Shown here piece by piece: positions 1-64,000 of a stretch of DNA of 64,000 nt. Within the stretch, counting starts at the first letter, position 1. The number at the start of each line of letters is the position of its first letter. The DNA comes from Haloplanus salinarum (GTDB lineage: Archaea; Halobacteriota; Halobacteria; Halobacteriales; Haloferacaceae), in NCBI RefSeq assembly GCF_024498175.1, contig NZ_CP101823.1, forward strand, positions 1,922,001-1,986,000. The letters are read 5' to 3'. The translations under genes and the position numbers were made by a program. Under the pieces are notes generated by a model, which worked only from the letters and a program-made list of their open reading frames with translations, ran no database searches and was not told where the DNA came from.

Positions 1-163
1 CTCGAGTGAGTACGCCAACCTTCTGTTCGAGGAACTGTTTGTACACGATTCGGTAGAGGAATAGATCCTGAATCAGAACGTCACGGCCCTCACTGAGGAA
101 TGCTCCCACACCGTCTTTTCGGAGTTTTCGGAGTGATCGAGCGGGGAGTTTGTTGAGATCCAT
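1..163 (-). CDS. Partial unknown protein (N-terminus only)
   Basis: A minus-strand frame opens with ATG at 161-163 and runs off the left edge. It encodes 54 residues starting MDLNKLPARSLRKLRK and ending at the edge with VGVLTR. The piece is basic and amphipathic, with no signal peptide or membrane segment in the visible part. It lies upstream-to-downstream in the same direction as the glycosyltransferase and methyltransferase genes, so it is probably another member of the surface-glycan cluster. The family cannot be told from this fragment. Confidence 0.5.
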   Translation of the reverse strand, partial: MDLNKLPARSLRKLRKDGVGAFLSEGRDVLIQDLFLYRIVYKQFLEQKVGVLTR

Positions 164-268
164 ATCGAGTAGACAAAATAATAGAGAGGTTTTAATTGCA
201 CTGGATGTCAAGCAGATCTGTTTCAGGTCGTCCTAAATTTCAAAATATACTGTTTGGTGGTCCACGAT

Positions 269-1186
269 TCAGGATATATTTTCGGGATGCCAATCGCGTA
301 TGTATGGATATATCGATAGAAGATGAAAGGGTCGTTCTCCGAGTAGAGAAATCACGAAGTGGTAGTAGTATAGAACATCATATGGATAATCTATTATACA
401 TTTTCGAAATGCCACTGATGCCTCTTTCATCTCACCCATTTCTGCCAGCGCGATACCGCGATTGTACCTCCTTTTGGCTCTGTTCTCGGGTGTTAATTTG
501 TCTCCATGCTTCGAGAGAATAGTTCTCTCGCCCTTTGCGACCAGTTCAGCGTTCATACTCACACTGTCTGTCTGTTTGAAGCGCCGGCAGAGCACCTCGT
601 CAATTCCGAACAAGTCGTACTCTTCAAGAATCTGAAGATAGAAGTCCAGATCGGTAGAGTTAATCACGTCTTCGTCATGAATCCCCACTTCATCTAGGAT
701 ATCTGCTCTGAACGTGAGGAGAGATAGACCGCCGATTCTGTCGTACATATCTCTTATCAGATCATCGTATGTTATTCTCCCGTCGTAGCCCGGCTGAGAA
801 AGTTTCCTACTATCCACGACATCTTCGTATCCAGTCACGATTCCCGCGAACTTGTCAGAAAGTTCTCCCAGTTTGTTGATCGATTTTTCAAGATGCTGTG
901 GTAGTAGTACGTCATCAGAATCGAGGTAGGAGATATACATTCCTTCGGTCGCCTTGAGTCCTGTATTTCGGGCAACATTTTGGCCCCTATTTTCTTCATG
1001 TTCGATATATCGAATTCTGTCGTCGTTGTATCCTTCAATTATTTTCTGAGTGTTATCTTTGGATCCGTCGTCAACAATAACGATCTCGAAGTCATCGATC
1101 GTCTGTTCTAATACACTATCAACCGCTCTTGATATCGTGTCTTCTCGATTGTATGTGGGGATTACTACACTTATTTTCGGATTCAT
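269..1186 (-). CDS. Family 2 glycosyltransferase (GT-A fold)
   Basis: This 305-residue protein starts MNPKISVVIPTYNRE, the classic opening strand of GT2 enzymes. It continues with VIVDDGSKDNT near residues 37-47 (nucleotide-binding Asp) and YLDSDDVLLP near residue 90, the DxD-like metal site. The enzyme should transfer a sugar from a nucleotide donor to a lipid-linked or protein-linked glycan at the inner membrane face. No membrane helix is obvious, so it is likely peripheral; the C-terminal third has a TPR-like helical look (YNRGIALAEMGEMKEASVAFRKC). The start is ATG, with a TATA-like GGTTATATC near 1240. The gene is far richer in AT than the genes after 4.5 kb, as is usual for haloarchaeal glycan islands. 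Acceptor and donor are unknown. Confidence 0.88.
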   Translation of the reverse strand: MNPKISVVIPTYNREDTISRAVDSVLEQTIDDFEIVIVDDGSKDNTQKIIEGYNDDRIRYIEHEENRGQNVARNTGLKATEGMYISYLDSDDVLLPQHLEKSINKLGELSDKFAGIVTGYEDVVDSRKLSQPGYDGRITYDDLIRDMYDRIGGLSLLTFRADILDEVGIHDEDVINSTDLDFYLQILEEYDLFGIDEVLCRRFKQTDSVSMNAELVAKGERTILSKHGDKLTPENRAKRRYNRGIALAEMGEMKEASVAFRKCIIDYPYDVLYYYHFVISLLGERPFHLLSIYPYIRDWHPENIS

Positions 1187-1287
1187 TTATAACTGCGTGT
1201 GCATGGGAGTTGTTGTCATACTCCACCTCATGATATAACCGATCCGAATCCGTTTCTGGATAGACGGTGTCGTGGTTAACATAATCG

Positions 1288-2004
1288 TCACGATGGATCA
1301 GATCCTGCATCAACGAATACCATCAGGTTTTCATACACCCAGGTGGATCGGTCAACTTCGATCATATCTCGCAGGTTCTCTACAGCATCCGGATCATATT
1401 CAAAACCTCTTGATTCGAATTTTTTGTACCAGTATTCACGGGGCTGCTCATTCACGTGATGAGTACCCCCTTGCCCCGGTGTAGCAGCAGTCATAACAAT
1501 AGTCTTGCCAGCATCAGCAAGAGTGTCAACAAGAGTGTCCGCATACCGCTCCGGAAGGTGCTCAGCTAACTCAAAACAAAGAACTAAATCATATTCTTTT
1601 TCCGTATCATATCGATCACGTAAGTCATGCTGTTCTAGGTATTCTTCCGGAACTACTGCATGATCGAATGCGTCTGAATTACCCTCGATCCCTTTTATGT
1701 TAATTCCGTTCTCATAGAATAGTTCAAGATGCGCGCCGATTGCACACCCAAAATCAATCACGCAGTCGGGGGCAAAATATTGTCTGATTGCTCTCGAAAT
1801 ATTCTCTGCGTCCGTTCTCCAAGGATCCTTTTTTCTTTTTGAGTAATAATTTTCACTATATATGAAATTAGGTCCGATAACTCGTAGTGAATCGAGACTT
1901 CCTAATAGAAAATTGATAGCCGTTCTATACATCTGATAAACTGGCCGTAAAAAAAAGAGAATGGGTTCGGGGAATTTCTCTGAAACCCACTTTTTCACGT
2001 CCAT
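1288..2004 (-). CDS. SAM-dependent methyltransferase (class I)
   Basis: I take the ATG at 2002-2004, giving 238 residues starting MDVKKWVSEKFPEP. An in-frame extension to 2076 adds an atypical N-terminus and would overrun a TATA-like AGATATAATT at 2030-2039, which sits at the right distance for a leaderless start at 2004. SAM motif I is VIDFGCAIGAH at residues 82-92; the acidic post-I residue is in IKGIEGN, and LCFELAEHLP follows as motif IV. Such enzymes in glycan clusters methylate sugars or lipid carriers, but the substrate is not visible. It is AT-rich like its neighbours and cotranscription with the glycosyltransferase (about 100 bases apart) is plausible. Confidence 0.8.
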   Translation of the reverse strand: MDVKKWVSEKFPEPILFFLRPVYQMYRTAINFLLGSLDSLRVIGPNFIYSENYYSKRKKDPWRTDAENISRAIRQYFAPDCVIDFGCAIGAHLELFYENGINIKGIEGNSDAFDHAVVPEEYLEQHDLRDRYDTEKEYDLVLCFELAEHLPERYADTLVDTLADAGKTIVMTAATPGQGGTHHVNEQPREYWYKKFESRGFEYDPDAVENLRDMIEVDRSTWVYENLMVFVDAGSDPS

Positions 2005-2246
2005 CACGTTGTGATATATACGAGGAGAATTATATCTTTCGGAAAGTGATAAATGAAAATGGCACACAAGCAACAATAGTAGTGTGAATTTGTGCGCACG
2101 TCATCAATATGTATGTTCGTGTCTGGTTTAATAGCCGAATCAGTTATCAAATATGTATCGCGGCTTTGCGAAATCAAATAGTCACCCTTCTAAGGAGCGA
2201 GACGATTAGTTGACTCCGATAGTATCAACAAAATTAAACATATTTA

Positions 2247-2432
2247 TCATGATCGGCGAACGAGAGAGTCGTACCAGTCTCGATTTTCATGGTACCAGTC
2301 CACGAATCGTTGTGCGCCCTCCCTGATTGGTACACTCGGTTCGTAGTCAAGCAGCTTCTTAGCCTTCGTTATATCTGCATGGGTGTGTTCCACGGTAGCG
2401 TTGCGATAAGGAACGAGGCGGTCAAAGATTTG
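2247..2432 (-). pseudogene. 3' remnant of NAD-dependent sugar epimerase/dehydratase
   Basis: A minus-strand frame without a start reads DRLVPYRNATVEHTHADITK followed by AKKLLDYEPSVPIREG and ends VDWYHENRDWYDSLVRRS at a TGA at 2247-2249. The HTHADI-(x)-KA-(x)-LLGYEP-(x)-IREG-(x)-FVDWY pattern is the C-terminus of UDP-glucose/UDP-glucuronate 4-epimerase-like SDR enzymes of haloarchaea. The Rossmann fold and catalytic YxxxK are missing. The frame stops at 2439-2441, at the left border of the IS6-type element. The matching 5' end lies on the other side of the element at 3084-3104, so this is one gene whose middle was lost. Confidence 0.8.
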
Positions 2433-3084
2433 AGTGATCTATGCTCTCGTCCGACCGCCTCAGCGGCGATAGCGACCGCTTCGAGTTAGAATTTCTGGAG
2501 CGAGAGGCGACACCCGAGCCGGTGATGAAGCTCGGTATTCGACTCCATTTGGCTGGACTATCACTTTCGGATACCGTCTCAGTTCTTGATATATTGGGTG
2601 TCGATCGTCATCGAAGCACCGTGCATCGGTGGGTACAGAAGGCCGATTTACAGCTGACAGACGGTGCTGACCCGAATCACCTTGCGGTTGACGAAACCGT
2701 GATTCAACTGAATGATGAGCGATACTGGCTGTACGCTGCTATCGATCCCGATACCAACCGCCTGCTTCATATTCGGCTCTATCCGACGAGAACCACCGCG
2801 ATCACCTTGATGTTTCTCTCAGAATTACGCGAGAAACATCAGGTCGACGACGCAGTCTTTCTCGTCGACGGTGCACCGTGGTTGCAGGCAGCCTGCCACC
2901 GACACGGGCTACGATTCCAGCATATTACACATGGGAATCGGAATGCCGTTGAAGATATATTTCGTGAGGTAAAACAACGAACTAACCAGTTCTCGTATAT
3001 GTTCAGTCACGTCGAACCGAGTACCGCTGAAAATCGGTTACAAGCGTTTGCTTTCGCATGGAACCAGCTTATCTAGACACTACC
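2431..3084 (+). mobile_element. IS6-family insertion sequence
   Basis: The element consists of one transposase gene and short flanks. The right end, read inward from 3084, is TAGTGTCTAGATAAGCTGG, typical of terminal repeats of the halophile IS6 group. The left end is only loosely similar (GAGTGATCTATGCTC near 2434-2448), and I find no clear 8-bp target duplication. That fits an old copy, or one whose left flank was remodelled by an adjacent deletion, a known outcome of IS6 replicative transposition. It sits exactly between the two ends of a disrupted epimerase gene. The exact left border is uncertain by about 10 bases. Confidence 0.75.
2441..3076 (+). CDS. IS6-family DDE transposase
   Basis: This 211-residue protein is close to full length for the halophile IS6 (ISH15-like) transposases. 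A short helix-turn-helix region (TVSVLDILGVDRHRSTVHRW, residues 45-64) precedes the RNase H-like catalytic core. The acidic triad is D84 in LAVDETVIQL, D143 in FLVDGAPWLQ and E171 in HGNRNAVEDIF; the C-terminal FAFAWNQLI is characteristic of the family. The reading frame is intact, so the protein could still be active. The enzyme acts on its own terminal repeats by replicative, cointegrate-forming transposition. The start is ATG at 2441, very close to the element's left end. Confidence 0.93.
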   Translation: MLSSDRLSGDSDRFELEFLEREATPEPVMKLGIRLHLAGLSLSDTVSVLDILGVDRHRSTVHRWVQKADLQLTDGADPNHLAVDETVIQLNDERYWLYAAIDPDTNRLLHIRLYPTRTTAITLMFLSELREKHQVDDAVFLVDGAPWLQAACHRHGLRFQHITHGNRNAVEDIFREVKQRTNQFSYMFSHVEPSTAENRLQAFAFAWNQLI

Positions 3085-3104
3085 CCCGTCACGAGTATCT
3101 CCAT
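3084..3104 (-). pseudogene. 5' stub of the disrupted epimerase gene
   Basis: On the minus strand the ATG at 3102-3104 begins MEILVTG, the opening beta strand and first glycines of the Rossmann GxxGxxG of SDR epimerases. After seven codons the sequence passes into the right end of the IS6 element. A second in-frame ATG lies at 3123-3125 (MGISSSIMEILVTG). Together with the C-terminal remnant at 2247-2432 this shows that the element replaced roughly 240-250 internal codons of one gene. Confidence 0.72.
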
Positions 3105-3160
3105 TATTGAACTCGAAATACCCATCGCTGAAAAATCCCCCGAAACGTCCGGGACGACGC

Positions 3161-3176
3161 TTAATATTTATTTAAA
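3161..3176 (-). promoter_or_regulatory. TATA box of the disrupted epimerase gene
   Basis: Read on the minus strand the site is TTTAAATAAATATTAA, a strong archaeal TATA element in an otherwise non-coding gap (3126-3308). It lies about 40-60 bases before the two possible ATG codons of the epimerase stub. It should now fire antisense into the IS element. The rest of the 3126-3308 gap shows no gene. Confidence 0.55.
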
Positions 3177-3308
3177 CCCTTTCCCGAGTATACGAAAATA
3201 GCTGAGCAATAATATTGTCTCACCGTCTAGGTTGTGATTCCAATCTACGACGATCCTCAGGATATCCAAACAACGAGTATCGAGTACTCAGTTATGAAAA
3301 TGTAGAAT

Positions 3309-4313
3309 CTACTTGTAGCCAAGAGATCGGAGCCGTCTGTCAACAATATCTTCATTCACAGATTCATCTTCTACCGGTGGCTCTATTCGCACTTCTTTTC
3401 TATGTTCATAACTAAACTCCATATAGGGAACAACACAGAGTTCCTCGGTCCGAATATTCCCTGGATGCTCCCACTGTCGAGGTCCGAATGGATACAATCT
3501 CTCACCCAATAGTTCTCCGTGATCAGAGGTAAGGGCTGTTTTCCCCGGCAAGGACTTCTCGAGGAGTTGGCACTCCTCAATAACACACTCTAATGTTTCC
3601 CGATATGCTGTGCGAACTTCATCTCGTTCAATTCCCTCTTTTAAAATATCCCGATAGGACGCAGTCTTGATTTCTTTCGAATCCATGTTGGTGTATTCGC
3701 GTCCAGGATCCAATCCGCCGATCGTTTTTCCCGTACGACGCCGTATAGATTCTGCAGTGCTACCTAAAAATGGCGCATGAGGTTGTAAGAAATGGATCAA
3801 TAACCGCTTATTCGGATAATTATTCGCTGCTTCAACGGCTGCTTGGCGTACTTTATCTGGCTTAATAGTCTGTGTCTCCTTATCCCATTCCTCAAGTAGC
3901 GAGATTGTATCGTAGAACACATTGCAATAATCCTCAAATTCAAATTGGAATTTGAGCGTTTGGGGATTAGCTGTCACATAAACAATGTCATGATAAGGTG
4001 GATTTTCAAACGTTGAGCGGAGAAAATCAGGTGTGCGTGATTCTAATGTCACTCGTTTCTCAATAGAGCCGGCATCATAAGGAGAGACCCGACAAAACTC
4101 ATCGTATCTACAAGCATCAAGTAATAAAAGATTATCCCAATCCTTTGCAAGAATCGAGGTGCCTCGCCCATATTGTAGATTCCAAATAAGATTGCGAAAA
4201 ACATGCGCTGGAGTCAGCGATTTCCTTGCCAAATATAAAAGAGATCGTTGGGAAAGTTCTAGCAGTCCTTTTTCTTGAAGAATAGACATGCCTTGATGTA
4301 CAGTTTCTTTCAT
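3309..4313 (-). CDS. Sulfatase-fold hydrolase/transferase, AT-rich copy
   Basis: This 334-residue protein of the alkaline phosphatase/sulfatase superfamily has the first metal site in NLLLLDACRYDEF (residues about 60-72) and the second in TSDHGELLGERLYPFG (about 268-283). HFLQPHAPF is the mid-domain His motif. There is no Cys-x-Pro-x-Arg formylglycine signature, so sulfate ester cleavage is not assured. Members of this group in archaeal glycan clusters may add or remove sulfate, phosphate or phosphoglycerol groups. No signal peptide is seen, which suggests a cytoplasmic site. The C-terminus DRRLRSLGYK shares the LxxLGY ending with three other paralogues downstream. Its low GC marks it as part of the island. 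Confidence 0.8.
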   Translation of the reverse strand: MKETVHQGMSILQEKGLLELSQRSLLYLARKSLTPAHVFRNLIWNLQYGRGTSILAKDWDNLLLLDACRYDEFCRVSPYDAGSIEKRVTLESRTPDFLRSTFENPPYHDIVYVTANPQTLKFQFEFEDYCNVFYDTISLLEEWDKETQTIKPDKVRQAAVEAANNYPNKRLLIHFLQPHAPFLGSTAESIRRRTGKTIGGLDPGREYTNMDSKEIKTASYRDILKEGIERDEVRTAYRETLECVIEECQLLEKSLPGKTALTSDHGELLGERLYPFGPRQWEHPGNIRTEELCVVPYMEFSYEHRKEVRIEPPVEDESVNEDIVDRRLRSLGYK

Positions 4314-4337
4314 AGTGGTAGAGTTTCTTCTGATACG

Positions 4338-4541
4338 TTATTCATCTTTCGTACTGGCGTGTGGATGGCTCAAGTTCCAACCTTTATTTGTCATATATTT
4401 AATATTACTGACGATGGCGACGTTTCTTGAACCAAAGATACGTCTTGCTGGAGGTGACAATTGGGCGTAGACCTCGTCATTGATCTCGAACGTGTTGAGT
4501 GATCGATAGGAAAGGTCATCAAGGCGTAACCACCGACAGCG
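4338..4541 (-). other. 67-codon open frame continuing past a sulfatase stop
   Basis: Immediately after the TAG (4542-4544) of the next sulfatase gene, the same frame stays open for 67 codons to a TAA at 4338-4340. It reads RLDDLSYRSLNTFEINDEVY, then AQLSPPARRIFGSRN and ends NLSHPHASTKDE. It has no ATG near its start and recognises no family. GC falls within this stretch from normal to AT-rich. It may be a decayed gene end left at the edge of the island, or chance. Nothing else is visible between 4314 and 4541. Confidence 0.25.
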
Positions 4542-5528
4542 CTACAGATACCCCAGTTGTTCCAGCCGCTCTTCCACCGACACAGTCTCGTCATCCGTAC
4601 TGGGCGCCGACGCCGTCGGTTCGCACGTCCCCTCGTCGGTCGCCGTCGTCTCGACCCACGGCACGTTCCGCATACACGGGAGCGGACAGCCGATGACGTG
4701 CCGGTAGAAGCCGAATTCGCCGAACGCCTCGCCGTGGTCGGCGGTGATCGCCACCGTCTCCGCGTCGACGTTCTCCAGGAGCACCGCCACGTCGTCCAGC
4801 ACGAACCGGAGGGTGTCGAGGTAGGCCTCCCACACCTCTTCACGGGAGGCGGTCCCCGACTTGAGCGCGTCGAACGGTCGCCACAGCTCCTCGCCGGCCA
4901 GCGGGTACGGATCGTGCGGATACAGGTAGTGGACGATCAGCCGGTCCGAATCGACGGAGCGCGCGACGTCGATGGTTCGTTCCGTCGTGTGTCGCGGATG
5001 GCGTCGCGTCCGGTCGTCCTCGCCGACCATCCACTCGTCGCCGACGTCGGCCCGCCACAGTTCCTCCAGGTAGCCGAAGTCCTCGGGGTCGACCACATCG
5101 TACGCCGAGGGGCCGAACGGGATGGCAGCCGAGCCAGTCTCGCCGCCCTCGCCGAACACGCGGTCGGTGTACCCGTTGCCGGTGACGAGGGCGGTCCGTC
5201 GGACCTCGTCCAGATAGTCCTTCGTGAAGGTGTGGTTGAGCCACTCGAAGGAGGTACTCCCGACGGACCGCATCGACTCGACCTCGGTGATGAACTCGTA
5301 CTCGTCGGCGACCTCGCGGAGTGCGTCGACCCGACACGCATCGAGGATTATCAGCAGGTCCCAGTCGCGCTCGTAGACGTTCGTCCCGTAGGGGACGTGC
5401 TGGGTGATGCTGAGCAACGCGGCGACGTAGACGTAGTACAGCGGTCGGGCGAGGCGTGCCGGGAGCGATCGGTCCCCGGATCGAAGGGTCGAGAGGCTCT
5501 CGGAGAGCCAGTCGGTGAAACTAATCAT
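4542..5528 (-). CDS. Sulfatase-fold hydrolase/transferase
   Basis: This 328-residue protein is a paralogue of the gene at 3309-4313, with matching motifs LLIILDACRVDAL (residues about 58-70), HYLYPHDPYP and AITADHGEAFGEFGFY (near 265). Its C-terminus is ERLEQLGYL. A short hydrophobic stretch near residues 28-42 (ARPLYYVYVAALLSI) may be a membrane anchor or a buried helix. No Cys-type sulfatase signature is present, so the exact transferred group is unknown. Unlike its AT-rich paralogue it has the high GC of the bulk chromosome. A TATA-like GAAATATAATA lies about 35-45 bases before the ATG. Probable role: modification of surface glycans or their lipid carriers. Confidence 0.8.
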   Translation of the reverse strand: MISFTDWLSESLSTLRSGDRSLPARLARPLYYVYVAALLSITQHVPYGTNVYERDWDLLIILDACRVDALREVADEYEFITEVESMRSVGSTSFEWLNHTFTKDYLDEVRRTALVTGNGYTDRVFGEGGETGSAAIPFGPSAYDVVDPEDFGYLEELWRADVGDEWMVGEDDRTRRHPRHTTERTIDVARSVDSDRLIVHYLYPHDPYPLAGEELWRPFDALKSGTASREEVWEAYLDTLRFVLDDVAVLLENVDAETVAITADHGEAFGEFGFYRHVIGCPLPCMRNVPWVETTATDEGTCEPTASAPSTDDETVSVEERLEQLGYL

Positions 5529-5559
5529 ATGGAGGCCGTGCGTCGTTCAAAACGCAGTC

Positions 5560-5572
5560 GGCGTATTATATT
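5560..5572 (-). promoter_or_regulatory. TATA-like element before the 5528 start
   Basis: On the minus strand the sequence is GAAATATAATACG, the only AT-rich run in the gap between the flippase stop and the sulfatase ATG. It is suitably placed to start transcription just before 5528. Confidence 0.4.
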
Positions 5573-5657
5573 TCTCGTTTCCACCGGTTCACGGGCGCCG
5601 GCTGGATATCTTCCACCGAGGTACAGCACGCCAGTCGTGGTGCTCGCCATCGATGAT

Positions 5658-5681
5658 GGCCGTCTCGAAGTGGAGACGGCC
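5658..5681 (-). terminator. Hairpin just after the flippase stop codon
   Basis: A perfect 9-bp stem, GGCCGTCTC paired with GAGACGGCC, encloses a 6-base loop and starts eight bases beyond the flippase TGA. No T-run follows, so it is a possible terminator or RNA-stability hairpin rather than a proven one. Confidence 0.3.
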
Positions 5682-5688
5682 GACAGCC

Positions 5689-7122
5689 TCAGCCGAAATA
5701 CTCGACGGGCAGGTTCTCCCGAACGGTCGTCCGGAACGTCGGGGAGAGGCCGGACAGTACCGTGAAGTACGCCCCGGCACCCAGACCGACAAGCAGGAGC
5801 ACTAGGGCGAAGTTGTGTCCGAGAAGACGGTAGCTCTCTTCGACCCGCAGACCGCCGTAGGCGACGGCACCACAGACGCCAGCGGCGAGGACCTGCTTGC
5901 CCACCATCGCGTAGGGCAGGTCGAAGTCGACCAACTTGGCGGTGTACCGGTACGCCACCACGGCACCGATCCCGGCCGAGAGGGCGGTGGCGACGGCGGC
6001 GCCGAGCCACCCGTAGAAGTACACTAGCGCCAGGTTCAGCGTCGCGTTCGAGCCGATGAAGACGAGATTGACGTTGAACGTCAGATCGGGTCGATCGATG
6101 GCACCGAGGGTCGTGATCAGTTGCTTCTGGTAGGATCGGAGTAGCGCCGCGACGACGAGGGTCGTCAGCACCGTTCCACCGACAGTGAACTCCCGCCCGT
6201 AGATGCGGAGGATGCGCGGGCCGAGGATGGCAGCGCCGACGAGACCGGGAACGAGTATCAGGCCGGCGTAGCGAAGTGCGTCCTCTAGAATCGGTGCGGC
6301 CGCCTGGTTCTCGGCGTCGGCGGTGGCACTGCTGATCTCGGGGAAGGTCGCGTTGCTGATCGCGGTGTCGAACGTCAGCAGGAAGGTGGTGATCGTCCAA
6401 GCGACGGAGTAGACGCCGATGAGATCCGAGGAGACGAACAGGCCGAGGACGGTGACATCGACCCAGCCGAACGCCCGACGTTCGACGGAGCCGAGCCACG
6501 CGAACTTGGCGTACTCGAAGAGTTCGACGAAGTGACGACGGGACGGGAGGCTGATCGACGGCCCAGCGAGCCAGATACCGACCACCCCGATGAGCGCGTA
6601 GCTGAGCGCCTGGCCGGCGAGCATCCCGATCAGTTCGAATCCCAGCACGACCAAGCCGATCTGGGTGACGCTCCGGAGGATCATCCGGACCGGCGATAGC
6701 AGTCCTTGGACGTGAACGAGGTGACTGCCCGTGAGCGCCGCCCCGCTCATGGCGTTCAGCAGCGTCGCAAAGAGGATGAGGAGGACGAAGCCGACCACCG
6801 GTCGACCGATGTACGCCTCGAGCGGTCCCCGAAACGCGTACACCAGCGCCGACATGGCGACGAACGTGATCAGCAGCGACAGCGTACCGGCGGTGAAGAA
6901 CTCGTCCGAATCCTCGCCTTCGCTCATCCGCTTTTGCACGGCGGTGGTGATGCCGACCTTCCCCACGATGCCGACCCACGCCACAACCGCGAGTACCAGC
7001 GAGTACGTGCCGAGGACGCCCGCCCCGAGGAGTCGCGCGAAGTAGAGGGTCGCTACAAAGCCGGCGACGGAGCCGGCGACCTTCGACCCGAAGACGATCA
7101 GCGAGGTCTGACCGATCCTCAT
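5689..7122 (-). CDS. Polysaccharide flippase, Wzx/MATE-like (oligosaccharide exporter)
   Basis: I choose the ATG at 7120-7122, giving 477 residues starting MRIGQTSLIVFGSKVAGSVAGF; longer frames add only atypical sequence. The protein has about 12-14 hydrophobic helices with the MOP-superfamily layout: an N-terminal bundle beginning ARLLGAGVLGTYSL, then a second repeat near SVERRAFGWVDVTVLGLFVS. Such proteins flip lipid-linked oligosaccharide across the membrane. It sits between sulfatase-fold genes and close to aglF and aglJ, which supports a role in exporting the glycan made here. The specific substrate cannot be read from sequence. Confidence 0.85.
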   Translation of the reverse strand: MRIGQTSLIVFGSKVAGSVAGFVATLYFARLLGAGVLGTYSLVLAVVAWVGIVGKVGITTAVQKRMSEGEDSDEFFTAGTLSLLITFVAMSALVYAFRGPLEAYIGRPVVGFVLLILFATLLNAMSGAALTGSHLVHVQGLLSPVRMILRSVTQIGLVVLGFELIGMLAGQALSYALIGVVGIWLAGPSISLPSRRHFVELFEYAKFAWLGSVERRAFGWVDVTVLGLFVSSDLIGVYSVAWTITTFLLTFDTAISNATFPEISSATADAENQAAAPILEDALRYAGLILVPGLVGAAILGPRILRIYGREFTVGGTVLTTLVVAALLRSYQKQLITTLGAIDRPDLTFNVNLVFIGSNATLNLALVYFYGWLGAAVATALSAGIGAVVAYRYTAKLVDFDLPYAMVGKQVLAAGVCGAVAYGGLRVEESYRLLGHNFALVLLLVGLGAGAYFTVLSGLSPTFRTTVRENLPVEYFG

Positions 7123-7192
7123 GGGCAGCGCTCCCGGTGGGCGAACGGTAGCGTGGAGTGATAGGTCACGAGATGAGACACGAATCGACGGT

Positions 7193-8716
7193 CTACACGT
7201 ACCCCAGATCCCGCAGCTGTTGCTCCACGTCGCCGGACAGGTCAGCCTCCACGTCGCCCTCCACGGCGGGGAACCGTTCGACCGCGTCCTCACACGCGGT
7301 ACGCAACGCCGCTGGCGCGTCCGACACGTCGACGGCCTCGTCGCCCCGATACGCGCTCACCGCTCCGCGTGAGTCCGCGACGACCTTCCACTCGCCGTCG
7401 AAGCCCAGGACGGTGTGTGTCAGCGATTCCCGTTCGACGAACCAGTCCTCGAAGTAGTCGTAGTTCCGCATCGACTCCTCGTGGTAGGGGTTCGCCGGTA
7501 ACTCGAAGAACACGGGATCGTCGTCGAAGTAGTCGTCCCACGTGGCGCCGCCGACGTCGAGGAAGGATTCGAGGTCACCGGTGAGCAGATCGTAGAGCGC
7601 GCGGAGCGAGGTGCGGTCCTCGATGGTCCGTGCATCGAGGTCGGGGTGGGCCACGATCAGCGGGACCGTCCAGAGATGTTCGTTCAGAGCGTCGAGATGT
7701 CCCATGCTCCGCTCGCCGCGGAGGTCCGTCTCGCCGAGGCCCTCGCCGTGATCGGAGGTGACCACGACCACCGTCTCGTCGCGGACGCCGGCGTCCTCCA
7801 AAGCCTGCAGCAAGCGCCCGACCTGTTCGTCGACGCTCCGTACCTCCGCGCGGTAGGCGGCCCGAACGAGTTCGACGTCGTCCTCGTCGATGTCGCCCGC
7901 GAAGAACTGGTTGCGGAAGGTGCGGGCGTTCGAGAGATTCGGCGACATGGTGCGCAGATCCTCGAGTTCCCACCGGCCGTCCGCCACCGCACGAAAGTGT
8001 TCTTCTGGCGGCTCGTACGGGTAGTGTGTGTCCATGTAGTTCGCGAAGGCGAATAGCGGTTCCGAACGGTCCGCTGTCCGCTCAATTTCGTCGACGAGGA
8101 GGTCGGTCGAGCGGGTCGATGCCCGTGTCAGGAAGCCGTAGGAGTCGGCATCGATCAGCGGAAGGTAGTCGCGGTAGCCGTACCGCCGGTCGAGTTCGAG
8201 GGCGACGGCACGGCTGAAGTTGTCGAGGCTAGCGAGCGGGCGGTCGTGTGTGGCGGCGTCGACGAGCGTCCGTACGTAGTCCCGCGGCCGGGGCGTCCGC
8301 TCCTCCTGAATCTTGCGGACGTGCGCGAAGGGGTTCAGACCCCGCGGGTTGAGTGGACGGCGCGTCTCGTAGAAGCGGTCGAATCCCGAGTCGAAGCCGT
8401 GCGAACTGGAAGCATAGATGTTCGCGGTGACACCGACGGTGTCGAACCCGCCGGCGGCGAGTGCGTCGACTAGGGGGAGTTGGGCGAGGTGGTGTTCGCG
8501 GTGGTAGTAGCCGTGTTCGTGGGGCCACTCGCCGGTGAAGAGGGAGGTGTGCGCCGGGAGCGACCAGTTCGCGGGGGTGACGCAGGCGTCGAAGGAGAGG
8601 TTCTCCTCGCCGAGGGCGTGGATGTTTGGGGCGTCGGCCTCGGTGATGGCGTCGAGTCGCAGACAGTCGAGGACGAGACACAGGACGTTCGGGTTCCCCA
8701 TCTCGCCTACACTCAT
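7193..8716 (-). CDS. Sulfatase-fold protein
   Basis: The ATG at 8714-8716 gives 507 residues starting MSVGEMGNPNVLCLVLD; a TTG five codons upstream is less likely. Motifs in order: VLCLVLDCLRLD (metal Asp), ANWSLPAHTSLFTG near residue 57, where a Ser stands at the position of the formylglycine Cys, YMDTHYPYEPP, and VVVTSDHGEGLGE near 320. The C-terminus is QQLRDLGYV. The Ser variant suits Ser-type sulfatases and the phosphoglycerol/phosphoethanolamine-type branches of the superfamily, so the chemistry is open. There is no signal peptide. It lies 34 bases from the next sulfatase gene, so the two are probably cotranscribed. Confidence 0.83.
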   Translation of the reverse strand: MSVGEMGNPNVLCLVLDCLRLDAITEADAPNIHALGEENLSFDACVTPANWSLPAHTSLFTGEWPHEHGYYHREHHLAQLPLVDALAAGGFDTVGVTANIYASSSHGFDSGFDRFYETRRPLNPRGLNPFAHVRKIQEERTPRPRDYVRTLVDAATHDRPLASLDNFSRAVALELDRRYGYRDYLPLIDADSYGFLTRASTRSTDLLVDEIERTADRSEPLFAFANYMDTHYPYEPPEEHFRAVADGRWELEDLRTMSPNLSNARTFRNQFFAGDIDEDDVELVRAAYRAEVRSVDEQVGRLLQALEDAGVRDETVVVVTSDHGEGLGETDLRGERSMGHLDALNEHLWTVPLIVAHPDLDARTIEDRTSLRALYDLLTGDLESFLDVGGATWDDYFDDDPVFFELPANPYHEESMRNYDYFEDWFVERESLTHTVLGFDGEWKVVADSRGAVSAYRGDEAVDVSDAPAALRTACEDAVERFPAVEGDVEADLSGDVEQQLRDLGYV

Positions 8717-8750
8717 AGTCGTCGAGTTCAAATACGTATCGTTCCGGGAA

Positions 8751-10178
8751 TCAGAGATATCCCAACTCTTTCAGGTGACTCTGGACGTCGGAATCGAGCA
8801 CCTGATCGCCGGCGGCGACGGTCGGGTCGGGGTCGACGGCGTCGAACGTCGACGCAACCACGTTCTCGTCGTGGTCCACTGTTCGGCGTTCGAGCCCGTT
8901 CGGAATTACCTGCGTCAACGCACTCCCGTGTCGCCGGGAGAACTTCCACACCGCACCGTCGCGCCACTCGTAGACGGCGCGCCACGGGCCGCCGTACCGA
9001 TCGCGGTTCGAGCACGCGTCGGGGAGTTCGTCGTCGGGAGACTGGACGCGCTCGGTCGAGACGAGGACCGGTTCGTCGGGATCGAAGCCGAGCGACGTGT
9101 CACCGTCGTCGGAGTCGATCACGCTCCGAACGACCGCCGGAAACCGCGTCAGCGTCGCCGGACGGTCGACCGATTTCCCCGCTTGCTGACCCGGATACTT
9201 GACCACGAGCGGGACGTGCGTCACCGCCTCGGAGACGGACCAACTGTGATCGACGAGTTCGACGGTCGGCTCCAGTTCGCTCGGCTCGCCGAACCCCTCA
9301 CCGTGATCGCTGGTGACGACGACGAGAGTGTCGTCGAGTTCGCCACGTTCCGCCAGTGTCCCGAGGAGACGATCGAGATGAGCGTCCGCCTGTCTGATCG
9401 CGCCGTCGTACAGTGCCTCGAAGGCCCGCAGTTTCCAGAGATACTCGCCCGAGAGGAACGTCGTCGAGTAGGGGCCGTGCGTCTCGCGGTGTAGCCGACG
9501 GAGCGTGGAGCCGCCCCATCGGTCGAACTCCTCGTCGGGACGGTAGGGGTAGTGGGCGTCCATCAGGTTGAGACAGGCCGCCCACGGCCCTTCGCGGTCG
9601 GCGTGCCAGTCGAGGAACTCGGGGACGTACGTCGCACCCGACTCGTCGATCGCGAAACGGTCGAGCGTGTCGTAGGCGAGTTCGGCGGCCCCGTTGACGA
9701 GCGATCGGAGGGGGGTCCCGCTGGTGACCGACAGACGGAGGTACTCGAGTTTCGTCGTGTCGTTGATGTTCTCCACGTCCGACGGCGAGAACGCGTCGGG
9801 GAACGGATCCGACCGCCGATCCTTCGGGCCGACGACGGTGTCGAAGGCGTCACCGAAGTTCGACGAGCGGGTGATGACGGCGTTGGGGGTGAAGAGTCCG
9901 GTATCGTAGCCCCGCTCGCCGAGCTCGGCCCAGACCGTCCGCGACGGGTCGATCTTCGCGCCGTGTGTCGTCAGGCCGTGTGCCGCGACGTGGACGCCAG
10001 TGAAGATGCTGGCGTGACTAGCGAGGCTATGGATACCCGGGGCTCGCGCCTGGCGGTAATCCGTCGCCCGCTCGGCGAAGGCCGTCAGGTTCGGCGTCGT
10101 CTCCCGGCGGTATCCGTGGAGGCTCGTGTTCCGTGCCCGGACGCTGTCGAGGACGACCAGCAGGACGTTCGGGGCCAT
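8751..10178 (-). CDS. Sulfatase-fold protein
   Basis: The ATG at 10176-10178 gives 475 residues starting MAPNVLLVVLDSVRARNTSL, the standard N-terminal strand with metal Asp. The nucleophile region is PGIHSLASHASIFTG (Ser, not Cys), followed by LMDAHYPYRPDEEF and VVTSDHGEGFGEPSE. The C-terminus SHLKELGYL repeats the LxxLGY ending of its three paralogues. A TATA-like CGTTATTATC is placed 30-40 bases upstream in a promoter region shared with the divergent aglF gene. The likely job is glycan or lipid-carrier modification; the substrate is unknown. Confidence 0.83.
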   Translation of the reverse strand: MAPNVLLVVLDSVRARNTSLHGYRRETTPNLTAFAERATDYRQARAPGIHSLASHASIFTGVHVAAHGLTTHGAKIDPSRTVWAELGERGYDTGLFTPNAVITRSSNFGDAFDTVVGPKDRRSDPFPDAFSPSDVENINDTTKLEYLRLSVTSGTPLRSLVNGAAELAYDTLDRFAIDESGATYVPEFLDWHADREGPWAACLNLMDAHYPYRPDEEFDRWGGSTLRRLHRETHGPYSTTFLSGEYLWKLRAFEALYDGAIRQADAHLDRLLGTLAERGELDDTLVVVTSDHGEGFGEPSELEPTVELVDHSWSVSEAVTHVPLVVKYPGQQAGKSVDRPATLTRFPAVVRSVIDSDDGDTSLGFDPDEPVLVSTERVQSPDDELPDACSNRDRYGGPWRAVYEWRDGAVWKFSRRHGSALTQVIPNGLERRTVDHDENVVASTFDAVDPDPTVAAGDQVLDSDVQSHLKELGYL

Positions 10179-10206
10179 CGCGTGTAGGCCTGAGGAACCG
10201 AGCGGC

Positions 10207-10251
10207 GATAATAACGCTGGCGAAGCGCCACGGCCGGAGCCGAAAGTATTT
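10207..10251. promoter_or_regulatory. Divergent promoter between sulfatase and aglF
   Basis: Two AT-rich boxes stand in an otherwise GC-rich 98-base gap. GATAATAACG (10207-10216) serves the minus strand toward 10178, and AAAGTATTT (10243-10251) serves the plus strand toward 10277, each about 30 bases from its start codon. Confidence 0.5.
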
Positions 10252-10276
10252 GCAACCCCGCCGACCACGATGTCCC

Positions 10277-11023
10277 ATGAAGGCAGTCATCCTCGCGGCC
10301 GGCAAGGGCACCCGTCTCCGCCCGCTCACCGAGGACAAACCGAAGGTCCTCGTCGAAGTCGACGGCAAGCCGCTGATCGAGTACGCGTTCGACTCGTTGA
10401 TCGACGTCGGCGTCGACGTCTCGGAGTTCGTCGTCGTCGTGGGCTACAAGAAAGAGCAGATCATGGAGCGGTACGACGACGAGTACCGGGGCGTGCCGAT
10501 CACCTACGCCCACCAGCGCGAGCAGTTGGGGCTCGCCCACGCGCTGTTGACGGCGGAGCCGTACGTCGACGACGACTTCGTGCTCATGCTCGGGGACAAC
10601 GTCTTCGAGGCGAACCTGGGCGACGTCGTCAACCGGCAGGGCGAGGAGCGTGCCGACGCCGCCTTCCTCGTCGAGGAGGTGCCGTGGGAGGAGGCGAGTC
10701 GCTACGGCGTCTGTGACACCAACGAGTACGGCGAGATTACCCGCGTCGTCGAGAAGCCCGACGACCCGCCCTCGAACCTGGTGATGACCGGCTTCTACAC
10801 CTTCACGCCCGCCATCTTCCACGCCTGTCACCTAGTGCAGCCGTCGGATCGCGGCGAGTACGAACTGCCCGACGCCATCGACCTGTTGATCCAGAGCGGG
10901 CGCACCATCGACGCCATCCGGATGGACGGCTGGCGCATCGACGTGGGCTACCCGGAGGACCGCGAGGCGGCGGAGGAGCGACTCGCCGAGGGGGCCGCCG
11001 ACGCCGAGGCCACCCCCGAGTAG
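10277..11023 (+). CDS. aglF: Glucose-1-phosphate nucleotidyltransferase (UTP-type, AglF-like)
   Basis: This 248-residue protein starts MKAVILAAGKGTRLRPLT at the ATG of 10277, the nucleotide-binding signature of sugar-phosphate nucleotidyltransferases. LMLGDNVFEANLGDV (near residue 97) carries the metal Asp, VVEKPDDPPSNL follows, and MDGWRIDVGYPEDRE ends the core. Length and sequence closely resemble Haloferax AglF, which makes UDP-glucose from glucose-1-phosphate for S-layer N-glycosylation. A dTTP-dependent RmlA activity is the main alternative. It is cytoplasmic. It is followed after 62 bases by aglJ, in keeping with a shared pathway. Confidence 0.85.
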   Translation: MKAVILAAGKGTRLRPLTEDKPKVLVEVDGKPLIEYAFDSLIDVGVDVSEFVVVVGYKKEQIMERYDDEYRGVPITYAHQREQLGLAHALLTAEPYVDDDFVLMLGDNVFEANLGDVVNRQGEERADAAFLVEEVPWEEASRYGVCDTNEYGEITRVVEKPDDPPSNLVMTGFYTFTPAIFHACHLVQPSDRGEYELPDAIDLLIQSGRTIDAIRMDGWRIDVGYPEDREAAEERLAEGAADAEATPE

Positions 11024-11085
11024 CCCGGCGAACCCGCAGGCCGGATGGGAACGCCTTTTTGCCCGCCCCATCGAGTCACACACCC

Positions 11086-11997
11086 ATGTCCGACCCCGAC
11101 GGCGTCTGCGTGCTCGTCCCAACCCTCGACGAGGCCGAGACCATCGGCGACGTGGTGACCGAGTTCCGAGCCGAGGGGTACGACGACGTCCTCGTGATCG
11201 ACGGGGGATCGGCCGACGACACCCGAGAGGTGGCCCGCGAGGCCGGCGCCCGTGTGGTCGAGCAATCGGGATCGGGGAAGGGACAGGCGGTCCGCGAGGC
11301 CGTCGAACGCCACATCGACGCACCGTACGTCCTCATGCTCGACGGCGACGGGACCTACCGCGCCGACGACGCGGACGCGATGCTCGAACCCCTCCGCGCG
11401 GGCGAGGCCGAACACGTGATCGGGAACCGCTTCGCCGACATGCGCTCGGGGGCGATGACGGTGCTCAACCGCATCGGCAACCGCCTCATCAACGGGGCCT
11501 TCGGACACATTCACGGCGAGTCCTTCGGGGACATCCTCTCGGGGTATCGGGCCTTCACCCAGGCGTCCTTCGAGCGGATGCACCTCACCGCCGACGGGTT
11601 CGGCATCGAGACGGAGATGGCCGTCGAGTGTGCCAAACGCGGCATCTCGACGACGGTGGTACCCATCACCTACCTCCCGCGACCCGCGGGGTCGAACACC
11701 AACCTCCACCCCATCCGCGACGGCGGGATCATCATCCTCGAACTCTACCGCCGGGCCAAGACCAACAACCCGCTGTTTTACTTCGGGAGCATCGGCGCCG
11801 TCTCGACGGTCTCGGGCGGGGTGATCGCCGCGTACGTCGGCGTGGAGTGGGTCACCCGACGGATCTCCCACGAGGTGCTCGCCGTCGTCGCCGCCTTCGC
11901 CATCCTCGTCGGCGTCCAACTCCTGATGTTCGGCGTGCTCGCGGACCTGATCCTCTCCCTGCACCGCGAGCGGATTCGGGACGGGGACGGCCGGTAA
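11086..11997 (+). CDS. aglJ: Dolichyl-phosphate hexosyltransferase AglJ-like
   Basis: The ATG at 11086 gives 303 residues starting MSDPDGVCVLVPTLDEAETI, a GT2 domain of the dolichol-phosphate mannose synthase type. LMLDGDGTYRADD (near residue 83) has the DxD metal site, and DILSGYRAFTQASFERM is typical of this group. Two C-terminal membrane helices (about residues 228-250 and 262-292) anchor the enzyme at the cytoplasmic face. In Haloferax AglJ adds the first hexose to dolichol phosphate for the N-linked S-layer glycan. A T-run (GCCTTTTTGCC near 11052) lies just upstream and could be the aglF terminator. Confidence 0.87.
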   Translation: MSDPDGVCVLVPTLDEAETIGDVVTEFRAEGYDDVLVIDGGSADDTREVAREAGARVVEQSGSGKGQAVREAVERHIDAPYVLMLDGDGTYRADDADAMLEPLRAGEAEHVIGNRFADMRSGAMTVLNRIGNRLINGAFGHIHGESFGDILSGYRAFTQASFERMHLTADGFGIETEMAVECAKRGISTTVVPITYLPRPAGSNTNLHPIRDGGIIILELYRRAKTNNPLFYFGSIGAVSTVSGGVIAAYVGVEWVTRRISHEVLAVVAAFAILVGVQLLMFGVLADLILSLHRERIRDGDGR

Positions 11998-12151
11998 GCC
12001 CGGAGGCGAGTCGGTCCGCCCCGGATCAGCCGACGAACCGGGGACCACACGTGTCGATGAAACTGAATAAAGCCGGGTTAAATCGGTCTCGTGGTTTACA
12101 CGTCTGCACGGTTGATTACGACGAAGGGAGTACCACCTCGACGGCCAACGC

Positions 12152-12493
12152 ATGGATCAGTACACGGTTCTGGCGCTCGTCGTGGGGCTGCTCCTGATCG
12201 CGTCCCTGTGCGCGGTCGTCGTGGCCGGTCGTCTGGGGAGGGTCGGGATCCGCGGGGCGACGAGCGACGAGGGGACGGCGAACGCGTCCGATCGGGGACC
12301 CGCCACCGCGGGCGCTGACGCTGACGCCCGCGACCGCGCCCGAACGGCCGAGAACGGCCGCGACCGCGCCCCCGGTCGGATCACCGAGGACGACCGCGAA
12401 CGGATGCGCAGGCACCTGAACAAACCTCGGGCGCGCCGACAGCCGGAGGATCTGCTGCCGTCGGACGAGGACACCGACTCGGACGGGTCGTGA
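12152..12493 (+). CDS. Small single-helix membrane protein, unknown
   Basis: The 113-residue product has one N-terminal helix (TVLALVVGLLLIASLCAVVVAG, about residues 5-26), then a long, charged, disordered-looking tail rich in Asp, Arg and Ala ending SDEDTDSDGS. It is likely anchored with the tail in the cytoplasm. A TATA-like GGGTTAAATC lies near 12075. No family is recognised and the gene could be lineage-specific. Confidence 0.55.
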   Translation: MDQYTVLALVVGLLLIASLCAVVVAGRLGRVGIRGATSDEGTANASDRGPATAGADADARDRARTAENGRDRAPGRITEDDRERMRRHLNKPRARRQPEDLLPSDEDTDSDGS

Positions 12494-12560
12494 CCGTGGC
12501 GCCTCGGGAACGGTCGCCTTCGGGAGAAGGTACAAACCCGCCGCCGCCCGTCTTTCGGGT

Positions 12561-13166
12561 ATGCGCGACCTCGACGAGACGGATCTGGCGATACTGCAGG
12601 CCCTGATGGGGAACGCCCGGAAACCGTGGGCCGAGATCGCGGAGACGGTCGACCTCTCGCCGCCCGCGGTGTCGGACCGCGTCGACCGCCTCCAGGAGAT
12701 GGGCGTCGTCCGCCGGTTCACCGTCGACATCGACCGCTCGAAACTCCGCGAGGGGGTGCCGGTGCTGGTCCGCGTCGAGACGCCGACGGCCGCCGTCGAC
12801 GACGCCCGGGCGAGTCTGCGGGAGGCCGAGGCGGTCGAACACCTGTTCACGACCGCGGAGCGCGACCTGATCTGTTATGCCCGCATCCCGGACGGGGACG
12901 TCCCCCGGTGGCTCGACGCGACGCTCGCGGCGGACGCCGTCGATGACTACACGGTGACGCTCCTGACCGAGGGGGAGTGGACGCCGACGGTCGGCGGCAC
13001 CGGGTTCGCCCTCTCGTGTGCCGAGTGTGGCAACACCGTGACGAGCGAGGGGACGACCGCCCGGATCGGCGGGGAACGCCACCAGTTCTGCTGTCCGTCC
13101 TGCGAGCGCCGGTTCGCGGAGCGATACGAGCGGTTCGACGAGGGCGCCGGCGACGGCGCCGAGTGA
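12561..13166 (+). CDS. Lrp/AsnC-type regulator with C-terminal TRASH metal-binding domain
   Basis: This 201-residue protein has an N-terminal winged helix (MRDLDETDLAILQALMGNARK through SDRVDRLQEMGVVRRF, residues 1-53), a short AsnC/RAM-like middle, and a C-terminal TRASH motif: CAECGNTV at about 152-159 and FCCPSCERRF at about 174-183. TRASH domains bind soft metals such as copper, and archaeal Lrp-TRASH proteins control metal homeostasis. It should bind DNA as a dimer or octamer and sense metal or thiol stress. The MFS exporter gene that follows after 43 bases on the same strand is a natural candidate target, but this is inference from position. Confidence 0.85.
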   Translation: MRDLDETDLAILQALMGNARKPWAEIAETVDLSPPAVSDRVDRLQEMGVVRRFTVDIDRSKLREGVPVLVRVETPTAAVDDARASLREAEAVEHLFTTAERDLICYARIPDGDVPRWLDATLAADAVDDYTVTLLTEGEWTPTVGGTGFALSCAECGNTVTSEGTTARIGGERHQFCCPSCERRFAERYERFDEGAGDGAE

Positions 13167-13209
13167 TCGTCCGAACCGTTGATTAGGGTGCCGGCCGTCG
13201 TGCCGGGCG

Positions 13210-14418
13210 ATGTCGGACGAGGGCGGCGTCCCGTGGCGATCCGGGCGGCTCTATCTCCTCCTGGCGACGGCCGCGGTGGCACCGCTCGACGTGAACATCG
13301 TGGGGCCGGCGCTCCCCGCCATCGCCGACGCCTTCGGCGTCTCGAGCACGCGGAGCGGCCTCGTCATCACCGCCTTCGCCGTCCCGGGAGCCGTCCTCGC
13401 GCCGGTGGTGGGGATGTACGCAGACCGCCTCGGACGCCGCCGAGTGGTCGTTCCCTGTCTGCTGATCTTCGGCGTCGCGGGCGTGGCCGTGACGCTGGCG
13501 ACGGAGTTCTGGATGGTGCTCGCCCTCCGGGCGATACAGGGGAGCGTCGGCGGGAGCATCCTCGCCTCGCTGACGCTTGCGCTCGTCGGCGACTACTACG
13601 AGGGCACGCGTCGCAACGCCGTGATGGGCGCCGTCAGCGCGGGGATCTCCTTCAGCGCCGCCGGCGGTCCCGTCCTCGGCGGGACGCTGGCGACCCGGTC
13701 CTGGGACGCCCCGTTTCTCCTCTACGGGTCGAGCGTCGTCGTCGCCGTCCTCGTCGTCCGGTATCTCGACCCGCCGACGGCCGGCGGCGAGGGTCGGCAC
13801 GACGGCTCGTACCTGCGCGACGCGGTGGCGTCGCTGCCGACGCGGGAGGCGCTGACGCTCTACGGCGCGACGCTCGCGAGTTTCGCGCTCTTCTTCGGCG
13901 GCGTCCTCACCGCCGTCCCGTTCCTGCTGGAGGGAACCTACGGCCTCGAATCGGGGCGGATCGGTGCGCTGGTGACGGGCGCGATGTTGCTCGCGGCGGT
14001 GGTGGCGGTGTGCAACGGCCGGATCGCCCGCCACCTCTCGGATCTGGGGATCGTCACCCTCGGGTTCGTCTGTTACGCCGCCGGGCTCCTGGGCGTCTGG
14101 GCGGCGCCCTCCGCGCCCGGCGTCCTCCTCGCGCTCTGCGTGTTCGGCGCCGGCCACGGACTCGTCCTCCCGTCGGTCGCGTCCGCGTTGTCATCGATCG
14201 CCGGCCCCGAGTTCCGCGGGGGCGTCATGAGCCTGCGAACGAGCGTCGTCCTCGGGGCACAGGCCGTCGGGCCGCCGCTGTTTACGCTGCCCGCGACGGA
14301 ACTCGGTGTGGGGTACGAACTCCCGCTCGGGGTCGCCGGGGTGGCCGCCGGCGTCGGCGCCCTCGCCCTGTTCGTCGCCGCCGGCGGCCGAGCGGGCGTC
14401 CGCGTCGCCCCGGAGTGA
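13210..14418 (+). CDS. MFS exporter (multidrug type)
   Basis: A 402-residue protein with about 12 membrane helices. VAPLDVNIVGPALPAIADAF in helix 1 and GMYADRLGRRRVVV in the loop 2-3 (motif A) are typical of drug:H+ antiporters of the major facilitator superfamily. Motif C-like glycines occur in SAAGGPVLGGTLA. It follows the Lrp-TRASH regulator by 43 bases and may be cotranscribed. The substrate is unknown. Confidence 0.85.
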   Translation: MSDEGGVPWRSGRLYLLLATAAVAPLDVNIVGPALPAIADAFGVSSTRSGLVITAFAVPGAVLAPVVGMYADRLGRRRVVVPCLLIFGVAGVAVTLATEFWMVLALRAIQGSVGGSILASLTLALVGDYYEGTRRNAVMGAVSAGISFSAAGGPVLGGTLATRSWDAPFLLYGSSVVVAVLVVRYLDPPTAGGEGRHDGSYLRDAVASLPTREALTLYGATLASFALFFGGVLTAVPFLLEGTYGLESGRIGALVTGAMLLAAVVAVCNGRIARHLSDLGIVTLGFVCYAAGLLGVWAAPSAPGVLLALCVFGAGHGLVLPSVASALSSIAGPEFRGGVMSLRTSVVLGAQAVGPPLFTLPATELGVGYELPLGVAGVAAGVGALALFVAAGGRAGVRVAPE

Positions 14419-14474
14419 ATCCGGGCGGGCGCCAAAGGGCAACGTTTAGGCCGCCTCCGCGGGGTGAGTCACGC

Positions 14475-15791
14475 ATGTCCGAGACAGTGCTCCTCGTCGG
14501 CGGCGGCGGGCGCGAACACGCCATCGCCCGCGCCGTCGCGCCGGACTGTGACCTCTATGCCTGTGCGAGCAACCGCAACCCCGGCATCGCCGACCTGGCC
14601 GCGGAGGTCCGATCGATCGACGAGACCGACGCCGACGCCGTCGTCGACTTCGCGACGGACGTCGACGCCACGCTCGCGGTGATCGGCCCCGAGTCCGCCC
14701 TCGCGGCGGGGGTCGCCGACGCCCTCGACGCCGCCGGCGTCTACGCCTTCGGGCCGGGGGCCGAGGCGGCACGCATCGAGACGGACAAGGCCTACCAGCG
14801 GCGGTTCATGCGGGAGAACGACGTCCCCGGCTGTCCCGACTTCGAGACGTTCGAGGACACGGAAGCCGCCTGCGAGTACATCGACGACTACGACGGTCAC
14901 TTGGCCGTGAAGCCCGCCGGCCTCACCGGCGGCAAGGGCGTCCGCGTCACCGGCGACCAGGTGACGAAAGCCGAGGCCAAGGAGTACCTCCGTGCGTCGG
15001 ACTACGACCGCGTTGTCCTCGAGGAACGGCTGGTGGGCGAGGAGTTCACCGTCCAAGCGTTCGTAGCGAACGGGTCGGTGCGGGTCACGCCGGCCGTCCA
15101 GGACCACAAGCGCGCCTACGAGGGCGACGAGGGGCCGAACACCGGCGGCATGGGGAGCTACAGCGACGCCGACCCCACGCTCCCGTTCATGGACGCGACG
15201 GACTACGAGGCCGCCGTCGACGTCCTGACGGCGACGGTCGACGCCCTCCCCGAGTACAAGGGCGTCCTCTACGGCCAGTTCATGCTCACCGCCGACGGCG
15301 TCCGCGTCGTGGAGTTCAACGCCCGCTTCGGCGACCCCGAGGCGATGAACACCCTGCCGGTCATGGAGACGCCCTTCCTCGACGTGCTCACGGCCGCCCG
15401 GGACGGCGACGCCCTCCCCGACCTCGAGTTCTCGTCGCGGGCCACGGTCTGTAAATACGCCGTCCCCGCGGGCTACCCGACCGACCCCGAGTCCGGCGCC
15501 CGGATCGACGTCGACGAGGACAGCGTCGCGCGCGCGGCGGCCGAACACGGCACCGACGCCGGCGATGCGCTCCTCTTCTACGCGAGCGTCGACGCCCGCG
15601 AGGACGGCCTCTACACCACCACCTCCCGGGCCTTCGCGGTCGTCGGTGTCGACGGGACCATCGGCGACGCCGAGGCCATCGCCGACGCGGCGCTGGACGC
15701 CGCCGGCGACGGGCTGCGGGTGCGCGAGGACATCGGCAAACCCGCGCTCGTACAGCGGCGGATCGACCACGTCGAGCGGCTCCGGGAGTGA
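14475..15791 (+). CDS. purD: Phosphoribosylamine-glycine ligase (GAR synthetase)
   Basis: The ATG at 14475 gives 438 residues starting MSETVLLVGGGGREHAIARA, the N-terminal glycine-rich motif of PurD. The frame is open far upstream, but that part overlaps the MFS gene and is not real. ATP-grasp features are AVKPAGLTGGKGVRV (about 151-165), QDHKRAYEGDEGPNTGGMG, and VEFNARFGDPEAMN near 285-300, which holds the metal ligands. It joins glycine to phosphoribosylamine in the second step of purine synthesis. Length is normal for the family. The gene stands alone among unrelated neighbours. Confidence 0.96.
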   Translation: MSETVLLVGGGGREHAIARAVAPDCDLYACASNRNPGIADLAAEVRSIDETDADAVVDFATDVDATLAVIGPESALAAGVADALDAAGVYAFGPGAEAARIETDKAYQRRFMRENDVPGCPDFETFEDTEAACEYIDDYDGHLAVKPAGLTGGKGVRVTGDQVTKAEAKEYLRASDYDRVVLEERLVGEEFTVQAFVANGSVRVTPAVQDHKRAYEGDEGPNTGGMGSYSDADPTLPFMDATDYEAAVDVLTATVDALPEYKGVLYGQFMLTADGVRVVEFNARFGDPEAMNTLPVMETPFLDVLTAARDGDALPDLEFSSRATVCKYAVPAGYPTDPESGARIDVDEDSVARAAAEHGTDAGDALLFYASVDAREDGLYTTTSRAFAVVGVDGTIGDAEAIADAALDAAGDGLRVREDIGKPALVQRRIDHVERLRE

Positions 15792-15877
15792 GGCTGCCGG
15801 GCGTCGACTGCGGGATCGAGACGGTCAACGGTCCGACGAATCGAGAGGCGCATGACGGACGTGTGACGGTCTGCAAA

Positions 15878-15887
15878 CCTTTATTTC
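15878..15887 (+). promoter_or_regulatory. TATA box for dacZ
   Basis: CCTTTATTTC is centred 27 bases before the dacZ ATG, the geometry of a leaderless haloarchaeal transcript. Confidence 0.55.
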
Positions 15888-15909
15888 GTCACGTCTCGTC
15901 GTTCCGTCA

Positions 15910-16719
15910 ATGGCGACGTTACGGGATTCTCTGGGTGACCTCGTGGCGGACGTCGACGGTCTGTTCCTGTTTTCCCCGTCGGCCCCCCACTACGAGCGGT
16001 TCGACGACGTCGACGTGACGCAGGTGGTGATCGCCGCCGAGAACGGTGTCGGCGCTGACGCGTTCGTCGAACTCCCGCTGGGGTTCGAGAACGTCCGCGA
16101 CCGGATCAAGTTCGGTATCGAGGGGGCGATGGAGCAGGGGTTCGTCGCCGAGGGAGACACCGTCGCCTGCTCGCTGGCGATGTTCGGCGACGACGCCGAC
16201 ACGGTGGTCCGGATACGGGTCGACGAGTCGGTGCGGTCGGGGGTCTACGACCTGTTCATCGACTCGCGGGCCGAACCGGGCGTCGTCCGCGACGTCTTCG
16301 AGGTGGCCATCGACCTCGGCAAGAAGGGGCAGAAGGGCAAACCCGTGGGGGCGCTGTTCGTCGTCGGCGACGCGGGCAAGGTGATGAACAAGTCCCGGCC
16401 GCTCAGCTACAACCCCTTCGAGAAGTCCCACGTCCACGTCGGCGACCCCATCGTGAACGTGATGCTCAAGGAGTTCTCGCGGCTCGACGGGGCCTTCGTC
16501 GTCTCCGATGCGGGCAAGATCGTCTCGGCGTACCGCTATCTGGAACCCTCCGCCGAGGGCGTCGACATCCCGAAGGGACTCGGGGCGCGTCACATGGCGG
16601 GCGGCGCGATCACCCGGGACACCAACGCCATCGCCATCGTCCTCTCGGAGTCCGACGGGATGGTCCGGGCGTTCAAGCGCGGCGATCTGATCCTGGAGAT
16701 CGATCCGGAGGAGTACTGA
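15910..16719 (+). CDS. dacZ: Diadenylate cyclase (c-di-AMP synthase)
   Basis: This 269-residue protein carries a DisA_N/DAC domain in its C-terminal half. The catalytic signature is D193-G194-A195 in LDGAFVVSDAGKI, with R227-H228 in ARHMAGGAIT as the second (RHR-like) motif. The N-terminal ~120 residues are an archaeal extension. The enzyme condenses two ATP into c-di-AMP, essential in Haloferax and linked to osmotic control. The next gene, a MscS-like channel, starts two bases after the stop, so the pair is translationally coupled and probably functionally tied. Confidence 0.93.
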   Translation: MATLRDSLGDLVADVDGLFLFSPSAPHYERFDDVDVTQVVIAAENGVGADAFVELPLGFENVRDRIKFGIEGAMEQGFVAEGDTVACSLAMFGDDADTVVRIRVDESVRSGVYDLFIDSRAEPGVVRDVFEVAIDLGKKGQKGKPVGALFVVGDAGKVMNKSRPLSYNPFEKSHVHVGDPIVNVMLKEFSRLDGAFVVSDAGKIVSAYRYLEPSAEGVDIPKGLGARHMAGGAITRDTNAIAIVLSESDGMVRAFKRGDLILEIDPEEY

Positions 16720-16720
16720 G

Positions 16721-17503
16721 ATGCAAGGCGGGTCGGTTCGAGCGGCCCTGTCGGCGGTTCCGCTCCGGTTCTGGCTGGCCCTCGGGACGCTCGTTCTCGG
16801 CGTCCTCCTCGGCTGGCTGGTCCGGATCGTCACCCGGCGACTCCTCCGGCGGGCCGGCGTCCCCGGTGCCATCGAGGGGACCACCTTCGAGCGAACCGCC
16901 CGCGAGTTCGGCACCTCGACGGTGGCGATCCTCGGGGCCATCGCCGGCTACTTCGTCTTCGGCATCGCGGTCTTCGCCGCCATCGCCGTCGCCGAAATCG
17001 AGTACGTCGCCCAGTTCTGGAACGCCGTCGCCGGCTTCCTGCCCCAGCTGTTCCTGGCGGTGATCGTCCTCATCGTCGGCGTCGTCCTCGGGGACAAGGT
17101 GGAGCTGGTGGTCTCCGAACGGTTCCGCGGGGTGAAGCTCCCGCAGGTGAGCGTCCTCCCGCTGGTGGCGAAATACAGCGTCTTCTATCTCGCGGCCCTG
17201 ATCGCCCTCGGCCAGGTCGGCGTCGCGACCGCCGCCCTGATCGTCCTGCTCGCGGCCTACGTCTTCGCGCTCGTCTTCCTCGGCGGCCTCGCGTTCCGGC
17301 AGTTGCTCTCGGCCGGCGCGGTCGGTGCGTATCTCCTCCTGCACCAGCCCTACACCATCGGCGACGAGATCCGGGTCGGCGAGGTCCGGGGGATCGTCCA
17401 GGAGATGGACCTCTTCGTCACTCACGTCGAGGCCGACGACGAGGAGTACGTCCTCCCGAACAACAAGGTGTTCGCCGACGGCTTCGCACGGATCCGGACC
17501 TGA
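16721..17503 (+). CDS. MscS-like mechanosensitive channel protein
   Basis: A 260-residue membrane protein with five hydrophobic segments: about residues 13-35, 58-88, 104-126, 145-170 and 175-205. A soluble C-terminal beta domain with the MscS signature follows (QPYTIGDEIRVGEVRGIVQE, DEEYVLPNNKVF). It is shorter than E. coli MscS (286 residues) at the C-terminus. Its ATG follows the dacZ TGA by one base, the closest coupling in the region. c-di-AMP controls turgor in other organisms, so the channel may act in the same osmotic response, possibly as a direct effector; that link is inference. Confidence 0.85.
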   Translation: MQGGSVRAALSAVPLRFWLALGTLVLGVLLGWLVRIVTRRLLRRAGVPGAIEGTTFERTAREFGTSTVAILGAIAGYFVFGIAVFAAIAVAEIEYVAQFWNAVAGFLPQLFLAVIVLIVGVVLGDKVELVVSERFRGVKLPQVSVLPLVAKYSVFYLAALIALGQVGVATAALIVLLAAYVFALVFLGGLAFRQLLSAGAVGAYLLLHQPYTIGDEIRVGEVRGIVQEMDLFVTHVEADDEEYVLPNNKVFADGFARIRT

Positions 17504-17564
17504 GCGCGCCGCCGGTGCCGGGTTCGCGATGGCGGGGACGGGTGTCGACGACGGCCCGCCGGGC

Positions 17565-18107
17565 TCACTCGCCGTCGCCGTCGCCGTCACCGCCACCGAC
17601 GCCGCCGTCGACCGGCCGGGCCGGCACCCCCGCGACGGTCGTCCCCGGCGACACGTCGCCGGTCACCAGGGAGTTCGCCGCCACCTTCGCGTCCGCACCG
17701 ACCTCGACGCCGGGGAGGACGACCGTCCCCGCGCCGATCATCGCCCGTTCGCCGATCACCACCTCGCCGGTCCGGTACTCCGCCTGCAGGAACTCGTGAC
17801 AGAGGAGCGTGGCGTCGTAGCCGACGACTGCGTCGGCCCGGATCGTCAGGAGTTCGGGCCAGAACACGTCGGGGGTCGCCTCCAGGCCGACGGCAACCCC
17901 GGGTTCGACCGTCGCGCCGAGGCGTCGCAGGACCCAGTTTTTCAGCCGCAGGCTCGGGGCGATCCGGATCACCCAGACCGCGAGGTAGTTCAGAACGACC
18001 CGGAGCGGGCCCTTGGCCTCCGTCCAGTGCCACAGCGAGTTCCGCGGCCCGGCCGTCGGGATCCGGTCGAGGCGGTCGTGTCGCCGGGCGGCGTCCGAAT
18101 CGCTCAC
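17565..18107 (-). CDS. Left-handed beta-helix acyltransferase
   Basis: This 180-residue protein starts at GTG (18105-18107). Hexapeptide repeats of the LbH family run through residues about 65-165: VEPGVAVGLEATPDVFWP, IGERAMIGAGTVVLPGVEVG and VAANSLVTGDVSPGTTVAGVP. Such enzymes move acetyl or other acyl groups from CoA or ACP to sugars or amino acids as trimers. An amphipathic N-terminal region (LRVVLNYLAVWVIRIAPSLRL) suggests membrane contact, as in lipid-active or sugar O-acetyltransferases. The tail is a GD repeat. The gene converges on the MscS-like gene with 61 bases between. Confidence 0.8.
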   Translation of the reverse strand: MSDSDAARRHDRLDRIPTAGPRNSLWHWTEAKGPLRVVLNYLAVWVIRIAPSLRLKNWVLRRLGATVEPGVAVGLEATPDVFWPELLTIRADAVVGYDATLLCHEFLQAEYRTGEVVIGERAMIGAGTVVLPGVEVGADAKVAANSLVTGDVSPGTTVAGVPARPVDGGVGGGDGDGDGE

Positions 18108-18141
18108 GCCCCCACTTCGGGAGCCGCCGTCTTGAATCCCG

Positions 18142-18333
18142 TTACCGCCGGGCGACCGATCGGTCCGAATCGACCGTCCCGACGATGAGGTAGGCGGCCG
18201 GGAGACAGCCGAGGAGGGTACCGACGCCGACTACCAGCCAGGCGTAGCGGTTCGGTGGGGTGAGAACGAGCGCGACGGCGGTGGGGACGCCCGCTACCAC
18301 CAGCGCCAGCGTCAGCCGTTCGGCCGACGCCAT
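18142..18333 (-). CDS. Small two-helix membrane protein, unknown
   Basis: A 63-residue protein of two hydrophobic helices (LTLALVVAGVPTAVALVL and YAWLVVGVGTLLGCLPAAYLIV). Its ATG directly abuts the elp3 TAG (18334-18336), so it is surely translated from the elp3 message. The family is unknown; similar short helical-hairpin proteins are common in haloarchaea. Confidence 0.7.
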   Translation of the reverse strand: MASAERLTLALVVAGVPTAVALVLTPPNRYAWLVVGVGTLLGCLPAAYLIVGTVDSDRSVARR

Positions 18334-20013
18334 CTATCTGACCGCGGCGTCCCGGCCGAGCGTCTTCGAGACGTACGGCCCGTCCTGGTGGTAGCCGAGC
18401 TTGTCGCGGTAGTAGCGGCGAACGCCGATGCCGCTGATGACGCTCACCTTGTCGTAGCCGGCCTCGGCGGCCAGTTCCTCGGCGCGTTCGAGGAGTCGGC
18501 GGCCGTAGCCGCGGTGTTGCCAGTCGCCGTCCCCCTCGTCGCGGATGCCCGCCTCGCTCCCGTAGACGTGGAGTTCGCGCACGAGGGCGGCGTCGTCGAG
18601 TTCTGGCCGCACCGGGTCGTTCGGGAAGCGCAGGCGGCAGAAGCCGATCAGCAGGTCCGCTGCGGGGTCCTCGAAGCTGAGGAAGTGTTCGGTCCCGCCG
18701 CCGGCCTCGTAGGTCAGCGTTTGGAGTTCCACCCGCTCCGGATCCGGGTCGGCGTCGTTGTGTCCGACCTCGCGGGCGCGGATGTCCCGTGGCGTGATGC
18801 CCCGCTCTTCGGCCCGCTGGGTCGCCAGCTGTCGGAGGTTCGATTTCCAGACGCCGGCGTCGATGTGGTCGGCGGGGATGTCCCGCTGGACCCGCTGGAG
18901 GCGAGTGTATTCGGGGATCAGATCCATCACCTCGGCGACGAGGTCCGCGGCCGTGTCGTTGTCCAGTGGCTCGAAGTCGTCGCGGCGCCACATGTCGTAC
19001 GTGCGGGTGCCGCGGACGACCAACGTGGGGTAGATCTTCAGGTAGTCGGGGCGCCAGCGCGGGTCCTCGAAGAGCTGTCGGAAGTCCTCCAGACACATCG
19101 CCTCGGTCATGCCCGGCTGGCCCGGCATCATGTGGAACCCGACCTTGAACGCGGCGTCGCGCAGGCGACGGTTGGCGTCGATGGAAGCCTGCACGCCGTG
19201 GCCGCGGTGCATCTCGCGGTTGATCCGCTCGTAGGTGGTCTGGACGCCCACCTCCACCTTCGTGCCCCCGAGTCGGAGCATCCGGTCGATCTGTTCGGGG
19301 CCACACCAGTCGGGCTTGGTCTCGAAGGTGGTGCCGACGTTGCGCACGTCGGCCGTCTCGTTCTCGGCGATGACGTCCGCCAGGTATCGAAAGTCGGGGT
19401 CGTCCTCCGCGAAGCTCCGCCCCTCCGCGGGGTTCGGTGTCGCGTCGACGTCGTAGTCGTTCAGCGCCTCCAGCGCCCGCTTGACGAACCACTCCTGGTA
19501 GTCGTGGCTCCGGGCGGTCATCGTTCCGCCCATCAGGATGAGTTCGACCTTGTCGACCGGGTGACCGATGTGTCTGAGCTGTTCGAGCCGAAGGGTCACC
19601 TGTCCGTACGGGTCGTAGTCGTTCTGTTCGCCCCGCGCCGCGGCCGGTTCGTGGCCCGTGTAGCTCTGGGCGCTCCCGAACTCGGAGGCGGGGCCGCCGG
19701 GACAGTAGAGGCACTTCCCGTGGGGGCACATGTGCGGCGAGGTCATGATCGCGACGGGCGAGACGCCGGAGGCGGTGCGGACGGGCTTGCGGCGGACGAC
19801 CGCCTGCACCTCGTCGCGTCGCTCCTCGGGCGCGTACTGGAGGATGTGGGCGTTCTTCGGCACCTTCGCGGCGCCGTGTTCGGAACAGGCGTCGAGCTTC
19901 GCCGACTCGAGGTCGTCGCGCTCGAGGTCGCCGTCGAGGATGCGCTCGACGAGGTCCGCACACACCCGGTCGAACGCCTCGCTCGGGGCGTCGACGCCAA
20001 CGCTGTCGGTCAT
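18334..20013 (-). CDS. elp3: tRNA U34 carboxymethyltransferase Elp3 (radical SAM/GNAT)
   Basis: ATG at 20011-20013 gives 559 residues; a GTG two codons upstream is less likely because a TATA box (GGTTAAGGGT, 20038-20047) sits 29 bases before the ATG. The radical-SAM cluster motif is MCPHGKCLYCPGG near residue 95, and GVQTTYERINREMHRGH follows in the same domain. The C-terminal GNAT domain runs from about residue 440 (HVYGSEAGIRDEG, QHRGYGRRLLERAEELA). Archaeal Elp3 works alone to put the cm5 group on tRNA wobble uridine from acetyl-CoA and SAM. The protein is soluble. Confidence 0.95.
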   Translation of the reverse strand: MTDSVGVDAPSEAFDRVCADLVERILDGDLERDDLESAKLDACSEHGAAKVPKNAHILQYAPEERRDEVQAVVRRKPVRTASGVSPVAIMTSPHMCPHGKCLYCPGGPASEFGSAQSYTGHEPAAARGEQNDYDPYGQVTLRLEQLRHIGHPVDKVELILMGGTMTARSHDYQEWFVKRALEALNDYDVDATPNPAEGRSFAEDDPDFRYLADVIAENETADVRNVGTTFETKPDWCGPEQIDRMLRLGGTKVEVGVQTTYERINREMHRGHGVQASIDANRRLRDAAFKVGFHMMPGQPGMTEAMCLEDFRQLFEDPRWRPDYLKIYPTLVVRGTRTYDMWRRDDFEPLDNDTAADLVAEVMDLIPEYTRLQRVQRDIPADHIDAGVWKSNLRQLATQRAEERGITPRDIRAREVGHNDADPDPERVELQTLTYEAGGGTEHFLSFEDPAADLLIGFCRLRFPNDPVRPELDDAALVRELHVYGSEAGIRDEGDGDWQHRGYGRRLLERAEELAAEAGYDKVSVISGIGVRRYYRDKLGYHQDGPYVSKTLGRDAAVR

Positions 20014-20037
20014 CGTCACCGTGTCGTCGGCTCGCGA

Positions 20038-20047
20038 GGTTAAGGGT
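20038..20047 (-). promoter_or_regulatory. TATA box for elp3
   Basis: The minus-strand reading ACCCTTAACC is centred about 29 bases from the ATG at 20013 and helps decide that start. Confidence 0.5.
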
Positions 20048-20061
20048 ATCGCTCGGCCGAC

Positions 20062-22113
20062 TCAGAGCCGGTCGACCGCGGCGTCGACGACGGCGTCGAC
20101 CGCGGCGTCGCGGCGACCCGAGAGGAATTCGAGGCGGCCGTCGCGGACGCTCGCGGCGACGATGCCCGCGTCGGGCGCACTGTCCGCGGCGTCGCCGGCG
20201 ACGCCCCGCAGGTCAAGGTCGGCGTCGCTCCGCAGGTAGAGTTCGTCCGTGCCGACGCCGACGATCAGGCGTGCGTCGTCGTCGCGGCGACGGTGGAGTT
20301 CGTCGAGCAGGAGGCTCGTCGGCGGGAAGTCGAACCGGTGGGTGTAGGCGTCGGTGTCGAGGACGTCGACGGTGACGCCGTCCGTCTCGCGGCGGTCGAT
20401 GTTGGCCGTGGCGGTGTCGACCTCGGCGTCGAGCTTCTGGCGGAACTGCTCGCTGATGTGGCCGGCGAGGCCGCCCGCGTCGTCGAACAGCAGGTCCGTG
20501 ATGAGTTCGCGCTTGTCCTCGTAGGACTGGTAGTACGCCTCCAGCGCGATGGCCTCGCGGAGTTCGCGCGTGCGGTCGGCGTCGTAGCCGGCCTCGGCGG
20601 CGAGGTCGAGGGCGCTCTCGGGAGCGTCGCCCCAGTAGGAGACGGCCGGGAGGTGAGCGATGCCGTCGCGGACCTCGGGGTTGACTGTCGCGGCGAGGGT
20701 GGCGGCGAGCGCGCCCGTCGAGAGGTCGGCGGCGGCCGCCCCGGCGAGGCCGGGGTTGACGATGGCGTCGCAGTCGTCGGCGACGGCGGCGTCGGCCACC
20801 TCGGCGTCGACGACGACCCGTCGGGCGCCGTAGATGCCGAGCAGGCCCAGCCCGTCGCTGGATTCGACCGTGCTCCCCGTGCCGACCAGCAGGACCAGCG
20901 GGAGTTTCTCGTCGTGTCGGTCGCGGTCCTGGAGCATCCGGGTCACGTCGTTGGTGGCGTCGTCCATGTCGTAGACGGAGCCCTCCAGCGGCCGCCGAGT
21001 GAAGTAGTGGTACTCGGCGTCGGCGGCGGCGTGCTCCTCACGGATCAGCGGGAGGACCGCCCGCTCGATGGCCGCGCCGGCGACGTAGCCGTCGGCCGAC
21101 GCGACGTGGCGAACGACCACGGGACGGGACTCGAGGACGGCCCGGCGGATCGTCTCCGCGGCGTCCTGCAGGGACTCGGCCACGGCGTCGACGGCGTCGT
21201 GCTCGACCAGCGAGGCGACCGCGTCCGGTCGGGCCTCGGCCGTCAGCGCGTCGGCGAGGCGCTCCTCGACCGTCGCCGCCTCGTCGTCGGTCAGGATCGT
21301 GAGCTCCTCGGTCTCGACCTGGAGTTCGTCGTAGCGACGCTCGACCTCGCCGTCGAGGCGAACGACGCTGCCGACCTCGGCGTCGGGGTAAGCGCGGACG
21401 CCGGCCTCGACGAAGGCCGCACAGTCGACGACGCCGGTGCCGTCGCGAAGCTCGAACACCGTCGGACCGCTGGTCTGGCGGACGCCGACGATCTCGCCTT
21501 CGAGGCGAACCGTCTCGCCGACGCGGTCGTCGAGCGACGACACGTCGACACGGTCGGGGGTGCCCGTCCCCGCGACGGCCTGGCGGCCGTTCGTCTGGGG
21601 GGTGGGTTCCTGTTCTGACCCCGACGGGGTCTCCGTCGTCGACGATCCCGCGTCCCGCTCGCTTTCGGCGTCGTCCTCGCTGTCTTCGTCCTCGTCCTCG
21701 TCGGTGGTCGGAGTCGGCCGCTTCCGGACCGGGCCGGCGTCCTCGTCCTCGTCGGCGGTCGACTCGTCGATGGGGTCGCCGTCGGCGTCGCCCTCGGGGT
21801 CGTGAATCCGGGCGCCGCGGAACTCGCCGCCGGACTGTCGTTTCGACCACGCGAGGTCGACGTTGCCGTTGTCGCGGACGTTCTTCACCTGGACGAACAC
21901 GGTGTCGCCCGGCTCCCAGTCCAGACTCTCGAGTCGGCGGTCCAGCTCGCTCCGGTGGAGCAGCCCGGTCACGCCGGGCGAGAGGTCGACGAACACGCCG
22001 AAGTCGGCGAAGCCGTCGACCGTTCCCTTGTAGTACCGTTCCGAGACGAGTTGGTCCGGGGCGGAGCCGCGGAAATCAAACCAGACGTCCTCTTCGTGGG
22101 TGATCCAATCCAT
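20062..22113 (-). CDS. RecJ-like DHH phosphoesterase with S1 and OB domains
   Basis: The ATG at 22111-22113 gives 683 residues starting MDWITHEEDVWFDFRG; the open frame upstream is not coding. Domains in order: an S1 RNA-binding fold (GTVDGFADFGVFVDLSPGVT, about 30-95), a long acidic low-complexity linker (about 105-175, runs of Asp/Glu/Ser/Thr), an OB fold (VGETVRLEGEIVGVRQTSG, about 190-270), then a DHH-like core with VVRHVASADGYVAGAAIERA, in which the usual DHH triad is poorly conserved. It may act as a nuclease or nucleic-acid-binding partner in replication or RNA decay, like GAN/RecJ proteins. Missing acidic metal ligands leave the catalytic status open. Confidence 0.8.
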   Translation of the reverse strand: MDWITHEEDVWFDFRGSAPDQLVSERYYKGTVDGFADFGVFVDLSPGVTGLLHRSELDRRLESLDWEPGDTVFVQVKNVRDNGNVDLAWSKRQSGGEFRGARIHDPEGDADGDPIDESTADEDEDAGPVRKRPTPTTDEDEDEDSEDDAESERDAGSSTTETPSGSEQEPTPQTNGRQAVAGTGTPDRVDVSSLDDRVGETVRLEGEIVGVRQTSGPTVFELRDGTGVVDCAAFVEAGVRAYPDAEVGSVVRLDGEVERRYDELQVETEELTILTDDEAATVEERLADALTAEARPDAVASLVEHDAVDAVAESLQDAAETIRRAVLESRPVVVRHVASADGYVAGAAIERAVLPLIREEHAAADAEYHYFTRRPLEGSVYDMDDATNDVTRMLQDRDRHDEKLPLVLLVGTGSTVESSDGLGLLGIYGARRVVVDAEVADAAVADDCDAIVNPGLAGAAAADLSTGALAATLAATVNPEVRDGIAHLPAVSYWGDAPESALDLAAEAGYDADRTRELREAIALEAYYQSYEDKRELITDLLFDDAGGLAGHISEQFRQKLDAEVDTATANIDRRETDGVTVDVLDTDAYTHRFDFPPTSLLLDELHRRRDDDARLIVGVGTDELYLRSDADLDLRGVAGDAADSAPDAGIVAASVRDGRLEFLSGRRDAAVDAVVDAAVDRL

Positions 22114-22166
22114 TGAGGGAATCGAACAGCCGCAACCTAAAACGATTGTCGAAACGACTCGGAACC

Positions 22167-22760
22167 TTAGATGATGTACCAGGCCCGCAAGAGGGCGTGG
22201 AGCGCGTCGAACCCGCCGAAGCCGTAGCCGAAGAGGAGAGCGGCGGGAAGTGCGCTCGCGAGGGTGGCCCGGCCGGTCGAGGTGTCGTGGACGACGGCGA
22301 GGCCGACGACGAGCAGCGCCGCCCCGTAGAGACAGCACGCGACCCGGAGCCCGGGGACGGGCGCCGCCGCCAGCGGACAGGGCGCCGTCGCGTAGGCGAT
22401 GACTTGGACCGTCTCGCTCACGCCCGCCCGGTCCCGGACCGTCGCCATCAGCGCGAGGGTCTGGAGCGCCGCCAGGAGGTGGAGGACGGCGGGCGCGACG
22501 AGCACGGCCACGAGGAGGACGGCCACGGCGGCCCGGAGCGGCCCGGCCGCCGGGAACCGGCCCGGATCGAGCAGGGCGAGGCCGAGCGCGTACGCCACCG
22601 CCATCACGACGGCGAACACGAGGCCGGGCGCCTGGTCGCCGGGCGCCACCCCGTGACTGAAGAACCGTCGGGGGCGAACCAACACCTCCGCCCACGCGCG
22701 GGCGACGCCGCGCGGTCCGCGGTCCCGGCCACCGCGGGGGTTCTCGACCCACGTCGTCAC
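22167..22760 (-). CDS. Yip1-family membrane protein
   Basis: I choose GTG at 22758-22760, giving 197 residues starting (M)TTWVENPRGGRDRGPRGVAR. Haloarchaeal relatives begin the same way, and the only upstream alternative is a TTG. RPRRFFSHGVAPGDQAPGL is the conserved cytoplasmic segment, followed by five hydrophobic helices. Yip1 proteins are membrane-organising factors of unclear role in prokaryotes. Confidence 0.75.
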   Translation of the reverse strand: MTTWVENPRGGRDRGPRGVARAWAEVLVRPRRFFSHGVAPGDQAPGLVFAVVMAVAYALGLALLDPGRFPAAGPLRAAVAVLLVAVLVAPAVLHLLAALQTLALMATVRDRAGVSETVQVIAYATAPCPLAAAPVPGLRVACCLYGAALLVVGLAVVHDTSTGRATLASALPAALLFGYGFGGFDALHALLRAWYII

Positions 22761-22799
22761 GGACGTGTCTGTGACGCCGGTCGGCAAAGGGGTTCTGAT

Positions 22800-23366
22800 T
22801 CACCCACCGACGTTCTGGTTGCTCTCGAAGGTCGACGGATCGGGTTCGATGGTGGCGTACTCGACGATCCGTCGGCCGAGGGTGTCGACCCGCGCCGCCA
22901 ACGTGTCGTCCACGAGCCGACCGTCCTCGAACGCCGCCGACGCCCGCGGGATGGCCGCCTGGTGCGGGAGCACCCACGCGTCGAGCGCGCGACACACCGA
23001 CCGTAGATGTTCGAGCGTCGTGATCGGGAAGGCACCGCCCGCGACGCCGAGGAGGCCGACCGTCTTGCCCTCGAACTCGTCGAACCCGCAGTGATCGAGG
23101 GCGTTTTTCAACACGCCGGAGTACGAGCCGTGATACATGGGCGAGCCGAGCAACACGGCGTCCGCCTCGCGGACGCGACGGGTGAACGCGGCGGCGTCGC
23201 CCTGGCCGTCGACGTCGGGGTCCAACGGCGGGAGGTCGAAGGCCCGAAGGTCGAGTAGTTCGGTGTCGGCGCCGGTCGCCTCGGCGGCGTCGAGGGCACG
23301 GTCGAGCGCGAGCCGGGTGTAGCTCTCCGTCCGGAGGCTACCGGGGACTGCGGCGACGGTGACCAT
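22800..23366 (-). CDS. NADPH-dependent FMN reductase
   Basis: This 188-residue flavodoxin-like protein starts MVTVAAVPGSLRTESYTRLA, the phosphate-binding loop for FMN (GSLRxxS). SPMYHGSYSGVLKNALDHC is the second FMN loop and is highly typical of the SsuE/azoreductase group. It reduces FMN or quinones with NAD(P)H in the cytosol. It lies 39 bases from the next gene upstream only by position; no operon is apparent. Confidence 0.87.
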   Translation of the reverse strand: MVTVAAVPGSLRTESYTRLALDRALDAAEATGADTELLDLRAFDLPPLDPDVDGQGDAAAFTRRVREADAVLLGSPMYHGSYSGVLKNALDHCGFDEFEGKTVGLLGVAGGAFPITTLEHLRSVCRALDAWVLPHQAAIPRASAAFEDGRLVDDTLAARVDTLGRRIVEYATIEPDPSTFESNQNVGG

Positions 23367-23408
23367 ACGTGGGGGTGGACCGCCACGGGCAAAGGTCCCG
23401 CGGCCGGC

Positions 23409-24191
23409 TCACCACTCCAGTCCGCCGTTGACCCCCAGGACCTGCCCGGTCATGTAGTTCGCGTGGTCGCTGGCGAGAAAGCGGACCATGCCCACGATGT
23501 CCTCGGGGTCGGCGAAGCGGTCCAGCGGGATCTTCTCCCGGATGTTGTCCTGGACGCGTTCGGGCACCTTCTCCAGCATGTCCGTCTTGACGAACCCGGG
23601 CGCGACGCAGTTGGCCGTCGAGCCGTGGGAGGCGAGTTCGAGCGCGAGCGTCCGCGTGAACGCGAACAGGCCGCCCTTCGAGGCGGCGTAGTTCGCCTGC
23701 CCGTAGTTCCCCTGCTGGCCGACGACGCTGGAGATGTTGATCAGGCGCCCGTGGTCCGCGTCGCGGATATCCTCGAAGAAGGCTTTGGTGCAGTTGAACG
23801 TCCCGCCGAGGTTGACGTCGATCACCTGCTGCCAGTCGTCGTGGGTCATCTTCTCGAACTTCCGGTCGATGGTGATGCCGGCGTTGTTGACGAGGACGTC
23901 GACCGAGCCGAGTTCGTCGTGGACGTTCGCGGCCATCGCCTCGACGTCGACCGGGTCGGAGACGTCGCCCTGTGCACACATCGCCGTCTCGCCTACCTCT
24001 TCGATCCGATCCACGACCGCCCGTGCCTCGTCGTCGGAACTCCGGTAGTTCACGACGACTTCGCCACCCGCCCGTGCGAGTTCGTACGCGATGGCCCGAC
24101 CGATCCCCCGGGAGGCACCGGTGACGAGACAGGTTCGCCCGTCGAGGGGGCGCGGATCGAGCGGTTCCAACCGTTGAGCCGTTTCGGACAT
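23409..24191 (-). CDS. phaB: 3-oxoacyl-ACP / acetoacetyl-CoA reductase (SDR)
   Basis: A 260-residue classical short-chain dehydrogenase: TCLVTGASRGIGRAIA (cofactor Gly motif, about residues 20-35), LVNNAGIT, ISSVVGQQGNYGQANYAASK with the Ser-Tyr-Lys triad, and VAPGFVKTDML. The sequence closely resembles haloarchaeal PhaB, the NADPH acetoacetyl-CoA reductase of polyhydroxyalkanoate synthesis; FabG is the alternative name. No phaC or phaE is in the window, so the pathway assignment rests on sequence similarity from memory. Confidence 0.83.
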   Translation of the reverse strand: MSETAQRLEPLDPRPLDGRTCLVTGASRGIGRAIAYELARAGGEVVVNYRSSDDEARAVVDRIEEVGETAMCAQGDVSDPVDVEAMAANVHDELGSVDVLVNNAGITIDRKFEKMTHDDWQQVIDVNLGGTFNCTKAFFEDIRDADHGRLINISSVVGQQGNYGQANYAASKGGLFAFTRTLALELASHGSTANCVAPGFVKTDMLEKVPERVQDNIREKIPLDRFADPEDIVGMVRFLASDHANYMTGQVLGVNGGLEW

Positions 24192-24425
24192 ACGTTCCCT
24201 TATGGCTCGTAATGCGTGTTAACTATTCCCGATGAGTGGGCGGAGGGAGCGCTGCGCAGTAACCGATTCGTGACGAGGGATGGTAACGTGTGGGCAGCCG
24301 CACGGAGCGCCACGCGCCGAGGGGCCGTCGCCTCTCGAGTGACACGTCGTGGGTCCCGTAACGCGCCGGGCCTGTCGACGATCCGATGTCGGGAACTTAT
24401 GACGGGGGCCACTCAGGGGTAGTGT

Positions 24426-25307
24426 ATGAGGGTCCTGTGTGTCGACCCGGACACCGACGCGGGACGCGCCACGGGGGCCGCCATCCGTGACGCCGGTATC
24501 GACGCCACGGTCTGTGGTACTCTCCGCGAGGCCCGCGAGGCGCTCGACGACACCGTCGACGGCGTCGTCACCGAGTACGACCTTCCCGACGGGACCGGCC
24601 TCGAACTCGTCGACGCGGCCCGCGACGTCGTCCCCGACGCGACGTGTGTCCTCTTCACCGACGCGGTCTTCGACGACCTGGACACGGCCGCACTCGGGAC
24701 CACCGTCGTCGAGTACGTCGACAAGGGATCGCCGGACGCCCACGACGAACTGGTCGACCTGCTCACGTTCAGCATCGACAACCGAAGCCAGACGGCCTAC
24801 CCCCTGCCCCCGAACGAGGAGGCCCGTCTCGACGCCATCGAGCGGTACGTGTCCGACCCGGACGCCCTGGACGCGTCGCTCGAACGACTCACGACCGTCG
24901 CCGCGGCGCTGTTCGACGTCGAGGCGGCCACGGTCGGATTCATCGAGGCCCGACAGGAACGGTTCGTCGCCTGTCACGGCACCGACGTCGACAGCCTGGA
25001 CCGCGAGGACACCGTCTGTACCTACGCCATCCTCGACGATGGGGTGATGGTGATCCCCGATACGCACGACGACCCGCGGTTCGACACGAACGACGCCCTT
25101 GACGACGCCGAGATCCGGTTTTACGCCGGTGCACCCCTCCGGACCGACGAGGGGGAGGCCATCGGCGTCTTCTGTCTGTTCGATCCGGAACCGCGCACCT
25201 TCGACGCGGCGGACCGGGAGTTGCTGTCGACGCTCGCCGACGAGGTGATGGCGAACCTCGAACTCAGACGGCGTCTCCGCGCGGCGACGGGTGAGGGCGA
25301 TGAGTGA
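24426..25307 (+). CDS. Degenerate receiver-GAF protein
   Basis: This 293-residue protein has a receiver-like domain (about 1-118) and a GAF domain (about 138-285, with VCTYAILDDGVMVIPDTHDD and YAGAPLRTDEGEAIGVFCLF). In the receiver, the acidic pocket (CVDPD), the Thr (VLFTD) and the Lys (YVDKGSP) remain, but the phospho-Asp position is Glu50 in VVTEYDLPDGTG. The kinase gene downstream has SDYEMPDGTG at the same place. It probably cannot be phosphorylated normally and may act as a constitutive or ligand-controlled module. Its last codons overlap the next start by 8 bases, so the cassette is coupled. The GAF ligand is unknown. Confidence 0.82.
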   Translation: MRVLCVDPDTDAGRATGAAIRDAGIDATVCGTLREAREALDDTVDGVVTEYDLPDGTGLELVDAARDVVPDATCVLFTDAVFDDLDTAALGTTVVEYVDKGSPDAHDELVDLLTFSIDNRSQTAYPLPPNEEARLDAIERYVSDPDALDASLERLTTVAAALFDVEAATVGFIEARQERFVACHGTDVDSLDREDTVCTYAILDDGVMVIPDTHDDPRFDTNDALDDAEIRFYAGAPLRTDEGEAIGVFCLFDPEPRTFDAADRELLSTLADEVMANLELRRRLRAATGEGDE

Positions 25308-25938
25308 GTACCGCTTCGAGGGGTTGCCGCTCGACCCCGTCCGCGGCGGGACGAGCATCCTCGTCGCCGGGCCGGCACACGGCGGGACCAGGGAACTGGC
25401 CTACCGGATGCTGGTCGGCGGCGACGAGGAGGGCGTCATCGTCCTGACGACGAACACGACGGCGGCCGACATCGCGGCCGAGTGCGAGACGGTCGGCATC
25501 GAGGCGACACCCGACCGGATGGGCATCGTCGACTGTCTGGACAGCGACGAGAGCGGCGTCCCCGCCCGGGTGCTGACGGTGTCGAGCGCACAGGACCTGA
25601 CGGGCATCGGAATGCGCTACTCCAAACTCTACCGGGAGTTCCACGAGGAGGGGATCGAGGCCGTCCGGACCGGACTGTTCTCGATTTCGACCGTCCTGTC
25701 GCTGACGGAACTCCAGACCGTCTCCCGGTTCGTCCACACCCTCGTCGGCCGGGTGAGCAAGGTCGACGGCCTCGGCGTGTTCCTCGTCGATCCGGCGATG
25801 CACGACGAACGCGAACTCAGGACCATCTCGCAGTTCTGTGACGGCCGGATCGACGTGCGCGAGGGGCCGGAACTCCGGTCGCAGGGCTTTCTCGACGGCG
25901 ACTCCGAGTGGATCCCGTTCGACACCCTGGCGGAGTGA
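25300..25938 (+). CDS. KaiC/RecA-like protein of DUF7504 type, degenerate P-loop
   Basis: The ATG at 25300 inside ATGAGTGA overlaps the preceding stop and gives 212 residues starting MSEYRFEGLPLDPVRGG. The protein resembles KaiC/RecA-like NTPases (SILVAGPAHGGTRELAYRML), but the P-loop reads GPAHGGT with Gly where the Walker lysine belongs. IVDCLDS and SKVDGLGVFLVDPA take the place of later strands. In haloarchaea such genes often sit beside receiver and kinase genes, as here. It is likely a regulatory partner rather than an ATPase. The precise role is unknown. Confidence 0.72.
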   Translation: MSEYRFEGLPLDPVRGGTSILVAGPAHGGTRELAYRMLVGGDEEGVIVLTTNTTAADIAAECETVGIEATPDRMGIVDCLDSDESGVPARVLTVSSAQDLTGIGMRYSKLYREFHEEGIEAVRTGLFSISTVLSLTELQTVSRFVHTLVGRVSKVDGLGVFLVDPAMHDERELRTISQFCDGRIDVREGPELRSQGFLDGDSEWIPFDTLAE

Positions 25939-26009
25939 CGCCGGCCGAAAATCTCAGCGCTGATACGCGTCACCGAAGGGCTTAGGTTCGGGGGTCCGAT
26001 GTGCGGTCG

Positions 26010-28223
26010 ATGTCAGAGTCGGGTGACGAAATCCGCGTGCTGCACGTCGACGACGACCCGGACGTGGCCGATCTGACGGCGATTTCCCTCGAACGCCAGG
26101 ACGAGCGGTTCGTGGTCGAGACGGCCCACGACACGGGGACGGCTCTCGACCGCCTCGACGACGGGGTCGACTGTGTGGTCTCGGACTACGAGATGCCGGA
26201 TGGGACCGGGATCGAGCTCCTCGAAACCGTCCGCGACCGCTACCCCGACCTGCCGTTCGTCCTGTTCACCGGGAAGGGGAGCGAGTCGGTCGCCAGCGAA
26301 GCCATCTCCGCGGGCGTCACCGACTACCTCCAGAAGGGCGCCCACGCCGACGGCTACGCCATCCTGGCGAACCGGATCGACAACGCCGTCGATCGGTACC
26401 GAGTCGACCGGGAGCGACGCCGGCACCTGGACGCCATCGAGACGGCACAGGAAGGCATCGCTATCCTGGACGACGGGGAGTTCGTCTACGTCAACGAGGC
26501 GTACGCGTCGCTGTACGGGTACGACCCGGACGACCTGGTGGGGGAGGGATGGGAGCGGATCTACCCCGACGACGAGACGGAGATGATCCGCGAGGAGGTG
26601 CTCCCGACGGTCAGGGCGGAGGGGAAGTGGCACGGCGAGACCACGGGACTCCGGGCCGACGGCAGCACGTTCGTCGAGGACCATCGCCTCGCCACGACGG
26701 ACAGGGGGGAGTTGATCTGCTCCGTCCGGGACGTGAGCGACCGGCGGGAGCGAACCCGGCAGTTCGAGGCCGTCTTCGACAACGCCTACACCTTCGTCGG
26801 CCTCCTCGACCCCGACGGGACGGTCCGGGAGGCCAACCGGACGGCCCTGGAGTTCGGCGGCGTCGACCGCGAGACGGTCGTGGGCAAGCCACTCTGGGAA
26901 ACGTGCTGGTTCGCGACGGGCGAACGGGCCCGAGCGACGGTCCGCGAGGCGGTGCGGCAGGCTCGCTCCGGCGACCTGTTCCGCGACGAGGTCCGCGTCC
27001 AGGGAACGGACCGCGAGGCGATCATCGACTTCTCGGTTCGCCCGATCACCGACGAGCGTGGCGAGGTGACCTCGCTCGTCCCCGAGGGCCGAGAGATCAC
27101 GGAGCGCAAGCGACGCGAACGGGAGCTCCAGCGGAGCGAACGGCGCCTCGAAGCCGTCTTCGAGGACCCCAAGATGCTCGTCGGGGTGCTCTCCACGGAC
27201 GGCCGACTGCGCAAGGCGAACCGGACGGCGATGGAGCTGCTCGACGCGGACCACGAGGACGTGGTCGGCGTCCCGTTCCCGGAGACGCCGTGGTGGCCCG
27301 AGGAGAGCCGTGCGGACGTCCGGGAGTGGATCGAGCGCGCCGCCGACGGGGAGTACGTCGAGTTCGAGGCCGACCACGTCGACTCCGGGACCGAGAACCG
27401 GAGCGTGAGCGGGACGATCCGTCCGGTCACCGACGAGTCGGGGACGGTCGTCTCGCTCATCGTCTCGGCACGGGACATCACCGAACGGCGGGAACACGAG
27501 CGGGCGCTCAGCCGCCGGAACGAGCGGCTCGACGAGTTCGCGAGCGTCGTCTCCCACGACCTCCGAAACCCGCTGAACGTCGCCAGCGGCCACCTAGCCG
27601 TGGCTCGACGGGAGGTCGAGAGCGACCACCTCGACGAGACGGCCCACGCGCTGGAGCGGATGGACGACCTGATCGAGGACCTACTGACGCTCGCGAAGAC
27701 GGACGACCGGGTGGGCGACTTCGAGACGGTCGACCTCGCGGCGGCGGCGCGGGACTGCTGGCGAAACGTCTCGTCGCCGGACACGAGCCTCCACGTCGAG
27801 GCGGAGGGGGCGATCCGCGCGGACCGGAGCCAACTCCAGCAGCTCTTCGAGAACCTGTTTCGGAACAGCGTGGAGCACGGCTCCACGAGCAGCCGGACGC
27901 AGTCCGGCGACACCGTCGAACACGGTTCGACGAACGGCCGGTCGGAGACCGACGACGGATCGACGAACGTCACCGTCGGCGAGCTGCCCGGCGGGTTCTA
28001 CGTCGCCGACGACGGACCGGGGATTCCGGAGGAGGAGCGAGAGCGGGTCTTCGAGAGCGGTTACTCCACGTCGACCGACGGGACGGGCTTCGGCCTCTCG
28101 ATCGTGTCGAAGATCGTCGAGACCCACGACTGGACGGTCGACGTCGTCGAGAGCGACGGCGGCGGAACGAGGGTCGAGATCACCGGCGTCACGCGTCCGA
28201 GCGAGCGCCAGTCGGCGGCGTGA
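26010..28223 (+). CDS. Receiver-PAS-PAS-PAS histidine kinase
   Basis: The ATG at 26010 gives 737 residues. Domains in order: receiver (8-125, HVDDDPD and phospho-Asp D59 in VSDYEMPDGTG, Lys in LQKGAH), three PAS domains (about 140-255, 262-375, 385-500), HisKA with the H-box VVSHDLRNPLN (His515), and a HATPase domain with NLFRNSVEHG, VADDGPGIPEEERERVFESG and GTGFGLSIV. No membrane helix is present, so the sensor is cytosolic. Just after the N-box lies a 15-codon tandem repeat (VEHGST units). It follows the receiver-GAF and KaiC-like genes and is likely part of the same signalling unit. Confidence 0.92.
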   Translation: MSESGDEIRVLHVDDDPDVADLTAISLERQDERFVVETAHDTGTALDRLDDGVDCVVSDYEMPDGTGIELLETVRDRYPDLPFVLFTGKGSESVASEAISAGVTDYLQKGAHADGYAILANRIDNAVDRYRVDRERRRHLDAIETAQEGIAILDDGEFVYVNEAYASLYGYDPDDLVGEGWERIYPDDETEMIREEVLPTVRAEGKWHGETTGLRADGSTFVEDHRLATTDRGELICSVRDVSDRRERTRQFEAVFDNAYTFVGLLDPDGTVREANRTALEFGGVDRETVVGKPLWETCWFATGERARATVREAVRQARSGDLFRDEVRVQGTDREAIIDFSVRPITDERGEVTSLVPEGREITERKRRERELQRSERRLEAVFEDPKMLVGVLSTDGRLRKANRTAMELLDADHEDVVGVPFPETPWWPEESRADVREWIERAADGEYVEFEADHVDSGTENRSVSGTIRPVTDESGTVVSLIVSARDITERREHERALSRRNERLDEFASVVSHDLRNPLNVASGHLAVARREVESDHLDETAHALERMDDLIEDLLTLAKTDDRVGDFETVDLAAAARDCWRNVSSPDTSLHVEAEGAIRADRSQLQQLFENLFRNSVEHGSTSSRTQSGDTVEHGSTNGRSETDDGSTNVTVGELPGGFYVADDGPGIPEEERERVFESGYSTSTDGTGFGLSIVSKIVETHDWTVDVVESDGGGTRVEITGVTRPSERQSAA

Positions 28224-28244
28224 CGGTGCCGTCGCGTCGAGCGG

Positions 28245-30113
28245 TCAGGTCCGTTTGCCGATCTCCTCGCGCAACACGTCGCTAACGACTTCGCCGTCGG
28301 CCTTGCCGCGGAGGGCGCCCATACACTCGCCCATGAGTGCGGAGAACGCGCCCATGCCCTCCTGCTCGACCTGGTCGGCGTTGCGCTCGACGACGTCCGC
28401 GACGGCCGCGCGAACCTCGTCCTCGGAGACGCCGGCGAGACCGGCCGCCTCGACGGCCGCCTCGGGGTCGAGATCGGGGTCCGCGGCGAGCGTCCCGAGC
28501 ACCTCGTCGACGCCCTCCTTCGCCAGGTCGCCGTCCGCGACCAGCCGGAGGGTGCCGAGCAGGTGGGCGTCGGTGAGGCGGTCGACGGCCACGTCGTCGC
28601 GGCGGAGTTCGGTCAAGGTACCCTCCAGCACGCCGGCGGCGAAGGTGGCGTCGACGCCGGCCTCGACCGCCCGCTCGAACAGGGGCATACGCCGGCCGTA
28701 GGCTACCTGCTCGGCCAAGCCGGCGTCGAGGTCGTACTCGCGCCGGTACCGCTCGACTTTCTCGGTCAGCAGTTCCGGGCGCTCGACGTCGCTCGGGTCG
28801 AGTTCGACCGGCGGCACGTCCGTCTCGGGGTACATCCGCGCCGCGCCGGGCAGGGGCCGGAGATAGCGGGTCGTCCCCTCCTCGGTGGCGTCCCGGGTCT
28901 CCTCGGGGACGCCCTCGATCCCCGTCCGGGCACGGTCGGCGACGGCCTCGATGGCCAACTCGGCGGTCTCGGGGTCGTCGGCGACGATGGCGACGGCGTC
29001 GTCGGGGCCGGCATCGACGGCCTCGCGGAGCGACGCGACCTCCGCCTCGGTGACGCCGTAGGCGGGGAGTTCGTCGGTGTGGAAGATCCCGCCCGCGCCG
29101 TGGCGCTTGGCGTGGTCGGAGAGTTCGGTCCCGAACCGGCGGTCGGGCTGGAGTTCGCGCCCGACGAGGCCGTCGAAGCCGTGGAGCGGGACGGCCCGCA
29201 CCGCCCCGCCGTCCTCGAGCGCGCTCCGGAGCACGCCGCTGTCGGTGTCGGCGAAGACGTCGGTCACGTCCCGCGGGTCGCCGACCGCGGCGTCGCGGTC
29301 GTCGAGTTCGGCCGCGACGTCGAGCAGTTCCACCTGGCGACGCACCTCCAGCCGAACGATCTCGTCGATCTGATCGAGCGCCTGGACGCCCTTGATCTCG
29401 ACGCGGGCGCCCTCGGCGATGGAGACGTTGACGTCCTGCCGGATGGTGCCGAGGCCGCGCTTGACGGCGCCGGTCGAGCGGAGGAGCATGCCGATCCGCT
29501 CCGCGGCCTCCCGGGCCTGTTCGGGCGTGCTGATGTCCGGGCGGGTACCGATCTCGACCAGCGGGATGCCGAGTCGGTCGAGACTGTAGCGGACGCCCGC
29601 GTCGGTCTCCTCGACGCGGCCGGCGCTCTCCTCCTCGAGGAGGAGGTCCTCGACGCCCACGGGGCCGGCCGCCGTCTCGATCTGCCCGTCCTGTCCGACC
29701 AGGGTGCTCCGCTGGAAACCGGAGGTGTTCGAGCCGTCGACGACGATCTTTCGCATGACGTGGGCCTGATCGACGACCGTCATATCGAGGAGGTCGGCGA
29801 TCTGCAGGGCCACCTCAAGGGCCTCGTCGTCGATCCTGTGGGGCGGTTCGTCGTCCTCCTCGACGAGACAGGTGGTCTCGAAGGCCAGATACTCGAACTC
29901 GCGGTCGACGCGGCTCTCCTCGACCGCCGCCTCGTCGAGTTCCCCGAGTTCGCTCGTGGTCGGGTGGAGATACCGGGAGAACGTCCTGACCGCCTCCTCG
30001 GGTTCCCGACGCTCGGTCGGACACGCACAGAACAGTTTCGTCGCGGTGTCGAGTTGCTGGTGAATCTCCAGCCCCGCGACCAGCCCGAGCGCCTCGTAGT
30101 CGTACTCGCTCAT
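28245..30113 (-). CDS. gatE: Glutamyl-tRNA(Gln) amidotransferase subunit E
   Basis: A 622-residue protein starting MSEYDYEALGLVAGLEIHQQ. The order is the GatB-like cradle with AGLEIHQQLDT and SRVDREFEYLAF, then a bacterial-AspRS-like insertion (GAGGIFHTDELPAYG), then the C-terminal YqeY-like tail (about 470-622). GatE works with GatD to turn Glu-tRNA(Gln) into Gln-tRNA(Gln), an archaea-specific system. gatD is not next door. A TATA box (GCTTTTAGGC, minus strand, 30136-30145) is centred 28 bases before the ATG. Length is normal. Confidence 0.96.
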   Translation of the reverse strand: MSEYDYEALGLVAGLEIHQQLDTATKLFCACPTERREPEEAVRTFSRYLHPTTSELGELDEAAVEESRVDREFEYLAFETTCLVEEDDEPPHRIDDEALEVALQIADLLDMTVVDQAHVMRKIVVDGSNTSGFQRSTLVGQDGQIETAAGPVGVEDLLLEEESAGRVEETDAGVRYSLDRLGIPLVEIGTRPDISTPEQAREAAERIGMLLRSTGAVKRGLGTIRQDVNVSIAEGARVEIKGVQALDQIDEIVRLEVRRQVELLDVAAELDDRDAAVGDPRDVTDVFADTDSGVLRSALEDGGAVRAVPLHGFDGLVGRELQPDRRFGTELSDHAKRHGAGGIFHTDELPAYGVTEAEVASLREAVDAGPDDAVAIVADDPETAELAIEAVADRARTGIEGVPEETRDATEEGTTRYLRPLPGAARMYPETDVPPVELDPSDVERPELLTEKVERYRREYDLDAGLAEQVAYGRRMPLFERAVEAGVDATFAAGVLEGTLTELRRDDVAVDRLTDAHLLGTLRLVADGDLAKEGVDEVLGTLAADPDLDPEAAVEAAGLAGVSEDEVRAAVADVVERNADQVEQEGMGAFSALMGECMGALRGKADGEVVSDVLREEIGKRT

Positions 30114-30135
30114 CGTCGGTATCTCTACCCGGCGA

Positions 30136-30145
30136 GCCTAAAAGC
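30136..30145 (-). promoter_or_regulatory. TATA box for gatE
   Basis: Minus-strand GCTTTTAGGC, 28 bases before the start codon, fits a leaderless transcript. The rest of the 180-base gap to the next gene holds that gene's promoter only (TCTTTATTGG near 30256). Confidence 0.5.
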
Positions 30146-30294
30146 GTTCAGTCTGCGAGTCGCCGCCGAGCCGGAGCCGTCGCTTTCGGTTCGACCATTG
30201 TCGACAACGGACGAAAACGGATACGTCAGCTCCCGAAAACGCGTATACTAAGGAATCTTTATTGGGAAGCGAGCGGCCTTTATATGCGCAAAAC

Positions 30295-31209
30295 ATGTCC
30301 GAAGACGTCGAACTCCGTCGTACGCAACTCGCGACACCGGCCAGCGATCCCGACTTCATGGAGAGTGCCTCGCGGAGCGACGCCGACGAAGTCTTCCTCG
30401 ATCTGGAGGACTCCGTGGCGCCGAACGCGAAGGCCGAGGCTCGGGAGCCGCTCATCGAGGCGGCCCAGGAACACGACTGGTCGGACAAGATCCTGTCCTT
30501 CCGAATGAACGGCATCGACACCAAGTGGTGGTACGACGACATCATCGAGGTCGTCGGCCGCGCGGGCGAGTACATCGACGACATCATCGTCCCGAAGGTC
30601 GCCGGCCCGAGCGACATCCACACCGTCGAGAACCTCCTCGCGCAGGTCGAGGAGAACAACGGGCTGGAAGTCGGGGGGATCGGTCTGGAGCCCCAGATCG
30701 AGGACGGCGAGGGGATGCACAACGTCCACGACATCGCCCACGCCTCCGACCGCCTCAGCTCGATCATCTTCGGCCCCGGCGACTACTCCGCCGCGATGGG
30801 GACGCCCGGCCTCGACATCGGGCAGTTCCCGGACTACCCCGGCCACTACTGGCACCACGCGCTCTCGGAGTGTAACGCCGCCGCGAAGAGCGCCGGCCTG
30901 CCGTGCATGGACGGTCCGTACGCCGACATCGACGACCCCGAGGGCTTCCGGACGTCGGCGGAGCGCGCCAACATGATCGGCTGTGACGGCAAGTGGGCCA
31001 TCCACCCGAGTCAGATCGAACTCGGCAACGAAGTGTTCGCGCCCGATCCGGAGGTCGCCGAACGCGCCGAGCGCATCGTCGACGCCTACGCCGAGGCGAT
31101 GGAGGAGGGCAAGGGTGCCGTCTCCGTCGACGGCCAGATGGTCGACGAGGCCACCAACAAGATGGCTCAGGAGATCGTCGCCAAGGCCCGCGCCGCCGGC
31201 ATCCTCTAA
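30295..31209 (+). CDS. Malyl-CoA lyase-type CitE-family aldolase
   Basis: The ATG at 30295 gives 304 residues starting MSEDVELRRTQLATPASDP; an upstream in-frame start at 30262 lacks support. EVFLDLEDSVAPNAK carries the metal ligands of the HpcH/HpaI-CitE fold, and GLEPQIEDGEGMHNV and IIFGPGDYSAAMG complete the site. The sequence fits beta-methylmalyl-CoA/malyl-CoA lyase, which cleaves methylmalyl-CoA and malyl-CoA to make glyoxylate in the haloarchaeal methylaspartate cycle. No other gene of that cycle is visible here, so the pathway is inferred from the family. Confidence 0.85.
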   Translation: MSEDVELRRTQLATPASDPDFMESASRSDADEVFLDLEDSVAPNAKAEAREPLIEAAQEHDWSDKILSFRMNGIDTKWWYDDIIEVVGRAGEYIDDIIVPKVAGPSDIHTVENLLAQVEENNGLEVGGIGLEPQIEDGEGMHNVHDIAHASDRLSSIIFGPGDYSAAMGTPGLDIGQFPDYPGHYWHHALSECNAAAKSAGLPCMDGPYADIDDPEGFRTSAERANMIGCDGKWAIHPSQIELGNEVFAPDPEVAERAERIVDAYAEAMEEGKGAVSVDGQMVDEATNKMAQEIVAKARAAGIL

Positions 31210-31234
31210 GTCGGCTGCGACCCCGTCCCGTCGC

Positions 31235-31819
31235 CTATTCTTTCGCACCCACCGGACAGCCGCGGATCTCGCCGCCGCGCATCCCTTCGGCGAGCCAGTG
31301 GATCGAGAGCACCAGCGCCACCAGCGCGAGCAGGGCGAACTCCAGGCCGTCCAGCGGCAGGAGCGTCACCAGCCCCGCGGCACCGAACAGCGACAGGAGA
31401 CCGGCGATCACGGCCGAGCCACAGGCCGCACACCCGGCCCCGAGGGTGCCGAGGACGACCCCAAGCAGGCTCCCGCCCCCGCCTTCCGCCGAGAGCCGGT
31501 GTTCGCGCACGTGGTAGGCCACGAGGGCGACGTCGACGCCGACGAGGACGGCGACCAACACGACGACCGACCCCGTCAGCGGTCCGTACGAGGTGCCGAC
31601 GAAGGGGAAGAGTTCGGCGAGGATCGGGACCGGCACCCGTCCGACGAGGGCGTCGCGGACGGTCGCGAGGTTCCCCGAGAGGACGAACCCGACGAGCGCG
31701 ACGGCGGCGGCGCCGAAGGCGACGGCGGCGTAGCGAGGCCCCCCGAGGACGAGCCGTGCCGTCCGGCCCATCAGCCGCCAGTCGTCGGCGCGGAGGGGCA
31801 GGCGAACCGCCACGCTCAC
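31235..31819 (-). CDS. Membrane protein with a CxxC-like thiol motif
   Basis: A 194-residue protein starting at GTG inside GTGA, which overlaps the stop of the DsbA-like gene by three bases, so the two are coupled. Four to five hydrophobic helices are clear. LGAGCAACGSAVIAGLLSLF places a CAAC pair at the membrane edge, and CPVGAKE ends the protein. The cysteine pair and the coupling suggest an electron-passing partner for the DsbA-like lipoprotein, comparable in role to DsbB, DsbD or VKOR, though it is not evidently homologous to them. Function unproven. Confidence 0.7.
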   Translation of the reverse strand: MSVAVRLPLRADDWRLMGRTARLVLGGPRYAAVAFGAAAVALVGFVLSGNLATVRDALVGRVPVPILAELFPFVGTSYGPLTGSVVVLVAVLVGVDVALVAYHVREHRLSAEGGGGSLLGVVLGTLGAGCAACGSAVIAGLLSLFGAAGLVTLLPLDGLEFALLALVALVLSIHWLAEGMRGGEIRGCPVGAKE

Positions 31820-32508
31820 AGCTCCAGCGCGCCGGTCACGAACTCGAAGCTGACGGAGCCGGTAGCGCGCGTCCGGTACTCGCCGTCCCGGAACAGAAAG
31901 ACCGTCGGCGTCCCGCTCACGTCGGCCGCTCTGCTCGCGTCGAGGTCCGTCTCGACGGCGTCGGCGTGGGCCTCCTTCTCGGCGTCGGCGACGACCCCCG
32001 CGGCGTCCACGTCGGTCTCGGCGTCGAGAAACGCTTCGGTCCGGTCGAGGACGTTATCCGGGCCGAAGGCGTCCTGCCGGTCGAAGTAGTGGGCGGCGAG
32101 CGTCCAGAACGCGTCCGCGTCCCGGGCGAACGTCGCCTCGAGGGCGTAGATGGCCGGCTCACCCCACGGGTAGACGACCGGGATGGTCCGGGCGACGAAC
32201 GTCGCCTCGCCGGGGTCGACGAGCTCCGACCGGATCTTCGGGACCGTGTTCCGCTCGAAGGTGGCACACCGGGGACAGGACGGATCCTCGAAGGCGACGA
32301 TGGTGGCCGTCGCGGACCCGGGGTCGGGGCCGAGACGGGGCTGGGCGGCCAGGTCCGCCCCGACCGGATGGGTGGAGAGCGAACGTGCTTCGTCCCCGTT
32401 TCCGTTCCCGGCCCCGCCGCCCGTTCCCAGACAGCCGGCACCGAAAAGCGAGAGTCCCGCTCCGAGGGCGCCACGACGCGTGAGCCGTTCCGGGACCGAA
32501 CCGTTCAT
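31816..32508 (-). CDS. DsbA/thioredoxin-fold lipoprotein
   Basis: The ATG at 32506-32508 gives 230 residues. The N-terminus has a Tat-type twin Arg (LTRRGALGAGLSLFGAGC) followed by the lipobox Cys, so it is exported folded and lipid-anchored outside the cell. A thioredoxin-like CPRC motif in FEDPSCPRCATFERN (near residue 74) is the redox site, and SGTPTVFLFRDGEY carries the cis-Pro. It should form or rearrange disulfides in exported proteins. It overlaps the membrane protein gene that follows. Confidence 0.87.
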   Translation of the reverse strand: MNGSVPERLTRRGALGAGLSLFGAGCLGTGGGAGNGNGDEARSLSTHPVGADLAAQPRLGPDPGSATATIVAFEDPSCPRCATFERNTVPKIRSELVDPGEATFVARTIPVVYPWGEPAIYALEATFARDADAFWTLAAHYFDRQDAFGPDNVLDRTEAFLDAETDVDAAGVVADAEKEAHADAVETDLDASRAADVSGTPTVFLFRDGEYRTRATGSVSFEFVTGALEL

Positions 32509-32573
32509 GCAGGGACGGACCCACCGGGCGGAAAAGACGTTTCGCCGGGTGTGAGCGGCGGGCGCACGACCCC

Positions 32574-32942
32574 TTATTCCAGCGGTGCGACGAGTTCGAC
32601 GACGTGCCCGTCCGGATCCTCGATGAAGGCGGTGCGCGCGCCGGCCGCGGGCTGGTCGCCCGGTTCCTCGACGACGCCGTAGTGATCGACCGTCTCGAAA
32701 ACCTCGTCCACGTCGTCGACGCCGAGGGCGAGGTGGTCCCAGGCGGTCCCCGCCTCGAACTCCGTCTCGCCGTCGGTCTCGGAGAGCTGGATCTCGACGC
32801 CGTCGGGGTCGGCGACGTACCGGTTCTCCGTCTCGCCGTCGGGCGTCTCGAACGACCACGACTCCTCGAAGCCGAACTGCTCGTAGAACTCGATCGACTC
32901 GTCCGCGTCGGCGACGTTCAGACAGACGTGAATCAGGTTCAT
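32574..32942 (-). CDS. VOC-family (glyoxalase-like) protein
   Basis: ATG at 32940-32942 gives 122 residues. MNLIHVCLNVADADESIEFY and EDPDGHVVELVAP are the two beta-alpha-beta-beta-beta halves of a vicinal oxygen chelate domain, with a His and two Glu as likely metal ligands. Close families include lactoylglutathione lyase and dioxygenases; haloarchaea have many such proteins with unassigned substrates. Confidence 0.82.
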   Translation of the reverse strand: MNLIHVCLNVADADESIEFYEQFGFEESWSFETPDGETENRYVADPDGVEIQLSETDGETEFEAGTAWDHLALGVDDVDEVFETVDHYGVVEEPGDQPAAGARTAFIEDPDGHVVELVAPLE

Positions 32943-33154
32943 CGCGTCTCCGACACGCCCCGCCGCGGACAAAAAGATGTCTGAACGGGGCAGACCACCC
33001 GGGGGTCCGCCACGCGACCCCGAGCAGTGTGTCGATTCGCGGAATCGTGCGTGGTCGTTCGTGTAGGATTCTGTCGGTCGCGGCAATTATTCAGACATCA
33101 CGTTCAGATAGACTGCAAGACGGCGACGGGGCGCTCAGAGACCGTAGCGTAGGA

Positions 33155-33164
33155 GTTATACCAA
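33155..33164 (+). promoter_or_regulatory. TATA box for the D-lactate dehydrogenase-type gene
   Basis: GTTATACCAA is centred about 27 bases before the ATG at 33185. The 242-base gap 32943-33184 shows no other coding signal. Confidence 0.5.
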
Positions 33165-33184
33165 CTCAGTACGGTGTGTGACGC

Positions 33185-36100
33185 ATGGCCATTGATGAAC
33201 GATCAACGGAATTAGAGACCTCGGCGGACTCCCTGGGGCACGACCACCCCGACGCCGAGGAGTATCGGGCACTGGCCGAAGACCTCCGCGAAGGCGTGCA
33301 GGGGGACGTCTCCTTCGACGAGTACGCGCAGGTACTCTACGCGACGGACGGGAGCATCTACCAGGCCAAGCCCGCGGGAGTCGTGTTGCCACAAACGGTC
33401 GACGACGTGAAACACACCGTCGAGACGGCGGCCGAACACGGCGTGCCGATCCTGCCCCGAGGCGGGGGGTCCTCGCTCGGCGGACAGACGGTCGGGCCGG
33501 GTTGTGTCGTCGTCGACTTCACGCGGTACATGGACGACATCGTCGACGTCGACCCCGAGGGACAGCGCGCGGTCGTCCAGCCCGGCGTCGTCCAGGACCA
33601 CCTCGACAACCGGCTGGAAGACCACGGTCTGAAGTTCGCACCGGATCCGGCGTCCTCGAACCGTTCGACGGTCGTCGGCGGCATCGGCAACAACTCCACG
33701 GGAGCACACTCGGTGCGGTACGGCATCACCGACGCCTACACCGAGGAACTCGACGTCGTGCTGGCGGACGGGTCGCTGATCCACACCGAGGAGGTCGTCC
33801 TCGACGGCGAGGAGTGGGAGGAGAAGGTTTCCGGTGACGGTCTGGAGGCCCGGATCTACGAGACGACTCGCCGCCTCGTCGAGGAACACGAGGAAGAGAT
33901 CGAGGAGAAGTATCCCGACCTCAAACGGTCCGTGTCGGGGTACAACCTCCAGAAGGTCATCTACGAGAACGACGCGGGCGAGGAGGTCATCAACCTCTCG
34001 AAGCTCTTCGTCGGCGCGGAGGGGACCCTCGGCGTCATCGTGGAGGCCGAGGTGTCGCTGGTCACCCTGCCCGAGGAGACGGCGCTCGTCCTCTACTGCT
34101 TCGACGACCTCGTCGAGACGATGCAGGCCGTTCCCGAGGCACTCGAGTTCGACGTCGGCGCCGTGGAGTTGATGGACGACGAGGTGTTCCAACTCGCCGC
34201 CGACTCGACGGAGTACGCCCAGTACGTCGAGATGATTCCCGAGGGGACGAAGGCGGCGCTGATGCTGGAGTTCGACTCCGAACTCGTCGACGACTTCGAG
34301 GCGGCCATCGCGGAGACGAACGACTACTTCGTCGAGAACGGCGACGCCTTCCACGCCATCGAGGCCTACACCGAGGAAGACCAGGCCGACATCTGGAAAC
34401 TCCGCAAGGCCGCTATTCCCCTGCTCATGGGGATGAAAGGCGACCCCAAGCCGTACCCGTTCATCGAGGACGCGACGGTGCCGCCCGAGGAACTGTCGGA
34501 GTACGTCTTCGAGTTCGAGGAGGTCCTGGAGGATCACGGCACCTCCGCGGCCTACTTCGCCCACGCCGGGAGCGGGACGCTCCACATCCGACCCATCCTC
34601 AACCTCAAGGACGGGGAGGGCATCGAGAAGATGCACTCGATCACCGAGGACGTTACCGACCTGGTGCTCGACCACTACGGGTCGTTCTCGGGCGAACACG
34701 GCGACGGGATGGCGCGGACGGAGTTCAACCCCAAGATGTACGGGGACGAACTCTGGACCGCGTTCAAGGAACTGAAGACGGCGTTCGACCCCGACTGGCA
34801 TATGCACCCGGGTAACGTCGTCTACCGCGAGGGGCCGGAGGATATCGGTCCCGATTCGGAGCGGGGCGTCAACGCCGACATGCGCGAGAACCTGCGCTAC
34901 GGCGCGGACTACCAGTCGGTCGAGCCCCAGACCGCGCTCGACTTCGAGGACGAGGGTGGCTTCTCCCATCTCGTCGAACTGTGTAACGGCTGTGGCACCT
35001 GCCGGCAGACGGACTCGGAAGTCATGTGTCCGACCTACCGGGCCAGCAAGGAGGAGATCCAGACCACCCGCGGCCGTGCGAACATGCTCCGGGCGGCGAT
35101 CAGCGGCGAACTCGACGAGGACGAGATCTACTCCGATCGCTTCCAGGAGGAGGTCATGGACCTCTGTGTCGGCTGTAAGGGCTGTAAGAGCGACTGCCCG
35201 ACCGGCGTCGACATGGCGAAACTGAAGACGGAGGTCAAACACCAGTACCACCAGGAGGAGGGTGTCAGCCTCCGCGAGCGGGTGTTCGCGAACATCGACA
35301 CGCTCTCGAAGGTCGGCTCGATGCTCGCGCCCGTCTCCAACATCGCGCCCAAGATTCCGGGCGCGCGCAAGGTGATGGAGGAGGCCATCGGCATCTCGAG
35401 CGAGCGCGAACTGCCCACCTTCGCGAGCGAGAGCCTCGAAGCCTGGTTCGAGCGCCGCGGCCGCTGTCAGATGGCCCCGAGCGACGCGGAGGATCAGGTG
35501 TTGCTCTTCCCCGACACCTACACGAACTACATCTACCCCGACGCCGGGAAGGCGGCCATCGAGGTGCTCGAGGCGGCGGACGTCTTCGTCCGCATCCCCG
35601 AGGACGTTGCTCCCTCCGGGCGTGCGGCCTTCTCGTCGGGGATGCTCGATCTGTGCCGCGAGCGCGCCGAGCGGAACGTCTCGGCGCTGCGGGAGGCCGT
35701 CGACGACGGCTGGTCGGTCGTGTTCATCGAGCCCTCGGACGCCGTCATGTTCCAGGACGAGTACCGCGACCTGCTCTCGGGATCGGCCGTCGAGGCCGTC
35801 GCCGACGCCGCCTACGGAGTCATGGAGTACGCCGACGTGGCCGGACTGCCCGAGTCGGTCGAGTTCGCCACGCCCGAGCAGTCGCTGTCCTACCACGGCC
35901 ACTGCAACCAGAAGGCGACGAACAAGGACCACCACGCCCTCGGCGTCCTGCAGGGTGCGGGCTACGACGTCGACCCGCTCAACACGACCTGCTGTGGGAT
36001 GGCGGGCTCCTTCGGCTACCACGAGGAACACTACGACATCTCGCAGGCCATGGGGAACCTGCTGTTCGAGGAAGTCGAGGAGAGCCCGGGCGATCAGGTG

Positions 36101-36193
36101 ACTGCACCCGGGGCGTCGTGTCGCTCCCAGCTCGGCGACGAGTACGACGACCATCCGCCACACCCGGTCGAGAAGCTCGCGGACGCGCTGTGA
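33185..36193 (+). CDS. dld: Fused FAD/Fe-S oxidoreductase (D-lactate dehydrogenase type)
   Basis: A 1002-residue three-part protein. The FAD-binding PCMH domain (about 55-235, LPRGGGSSLGGQTVGPG) and the FAD-oxidase C domain (about 260-545, SGEHGDGMARTEFNP) match GlcD/D-lactate dehydrogenase. Then come two 4Fe-4S sites, CNGCGTCRQTDSEVMCP (near 600) and CVGCKGCKSDCP (near 660), and CCG-type sequences HGHCNQKAT (about 903) and NTTCCGMAGSFGYH (about 933). The fusion couples 2-hydroxyacid oxidation to an electron-transfer chain; D-lactate is the most likely substrate, glycolate the alternative. The next gene overlaps the stop by one base. Confidence 0.85.
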   Translation: MAIDERSTELETSADSLGHDHPDAEEYRALAEDLREGVQGDVSFDEYAQVLYATDGSIYQAKPAGVVLPQTVDDVKHTVETAAEHGVPILPRGGGSSLGGQTVGPGCVVVDFTRYMDDIVDVDPEGQRAVVQPGVVQDHLDNRLEDHGLKFAPDPASSNRSTVVGGIGNNSTGAHSVRYGITDAYTEELDVVLADGSLIHTEEVVLDGEEWEEKVSGDGLEARIYETTRRLVEEHEEEIEEKYPDLKRSVSGYNLQKVIYENDAGEEVINLSKLFVGAEGTLGVIVEAEVSLVTLPEETALVLYCFDDLVETMQAVPEALEFDVGAVELMDDEVFQLAADSTEYAQYVEMIPEGTKAALMLEFDSELVDDFEAAIAETNDYFVENGDAFHAIEAYTEEDQADIWKLRKAAIPLLMGMKGDPKPYPFIEDATVPPEELSEYVFEFEEVLEDHGTSAAYFAHAGSGTLHIRPILNLKDGEGIEKMHSITEDVTDLVLDHYGSFSGEHGDGMARTEFNPKMYGDELWTAFKELKTAFDPDWHMHPGNVVYREGPEDIGPDSERGVNADMRENLRYGADYQSVEPQTALDFEDEGGFSHLVELCNGCGTCRQTDSEVMCPTYRASKEEIQTTRGRANMLRAAISGELDEDEIYSDRFQEEVMDLCVGCKGCKSDCPTGVDMAKLKTEVKHQYHQEEGVSLRERVFANIDTLSKVGSMLAPVSNIAPKIPGARKVMEEAIGISSERELPTFASESLEAWFERRGRCQMAPSDAEDQVLLFPDTYTNYIYPDAGKAAIEVLEAADVFVRIPEDVAPSGRAAFSSGMLDLCRERAERNVSALREAVDDGWSVVFIEPSDAVMFQDEYRDLLSGSAVEAVADAAYGVMEYADVAGLPESVEFATPEQSLSYHGHCNQKATNKDHHALGVLQGAGYDVDPLNTTCCGMAGSFGYHEEHYDISQAMGNLLFEEVEESPGDQVTAPGASCRSQLGDEYDDHPPHPVEKLADAL

Positions 36194-36576
36194 TGAGCGA
36201 GAGAACGTTCACCGTCACTGTCGACGGCACGGCGGTCGGGGCCACGTGGGCCGACGAGAGCCCCGAGACGCGCCGAGCGCTGGCCGACGCGTTCCCGCTC
36301 GAAGGTGAGGCCACCCGCTGGGGCGACGAGCTCTACTTTCGCGTCCCGGCCGACGTCGGCGCCGAGGACCCGCGGGCGGCGGTCGAACCCGGAGCGATAG
36401 CCTACTGGCCACAGGGGCCGGCGCTCTGTCTGTTCTGGGGACCGACGCCGGCGAGTACGGATTCGACGCCGCGGGCCGCGTCGCCGGTGAACGTCGTCGC
36501 CCACCTCGACGATATCGCTCCCTTGTCGGTCCTCCCGAGCGGTGCCGGCGCGACGGTTCGCGTCGCCGACGACTGA
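36193..36576 (+). CDS. Cyclophilin-like DUF3830 family protein
   Basis: The ATG overlaps the preceding TGA by one base (TGATG), a coupled start. The 127-residue product TFTVTVDGTAVGATWADE through EPGAIAYWPQGPALCLFWGP has the all-beta layout of the cyclophilin-like DUF3830/YKR-type proteins. These may bind small ligands; no peptidyl-prolyl isomerase site is evident. Cotranscription with the lactate-type dehydrogenase suggests a helper role, but nothing in the sequence proves it. Confidence 0.7.
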   Translation: MSERTFTVTVDGTAVGATWADESPETRRALADAFPLEGEATRWGDELYFRVPADVGAEDPRAAVEPGAIAYWPQGPALCLFWGPTPASTDSTPRAASPVNVVAHLDDIAPLSVLPSGAGATVRVADD

Positions 36577-36694
36577 CAGGAATCCGACTCCCTCCCGTCT
36601 CACATATTCCCCTTCTAGAGCCGCTCACACTCCGTTGAGTGGCTTCTGCGCGTGGCTGCCGAATAGAACCATTACTCCGCTGTCATGCATCGAT

Positions 36695-36706
36695 GATTAT
36701 TTATGA
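36695..36706 (+). promoter_or_regulatory. Promoter of the Nramp-like gene
   Basis: The TATA-like GATTATTTATGA lies about 90 bases before the start, and a Shine-Dalgarno-like GGGGAG stands seven bases before the ATG at 36790. This implies a leadered message, unusual for this organism, in which most promoters are close to the ATG. Confidence 0.45.
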
Positions 36707-36789
36707 TATGACAAGCCTGGATAACATGGATCGCACAGACGATGGTAGCATGACCCACGAAGTATGATCCCATCCAACCAGGGGAGACA

Positions 36790-38523
36790 ATGACAGATAC
36801 CCACGACGAAAAACGAGTCGAAACCGACGGTGGTCTGACGGAGGACGACGTCCACACGACCGCCGAAGTCGGTGAACAGTATCGTGCGACGGTGTACCGG
36901 GACGTCGACTACGACGACCTCGAGGTGGCACCCGAGACGAGTGAGTACCCGAGTACGGACGGCAAATGGGGCTTCCGGAAATACGACATGCCGAAGGTCC
37001 CGAAAGTGTCCCACCTCGTCGGACCGAGCGCCATCATGCTCGGTGCGTCGCTCGGGAGCGGCGAGACGATGTTCTGGCCGACGCTGGTCGCCCAGAACGG
37101 GTGGGGCCTGTACTGGGCCTTCTGGGTCGGCGTCATCACCCAGTTCTTCATCAACACGGAGATCCAGCGCTGGACGATCGCCACGGGCGAGAGCATCTTC
37201 CGGGCGTTCGACCGGATGAACAGCTTCTGGCCGTGGTTCTTCCTCGTGGCCGGCTTCTTCCACGTCGGGTGGCCCGGCTGGGCGGCCGGCGCGTCGGAAG
37301 TACTGGCCGTCTGGACCGGGATCGTTCCCCGCGGGAACTGGGCCGTCATCGGCGTCGCGACGATGATCCTGATCTGGCTCAGCTACCAGGCCGGACCGAT
37401 CCTGTACAACGCCATCGAGAAGGCCCAACTGATATTGATGTTCGTCGCCATCTTCGGCGCGGTGATCCTGGCCTTCATCGCCGGCTCGGTCGGCCAGTTC
37501 GCCAACATCCCTGCCGGGGCCGTCAACTTCGGCGCGCTCCCGCAGGACATGGACATCGCAACCTTCCTCGGCGGCCTCGCGTACGCGGGCGCCGGCGGGT
37601 ATATCAACCTCGCACAGGGCATCTGGGCCCGCGAGAAGGGGTACGGCATGGGTACCTACCAGGGCCGGATCAAGAACCCCCTCCGCGGCTCCGAGCCCGA
37701 GGAGGTCCACGGCGGCTTCACCTTCGAGCCGACGAAGAAGAACCTCCTCCGCTGGAAGCAGTGGTGGAAGGTCACCCAGCAGGAGCACTTCCTCACCTTC
37801 GTCCTCGGTCTGCTCATCGTCGCGACGGTCGCGATGACTATCTCCGCCGAGTACGCCAGCGGGACGGATCAGGGCGCCATCAACATGTGGCTCGACGTGA
37901 TCATCCCGCAGCTGGGCGCGCTGCAGGCCCAGCTGATGTACGCGGTGATCTTCATCGCCCTGTTCAGCACCCAGTACGCCATCCTCGAGGCCTTCGTCCG
38001 CAACAGCGTGGACATCATCTTCGAGGGGTACGGCCGCGGTGCCGGGTGGGACCTCTCGCGGGTCTTCCTCGCCCTGCTCACGCTCTTCACGCTGTGGGGC
38101 ATCCTCATCATCGTCGCCCAGTTCCAGCAGCCGTGGATCCTGCTGGTCATCGGTGCCGCCATCGCCGGCGCGATGATGTGGCCGTACAACGCCTTGGTGA
38201 CCATCCTGAACACGACGCGACTGCCCGAACACACCCAGCCCGGCTGGGGCCGCATCATCGCGATGTGGTGGGCGACCGGCTTCTTCGGGTACTTCACCGT
38301 GCTGCTCATCGGTGGCGTGCTCACCTCGCCGGAGTCCTACGGGCTGAACTTCCCGGCCTTCGAGACGACGGTCGGTGTCGTCGGGAGCGGCCCGGCCGGC
38401 TACGCGCTGTGGGTGTTCGCGCTCGTCGTACAGATCTACACGATGTATCGCTCCGCGACCGGGAAGATGAACGCTTCCGGCACCGTCGAGGGGTCGGAAG
38501 ACGCGCGCGGCTTCCTGTCGTAA
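36790..38523 (+). CDS. Nramp-like membrane transporter without metal-site motifs
   Basis: A 577-residue protein with a hydrophilic N-terminal tail of about 75 residues and 11-12 helices. The overall sequence fits the Nramp (LeuT-fold) family: GPSAIMLGASLGSGETMF is the first helix. The classic DPGN of helix 1 reads GSGE, and the helix 6 MPH is replaced in GGLAYAGAGGYINLAQ. Those residues bind Mn/Fe in Nramp, so this carrier probably moves something else or uses a different site. Its position after the D-lactate-type cluster suggests an organic acid, as inference. Confidence 0.75.
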   Translation: MTDTHDEKRVETDGGLTEDDVHTTAEVGEQYRATVYRDVDYDDLEVAPETSEYPSTDGKWGFRKYDMPKVPKVSHLVGPSAIMLGASLGSGETMFWPTLVAQNGWGLYWAFWVGVITQFFINTEIQRWTIATGESIFRAFDRMNSFWPWFFLVAGFFHVGWPGWAAGASEVLAVWTGIVPRGNWAVIGVATMILIWLSYQAGPILYNAIEKAQLILMFVAIFGAVILAFIAGSVGQFANIPAGAVNFGALPQDMDIATFLGGLAYAGAGGYINLAQGIWAREKGYGMGTYQGRIKNPLRGSEPEEVHGGFTFEPTKKNLLRWKQWWKVTQQEHFLTFVLGLLIVATVAMTISAEYASGTDQGAINMWLDVIIPQLGALQAQLMYAVIFIALFSTQYAILEAFVRNSVDIIFEGYGRGAGWDLSRVFLALLTLFTLWGILIIVAQFQQPWILLVIGAAIAGAMMWPYNALVTILNTTRLPEHTQPGWGRIIAMWWATGFFGYFTVLLIGGVLTSPESYGLNFPAFETTVGVVGSGPAGYALWVFALVVQIYTMYRSATGKMNASGTVEGSEDARGFLS

Positions 38524-38577
38524 CGCACCGCTTCGCCGACCAACCGTTTTTTATTGCCGTCGTCGCCAAGTGAGACC

Positions 38578-39015
38578 ATGGCATCCCAGACGCAGTCCCC
38601 GGACCGTCCGCTCGGGACCCTGTTGCGGTTGCTGGTCACCTATCGCCTCTTCATCTATCTCGGCGGGCTGATCGCCATCGGCGTGCCGCTTTTCCTCCGG
38701 CGGGCCTACGGCACGGAGCTCTCTCCGGGCGCTCGCACGGCCATCGTCGTCGTGAGCCTCGGACTGATGATCGCGACGTACATCGGCGAACGCCGCGTGG
38801 GCCGCGACCACGTCGACGCCGAAACCGGCGAGTCGACGGAGTCGTACTCGCTGCGTCTGCGGGCGTCCATCGCGACGGCCGTCGTCGGCCTCGCAATCGG
38901 CATCTACGTCGTCATGGAAGTCAACCCGCTCACGGGGGCCTTCTTTATCATCGGTGCGTTCCTCTTTGCCTACATGGGGTACCGAACCGAACGGGAGGGT
39001 GCGAATGGCGTCTGA
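38578..39015 (+). CDS. Membrane protein, unknown, four helices
   Basis: The ATG at 38578 gives 145 residues; an upstream TTG is unlikely. Hydrophobic segments lie at about 24-42, 58-76, 98-114 and 119-135, with a charged C-terminus (YRTEREGANGV). The 3' end overlaps the next gene by 11 bases, so they are probably coexpressed. No family is recognised. Confidence 0.65.
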   Translation: MASQTQSPDRPLGTLLRLLVTYRLFIYLGGLIAIGVPLFLRRAYGTELSPGARTAIVVVSLGLMIATYIGERRVGRDHVDAETGESTESYSLRLRASIATAVVGLAIGIYVVMEVNPLTGAFFIIGAFLFAYMGYRTEREGANGV

Positions 39016-39574
39016 AGCCGGGGGCGCCCCCGACGCCGAGCTCGACGAGTCGGACCTGGAGGTCGACCTCGACGAGTTCGACGACCTCCCTACGACCGAC
39101 ATCGAGACCGAACTTCACGTCCACTTCGGGATGGCCGGCTCCTTCCCGCTGCGGATGGCCGACATCTTCTTCGCGAGCGACGGGCTTCACCTCGCCGAGT
39201 ACAGCTACATCACGCCCATGTTCGGGCTGGGGACGAAGAAACACCGCCGCGAGGCCAGCGCGATGCAGGAGATTTACGAGGTCCACGGCCTCGACGAGGT
39301 GCTGTTGCAGGCCGACACCGTCTACTGGTTCAACTACGAGGGGATCGACCGCGTGGTGCTCAACCGCGGCGGCCGCTTCGGCCGGCCGAAGCTCACCGTC
39401 TACCCGGCCGACGAGGGGGCCCGATCGAACGCCTACCGACTCCACGAGAACGACGACACGGACGCCCTCGCCGCCGAGTTGCGCGAGGTCGCCGAGGGCC
39501 GACCCTTCGAGGTAGTCGTCGAATCCGGCTGGGGGTTCGCCCCGCGCGAGAACGTCCAGCGGTTCTTCAGTTAG
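39005..39574 (+). CDS. Conserved-looking soluble protein, unknown
   Basis: The ATG at 39005 gives 189 residues starting MASEAGGAPDAELDESDLEV. An acidic tail is followed by a compact alpha/beta region (HVHFGMAGSFPLRMADIFF, EYSYITPMFGLGTKKHRR). The gene overlaps its membrane-protein neighbour at the 5' end and a convergent gene at its 3' end by eight bases. Function unknown. Confidence 0.65.
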   Translation: MASEAGGAPDAELDESDLEVDLDEFDDLPTTDIETELHVHFGMAGSFPLRMADIFFASDGLHLAEYSYITPMFGLGTKKHRREASAMQEIYEVHGLDEVLLQADTVYWFNYEGIDRVVLNRGGRFGRPKLTVYPADEGARSNAYRLHENDDTDALAAELREVAEGRPFEVVVESGWGFAPRENVQRFFS

Positions 39575-40184
39575 GCGTCGATCCGACGCGTTCCCGGCCG
39601 CGGAGCCAGACGTGGCCCGCGGCGGCGACGACGACGCCAACGACGTAGAGCGCGATCAGGACCACGGACAGCAGGGCCCGGCCGACGGCACCGGTCCGGT
39701 CCCGGCGGTCGGCCAGCGATCCGCAGGCGTCGACCAGCCACCGGACGGCGCGGGTCGGTCCCGTGTCGGGGTGGCGAGCGAGCGTCGCGGCGATGGGCGG
39801 ACTCATGGCCTCGTAGACGCGGAGGAGCGCCCGTCCGGAACGGGTCGGCGCCATCACGTCCGCGCGGAAGCCACGCAGCGAGTCGAGGGTGGGCCCCTCG
39901 CCGGCGGTGGCGGTCGTGATGAAGCAGTTGGAGTGGTGCTGTGTGATCTCCGCGCGGTGGAGGTCGCTCTTCCGATAGCGCGTCGTCTCGGCGGGCGGGA
40001 AGTCCGGATCGGCACAGACGAGATACTCCGTCTCCGTGTGCCGGAGGAAGACCTTCTCGTGGTCGAACTGCTTGCCGGCCGCGGTCACCACCAAGAGGTG
40101 TTTCTCCCGCCCGTCGCCGACGCCCATCTCCGACAGGTCCTCGTCCCCGTCCGCCGGCGGCCCCGCCCCGTCGTCAGTGCTCAT
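39567..40184 (-). CDS. CFI-box-CTERM domain protein
   Basis: The ATG at 40182-40184 gives 205 residues starting MSTDDGAGPPADG. The segment NCFITTATAGEG followed by SLRGFRADVMAPTRSGRALL and EAMSPPIAATLARHP is the CFI-box, a C-terminal region known from haloarchaeal proteins. A hydrophobic helix near the end (LLSVVLIALYVVGVVVAAAG, about residues 175-194) anchors it. Role unknown; the conserved Cys in CFITTA may be functional. Confidence 0.72.
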   Translation of the reverse strand: MSTDDGAGPPADGDEDLSEMGVGDGREKHLLVVTAAGKQFDHEKVFLRHTETEYLVCADPDFPPAETTRYRKSDLHRAEITQHHSNCFITTATAGEGPTLDSLRGFRADVMAPTRSGRALLRVYEAMSPPIAATLARHPDTGPTRAVRWLVDACGSLADRRDRTGAVGRALLSVVLIALYVVGVVVAAAGHVWLRGRERVGSTPN

Positions 40185-40261
40185 ACGGGTACACGAACGG
40201 GCACCGTAATGAGCGTTGTCCGATGGCCGGCCGGCGACCTTTTGCCGGTCGAAGCCCAATC

Positions 40262-40447
40262 GTGAGCGTGTCGCCGCCGATAACCGTCCTCCTGAGTTCC
40301 CTCCTCTTTCGGACGATCATCGTCGGCGCCGTCCTGCTGGTCGTGAAGTTCATCTACGAGGGCGTGTTCATGCAGGCGGGGATGTTGTTGCTCGCCCTCT
40401 CCTTTTTCGCCTACCTCTCCTTTACCGAGGCCCGGCTGCTGGAGTGA
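40262..40447 (+). CDS. Small two-helix membrane protein, unknown
   Basis: A GTG at 40262 starts a 61-residue protein (SVSPPITVLLSSLLFRTII) with helices at about 7-28 and 32-50 and FTEARLLE at the end. Its TGA is immediately followed by the reverse TGA of asd in the palindrome TGATCA. No family is recognised. Confidence 0.6.
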   Translation: MSVSPPITVLLSSLLFRTIIVGAVLLVVKFIYEGVFMQAGMLLLALSFFAYLSFTEARLLE

Positions 40448-41482
40448 TCAGAGGTAGCCGTTCTCGACCAGCAACTCGCCGTTCAGGACGCTGGCGCCGG
40501 CGGCGCCGCGGACGGTGTTGTGAGCGAGGCAGTTGAACTTGACGCCGTGGTCGGTGGACTGGACGCCGCCGACACAGATCTGCATCCCCTGACCGCGCAT
40601 CCGGTCCATCCGGGGCTGGGGTCGCTCGGGGTCGTCGAAGACGTGGATGAGCTGGTTCGGCGCGCTCGGCAAGTCGACGCCGGGGAACTCCCGCATCGCG
40701 TCCGCAACTTCGTCCACGTCGGGGTCGTCCGCGAGGTCGACGAAGGCGTTCTCCAGGTGGCCGTCGAGCGTTGGGATGCGGTTACAGGAGGCCGCGACGT
40801 CCATGTCGTGCCAGGCGACCGCCGCGCCGTCGAAGTCGCCGAGCAGTTTCCGGGACTCGGTCTCCATCTTGTCCTCCTCGCCGCCGATGTGGGGGATGGC
40901 GTTGTCGATGATCTCCATGGAGGTGACCCCGGAGTAGCCGGCGCCGGAGACGGCCTGCAGGGTGGAGACGTCGACGCGTTCGATGCCGAACCGATCGAGC
41001 GCCGCGAGCGGCGGAATCATCGTGATGGTCGAGCAGTTCGGGTTCTTGACGAGGGCGCCGTCCCAGCCGCGCTCGTCGCGCTGGACCTCGATCAGGTCGA
41101 GGTGGTCGGGGTTGATCTCGGGAATCGTCAGCGGGACGTCCTCGGCCAGCCGGTCGTTCGAGGAGTTCGAGGAGATGACGTAGCCGTCGCGCGCGAAGTC
41201 CTCCTCGACGTCGACGGCGACGCTGGAGGGGAGCGACGAAAAGAGAAGGTCGACGTCGTCCGGCACCGCCTCGGGCGTCGTCTCGCGGACGGTCATCTCG
41301 GCCACGTCGACGGGGATTGGGGAGTCGACCCGCCACTTCGCCGCCTCCCGGTACGGTCTGCCCGCGCTGTCCTCGCTGGCGGTGAGCGCTGCGAGTTCGA
41401 ACGTCGGGTGCCCGTCGAGAAGCTGGATGAACCGCTGTCCCACCGCACCGGTCGCACCGAGGATGCCGACTCGTACTGACAT
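40448..41482 (-). CDS. asd: Aspartate-semialdehyde dehydrogenase
   Basis: A 344-residue enzyme of the archaeal/fungal type. [16 protein letters not shown] binds NADP, Cys150 in [10 protein letters not shown] is the catalytic thiol, and [14 protein letters not shown] and [12 protein letters not shown] are further family motifs. It makes aspartate semialdehyde for threonine, methionine and lysine synthesis. It stands alone, with the convergent small gene ending next to it. Confidence 0.95.
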
Positions 41483-41717
41483 ACGAGCCCATGCGGTTCA
41501 CTCGCATAAGGCCGTTTGGATTCGGCGCCACCGCGCCAACGCGGCGAATCGACCGAACAGTCGGTTATCGCCACGTATCTCTCGGAGATCCAACGGATCG
41601 TCCACCCTTCGGATGTTTCGGTTCCGGATCGGAACCGTCGGGGCGAACGGCGGGGTGTCGGGTCGATCGGGTCAGTTCACCGATACACTAACAGGGGAAT
41701 CGCCTGAAAGGGGGGAT

Positions 41718-43568
41718 ATGTTCCGCAAAGTCCTCGTCGCCAACCGGGGCGAGATCGCGGTGCGCGTGATGCGCGCCTGCGAGGAGCTGGGGGTCCGGAC
41801 GGTGGCCGTCTACAGCGAGGCGGACAGACACGCCGGGCACGTCCGCTACGCCGACGAGGCGTACAACGTGGGGCCGGCCCGGGCGGCGGACTCGTATCTC
41901 GACCAGGAGGCGGTGCTGGAGGCGGCCCGGAAGGCCGACGCCGACGCCATCCACCCGGGATACGGGTTCATGGCCGAGAACGCGTCGTTCGCGGAGCGGG
42001 TCGTCGAGAGCGAATGTACGTGGATCGGACCGCCGCCGTCGGCGATGGAGCGGTTGGGCGAGAAGACGAAGGCCCGGCGCGTGATGGACGCCGCGGGCGT
42101 CCCCGTCGTGCCGGGGACGACCGATCCCATCGAGGACCCCGACGAGGTGGAAGCCTTCGCCGAGGAACACGGCTACCCGGTGGCGATCAAAGCCGAGGGC
42201 GGCGGCGGTGGCCGCGGCATGAAGATCGTCGAGGGGCCCGACGAGATCCAGGCACAGTTCGACGCCGCCAAACGCGAGGGCGAGGCCTACTTCGACAACG
42301 ACTCCATCTACCTGGAGCGCTATCTCGACGCGCCACGGCACATCGAGGTACAGATCGTCGCCGACCACCACGGCAACGTCCGCCACCTCGGCGAGCGGGA
42401 CTGCTCGCTCCAGCGTCGCCACCAGAAGGTCGTCGAGGAGGGCCCCAGCCCGGCGCTCTCCGACGACCTGCGCGAGCGGATCGGGGCGGCCGCCCGCCGG
42501 GGCATCGCCGAGACCGACTACACGAACGCCGGCACCGTCGAGTTCCTCGTCGAGGACAGCGCGGGTTCGAAGAACCCGCGGGCAGACGACGAAGTCGTCG
42601 ACGGCGAGTTCTACTTCCTCGAGGTCAACACGCGCATCCAGGTCGAACACCCCGTCACCGAGATGATCACGGGCATCGACATCGTCAAGGAACAACTCCG
42701 CGTCGCCGCGGGCCAGGAGATCGGCTTCGCACAGGAGGACGTCGAAATCGACGGTCACGCCATCGAGTTCCGCATCAACACCGAGAACGCGGCCAACGAT
42801 TTCGCGCCCGCGACCGGCCGACTCGACACCTACGACCCTGCGGGCGGGATCGGCGTCCGCGTCGACGACGCCGTGCGCCAGGACGACGAGATCGGCGGCG
42901 ACTACGACTCCCTGATCGCGAAACTGATCGTCCACGCGGGCGACCGTGAGGAGTGTCTCGCCCGCTCGGAGCGTGCCCTCCGCGAGTTCGACGTCGAGGG
43001 CATCCACACCGTCATCCCCTTCCACCGGCTGATGGTGACCGACGAGCGGTTCACCGAGGGGACCCACACCACGAACTACCTCGACGAGGAACTCGACCCC
43101 GAGCGCATCGACCGCGCGGTCGAGCGCTGGGGCCCCGACGCGGAGGACGACGCGGAGGACGACGCCGACGAGACGGTGACCGAACGCGAGTTCACCGTCG
43201 AGGTCAACGGCAAGCGCTTCGAGGTGAACCTCGAAGAGCGGGGGGCGCCACCGCTCCCGACGGACGCCGGGACGGGCGACGCCGCGGGCGGCGGTGGGAT
43301 GGATCGCCCCGACGCCGCCACCGACGACGGCGAGGGGAGCGTGGCCGCCGGCGACGGCGAGCGCATCGAGGCCGAGATGCAGGGGACGATCCTCTCGGTC
43401 GAGGTGGCGGCCGGCGACGAGGTGGCGGCCGGCGACGTGGTGCTCGTCCTCGAAGCGATGAAGATGGAAAACGACGTGGTCGCCGAGAGCGGCGGCACGG
43501 TCGCCGAGGTGCTGGTCTCGGCGGGCGAGAGCGTCGACATGGGCGACCCGCTGGTCGTCCTCGAATGA
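41718..43568 (+). CDS. pccA: Acetyl/propionyl-CoA carboxylase, biotin carboxylase-BCCP subunit
   Basis: The ATG at 41718 gives 616 residues; GGGGGG upstream may be a ribosome-binding site. Biotin carboxylase occupies about 1-450 with [17 protein letters not shown], the ATP-grasp loop [14 protein letters not shown] and [14 protein letters not shown]. After an acidic linker, the biotinyl domain ends with EAMKMEN, in which Lys582 carries biotin. It carboxylates biotin for propionyl-CoA (and perhaps acetyl-CoA) assimilation with a separate carboxyltransferase that is not in the window. The gene overlaps birA by four bases (ATGA), which couples it to its own modifying enzyme. Confidence 0.93.
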
Positions 43569-44497
43569 GCGAGCGCGACACTCGTCGACGACTGCTCGAC
43601 GAACTCGCCGCCGCCGAGGGGCCGGTGTCGGGGCCGGTCCTCGCGGACCGCCTCGACGTCTCGCGGGCGGCGGTCTGGAAACAGATCGAGGCGCTGCGCG
43701 AGGCGGGGTTCGAGGTGGCGAGCGGCGCCGACGGCTACGCCGTCCGGTCGATCCCCGACTACGGCGCCGACGCCATCGCCTACGGCCTCGACACCCCGTA
43801 CGCCGTCGAGTTCCACGACCGGCTCCCGAGCACGAACGACCGGGCGCGCGAACTCGCCGCCGAGGGGGCGAGCGATCGACTGGTCGTCGCGGACGAACAG
43901 ACCGGCGGGCGCGGACGGCTCGACCGCTCCTGGGACTCGCCGCCCGGCGGCGTCTACGCGAGCCTCCTCCGGCGGCCCGACCGACCCCCGGCCCACGCGC
44001 CCGTCTTCACCCTCGCGGCGGCGGTGGCCGTGACTCGCGCCTGCCGGGAGGCCGGCGTCGACGCGGTCATCAAGTGGCCCAACGACGTGTTAGTCGCCGG
44101 GTCGGAGCGAAAGCTCGCCGGCGTGTTGACCGAGATGGAGGGCGAGGCCGACCGGATCTCCTGGCTGATCGTCGGGATCGGTGCGAACGTCGACGTCGAC
44201 GGGGCGACGCTCCCCACGGGGGCGACGAGCGTCCGTGCGGCGGGCGGCGACGTCGACCGCCGGCGGTTCTGCCAGCGGGTCGTCGAGACGGTCCACGGCC
44301 TCGCCCCCGACGCCGTGCTGCCGGCGTGGCGCGAGAACGCCGTCACGCTCGGCCGACTGGTCCGCGTCGAGACGCCCGGGGGGACGGTCGAGGGCGAGGC
44401 CGTCGACGTCGAGTTCCCAGGGGCGCTGGTCGTCCGAACCGACGACGGCGACCGCGTCGTCCACGCGGGCGACTGCGAACACCTGCGGCCCGCCTAG
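43565..44497 (+). CDS. birA: Biotin protein ligase/biotin repressor
   Basis: This 310-residue protein starts in the ATGA overlap with pccA. The N-terminal winged helix ([13 protein letters not shown] through [13 protein letters not shown]) could bind DNA and repress; the ligase core has [32 protein letters not shown] and a C-terminal SH3-like cap ([15 protein letters not shown]). It attaches biotin to the lysine in the carboxylase encoded just upstream. The TAG stop shares the palindrome CTAG with the convergent stress-protein gene. Confidence 0.94.
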
Positions 44498-44952
44498 TCC
44501 TCCACGGGGACGGTCGTCACGGGGACCGACGAGGCGCGGATGACCCCCTCGGCGACGCTTCCGAGGAGGAGGCGGTCGATACCGCCGCGGCCGTGGGTGC
44601 CCATCACCACGAGGCCACAGTCGTTCGCCTCCGCGTAGCGGACGATCTCCCGACTCGGCTTGCCCTCGACCACCGCCGTTTGGACGGGGACCACCGGCTC
44701 GTCCGCCTCCGACCGCTCGACGGCGATCTCTCGGACCCGAGCCACGGCCATCTCCGCATCCTCCCGGAGCAGGCCGTCGACGCTCTCCCACGAGGACTCC
44801 ATCGCCAGCCCCGCGTAGGCGTCGGAGTTGAGCACGTAGAGTCCGTGAACGGTCGCGTCGTGGATCGTCGCCACCTCGATGGCGTGTTCGATGGCTCGCT
44901 CGACGCCGTCCGATCCGTCGGTCGGGACGAGGATGCGTTCGTACGCGACCAT
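44494..44952 (-). CDS. Universal stress protein, UspA family
   Basis: The ATG at 44950-44952 gives 152 residues. MVAYERILVPTDGSDGVERA and MGTHGRGGIDRLLLGSVAEG contain the ATP-binding Gly-2x-Gly-9x-Gly pattern, and VPVTTVPV ends the fold. It is a cytosolic dimer induced by stress in many haloarchaea. A TATA-like GTTATGTATC lies at 44973-44982. Confidence 0.92.
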   Translation of the reverse strand: MVAYERILVPTDGSDGVERAIEHAIEVATIHDATVHGLYVLNSDAYAGLAMESSWESVDGLLREDAEMAVARVREIAVERSEADEPVVPVQTAVVEGKPSREIVRYAEANDCGLVVMGTHGRGGIDRLLLGSVAEGVIRASSVPVTTVPVED

Positions 44953-44972
44953 GTGCACTGATACCACACCTC

Positions 44973-44982
44973 GATACATAAC
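44973..44982 (-). promoter_or_regulatory. TATA box for the UspA gene
   Basis: Minus-strand GTTATGTATC is centred about 26 bases from the ATG at 44952. Confidence 0.45.
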
Positions 44983-45026
44983 TCTTGACACCGGTCGCGG
45001 ACGTGGCGACGACCCCCGAGCGGGAT

Positions 45027-45036
45027 GGTTAAATCG
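45027..45036 (+). promoter_or_regulatory. TATA box for the 45060 gene
   Basis: GGTTAAATCG is centred 28 bases before the ATG at 45060. This supports that ATG over the internal one at 45087. Confidence 0.5.
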
Positions 45037-45059
45037 CGGTCTGAGCTTAGTGTACCGTT

Positions 45060-45869
45060 ATGTCGTCGTGTAATCGAGTCGTTCACATGGCCCTCCAACT
45101 CGGCCGAACGTGTATCGACGGTATCGAACGGGTGTTGACCCGGACCGGCGCCCTCCTGCTCGTCGGTCTGATCGGCATCCAGTTGCTAACTCAGTCGCTA
45201 ATCAACACGGCGGTGGTGGATATCTTCCCGGCCGGACCGGCGGGGGAGCTCGAAGCGCTGCTCGGCTTGACCCTGCCGATCCCCGGAGCCGTCGCCGGCG
45301 TCCTTTTCGTCTGCGTCATCGTCCTCAGTTCCGCGTACTTCGTCGTGCTGTCGCGAGCGCTCACTCGTCCGACGGCGGAGCTTTCGACGTTCCCGCCGAC
45401 GCTGTGCACGCGGCGGCTCGGCCGCGCGACGCTGTCGATGCTCGTCGGGGGGCTGGTCGTCGGGGTCGCCGTGACGCTCGGGTCGATCCTCCTTTTACTG
45501 CCCGGAATCTTCCTCGCGGTCTGCTTCCTGTTTTTCATCTTCGCGGTCGGCGTCGAGGATCGGAGCTGGATCGGCGCCCTCAAGCGGAGCTGGGCGCTCT
45601 CGCGGAGCCACCGACTGAAACTCGCCGTCGTCGTGATCCTCGCGGGCCTGATCGGTGGCGCGGTCGGGACGGTCGGAACGGTGCTCGATCTCGCCCGCTC
45701 GCCGGTCGTCGCCGAACTCGTCTCGAACACCCTCAGTAGCGTCCTCTTCGTCTTCCTCTACGGGATCATGGCGTCCGCGTATCTCCGGGTGCGTGACGAA
45801 CGCGCCGGCGGGAGCGGGCGATCCGGGGCGACCGATCCGACGGGAAGCGTCGACGCCCTGGACGGGTAA
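45060..45869 (+). CDS. Membrane protein with six helices, unknown
   Basis: A 269-residue protein with hydrophobic segments at about 28-52, 76-100, 125-160, 178-205 and 228-250. GVEDRSWIGALKRSWALSRS between helices resembles the middle of glycerophosphodiesterase-type and DUF7847-like haloarchaeal membrane proteins. The C-terminus is short and charged. I cannot assign a function. Confidence 0.7.
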   Translation: MSSCNRVVHMALQLGRTCIDGIERVLTRTGALLLVGLIGIQLLTQSLINTAVVDIFPAGPAGELEALLGLTLPIPGAVAGVLFVCVIVLSSAYFVVLSRALTRPTAELSTFPPTLCTRRLGRATLSMLVGGLVVGVAVTLGSILLLLPGIFLAVCFLFFIFAVGVEDRSWIGALKRSWALSRSHRLKLAVVVILAGLIGGAVGTVGTVLDLARSPVVAELVSNTLSSVLFVFLYGIMASAYLRVRDERAGGSGRSGATDPTGSVDALDG

Positions 45870-45907
45870 CGGAACGGCGCGAAACCGCCGTGACGGTGCT
45901 CCCCGAC

Positions 45908-46921
45908 CTACAGCACGACCCGGTCGACGTCGTCGACGCCCGCGCGCCGGACGACGGCCCGAACCGGATCGCGGGCCCCGGCGAGGTTGTCGGAGTCGCC
46001 GTCGAGGACGAGCAGTTTCGCCGGGCGTCCCGGCTCGATCAGGCCGCAGTCCAGGCCCACGAGTTCGGCGCCGTTGACGGTCGCCATCCGCAACACGTCG
46101 CGGGCGTCGACGGTCCCCACTTTCGCCGCGAACGCCATCTCGCGGAACATCGACGGGCTGTTGAGCATGACGTTGTCCGTCCCGAGCGCGACGGTCGTCC
46201 GATCGAGCAGGTCGGCGACGGGCGGGGTGCCGACGCCGGTGACGAGGTTCGATCGGGGACAGACCACGACGGGGACGCCCGCGTGTTCGATCCGGTCGAG
46301 GTGGTGGGGTTCGGGGTGGACGACGTGGACGAGGAACGTGGGATCGAGGTCGAGCGCGGGGTCGAGATCGGTGGGGTCCCGCTCGCCCGCGTGGATGCCG
46401 AACGGCTTGCCGGCCTCGCGTGTGGCGGCCCGTTCGTCGGTGAAGTCGGCGTCGCGGGCACCGCTGGCACCGAAGCCGTCGGCCTCGTGCATCGCCGCGA
46501 CCGTCTCCCGGCCGAGGACGACCGCCGCGACGTCGAGGCCGTCGAGCGCCGCCCGGACGGCCCGCACGCCGTCGACGCCGCCCTCCCGGAACTCGACGGT
46601 CGCCGCCGTTCCCGAACGCTCCATGAACCGGAGGGAGCGGCGCATGGCCGCGACCTTCTCCGCGTCGCTCGCCGCCCGCAGGAGGCGGTGTTTGAGGCCG
46701 TCCGGCGGGGCGACCAGTTCGTCGAGCGAGAGGCCGGCGCCGGCCTCCTTGGCGATGGAGTCGCCGATGTGCGTGTGCGCGTTGACGAAGGCCGGACAGA
46801 CGATGGCGTCGCTCTCGACGTCCGACTCCTCGACGGCGACGATTTCGCCATCCTCGACGACGATCCGGCCCTCGACCGGATCGAACGCGCGCCCCCGGAG
46901 GATGGTGCCCTCGACCTGCAT
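45908..46921 (-). CDS. Amidohydrolase-fold deaminase/hydrolase
   Basis: This 337-residue TIM-barrel metal enzyme has VNAHTHIGDS as the first metal pair, a His in FGIHAGERD, VHVVHPEPHHL, and LGTDNVMLNSPSMF as the C-terminal Asp. The order is that of cytosine deaminase/chlorohydrolase-type amidohydrolases. The substrate may be a pyrimidine, purine or related amide. It starts next to the HD gene on the same strand (31 bases). Confidence 0.83.
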   Translation of the reverse strand: MQVEGTILRGRAFDPVEGRIVVEDGEIVAVEESDVESDAIVCPAFVNAHTHIGDSIAKEAGAGLSLDELVAPPDGLKHRLLRAASDAEKVAAMRRSLRFMERSGTAATVEFREGGVDGVRAVRAALDGLDVAAVVLGRETVAAMHEADGFGASGARDADFTDERAATREAGKPFGIHAGERDPTDLDPALDLDPTFLVHVVHPEPHHLDRIEHAGVPVVVCPRSNLVTGVGTPPVADLLDRTTVALGTDNVMLNSPSMFREMAFAAKVGTVDARDVLRMATVNGAELVGLDCGLIEPGRPAKLLVLDGDSDNLAGARDPVRAVVRRAGVDDVDRVVL

Positions 46922-46952
46922 GTGCGAAGTGGGGCGAGCGCGGGCCTTGAAG

Positions 46953-48176
46953 CTATCCGAACTCGTCGAGCGTGGCGTCGAGGCCGCGGCGAACCGTCGA
47001 GACGAGCGCGCCGTCGATGTCGAGTCCGAGGGTCCGGACGGCGGTCCGGCCGACCCGGTCGACGGCGCCGGGAGGCGCGTAGACGCCGAGGCGCCACTGG
47101 TTGCGACCCGCGGTCCGGAGCGCGGAGACGAGCGGCGACTGCCGGTCGAGTCGCCGGATTTCGCCGTTGACGACGACCCGCGACGAGGATTCGCGGATCC
47201 CCGGCGGCGGCGGTACGTCGAGGATCACCGCGTCCGGATCCAGGTCGGCGTCGGTCGCCATCTCGCGCTCCAGGTCCCGGATCCGATCGTGGTCCGCCTC
47301 GCGGAGCGACGCGGGCACGTCGTCGAGTTCGGCCCACACGGCCCGCTTGTAGAGGTCGCGAGTCGAGAGGCGGTCGGCCAGGTCGGCCGTCGCGTCGGTC
47401 CGCCGGAGCGTCACCAGCAGGTCGGCGTCGTCGAAGCGGCGCACGCGCTCCGGGTCGTGGCCGGTGTCGTCGAGGAGTCGTTCGGTCGCCCGCCGGAGCA
47501 TCGCCTTCCCGATGCGCGCGACGTGGTGCTGGTACACCGTCGGGTTCATCAGCGCCCGGGCGAGCAGGAGGCTCTCGGCGGTCTGGACGTTCCCCTCCGC
47601 GATGACGAGTTCGCCGTCCCGGAAGGTGAGCTCCCGGACCAGCCGGCCGTGGTCGATAGTGCCGTACGGCACACCCGTGTGGTGGGCGTCGCGGACGAGG
47701 TAGTCCATGCGGTCGACGTCGAGTTCGCCGGAGACGAGTTGGCCGTACCGGCCGTCGCCGGCGATCAGGTCGGCGACGGCGGCGGGCTCGAGGTCGTGGT
47801 CCCGGAGGACGGCCCCCACCCGGCCGCTCGTGACGAGGTCGTCCACGTCGTCGTGGAGCTTGCCCGTCCGCCGGTAGAGGAGGCGTTCGACGTTGTGGCT
47901 GAACGGGGGATGTCCCACGTCGTGCAGGAGGGCGGCGGCACGCACCCGTTCGGCCGTGCGCCCCGCGACCCCGAGGTGACCGAGCGCCTCGCTCGCGAGG
48001 TGGTAGACGCCGAGGCTGTGTTCGAAGCGGGTGTGGTTGGCCGACGGATAGACCAGGGAGACGGTCCCGAGCTGGCGGACCCGCCGGAGCCGTTGCATGG
48101 CCGGCGTGTCCAGCAGGTCCTCGGCCACGCCCGTCACCTCGATGTGGTCGTGGACGCTATCCTTGATCGTCGCCAT
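46953..48176 (-). CDS. HD-domain phosphohydrolase (SAMHD1/dGTPase-like)
   Basis: A 407-residue protein starting MATIKDSVHDHIEVTGVAED. The metal site comprises H48 in NHTRFEHSLGVYHL and the HD doublet in LLHDVGHPPFSHNVE (near 84), then DVDRMDYLVRDAHHTG. Such proteins hydrolyse dNTPs or nucleotide second messengers. TATA sequence GTATATATCC (minus strand, 48198-48207) is 27 bases before the ATG. Confidence 0.88.
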   Translation of the reverse strand: MATIKDSVHDHIEVTGVAEDLLDTPAMQRLRRVRQLGTVSLVYPSANHTRFEHSLGVYHLASEALGHLGVAGRTAERVRAAALLHDVGHPPFSHNVERLLYRRTGKLHDDVDDLVTSGRVGAVLRDHDLEPAAVADLIAGDGRYGQLVSGELDVDRMDYLVRDAHHTGVPYGTIDHGRLVRELTFRDGELVIAEGNVQTAESLLLARALMNPTVYQHHVARIGKAMLRRATERLLDDTGHDPERVRRFDDADLLVTLRRTDATADLADRLSTRDLYKRAVWAELDDVPASLREADHDRIRDLEREMATDADLDPDAVILDVPPPPGIRESSSRVVVNGEIRRLDRQSPLVSALRTAGRNQWRLGVYAPPGAVDRVGRTAVRTLGLDIDGALVSTVRRGLDATLDEFG

Positions 48177-48197
48177 ACCGACGGGTTCGGCGGCCTC

Positions 48198-48207
48198 GGA
48201 TATATAC
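48198..48207 (-). promoter_or_regulatory. TATA box for the HD-domain gene
   Basis: Minus-strand GTATATATCC, 27 bases from the start at 48176, implies a leaderless message. Confidence 0.55.
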
Positions 48208-48280
48208 TCGGGGCCGGACGCCGACGGAGGCGGACGAACCGGCCCGGGACTCTATGGTCGTCCAGCGCGTCCATCCGGCC

Positions 48281-48886
48281 ATGACGACCGTGGCGATACT
48301 CGTCTACGACGGGTTCGACGAACTGGACGGGGTCGGTCCCTTCGAGGCCTTCGGGATGGCGGCCGACGCGGGCGCACCCTTCGAGACGTCGCTCGTGACG
48401 CTGGACGAACGGGAGCGGATCACGGCGTCCCACGGCCTCCGGATCGAGCCCGACGGGCGACTGGCCGTCGACGACCCGCCGGATCTGGTCGTCGTCCCCG
48501 GTGGCGGGTGGAACGACCGCCGCGAGCAGGGGGCGTGGGCGGAGGCCGAACGCGGCGCCATTCCGGACGCGCTCGCCCGGGCCCACGACGCGGGCGCGAC
48601 GCTGGCGGCCGTCTGTACCGGCGGAATGTTGCTCGCCCGCGCCGGCCTGCTCGACGGGCGGCCGGCCGTCACCCACAGCGGCGCGCTCGACGACCTGCGG
48701 GCGACCGAGGCGCGCGTCGTCGACGCCCGCGTCGTCGACGACGGCGACGTGGTGACCGCCGGCGGGATCACTTCGGGGTTGGATCTGGCGCTCCACCTGA
48801 TCGAGCGGTTCGCGGACCGCGAGACGGCCGAGGGGGTCGCGGAGGGACTGGAGTACGAGCGACGGGGCGAGCGCTGGACGTCGTGA
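48281..48886 (+). CDS. DJ-1/PfpI family protein
   Basis: The ATG at 48281 gives 201 residues starting MTTVAILVYDGFDELDGVGP. AAVCTGGMLLARAGLLDG near residue 108 has the nucleophilic Cys elbow, and THSGALDDL follows. The family includes glyoxalase III, deglycase-like and protease-like members, and regulators. The protein has no DNA-binding tail, so an enzymatic role is more likely. Confidence 0.86.
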   Translation: MTTVAILVYDGFDELDGVGPFEAFGMAADAGAPFETSLVTLDERERITASHGLRIEPDGRLAVDDPPDLVVVPGGGWNDRREQGAWAEAERGAIPDALARAHDAGATLAAVCTGGMLLARAGLLDGRPAVTHSGALDDLRATEARVVDARVVDDGDVVTAGGITSGLDLALHLIERFADRETAEGVAEGLEYERRGERWTS

Positions 48887-48896
48887 GTCGGCCCCG

Positions 48897-50066
48897 TCAG
48901 GCCTCGGTCAACCGGAGCAACCACCCGATCAGGAGCGCGGCGAGACCGCCCCCGGCCGCGAGCGCGTACCACCCGGCGGCGTAGCCGGCGGTGTCGACCA
49001 GGTAGCCGAACGCCGGCGGGGCGACCAGTCCGCCGACGTTGATCGTGAGCTGGCCGCCGGCGGTCGCCTCGCCAACCCGGTCAGCGGGAACGAGCGCCGT
49101 CATGCAGGCGTAGTAGGTGGCGGGGATCCCGAACAGGAAGAGACCGAGGGCGGCGAAGCCGGCGGCGGCGACGAGCGGCCCCTCGACGAGGGTGACGGCG
49201 ACGAGACAGGCCGCGCCGGCGAGCGACTGGCCACAGAGGACGAGCGCGCTCGCCCGGGCGTCGCCGGCGGGGAGGCGGTCGACGAGGACGCCGCCGCCGA
49301 TCCGGCCGACGCTCCCGGTCAACTGGACCAGCGCGAGGGTCGTCCCCGCGAGGCCGGCGGCGACGGCCACCGATTCGGTGAGATAGAGGACGACGTAGGC
49401 GGTGGTGGTGAAGATGGTGCCGCCGTAGAAGAAGCCGGCCGCCGCGAGCGTGCGGTAGTCGGGGCGGGCGAGCAGCCCACGGACGTCGGGGAGGCCGGGC
49501 GAGCCGTGACCGCCGTCGCCGCGATACCAGTAGCCGAAGGCGACGGCGACGAGGGCGGCCGCAGCGGCGGCGACGAAAAAGCCCCCGCGCCACCCGAAGC
49601 GCGTGGCGGCCACCCACGTCACCAGCACGGCCCCCAGCCCGCTCCCGACGGTCACGCCGACCTGTTTGAGGCTCATGGCCAGGTTCCGGCGACCGGGCGG
49701 CGCGACGGCGAGGATGGCGCGGTTGGTCGCGGGCATGGCGGCCGCGTAGGCGCCGCCGATCACCAGCAACGCGACCAGGAGCGCCGGATAGGTGGGCGCG
49801 ACCCCCACCCCGACCGCGCCGGCGCCGAGCGCGAGGAGGCCGGCGATCATGACCGGCCGCTCGCCGTAGCCGTCGACCAGCGCCCCCATCACGAACAACA
49901 GGAGGGTGTAGCCGAGCATCGTCGCGGTGATGGTGACGCCGACGAGGGTTCGCGAGAGCGTGAACTCCGTCCGGAGGAAGGCCGTCGCGGCGAAGATGGC
50001 GTAGAAACAGAGGCTAGCGACCGTCTGCCACCCGCTCACCAGTCCGACGCCACGCCAACCACGCAT
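48897..50066 (-). CDS. MFS transporter
   Basis: A 389-residue, 12-helix carrier. FYAIFAATAFLRTEF opens the first helix and GALVDGYGERPVMI is motif A between helices 2 and 3. The protein resembles nitrate/drug type antiporters and YbfB-like carriers in sequence feel, but no substrate can be assigned. It converges with the DJ-1 gene by 10 bases. Confidence 0.83.
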   Translation of the reverse strand: MRGWRGVGLVSGWQTVASLCFYAIFAATAFLRTEFTLSRTLVGVTITATMLGYTLLLFVMGALVDGYGERPVMIAGLLALGAGAVGVGVAPTYPALLVALLVIGGAYAAAMPATNRAILAVAPPGRRNLAMSLKQVGVTVGSGLGAVLVTWVAATRFGWRGGFFVAAAAAALVAVAFGYWYRGDGGHGSPGLPDVRGLLARPDYRTLAAAGFFYGGTIFTTTAYVVLYLTESVAVAAGLAGTTLALVQLTGSVGRIGGGVLVDRLPAGDARASALVLCGQSLAGAACLVAVTLVEGPLVAAAGFAALGLFLFGIPATYYACMTALVPADRVGEATAGGQLTINVGGLVAPPAFGYLVDTAGYAAGWYALAAGGGLAALLIGWLLRLTEA

Positions 50067-50183
50067 CGTACTCCCCCGTCGACCACCCCGTTACAAGGGT
50101 CTGTTCATCCGCTCGAACGCCCGTGTGGCGTGTTAGCGTGCGTTTCCTCAAAGCTTAACAGCGTCCCGATACATCATCTGTGT

Positions 50184-50189
50184 GGAGGT
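50184..50189 (+). promoter_or_regulatory. Shine-Dalgarno site for sod
   Basis: GGAGGT stands seven bases before the ATG at 50197, a full bacterial-type site, while a TATA-like AAAGCTTAAC lies near 50150. This decides the start over an earlier in-frame ATG at 50182. Confidence 0.55.
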
Positions 50190-50196
50190 TATTCCA

Positions 50197-50796
50197 ATGA
50201 GCTACGAACTCGACCCACTTCCGTACGATTACGACGCACTGGAGCCGCACATCTCCGAACAGGTGCTGACCTGGCATCACGACACCCACCATCAGGGCTA
50301 CGTCAACGGCTGGAACAGCGCCGAGGAGACCCTCGAGGAGAACCGCGAGGCGGGCGACTTCGGCTCCTCGGCGGGCGCCATCCGGAACGTCACCCACAAC
50401 GGGTCGGGGCACATCCTCCACGACCTGTTCTGGAACAGCATGTCGCCGGAGGGAGGCGACGAGCCGAGCGGCGCCCTCGCCGACCGGATCGAGGAGGACT
50501 TCGGCTCCTACGAGGCCTGGAAGGGCGAATTCGAGGCCGCCGCCGGCAACGCCAGTGGTTGGGCCCTGCTCGTATACGACAGCTTCTCGAACCAGCTTCG
50601 CAACGTCGTGGTCGACAACCACGACGAGGGCGCGCTCTGGGGTTCCCATCCCATCCTCGCGCTCGACGTCTGGGAGCACTCCTACTACCACGACTACGGC
50701 CCGGCCCGCGGCGACTTCGTCGACAACTTCTTCGAGGTCGTCGACTGGGAGGAACCGAGCGCCCGCTTCGAGCAGGCCGTCGAACTGTTCGAGTAA
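50197..50796 (+). CDS. sod: Fe/Mn superoxide dismutase
   Basis: A 199-residue enzyme starting MSYELDPLPYDYDALEPHIS. Metal ligands are His in WHHDTHHQGYVNGWN, His in SGHILHDLFW, and Asp and His in the signature DVWEHSYYHDYG. It converts superoxide to peroxide and oxygen in the cytosol. Haloarchaeal enzymes of this group usually take Mn. A T-run follows the gene as terminator. Confidence 0.96.
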   Translation: MSYELDPLPYDYDALEPHISEQVLTWHHDTHHQGYVNGWNSAEETLEENREAGDFGSSAGAIRNVTHNGSGHILHDLFWNSMSPEGGDEPSGALADRIEEDFGSYEAWKGEFEAAAGNASGWALLVYDSFSNQLRNVVVDNHDEGALWGSHPILALDVWEHSYYHDYGPARGDFVDNFFEVVDWEEPSARFEQAVELFE

Positions 50797-50816
50797 GCGG
50801 TAGCCGCAACGCGACG

Positions 50817-50840
50817 ACTCGGCCGATCCGATTTTTTTCG
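50817..50840 (+). terminator. Poly-T terminator of sod
   Basis: GATTTTTTTCG at 50831-50840 follows the sod stop by 35 bases. Archaeal terminators need only a T-rich stretch. Confidence 0.45.
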
Positions 50841-50927
50841 CCCCCACCCAGCCAGTGGCGATACCACGCCGTCAGTTTCGACGACCTAACCAAACAGCAC
50901 AAGCCGGATGACAACGTTCGAACCAGT

Positions 50928-51503
50928 ATGACACGATCGGTTACGCGACGGCGCCTCGTCGTCACCGCAGGCACGCTGACAGCGGCTCTCGCCGGCTGTA
51001 CCGGCGGGACGGACGACACAGCCGAGCCGACGCCCACGACGACGGACTCGACGGCCGCCCTCACCGATTCCGCGCCCGTTCCCGAGGACGCGTCGTGTGG
51101 CGTCTGTAACATGATGCCCGCGAAGTTCCCGGACTACAACGCCCAGTTGACCGTCGAGGCGGGCGACCGCGTCTTCTTCTGCTCGTCGGGCTGTCTGGCT
51201 GCCTACTACGTCGACCCCGGCAACTTCGAGCCGGCCCACGAGGGCGCGACGTTCGCGGGGCTCTGGGTCCACGACCACGAGACGACGGAGTTGATCGGCG
51301 CACGGTCGGCGTGGTTCGTCCGCGAGACGAACGCCGATCGGGTAGCCGACCCGATGCAGCGCAACCCGTTGCCCTTCGCTGCCGAGAGCGACGCGGAGGC
51401 GTACGTCGCCGAGTACGACGATCTCTCCGAATCGGATATCCTCCGTCTGACCGACTTCGATATGGATCTGGCGACGTTCTACCGCGGCCGCTTCTTCGAG
51501 TAG
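50928..51503 (+). CDS. NosL-like copper lipoprotein
   Basis: The ATG at 50928 gives 191 residues. The N-terminus TRRRLVVTAGTLTAALAGC is a Tat signal with a lipobox Cys, followed by a Thr/Asp-rich spacer. CGVCNMMPAKFPDYNAQL and VFFCSSGCLAAYYVDP are the NosL signature with candidate copper ligands. NosL delivers copper to nitrous oxide reductase, yet no nos genes are nearby; it may serve another copper protein. Position after sod is shared but the genes have separate promoters. Confidence 0.82.
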   Translation: MTRSVTRRRLVVTAGTLTAALAGCTGGTDDTAEPTPTTTDSTAALTDSAPVPEDASCGVCNMMPAKFPDYNAQLTVEAGDRVFFCSSGCLAAYYVDPGNFEPAHEGATFAGLWVHDHETTELIGARSAWFVRETNADRVADPMQRNPLPFAAESDAEAYVAEYDDLSESDILRLTDFDMDLATFYRGRFFE

Positions 51504-51543
51504 GTTCGGTACCGTTTACGGGGCCGCCCGCCTATCCACACGC

Positions 51544-51813
51544 ATGCCACGACCCAAGGAGTCGTTCGACGAAACCTTCGCCTGTGAGTTCTACACGCCC
51601 GAGGAGTTGCTCGACCCGGAGCGGATGTACACGATCGGGGAGATCGCCCGCCTGTTGCAGGGGCTGGAGCCCGACGCCGAGGTCGACGAGGGGACCGAGG
51701 CCGTCATCGTCGACTGGGCGGTGCCGTGGGTGATGATCAACGCCGAGGACCTGGTGATCGCCGAACCGCCGACGGAGGAGGATCCGGGCTACTACGGCCT
51801 GCGGGAGGACTAG
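51544..51813 (+). CDS. Small acidic protein, DUF5827-like
   Basis: An 89-residue acidic protein starting MPRPKESFDETFACEFYTP. The middle, MYTIGEIARLLQGLEPD, resembles a short helical DNA- or protein-binding unit, and DWAVPWVMINAEDLVIAE is typical of a small haloarchaeal family (DUF5827 as I recall). The TAG lies in the palindrome CTAG shared with the convergent gene. No function is known. Confidence 0.7.
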   Translation: MPRPKESFDETFACEFYTPEELLDPERMYTIGEIARLLQGLEPDAEVDEGTEAVIVDWAVPWVMINAEDLVIAEPPTEEDPGYYGLRED

Positions 51814-52388
51814 CCCATCCGCGCCGCCTCGCCCGCCCGTTCGACGGTCGCGTAGGCGTCGGTCGTGACGCTCGGCCCGTGGCCGGTATGGAGGGCCGCG
51901 AGGTCGGGATCGACCGTCTCCCGGAGCCGGTCGATGCTCCGGATCAGCGTCTCGCGGTCCCCTTCCTCCAGATCCGTCCGTCCGAAGGCGCCGTTCGCGA
52001 ACACCAGATCGCCCGCGAAACAGACCCGTGTCGACGGCGCGTACAGGCAGACGTGATCGTTCTTGTGGCCCGGCGTGTGGACGACCGAGAAGTCGTCGTC
52101 GCCGAGGCGGACCGTCCCGCCGAGTTCCCGGTCGACCGACGGCTGACCCGGATCGTACCCCCACGTCTCGACGCCGAAGGCCTCGCGGACGGCGTCGACG
52201 TTACCGACGTGGTCCGGGTGGGTGTGGGTGAGGACGACGGCGTCGAGGCCGTCGCTCCGGGCGTCGACGCGGCTCACCACTTCGAAGTTCGCGCCGGTGT
52301 CGACGAGTACCGTCCGGTCGCCGGTCACGAGGAAGGCATTGCTGGTGAACGCCTGCACGTCGGCCGCGAGGTTCTCGATATCGGTCAT
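51810..52388 (-). CDS. MBL-fold metal hydrolase
   Basis: A 192-residue metallo-beta-lactamase fold. VVLTHTHPDHVGNVDAV is the HxHxDH metal motif, HTPGHKNDHVCLY and CFAGDLVF are the later ligands. The small size fits a glyoxalase II-like or generic thioester/lactone hydrolase. The substrate is unknown. Confidence 0.86.
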   Translation of the reverse strand: MTDIENLAADVQAFTSNAFLVTGDRTVLVDTGANFEVVSRVDARSDGLDAVVLTHTHPDHVGNVDAVREAFGVETWGYDPGQPSVDRELGGTVRLGDDDFSVVHTPGHKNDHVCLYAPSTRVCFAGDLVFANGAFGRTDLEEGDRETLIRSIDRLRETVDPDLAALHTGHGPSVTTDAYATVERAGEAARMG

Positions 52389-52540
52389 GTGGTTGCCCTA
52401 CCGGTCCTCGCGGCTTGAACGGTTCGTCCCGGCCTCGCTCCGCTATCCCTCCGCGTAGCGAGGGGACCGCGTCCCTCGGGCCCACCGTCGAACCGGCGGA
52501 TTGCCGTCCCCGGGCCTCCGCGGCGTCCGCGGCCGTGGGA

Positions 52541-53017
52541 CTAGTTCCGCACCCACTCTTCGAGCGTGAACGCCTCGTACTCCGTGCGGTCGGCGAGGTT
52601 CCAGTCGTCGGGGTTCCAGTCGGGGAAGGACGTATCGCCCTCGTACTCGTCGGGGATCCGACTGAGCACCATCCGGTCGGCGTGGGGCTGGAACAGGTCG
52701 TAGATCGCCGCGCCGCCGATGACGTAGGCCCGGTCGCTCCCGAGCGATTCGACGGTCGCCACCGCGTCGTCGACGCCGGTGGCGTGGTGGGCCGACGCGA
52801 CGTCGTACTCGGTCGTCGACCGACTCAACACGACTTGGGCGGTCCCGGGGAGGTCGTCGCGCATCGAATCGAAGGTTCGCCGACCGAGGATCACGGGCGA
52901 ATCCGCGATCCGTTCCCGATACTGGCGCTTGTCGGCCGGGATCGACGGCCACGGCAGGTCGCCGTCCCGACCGATCACGCCGTTCGCCGCCACCGCGGCG
53001 ACGGTTATCAGTTGCAT
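52541..53017 (-). CDS. folA: Dihydrofolate reductase
   Basis: The ATG at 53015-53017 gives 158 residues starting [20 protein letters not shown], with [26 protein letters not shown], and [12 protein letters not shown] as the classic DHFR strands. The acidic residue of the active site is in FPDWN-type context. It reduces dihydrofolate with NADPH. It is divergent to thyX with 172 bases between them. Nothing else is seen in the 150 bases after its stop (52389-52540) apart from GC-rich inverted repeats. Confidence 0.93.
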
Positions 53018-53158
53018 GCCGTCTCTCACCTCACCGCCGTCCGCGGCCGTCCGTCGGCGGACGCCGCGACGCGCATCCGTTCCATCGGGGATTATCGTCG
53101 CGGCGTGGACAAAAACGTCCCCCTCGGGTCGTCGGTCCCACGATGGGGCACTCCCGAT

Positions 53159-53168
53159 GGTTAAAGTA
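53159..53168 (+). promoter_or_regulatory. TATA box for thyX
   Basis: GGTTAAAGTA is centred 28 bases before the ATG at 53191. Confidence 0.5.
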
Positions 53169-53190
53169 GCCCGGCGCCCCCCTCGAAGTT

Positions 53191-53934
53191 ATGGACGTCA
53201 AACTGCTCGAAGCGACGCCCGATCCGGAGCGGGTGATCTGCTCGGCGGCGCGAAACGACTACCTCTCGGAGTTCGTCGGCGACGTCCCCTTCCAGGAGGC
53301 GATGGAGGGGATCGACGGCGACACGATCGAGGAGAAACGGGAGACGCTGATCGGCCACCTGCTGGATCACGGCCACTTCGGCCCGTTCGAGCATCCGCAG
53401 GCGACCTTCGCCATCAAGGGCGTCAGCCGGTCGTGTATGGCCCAGATCACGCGCCACCGACACGCCAGTTTCGACATCCAGAGCATGCGATACGTCTCCT
53501 TCGACGACGTCGACCCCGCGGACGTCGAGGAGGGAGCGATGGTGGTGACGCCGCCGTCGGCGGTCGATCCCGACTGGATCGGCCGCAACCAGTCGAGCGG
53601 CTCCGTCGACGAGGAGACGGTCGCCGAACGCAAGCGCGTCTTCCGCGAGACGGTCCGTGACTCCGTCGAGTCCTACCAGCGACTGCTCGACCTGGGGATG
53701 CCGCCGGAGGACGCCCGCTTCGTCCTCCCCATCGGCACCGAGGTCAACATCGTCATGTCGGTCAACGCCCGGATGCTGATGCACATCGCGGACATGCGCG
53801 CCGCCGCCGACAGCCAGTGGGAGATCCGGGAGATGACCGAATCCATCCTCGACCTGGCCGCCGACTGGTGTCCGACCACCTTCGAACACTACGAGAAACA
53901 CCTGAAGGGTCGGAAGAACCGCCTCGCGCCCTGA
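53191..53934 (+). CDS. thyX: Flavin-dependent thymidylate synthase
   Basis: A 247-residue enzyme. The ThyX motif RHRx7S is at R88-H89-R90 and S98 in ITRHRHASFDIQSMRY. HFGPFEHPQATFAIKG and LPIGTEVNIVMSVNARML are further conserved parts. It methylates dUMP with methylene-tetrahydrofolate and FADH2 in the cytosol. The family regenerates tetrahydrofolate and does not need DHFR stoichiometrically, so the adjacent folA is notable. Confidence 0.96.
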   Translation: MDVKLLEATPDPERVICSAARNDYLSEFVGDVPFQEAMEGIDGDTIEEKRETLIGHLLDHGHFGPFEHPQATFAIKGVSRSCMAQITRHRHASFDIQSMRYVSFDDVDPADVEEGAMVVTPPSAVDPDWIGRNQSSGSVDEETVAERKRVFRETVRDSVESYQRLLDLGMPPEDARFVLPIGTEVNIVMSVNARMLMHIADMRAAADSQWEIREMTESILDLAADWCPTTFEHYEKHLKGRKNRLAP

Positions 53935-53969
53935 TCCGCGATCCGAGGCGCCGACACGTCGTCGCCACG

Positions 53970-53978
53970 ACTTATTTC
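53970..53978 (+). promoter_or_regulatory. TATA box for the TRAM gene
   Basis: ACTTATTTC is centred 28-29 bases before the ATG at 54003. Confidence 0.45.
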
Positions 53979-54002
53979 CGTCTCCGTGTGCTACTGTTTG
54001 CC

Positions 54003-54212
54003 ATGGTTGATCGACCGGTCACGGCCGGCGAGACGTACGTCGTCGCCATCGAGGAGTTGGGCGACGAGGGCGACGGGGTCGGCTACGTCGACGAGTTCGC
54101 CGTCCTCGTCGACGGCGCGTCGCTCGGCGAGACGGTGCAGGTCGAGATCACCGACGTGGGGTCGAACTTCGCCCAGGCCGACGTCCTCGGCGACGAGTTC
54201 GGCTTCGACTGA
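54003..54212 (+). CDS. TRAM-domain RNA-binding protein
   Basis: The ATG at 54003 gives 69 residues. GETYVVAIEELGDEGDGVGY and VQVEITDVGSNFAQADVL form a five-stranded TRAM barrel with no other domain. Archaeal single-TRAM proteins bind RNA and act as chaperones in cold adaptation. An A of its TGA is the first base of an 82-bp palindrome. Confidence 0.88.
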   Translation: MVDRPVTAGETYVVAIEELGDEGDGVGYVDEFAVLVDGASLGETVQVEITDVGSNFAQADVLGDEFGFD

Positions 54213-54293
54213 TACGGATTATTGTAACTGTTTACCGGGGGTTCGCCAGGATAGTCCGGCGAACCACCGGTACTGACGTACAATAACCAGTAT
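54212..54293. repeat. 82-bp palindromic repeat, copy 1
   Basis: Two arms of 36 bases face each other around a 10-base loop (AGGATAGTCC). Inner arms are GGTTCGCC and GGCGAACC; outer ends are ATAC and GTAT. The first base is the A of the TRAM gene stop TGA. The other copies at 55820-55901 and 57694-57775 have the same length and arm plan. It could form a long hairpin in RNA and act as a terminator or be a mobile remnant. Confidence 0.8.
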
Positions 54294-54371
54294 GAGGGGA
54301 GTCGCCGGGACGGGTCGATGGGCGTCCCGACGATCCGAACGTCTTTCCGAACCGCCACCCCACGGCCGAGC

Positions 54372-55112
54372 ATGTACCTCACCTTCCTCGGCACCGGGAG
54401 CGCGATGGCGCTCCCCGACCGGGCACAGACCGGTCTGTTGCTCGACGACGGTGACCGGCGCCTGCTGGTCGACTGCGGTGCGGGCGTCCTCCACCGCCTC
54501 GCGGGGACCGACGCGGGTTACGAGGGCGTCTCGACGGTGCTTCTGACTCACCACCACCTGGATCACGTCTCCGACCTCCTAGCGCTTCTGAAGGCGCGGT
54601 GGCTGGCCGGCGAGGACTGGCTCGAAGTCGTCGGCCCCCGGGGGACGAAGGCCCTGGTCGACGACCTGCTCTCGGCTTTCGACTACCTCGACGGCCGGGT
54701 CGACCTCCGGGTGCGCGAGGTTGGCGCCCACGAGTTCTCGGTCGCCGGCTTCGACGTCAGCGCCCGCGAGACGCGGCACTCGGTCGACGGCCTCGCGTAC
54801 CGGTTCGCGGGCGCTGCGGGCGACCTCACGATCAGTAGCGACACGGAGGCCTTCGAGGGGATGGCCGCCTTCGCCGACGGCTCCGCGGTCCTCGTCCACG
54901 ACTGCTCGTTTCCCGACGACGTCGACGTCTCGAATCATCCCTCACCGTCGACGCTCGGCGACGCCCTGGCGGGCCACGACTACGGACGGGTCTACCTGAC
55001 CCACCTCTACCCCCACACCGAGGGCCGTCACGACGAGATGCTGGACGCGGTCGAACGGCGGTACGACGGCGACGTGCGCTTCGCCCGCGACGGGCTCCGC
55101 GTGGAGTGTTAG
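54372..55112 (+). CDS. MBL-fold hydrolase, RNase Z-like
   Basis: The ATG at 54372 gives 246 residues starting MYLTFLGTGSAMALPDRAQT. LLTHHHLDHVSDLLAL is the HxHxDH metal site, and the final ligand is in YLTHLYPHTEG. The opening is like RNase Z and related hydrolases, but the tRNA-binding arm is absent, so it may be a small-molecule phosphodiesterase or arylsulfatase-like enzyme. It lies downstream of copy 1 of the palindrome. Confidence 0.82.
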   Translation: MYLTFLGTGSAMALPDRAQTGLLLDDGDRRLLVDCGAGVLHRLAGTDAGYEGVSTVLLTHHHLDHVSDLLALLKARWLAGEDWLEVVGPRGTKALVDDLLSAFDYLDGRVDLRVREVGAHEFSVAGFDVSARETRHSVDGLAYRFAGAAGDLTISSDTEAFEGMAAFADGSAVLVHDCSFPDDVDVSNHPSPSTLGDALAGHDYGRVYLTHLYPHTEGRHDEMLDAVERRYDGDVRFARDGLRVEC

Positions 55113-55382
55113 ATCACGTCCTCCGGGTCGTGTTCGGCGGCCATTCGCCGGGCTTCGGCCGCGTACTGCTCGCGCCGGTCGTCCGCGACGTCCCCCAGGT
55201 CGGTCGGGGACGCCTCGACCGCCGCGGTCGTATCGCGGACATCGGAGAAGGAGGTGAGCGCGCGCTCTCCCGAAGTACCGCTCGCCATCGGTCGTCGCGT
55301 ACGTGAGGATGATGACGTTCTGCTCGTCGTCCGAGTACGTCCGCTCCACGAGCCAGACCCGGACGGTGTCGTCGGTGGCCAT
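55109..55382 (-). pseudogene. Frameshifted small haloarchaeal protein
   Basis: Two overlapping frames together make one protein of about 90 residues. From ATG 55380-55382, MATDDTVRVWLVERTYSDDE through TTDGERYFG runs to about 55275. The sequel ERALTSFSDVRDTTAAVEAS through AEHDPEDVI lies in a neighbouring frame. The join region is a GC-rich GA/GC repeat near 55265-55280. The combined sequence reads like an intact family member, so one or two bases have been gained or lost there, or the base calls are wrong. Function unknown. Confidence 0.6.
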
Positions 55383-55499
55383 GGGCCAGGCGACGGGGCC
55401 CCCGAGTGAAAAGCGACCGGCCGGACCGCGCCGTCGCTACGTCGTGTGAGTCCGGTGAATCGCCTCGGGGTCAAGCCCGGGGTATTCGCCTTGTCCGCC

Positions 55500-55542
55500 G
55501 ATAAAAAACGGCGTCGTGTGAGCCGTCGCTCCGAAGCGACGG
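55500..55542 (-). terminator. Hairpin plus T-run terminator of cspA
   Basis: Read on the minus strand after the cspA stop, a perfect stem CCGTCGC-TTCGGA-GCGACGG (55523-55542) is followed by CCGTTTTTTATC (55500-55511). This is a convincing intrinsic-type terminator. Confidence 0.6.
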
Positions 55543-55555
55543 GTCGAAAGTCGTC

Positions 55556-55750
55556 TTAGTTGCGAACGACGTTGGTCGCGCGCGGACCCTTCGGGGAGTC
55601 CTCAATTTCGAATTCCAGTTCCTGTCCTTCCTCGAGGTCCGGACCGCCAACGTCCTCCATGTGGAAGAAAACGTCGTCGTCAGCATCCTCAGTCTCGATG
55701 AAACCGTAGCCGCCAGTGTTGTTGAAGAAATCAACCTTACCGTTTGCCAT
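55556..55750 (-). CDS. cspA: Cold-shock domain protein
   Basis: The ATG at 55748-55750 gives 64 residues starting MANGKVDFFNNTGGYGFIE. RNP1-like GGYGFIET and RNP2-like VFFHMEDV are in place for single-stranded nucleic acid binding in a five-stranded barrel. Upstream in-frame codons belong to the region of the palindromic repeat and are not coding. It acts as an RNA chaperone in the cytosol. Confidence 0.95.
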   Translation of the reverse strand: MANGKVDFFNNTGGYGFIETEDADDDVFFHMEDVGGPDLEEGQELEFEIEDSPKGPRATNVVRN

Positions 55751-55819
55751 TGCAAATATACGTACAGCCGCTTCGGGGATAACCCTTGCGAGGGTCGTGG
55801 TACCACGACCGCCGACCCC

Positions 55820-55901
55820 ATACGGTTTACTGTAAGCCATCACCGGGGGTTCGCCGGACCGTCTCGGCGAACCACCGGTGAACAGTTACCGTACTCCGTA
55901 T
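55820..55901. repeat. 82-bp palindromic repeat, copy 2
   Basis: Same plan as copy 1: arms of 36 bases, inner GGTTCGCC and GGCGAACC, loop GGACCGTCTC, ends ATACGG and CCGTAT. The last base on the plus strand (55901) is the complement of the A in the TGA stop of the isopentenyl phosphate kinase gene. The loop is identical to copy 3. Confidence 0.8.
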
Positions 55902-56647
55902 CAATCGATCCGGGTTCCCGGCTCGCCGCCCGCGAGGAAGGCCGGCAGGTCGTCGGCGCCGAAGACGTACGCCGGCGCGTCGAGGTCGAGGAGGGTCCGG
56001 ACCTTCCCGGCCATCCCGCCGGTGACGTCGGTGGCGTCGCTCCCGCCGAGGGCGTCGGCCACGTCCGCGAAGGAATCGATCCGGTCGATCACCGCGCCGT
56101 CGGCGTCGTAGACGCCGTCGACGGTCGAACAGAGGCCGACCCGGTCGGCGTCCAGCCCCGTCGCGAACCGGACCACCACCTCGTCGCCCGAGATGATCGT
56201 CGTCCCGCTCCCCGCGTGGGCGATGACGTCGCCGTGCGAGACGGGGACGAACCCCTCGCCGAGCATCGTCCGCACGGTCTGGATGGGGAGTTCGAGCGTC
56301 GCCTCGGCGTCGCGGGCGCCCGCCGAGAGCGGGTGGACCGGCAGGGCCGGGACGTCGCAGTCGTGCAGTCGCGCGAGGACGAACCGGTTGAGCGTCGTCA
56401 TCGACCCGTGGATCTCGAGGGCCGCGCCCGCGTCGGTCGTCCCTTCGGTCACGCTCACGCCGTGTTTCTCGGCGTAGTGGTGGCCGAAGCTCCCGGCGCC
56501 GTGGACCAAAGCGAGGTCCGCGGGGGCGCCGCCACCGACGGCGTCGGCGACGGCGTCGGTCGCCGCCGAGAGCGCGTCGTCGTCGAGCGTCTCCCGGCGC
56601 TCCTTGTCGGTGACGAGGCTTCCCCCGAGTTTGAGGACGGTCGTCAT
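55901..56647 (-). CDS. Isopentenyl phosphate kinase
   Basis: A 248-residue amino acid kinase-fold enzyme. MTTVLKLGGSLVTDKERR is the ATP-binding start, LVHGAGSFGHHYAEKHG has the family His (GSFGH) that marks IPK, and GTTIISGDEVVVRFA and DVTGGMAGKV close the site. It phosphorylates isopentenyl phosphate to IPP in the archaeal mevalonate pathway. It overlaps the mevalonate kinase gene by four bases, so both steps are encoded together. Confidence 0.93.
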   Translation of the reverse strand: MTTVLKLGGSLVTDKERRETLDDDALSAATDAVADAVGGGAPADLALVHGAGSFGHHYAEKHGVSVTEGTTDAGAALEIHGSMTTLNRFVLARLHDCDVPALPVHPLSAGARDAEATLELPIQTVRTMLGEGFVPVSHGDVIAHAGSGTTIISGDEVVVRFATGLDADRVGLCSTVDGVYDADGAVIDRIDSFADVADALGGSDATDVTGGMAGKVRTLLDLDAPAYVFGADDLPAFLAGGEPGTRID

Positions 56648-57648
56648 TCCAGCCTCCGGACGCCGTCGGTCGCGAGTTCGGCACGGAAGGCCTCCTCACA
56701 GCCCGGCGTGAACTGGAGCGCGGTCAGCGTCTCGGGCGTCGGATCGAGGGCGACGATGCAGCCGCCGCCGCCGGCCCCGGTCAGTTTCGCGCCGTGGGCA
56801 CCGGCCTCGCGGGCCGCCCACACCATGCTGTCGAGCGACCGCGAGGAGACGCCCAGGGATTCGAGCAGACCGTGGTTGAAGTTCATGAGCCGACCGAGTT
56901 CCGTCAGCCGGTCGTCGGCCGACCCGTTCTCGGGGTCGAGGAGCCGTTCGCCCGTCCGGACCAGATCGCCGATGGTCGAAACGGTGTCGGCCGCGAAATC
57001 GTACTCCTCCTTGAGCGCGCGGACGCCGGCGACGAGTTCGCCGGTGTCGCCCGCGCCGCCGTCGAACCCGACGACGAAGGGGAGGTTCGGCGTCTCGATG
57101 GCCCGGCAGTCGTCGCCCTCGACCCGCACGGCGCCCCCGACGGCCGAACAGAAGGTGTCGGCCCGGGAGGCCTGGCCGTCCTGGACGGCCGCCTCGGCGC
57201 GGTACGCGCGGTCCGCGAGTTCCCGCGCCGGGAGCTCGTGGCCGAGTTCGCGGGTCGCGGCGTCGATGCCGGCCACGGTCACCGCGGCCGAGGAGCCAAG
57301 CCCCGCCCCGAGCGGGATGGAACTCTCGACGGTGATGTCGAAGCCGGCGTCGGGCCGGCCGACGGCCTCGCGGGCCTGTTCGACCGCCGCGTCGACGTAG
57401 CCCATCGCCGCCTCGACCAGCGACGCCGGCACGTCCACGTCCGGCCGGCCGTCGGTCGTCCCCGCGTACTCGACGGTGAAGCCGTCGAGGCTGAGGTCGG
57501 ACGCCTCCACGCGCACGTGGTCGTCGTCGCGGGCCTCGACGGTCACCGTCGCTCGCCGCTCGATGGCACACGGGACGGCGGGTTCGCCGTAGACGACGGC
57601 GTGTTCGCCGAAGAGGTACACTTTGCCCGGCGCACTCGATACCGTCAT
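56644..57648 (-). CDS. mvk: Mevalonate kinase
   Basis: A 334-residue GHMP kinase: SSAPGKVYLFGEHAVVYGEP opens the protein, PLGAGLGSSAAVTVAGI (near 112) is the GHMP ATP loop, and LTGAGGGGCIVALD is motif 3. It phosphorylates mevalonate in isoprenoid synthesis for archaeal lipids. It is followed by the IPK gene in ATGA overlap. Start ATG at 57646-57648. Confidence 0.95.
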   Translation of the reverse strand: MTVSSAPGKVYLFGEHAVVYGEPAVPCAIERRATVTVEARDDDHVRVEASDLSLDGFTVEYAGTTDGRPDVDVPASLVEAAMGYVDAAVEQAREAVGRPDAGFDITVESSIPLGAGLGSSAAVTVAGIDAATRELGHELPARELADRAYRAEAAVQDGQASRADTFCSAVGGAVRVEGDDCRAIETPNLPFVVGFDGGAGDTGELVAGVRALKEEYDFAADTVSTIGDLVRTGERLLDPENGSADDRLTELGRLMNFNHGLLESLGVSSRSLDSMVWAAREAGAHGAKLTGAGGGGCIVALDPTPETLTALQFTPGCEEAFRAELATDGVRRLE

Positions 57649-57693
57649 ACGAACCCCTACGGACCGGGCGTCGCTTAAGGAGTCCGGATGGGC

Positions 57694-57775
57694 AGACGGA
57701 TTACCGTGACCGGTTACCGGTGGTTCGCCGGACCGTCTCGGCGAACCACCAGTACTGACGTACCGTAGACGGTAT
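57694..57775. repeat. 82-bp palindromic repeat, copy 3
   Basis: Same plan and loop GGACCGTCTC as copy 2. The right end (57775) is the complement of the A in the TGA of the gene at 57775-58059. Outer arms have drifted (AGACGG at the left, CGGTAT at the right), while the inner 11 bases are conserved. Confidence 0.78.
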
Positions 57776-58059
57776 CACTCCTCGTCCAGGTCGGCGAGGT
57801 CCTCGAGTTCGTCGAGGTCGTCGCCGCCGCCGCGGAGCTTCTTCGCGACGACCGCGAGGAGCACGAGGCCGCCGAGGACCAGGAGGAGTGTGCCGAGTTT
57901 GCGCCCGGGACAGCCACAGCCCTCGGCCGCGTCGCCCTCGTCCTCGTCGTCGACGGTCGCGTCGTCGTCGTCCGACGACCCGCCGAGCGTCGCGGGACCG
58001 ATCTGCACCGTACCGTCGCCGAGGTTGAGTTCCAGGAGGGTGAGCTTCTTGTCTACCAT
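57775..58059 (-). CDS. Single-helix acidic membrane protein, unknown
   Basis: The ATG at 58057-58059 gives 94 residues starting MVDKKLTLLELNLGDGTVQIG; a TATA box (CAATATAAGT, 58082-58091) is 28 bases away, which favours it over an ATG three codons upstream. After an acidic region, GCGCPGRK and a helix LGTLLLVLGGLVLLAVVA follow, and the tail is a run of Asp/Glu. Role unknown. Confidence 0.72.
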   Translation of the reverse strand: MVDKKLTLLELNLGDGTVQIGPATLGGSSDDDDATVDDEDEGDAAEGCGCPGRKLGTLLLVLGGLVLLAVVAKKLRGGGDDLDELEDLADLDEE

Positions 58060-58081
58060 ACCGACCATAGCGCCAGCCGCG

Positions 58082-58091
58082 ACTTATATTG
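58082..58091 (-). promoter_or_regulatory. TATA box for the 58059 gene
   Basis: Minus-strand CAATATAAGT fits a start at 58059. It lies in the short gap before the divergent lhr gene. Confidence 0.5.
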
Positions 58092-58145
58092 TCGGTTGCG
58101 TGTCCGGACGCAACCGACTTGGTCGTCCGCACCAAGGGAAGACCG

Positions 58146-60908
58146 ATGGATCGGCCCGAGGCGGAGGTCCCCGAGCGACTGGCCGCCGCGGCGGACGACG
58201 TCGACGTCCTCGAACTGCTCGACCCCGCCGTCCGCGACTGGTGGGTCGACCGGTTCGGGGCGTACGTCCCCGAGAACGGCGGCTTCTTCACGCCGCCACA
58301 GCGGGGCGCCATCCCGCTCGTCCACGAGGGGGAGAACGCGCTCGTCTGTGCCCCGACGGGCAGCGGGAAGACCCTCGCCTCCTTCATCGCGATCATCAAC
58401 GAACTGTTCCGCCGGGAGCGGGCCGACGGCCTCGACGACACGGTGTACTGTCTGTACGTGTCGCCGCTGAAAGCACTCGCCAACGACGTCCAGCGGAACC
58501 TCGCTGACCCGCTGGCCGGCATCCGGGAGCGACTGGAGACGCGGGGGGAGTCGACGGAAGTGCGACAGGCCACCCGCCACGGCGACACCGACGACGCCGC
58601 CCGCCGGCGGATGCTCGCGGAGACGCCACACATCCTCAACACGACCCCCGAGACGCTCGCCATCCTGCTCAACGCCCCGAAGTTCCGCGAGAAACTGCGG
58701 ACCGTCGAGTACGTCGTCGTCGACGAGATTCACGCGCTCGCCGCGAACAAGCGCGGCACGCACCTCTCGGTGTCGTTGGAACGGCTGGCAGACCTGACCG
58801 AGGGCTCGCCGACCCGGATCGGCTGTTCGGCGACGGTCGAACCCCTCGATACCGTCGCCGACTTCCTCGTCGGGCGGGCGGAACCGGGTGGCCCGGCCCG
58901 GGACTGCGAGGTGGTCGACGCCCGCTTCGCCCGCGAGTTCGACCTCCGGATCGACTGCCCGGTCGACGACCTGGTCGCCACGCCCGGCGACGTCGTCCGC
59001 GACCGCTTCTACGACCGCCTCCACGACCTGGTCGACTCCCACACCAACACGCTGGTGTTCACGAACACCCGCTCGGGTGCCGAGCGGGTCCTGCAGGCGC
59101 TCCGCGAGCGCTACGGCTACGACGACGGGAACTCCGGCTGTCACCACGGGAGCCTCTCGGCCGAGCGCCGGGACGCGGTGGAGGCGGCGCTCAAGGCCGG
59201 CGACCTCGACGTGGTGACCACCTCCACCAGCCTCGAACTCGGTATCGACATGCCCCACGTCGACCTGGTAGTGCAGGTCGGCTCGCCGAAATCCGTCGCG
59301 GCGTTGCTCCAGCGGGTCGGACGGGCTGGCCACCAAGTGGGACAGGTCGTCGAGGGGCGCGTGGTCGCCCTGGACCGCGACGACCTGGTCGAGTGTGCCG
59401 TGATGGGCCGCAAGGCCGAATCCGGGTTCGTCGACCGCGTGTTCGTCCCCGAGAACGCCTTCGACGTGGCCGCCCAGCACGTCTATGGGATGGCGATCAA
59501 CGGCGTTCGCCCCGAGTCCGAGGTGCGGGCGATCCTCCGCCGAGCCTACCCCTACCGGAACTTCGGCGGCGACGACTTCGAGACGCTCTTTCGGTACCTC
59601 ACCGCCGATTACGAGGGACTGGAGGAGCGAAACGTCTACGCGAAGGTCTGGCGGGACCGGAACGACCCGCCGGACGGCGAGCACCACCACCCGTCGTTCC
59701 CGGTCGGCGAGCCACTGATCGGCAAGCGGGGCCGCCTCGCGCGGATGATCTACCTGACGAACGTCGGGACCATCCCCGACTCCTTCGCCTGTGACGTGTT
59801 CGTTCGCGGCGGCGAGGAGTGGGTCGGCCAACTCGACGAGGACTACCTCGACACCCTCGATCCGGGCGACGTGTTCGTCATCGGCGGCGAGCGCTTCGAG
59901 TTCCGCTACCGTCGCGGTTCGAAGGTGTACGTCGACCGCACCGCCGCCCGGCCGACGGTGCCCTCGTGGTACTCCGAGCGCCTGCCGCTCTCGGCGGACC
60001 TCGCGCGGGAGATCCTCGCCTTCCAGCGCGACCTCCTCGACCGTCTCGGCGAGGGCGGTCCGCCGGCGGCCCGGGACTGGCTCCGGAGCGACGTCCTGTC
60101 GGAACGGGCGGTGCGGGCGCTGACCCGCCTCTACGACCAGCAGGTCGCCTTCGCCGGCGCGGAGAGCGTCTCGACGCCGACCCGCCTCGCCATCGAGGAG
60201 GTACGCGACCGGGAGACCTACCGCCGCCGGTACTACGTCCACGCTGTCTACGGGCGGCGGTGCAACGACGGCCTCTCGCGGCTGCTGGCCGCGAAGTGTG
60301 CCAACGAGGCGACGGCGAACGTCACCGTCGCGGTCGCCGACAACGGCTTCGTCCTCTCGATGCCGCTGAACCGCCGGATCGACGTCGCCGGCCTCCTCCG
60401 GGGACTCGACCCCGACGACGTGCGGGCGGAACTCCGGGCGGCCCTCCGGGGGACCGACCTCCGCAAGCGGTACTTCCGGATCGACGCCACGCGCTCGCTG
60501 ATGATCCTGAAACGGTACAAGGGGACGGAGAAGTCGGCGGCTCGCCAGCAGGTCGAAAGCGAGACGCTCCTCTCGCTGGCCGACGACCTGGAGGACTTCG
60601 CGGTGATCGAGGAGACCGACCGGGAGCTACTGGAGGACAAACTCCACGTCGAGGGGCTCGAACGCGTGCTTCGGGGGATCCGGTCGGGGAAAATCGAGAT
60701 CAGCGAGCGGACGGTCGAGACGCCCACGCCGCGGGCCTTCGGCCTGGCGACCCTCGCCGCCACCGACACCGTCCTCGCCGAGGACGAGGACGCGGTGCTC
60801 CGGGAGTTCCACGAGCGGGTGCTGGCGGATATCGACGGGAGGTCGGCGGGAAGCGACGCCGATGTCGCCGGCGGTAACGGGCCACGCGGAGCGGACGGCG
60901 ACGGGTAA
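58146..60908 (+). CDS. lhr: Lhr-type ATP-dependent helicase
   Basis: The ATG at 58146 gives 920 residues. Walker A is CAPTGSGKT (residues 69-76), motif II VVVDEIHALAAN, motif III IGCSATVEPL, and motif VI HQVGQVVEGRV after LQRVGRAGHQ. A long C-terminal part includes an Lhr core (YRRGSKVYVDRTAA). It is a superfamily 2 3'-5' helicase with a ring-like extension, acting in DNA repair or RNA processing. It is about the normal archaeal Lhr length. Confidence 0.93.
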   Translation: MDRPEAEVPERLAAAADDVDVLELLDPAVRDWWVDRFGAYVPENGGFFTPPQRGAIPLVHEGENALVCAPTGSGKTLASFIAIINELFRRERADGLDDTVYCLYVSPLKALANDVQRNLADPLAGIRERLETRGESTEVRQATRHGDTDDAARRRMLAETPHILNTTPETLAILLNAPKFREKLRTVEYVVVDEIHALAANKRGTHLSVSLERLADLTEGSPTRIGCSATVEPLDTVADFLVGRAEPGGPARDCEVVDARFAREFDLRIDCPVDDLVATPGDVVRDRFYDRLHDLVDSHTNTLVFTNTRSGAERVLQALRERYGYDDGNSGCHHGSLSAERRDAVEAALKAGDLDVVTTSTSLELGIDMPHVDLVVQVGSPKSVAALLQRVGRAGHQVGQVVEGRVVALDRDDLVECAVMGRKAESGFVDRVFVPENAFDVAAQHVYGMAINGVRPESEVRAILRRAYPYRNFGGDDFETLFRYLTADYEGLEERNVYAKVWRDRNDPPDGEHHHPSFPVGEPLIGKRGRLARMIYLTNVGTIPDSFACDVFVRGGEEWVGQLDEDYLDTLDPGDVFVIGGERFEFRYRRGSKVYVDRTAARPTVPSWYSERLPLSADLAREILAFQRDLLDRLGEGGPPAARDWLRSDVLSERAVRALTRLYDQQVAFAGAESVSTPTRLAIEEVRDRETYRRRYYVHAVYGRRCNDGLSRLLAAKCANEATANVTVAVADNGFVLSMPLNRRIDVAGLLRGLDPDDVRAELRAALRGTDLRKRYFRIDATRSLMILKRYKGTEKSAARQQVESETLLSLADDLEDFAVIEETDRELLEDKLHVEGLERVLRGIRSGKIEISERTVETPTPRAFGLATLAATDTVLAEDEDAVLREFHERVLADIDGRSAGSDADVAGGNGPRGADGDG

Positions 60909-61084
60909 CGGCACGACTGACCGGCCCGGCGGGCGGACGGATCGACCAACGGACATTTGTCGGTGTGGCAAATACGATCGGGTGACGGAAACGGTAATTC
61001 GGCTATCGCCGGGGACGGTCGGGGGGCCACGATGTGGGACATAGGACGGTCGTCATGGTAAGGTCGGCTCACGCTCTCGGGTAG

Positions 61085-62818
61085 ATGGATCTCTCGCTCA
61101 CGCTGTTCGTGCTGCTGGAGCTCGTCGTCGGCGCGACAGCGACGGTCGTGGCGTTCGTGGCGTGGACCTACCGCGACAGGCCGGGGGGAACTCCCCTGCT
61201 GGCGATGGCGGTCACGGGCGTCGCCTACGCGGCGACGAGCGTCGTCGAGTCGACCGTCGGCGACCCGATGCTGTGGGAGCTGGTCACGGGCCTCCAGTAT
61301 CCACTGACGGCCGCCCTCGCCGTCGAGTCGTTCTACCTCGCCGCCGAGTTCACGCGGCGCGAGCGGTACCTGCGGCCGGCGGTCACGGGGCCGCTGGTCG
61401 GCGTGGTGGTGGTGATCCTAGCAGTCTCGCTGACCGATCCCGCACACGACCTGCTTCGAGGCCCACCCGAACTGACGGCCATGGGCGTGTTCACCGCCAC
61501 CTACGGCCCGCTCTTCTGGATGCATACGCTCGTCTCGCTGGCGATCATCCTCGCCAGCGTCACCCTGTTGACCGTCGAACTGGCGAACGCGGACGGGATC
61601 TACCGCGAGCAGATCACAGCCGTCGTCGTGGGCTTTCTGCTCGGAATCGCCTTCTTCCTCTGGGAGTCGCTCGCACCGATCCATCCGGCGTTCAACCTCG
61701 CGACCGTCGGGATCGTCGGCTGGTGTTTCGCCACGCTCTGGGGCGTGTTCCGGGTCGATCTACTCGAAACGAGACAGGTCGCCCGCAAGACGCTCATCGA
61801 CGGCATGGCCGATCCCGTCATCGCGCTGGACACGGAGGACCGCGTCCTCGACACCAATCCACGGGCGCGCGACCTCCTCGACCTCGACGACGACGACGTC
61901 GGGACCCCCGTCACGGCGGCGCTCTCCGCGTATCCGCCGCTGCTGGACGCGATCGATGCCGGCGAGGACGAACGGGAGATCACGCTCCGGCGGGACGGCG
62001 GGGAGCGCCACTACCGGATCAAGCAGTCGCCGGTGTATCACACCCGGTCGCACGCGGGCCGCCTCGGCGATCGCGAGGTCCGACTCGGTCGGACGGTGGT
62101 GATCGAGGACGTGACCGAGCGCAGGAACCGTGAGCGGGAACTCGAACGACAGAACGAGCGCCTCGACGAGTTCGTGAGCGTCGTCTCTCACGACCTTAGA
62201 AACCCGCTGAACGTCGCCGCGGGACACGCCGAGCTGGCCCGTCAGGAGTGTGACAGCGACCACCTCGACGAAGTGCTGCGATCGCACGAGCGGATGGAGA
62301 CCCTGATCGAGGACCTCCTGACCCTGGCACGGAGCGGGCGCTCCATCGACGAGACGGAGGCGGTCGACCTGCCGGCGGTCGCCCGGCGCTGCTGGCGGAA
62401 CGTCGAGACCGACGGCGCGACTCTCTCCGTCGAGACGGACCTGACGGTCGTCGCCGACCGGACCCGCCTCCAGCAGCTGCTGGAGAACCTCGTGCGGAAC
62501 AGCGTCGAACACGGGTCGACCGACAGCCGGCCGGAGGCCGACGATAGCGTCGAACACGGAGCGGGCAACGACGACGGCGTCACGGTCACGGTCGGTGCGG
62601 TCGAGGACGGCTTCTTCGTGGCGGACGACGGCTCGGGGATCGACGCGGCGGAGCACGAGCGGGTGTTCGAGAGCGGCTACTCGACCGGGGACGAGGGGAG
62701 CGGGCTCGGATTACACATCGTCGAACGGATCGCCGAGGCACACGGTTGGTCCGTCCGCGCCGCCGAGAGCGCGGCGGGCGGGGCGCGCTTCGAGATAACC
62801 GGCGTCGAGGCGGCGTAG
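61085..62818 (+). CDS. Membrane histidine kinase with 7TM sensor
   Basis: A 577-residue kinase. The N-terminus has seven hydrophobic segments (about 1-225; FVLLELVVGATATVVAFVAW opens), then a PAS-like domain (about 235-355), HisKA with His369 in VVSHDLRNPLN, and HATPase (NLVRNSVEHGS, VADDGSGIDAAEHERVFESG, GLGLHIVERI). Behind the N-box lies the same 15-codon tandem repeat as in the receiver kinase at 26010. The sensor head resembles the haloarchaeal 7TM/16TM sensors. No partner regulator gene is adjacent. Start at ATG 61085; the 176-base gap before it holds no other gene. Confidence 0.9.
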   Translation: MDLSLTLFVLLELVVGATATVVAFVAWTYRDRPGGTPLLAMAVTGVAYAATSVVESTVGDPMLWELVTGLQYPLTAALAVESFYLAAEFTRRERYLRPAVTGPLVGVVVVILAVSLTDPAHDLLRGPPELTAMGVFTATYGPLFWMHTLVSLAIILASVTLLTVELANADGIYREQITAVVVGFLLGIAFFLWESLAPIHPAFNLATVGIVGWCFATLWGVFRVDLLETRQVARKTLIDGMADPVIALDTEDRVLDTNPRARDLLDLDDDDVGTPVTAALSAYPPLLDAIDAGEDEREITLRRDGGERHYRIKQSPVYHTRSHAGRLGDREVRLGRTVVIEDVTERRNRERELERQNERLDEFVSVVSHDLRNPLNVAAGHAELARQECDSDHLDEVLRSHERMETLIEDLLTLARSGRSIDETEAVDLPAVARRCWRNVETDGATLSVETDLTVVADRTRLQQLLENLVRNSVEHGSTDSRPEADDSVEHGAGNDDGVTVTVGAVEDGFFVADDGSGIDAAEHERVFESGYSTGDEGSGLGLHIVERIAEAHGWSVRAAESAAGGARFEITGVEAA

Positions 62819-62832
62819 GTCTCGGGTCGTCG

Positions 62833-64000
62833 TCACCGCCGCGCCCAGTCCAGCATCCGGGCGTAGAACGGCTCCGACGCCAGCGCCCCGGCGTCCCCGA
62901 CGAGGACGAGCGACTTCTTCGCCCGCGTGAGCGCCACGTTCACCCGCCGGGTATCCTCGAAGATGGGGCCGTCGAGGTCGCCGGTGGCGACGAAGGAGAC
63001 GACGACCACCTCGGCGCTCGACCCCTGGAAGCGGTCGACGGTGTCGACGGCCACGTCCACCCGGCGGCTGATCTCCGCCACCTGCGCGCGGAAGGGGGCG
63101 ATCACCACCACGTCGTCGGGGTCGACGCCGGCGTCGAGGTACTCCGCGACGACGGCGGCCACCCGCTCGGCCTCGACGGGGTTGGCGTTGCCCTCGCGGC
63201 ACCCGTCGGGGTCGATAAATCGGACGCCCCGCCGAAGTTCCGGACCGAGGGCCGCCCCGTCGACGCCCGGGAGGTCGGAAAGCGTCCCGCCGGCCACCTC
63301 GGGGGTCGCCGGACGGAGCGCGCCGTCGTAGAACTCCCGGGAGGCAAAGGCCTGGATGCGCTGGCTCATGCGGTACTGTCTGTCGAGCATGGTCGCGGCG
63401 TCGGGATGCGCGTCGTGGAGGCGCTCGAACAGCGATGTAGCGAGCCGTTCGTCGCCCGACTGGACGACCGGCGGGAGTTGCTGGTGGTCGCCGACGAGAA
63501 CGAACCGGTCCGCGAGGTTGATGGCCGCGAGCGTCCCCGGCTCCGTCAACTGCGACGCCTCGTCGACGACGGCGACGTCGAAGGAATCCTCGCGGAGCTC
63601 CCGGGAGCCACAGGTGGCGGTGGTGGCGGCGACGACGGGCGCCGACCGGAGCGCGGCCGCCCGGTCGTTCGGCTCGCCCCGGCGCTCCAGGCGCACGTCG
63701 AGCATGTCCTCGCGGACGCCAGTCGCCGTGCCCACCCGGGCCACGTCCTCGAACCCCTGTTCCCGGAGGGCTTCGAGGGCGTTGTCGACGGCACGGTTCG
63801 TAAACGCCGAGAGGAGGACCCGCTCGCCGCGTTCGACCAGCGCTCGGACGAGGTGGGCGATGGTGTAGGTCTTGCCCGTCCCCGGCGGGCCGTGGACGAG
63901 CGCGAAATCCTCGGCGCCGACGGCCCGCCGGACGGCGTCGTTTTGGGCATCGTTGTTGTCGACGAACGTCTCCGTCACCTCGTTGAAGGTGGGGTCCCGC
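62833..64000 (-). CDS. DNA2/NAM7-like superfamily 1 helicase (C-terminal part)
   Basis: The frame runs through the right window edge, so the N-terminus is missing; about 388 residues are seen. Walker A VHGPPGTGKTYTIAHLV, motif Ia SAFTNRAVDNA, motif II DVAVVDEASQL, motif III LVGDHQQLPPVV, Q-motif RQYRMSQ and motif VI VNVALTRAKKSLVL are all present. It is a 5'-3' helicase of the Upf1/DNA2 group; its partner nuclease or zinc parts, if any, lie outside. It converges with the kinase gene, ending 15 bases from it. Confidence 0.9.
   Translation of the reverse strand, partial: RDPTFNEVTETFVDNNDAQNDAVRRAVGAEDFALVHGPPGTGKTYTIAHLVRALVERGERVLLSAFTNRAVDNALEALREQGFEDVARVGTATGVREDMLDVRLERRGEPNDRAAALRSAPVVAATTATCGSRELREDSFDVAVVDEASQLTEPGTLAAINLADRFVLVGDHQQLPPVVQSGDERLATSLFERLHDAHPDAATMLDRQYRMSQRIQAFASREFYDGALRPATPEVAGGTLSDLPGVDGAALGPELRRGVRFIDPDGCREGNANPVEAERVAAVVAEYLDAGVDPDDVVVIAPFRAQVAEISRRVDVAVDTVDRFQGSSAEVVVVSFVATGDLDGPIFEDTRRVNVALTRAKKSLVLVGDAGALASEPFYARMLDWARR

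Follow-up and report, generated by a model that had tools for sequence, protein, structure and literature searches.

Nramp (SLC11) proteins form a well-studied family of metal carriers, in whose canonical members, MntH among them, the metal is held at the breaks of helices 1 and 6, where the motifs DPGN and MPH lie. The loss of these motifs in Nramp-related groups is already published and is not new here: a 2026 preprint (PMC12873925) describes Nramp-related proteins with neither DPGN nor MPH and, in its available sections, counts the Nramp-related groups as uncharacterized save an NRMT-like one and that of MntG. For PxpT, an NRAMP family protein 50% identical to YcsG, the accessible text of PMC13274462 reports that deletion of the gene abolishes growth on 5-oxoproline and that the defect is complemented, and Shin et al. 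2014 (PMC4072509) propose, in the portion available, that the outgroup may link carriers of nonmetal substrates with those of divalent metals. A Haloferax volcanii strain with ludBC deleted is impaired in growth on rhamnose, a sugar from which pyruvate and lactate are formed (PMC8305020, accessible part). A report of a lactate-linked Nramp was not found among the matches listed in the open-licence PubMed Central literature.

Here, we describe an Nramp-related carrier of a Haloplanus-type haloarchaeon, with a genome of one 3.45-Mb contig, that has lost both motifs and recurs beside YdiJ, LctP and LudBC/LutABC in loci of differing gene order. Its gene lies in a stretch of 64,000 nucleotides that was analysed as a whole and is called the window below.

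An Nramp-related protein with a predicted LeuT fold

The carrier gene (36790..38523, + strand; ATG start codon) encodes a membrane protein of 577 aa of what we call the window type; its nearest named match, from Haloplanus ruber, is 93% identical, and identities to 15 other haloarchaeal sequences range from 57 to 93%. Homology to Nramps is based on a profile and on the fold. The NCBIfam model NF037982 matches the carrier with 270 bits (E 3.7e-80; cut-off 50), and the structure model, built from 16 sequences (mean pLDDT 59.7, pTM 0.64), finds its top VIA matches in human NRAMP1 (Z 29.8, 424 residues, 4.6 Å), DMT1 (29.2) and DraNramp (27.8); ranks 1–9 are all Nramp, NRAT or NRMT proteins (Z 29.8–24.9), EleNRMT reaches 24.9, and APC carriers come close behind (SLC7A10, 24.8). 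Ordered by Foldseek E-value, chains of NKCC1 take ranks 1–3 and Nramps follow from rank 4, the TM-scores of DraNramp being higher. With the moderate confidence that such a model allows, we consider the LeuT fold of the carrier closest to the solved Nramps, and this is how the comparison with Nramp and other LeuT-fold groups suggested in the first-pass annotation of the window came out.

Other searches gave no match: no Pfam family at all, PF01566 included, was found in the carrier at E <= 1, phmmer returned nothing from the PDB sequences at E <= 10, and hhalign of our alignment A1 against E. coli MntH and against AdiC was not significant (probability 0.1 for both) because A1 is too shallow (Neff 1.8). 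With the profile and fold matches present and DPGN and MPH absent, the carrier is therefore Nramp-related, a member of the Nramp superfamily in the broad sense, but carries neither of the motifs that mark a canonical Nramp. NF037982 is an "equivalog" model with the 50-bit cut-off given above and labels many noncanonical proteins "divalent metal transporter"; among the six Nramp-like proteins scanned with it, the best score, 487 bits, belongs to a Lut-linked protein of Rubrobacter. The label "Nramp family divalent metal transporter", given by this model and in plasmid records, is probably wrong for the lactate-linked branch.

The host genome (G000) holds five Nramp-related proteins (L001, L002, L029/L050, L049 and that of the window), none of them with DPGN or MPH; the two that PF01566 matches best have AAGPAT and FGSGSV at helix 1. 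L001 and L002 were considered as canonical Nramps and rejected, since neither has DPGN or MPH; as far as these sequences tell, the genome may be without any canonical Nramp. Its third Nramp-like gene (L050, 8948-11411) reads GGGE at helix 1 and stands directly before a DUF2891 gene.

Motifs in place of the metal site

Aligned with E. coli MntH, the carrier has G89-S90-G91-E92 (37054..37065, + strand), at the break of helix 1, opposite DPGN and G269-G270-Y271 (37594..37602, +), in helix 6, opposite MPH, while the stretch after helix 6 carries RWxxWW (37750..37767, +), which we use as the signature of the subfamily. The model has helix 1 interrupted at residues 88–94 and helix 6 at 268 and 273–276, at or next to the motifs, with low confidence at the helix breaks themselves (pLDDT <50 in 89–93 and 267–278). 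With A1 as the query and E <= 1e-60 as the limit, 55 carrier copies were found in 48 of the 292 haloarchaeal genomes of the class that were searched. GSGE, AGAGGYxNLxQ and RWxxWW are kept in all 55, and DPGN and MPH occur in none; a pattern this constant is therefore no local accident. The first-pass annotation had read GSGE for DPGN and AGGY-type residues for MPH, and had called the known metal site absent; the MntH alignment and the 55 copies agree with it on the loss of both motifs.

Assigned by best tblastn query, 12 of the 55 copies are of the window type and 43 of the paralogue type; the host genome holds one of each, 55% identical. A broken copy at L048 (422 aa called, two tblastn pieces) was left out of A1 and of the tree. 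The tree has many long branches, and the sole joining that we use from it is that of three bacterial members, from Rubrobacter (the Lut-linked protein), Aureimonas and Nonomuraea, with the haloarchaeal set (support 100/99). The same three are the only ones with AGAGGxxNLxQ among 17 other rows of the Nramp superfamily, and RWxxWW is likewise theirs (3/17); the Rubrobacter member is 31% identical to the carrier, with an hhalign E of 1.7e-56. Sequences of Peribacillus, Mesobacillus, Ketogulonicigenium and Rhodococcus, which are possible stand-ins for YcsG/PxpT and not true YcsG or PxpT, form a separate clade with long branches.

The carrier's GSG at the break in helix 1 is similar to that of amino-acid carriers (AdiC GNIMGSGVFLLPANL). 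In such carriers, the GSG loop holds the carboxylate of the substrate. The likeness is a hint only, because the distance from GSG to the next proline differs, five residues in the carrier and four in AdiC.

Genes around the carrier

Upstream of the carrier lies a fused FAD/4Fe-4S/CCG 2-hydroxyacid dehydrogenase of the YdiJ type (33185..36193, + strand; 1002 aa), for which the best NCBIfam model is YdiJ, at 536 bits and under its cut-off of 1350. The first-pass annotation had seen a fused dehydrogenase of the D-lactate type at this place, and the fusion is borne out by the Pfam domains FAD_binding_4, FAD-oxidase_C, Fer4 and CCG. A second gene, which it had described as DUF3830-like, is instead PF04126 (Cyclophil_like; 98.7 bits, cut-off 27), with no DUF3830 match at E <= 1: this small cyclophilin-like protein (36193..36576, +; 127 aa) has an ATG that overlaps the dehydrogenase stop codon by one base, and its gene separates the dehydrogenase from the carrier at the loci of the same genus as well as at L034. 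Divergent from the dehydrogenase is a VOC/glyoxalase gene (32574..33086, − strand; PF00903) of 170 aa at most, or about 122 from an inner ATG, which scores 54 bits against GloA, under the cut-off of 165. A VOC gene is present in 17 of 29 window-type rows, some of which are the same locus twice, the match at L040 being weak; its divergent position next to the window-type YdiJ suggests methylglyoxal as a possible source of D-lactate.

Directly downstream of the carrier follow c3 (38578..39015, +), a small conserved hydrophobic protein of 145 aa (alignment A3), and c2 (39005..39574, +), a soluble protein of 189 aa with a weakly PH-domain-like model, the best fold matches of its predicted structure including hSac2, SSRP1 and Vps36. 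The Pfam scan gave no accepted family for either, and a Cation_efflux score of c3 (16.5 bits, cut-off 26.6) was treated as chance. Across a first set of 28 loci, which includes some loci fetched twice, c1 (the YdiJ-type or a related FAD/Fe-S gene) is present at 23, c2 at 22 and c3 at 17; c2 also stands beside 34 of the 55 copies.

Linkage to lactate genes

Counting as neighbours all genes within 10 kb, and taking as the sample all 55 copies of the class search, we found YdiJ, LctP or LudB next to 52 copies, namely all 12 of the window type and 40 of the 43 of the paralogue type. YdiJ of either type is near 47 of the 55, LctP near 37 of the 43 paralogue-type copies and none of the 12 window-type ones, and LudB near 22/43 and 2/12, respectively; the three copies with no such neighbour are those of G031 contig 3, G092 and G149 (contig edge). 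Outside this sample, no such neighbour was seen at L041, L046 (near a contig end) and L058, and of five haloarchaeal plasmid copies opened, four have an FAD/Fe-S gene beside them and one, from Halomicrococcus, has no lactate-type neighbour in the 12.5 kb seen. In a set of 60 relatives, YdiJ lies within 10 kb of 21 of 23 carrier copies. With 110 YdiJ matches, the relatives average about two such genes per genome, yet YdiJ, LctP and LudB were found in none of 20 arbitrary 20-kb windows drawn from six genomes, and the locus of the host genome's third Nramp-like gene likewise gave 0/1. As the 55 copies are related, these counts overstate the number of independent events, and Fisher's p of 2e-15, which treats the copies as independent, is not to be read as a probability; when the copies are pooled into 15 classes of genus and type, 14 of these contain one or more linked copies.

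The order of the genes varies, and at least five distinct arrangements occur around the carrier (ARRANGEMENTS). YdiJ may precede it, with or without the cyclophilin-like gene in between; the carrier may be followed by c3 and c2 with YdiJ downstream (L038, L042); in the second copy of the host genome (L049), an HTH gene, the carrier, LudC and LudB are divergent from LctP and YdiJ; and an HTH gene, the carrier and c2 may converge either on YdiJ and LctP or on LudB, LudC and LctP. In two genomes (L123, L124), a window-type carrier lies behind a paralogue-type YdiJ, which diverges from LudC and LudB. Among the bacterial relatives, the Rubrobacter gene converges on LutCBA and has a gene with a lactate-racemase domain about 5.5 kb away, and the Aureimonas member has isocitrate lyase about 0.6 kb away and, as far as its surroundings were seen, no lactate genes; for Nonomuraea, whose sequence carries no annotation, neighbours were listed only, so that of the three bacterial loci, lactate genes were seen in Rubrobacter alone.

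The dehydrogenase is found with and without the carrier. The 60 relatives hold 34 YdiJ genes of the window type (identity of at least 63%), and within 10 kb of these, the carrier was found 11 times, LctP 4 times, both together never and neither 19 times; three genomes of the host genus (G004, G005, G011) have kept YdiJ and the cyclophilin-like gene with the carrier absent there. The dehydrogenase therefore does not need the carrier, which is thus an optional uptake part beside YdiJ. Beside the 19 YdiJ genes that lack both carrier and LctP, no constant replacement transporter was seen. Three genomes (G001, G007, G015) have the window-type carrier and no LctP match, and none of the 12 genomes of the host genus is without both, these being too few genomes for the count to carry meaning.

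The more distant Nramp-like loci come from a selection among plasmid hits, which is not free of bias. Such genes adjoin UxaA in Rubrobacter and Haladaptatus and hydantoinase A/B in Haloferax, Haloarcula and Haladaptatus; in Mesobacillus, one lies beside a CoA-transferase and a thiolase, and in Rhodococcus beside an amidase. A haloarchaeal Nramp-like group with GPGT at helix 1 (L073, L074, L079) is found directly before hydantoinase/oxoprolinase A and B and is preceded by a CopG-type regulator. No clear neighbour link was seen for the Nramp-like genes of Peribacillus, Roseomonas, Azospirillum, Ketogulonicigenium and Deinococcus.

Proposed function and alternatives

The metal motifs are lost and the usual place of the gene is beside lactate enzymes; we therefore regard import of a lactate-like acid as probable, and our favoured reading, held with fair though not strong confidence, is that the carrier is a LeuT-fold importer of lactate or a similar 2-hydroxy acid. 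It belongs to the noncanonical part of the Nramp superfamily and there probably to one of the "G-motif" groups (PMC12873925, as available), a likeness that we infer from the name of the group and not from the motif letters of that source. The carrier would work as a secondary carrier of LeuT fold with alternating access, its inward transport presumably driven by Na+ or H+, and would bring in lactate or a close relative among the short 2-hydroxy acids, for example glycolate; D- and L-lactate are both possible. The substrate would be the acid that the neighbouring enzymes oxidise, the codirectional YdiJ-type FAD/Fe-S dehydrogenase then turning it, for example, from lactate to pyruvate. Within the protein, the acid would be bound at the breaks of helices 1 and 6, and the GSG loop would replace the metal ligands at the helix 1 break and may, by analogy with AdiC, hold the carboxylate of the acid. 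Against lactate import speak the 19 window-type YdiJ genes with neither carrier nor LctP nearby, the carrier copies that have no lactate-type neighbour, and the presence of LctP beside 37 of the 43 paralogue-type copies, next to which a second lactate importer looks redundant.

The first-pass annotation had placed the carrier in a nonmetal branch, perhaps for organic acids. The neighbourhood linkage and the precedent of PxpT favour this, while the argument from the loss of DPGN and MPH does not stand as proof by itself, given EleNRMT, YcsG/MntG and MumT. The best surviving alternative, to which we give a minor yet real chance, is indeed an importer of divalent metal, Fe2+ or Mn2+, with an unusual site, supplying the Fe-S or other metal enzymes in the operons. 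Many of the neighbours are iron-sulphur proteins, YdiJ and LudB carrying Fe-S domains, and an iron importer would therefore fit too; moreover, in the accessible parts of the respective papers, deletion of MumT, from a urea operon of Acinetobacter, lowers cellular Mn (PMC5050338), overexpression of YcsG raises it (PMC10448178), and EleNRMT, with a changed site, carries both Mg2+ and Mn2+ (PMC8806188). Set against this are the absence of DPGN and MPH from all 55 copies and the repeated company of LctP, which is not a metal enzyme, beside the paralogue-type ones. The more distant Nramp-like genes next to thiolase/CoA-transferase and amidase argue in the same direction, as does PxpT, which is genetically tied to an organic acid, even if its authors, in the available text, keep metal transport possible (PMC13274462).

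It is less probable still that the carrier moves another organic anion of the pathway, such as pyruvate, acetate, 2-hydroxyglutarate or a sugar-acid fragment, or that it exports one. YdiJ, whose NCBIfam model comes nearest to the dehydrogenase, albeit far under the cut-off, is a 2-hydroxyglutarate enzyme, and isocitrate lyase in Aureimonas and UxaA next to the second, more distant Nramp-like gene of Rubrobacter would suit such a substrate, but LctP, LudBC/LutABC and the lactate-racemase domain all indicate lactate. That the neighbourhood is inherited gene order only, with a carrier role unrelated to it, seems very improbable: copies within a genus mostly share their order, but different genera, a bacterium among them, keep the partners despite different arrangements, and the 20 control windows held none of them.

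Beyond the lactate-linked branch, there is a broader conjecture, which we put forward tentatively and consider rather doubtful as a whole. The noncanonical Nramp groups could be mainly carriers of organic acids, with branches for lactate, for 5-oxoproline (PxpT) and beside UxaA, hydantoinase A/B and thiolase plus CoA-transferase; the glycine motif that these groups have at the helix 1 break would bind the carboxylate, the DPGN/MPH metal site of MntH, DMT1 and NRAMP1 would have evolved from such a site, and the changes in Mn seen with YcsG and MumT would be secondary or reflect a side activity. If the substrate is nonmetal, the carrier would show how a well-studied family of metal carriers may have arisen and would give the haloarchaea, some of them with no LctP match, a new candidate importer of lactate. 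The lactate linkage makes the question of the substrates of the Nramp outgroup testable.

Comparison with known systems

The lactate permease LctP takes places comparable to those of the carrier beside YdiJ and LudBC but is of the Pfam family PF02652, whereas the carrier has no Pfam match at E <= 1. With the canonical Nramps (MntH, DMT1, NRAMP1, DraNramp), it shares the LeuT fold, the VIA matches having Z of 25–30 over about 370–430 residues; it differs from them in being without DPGN, MPH and a PF01566 match and in having the conserved RWxxWW stretch. The magnesium carriers EleNRMT/NRMT resemble it in their noncanonical site and in fold (Z 24.9), but their site reads DxxG-TxxA/T in the accessible part of PMC8806188, against GSGE and GGY in the carrier, which has no Asp at the first position. 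There is also a likeness to the G-motif groups, YcsG/MntG included (PMC12873925), and to PxpT (PMC13274462), which, as far as the available texts go, are Nramp-related and have lost the metal motifs. Neither the scanned neighbours in the window nor the genes annotated around five haloarchaeal plasmid copies include any pxp gene. PxpT has 436 aa, compared with 577 in the carrier, which has an N-terminal tail and a conserved loop; and while PxpT is linked, in the accessible text, to 5-oxoproline genes, the branch described here is linked to lactate genes.
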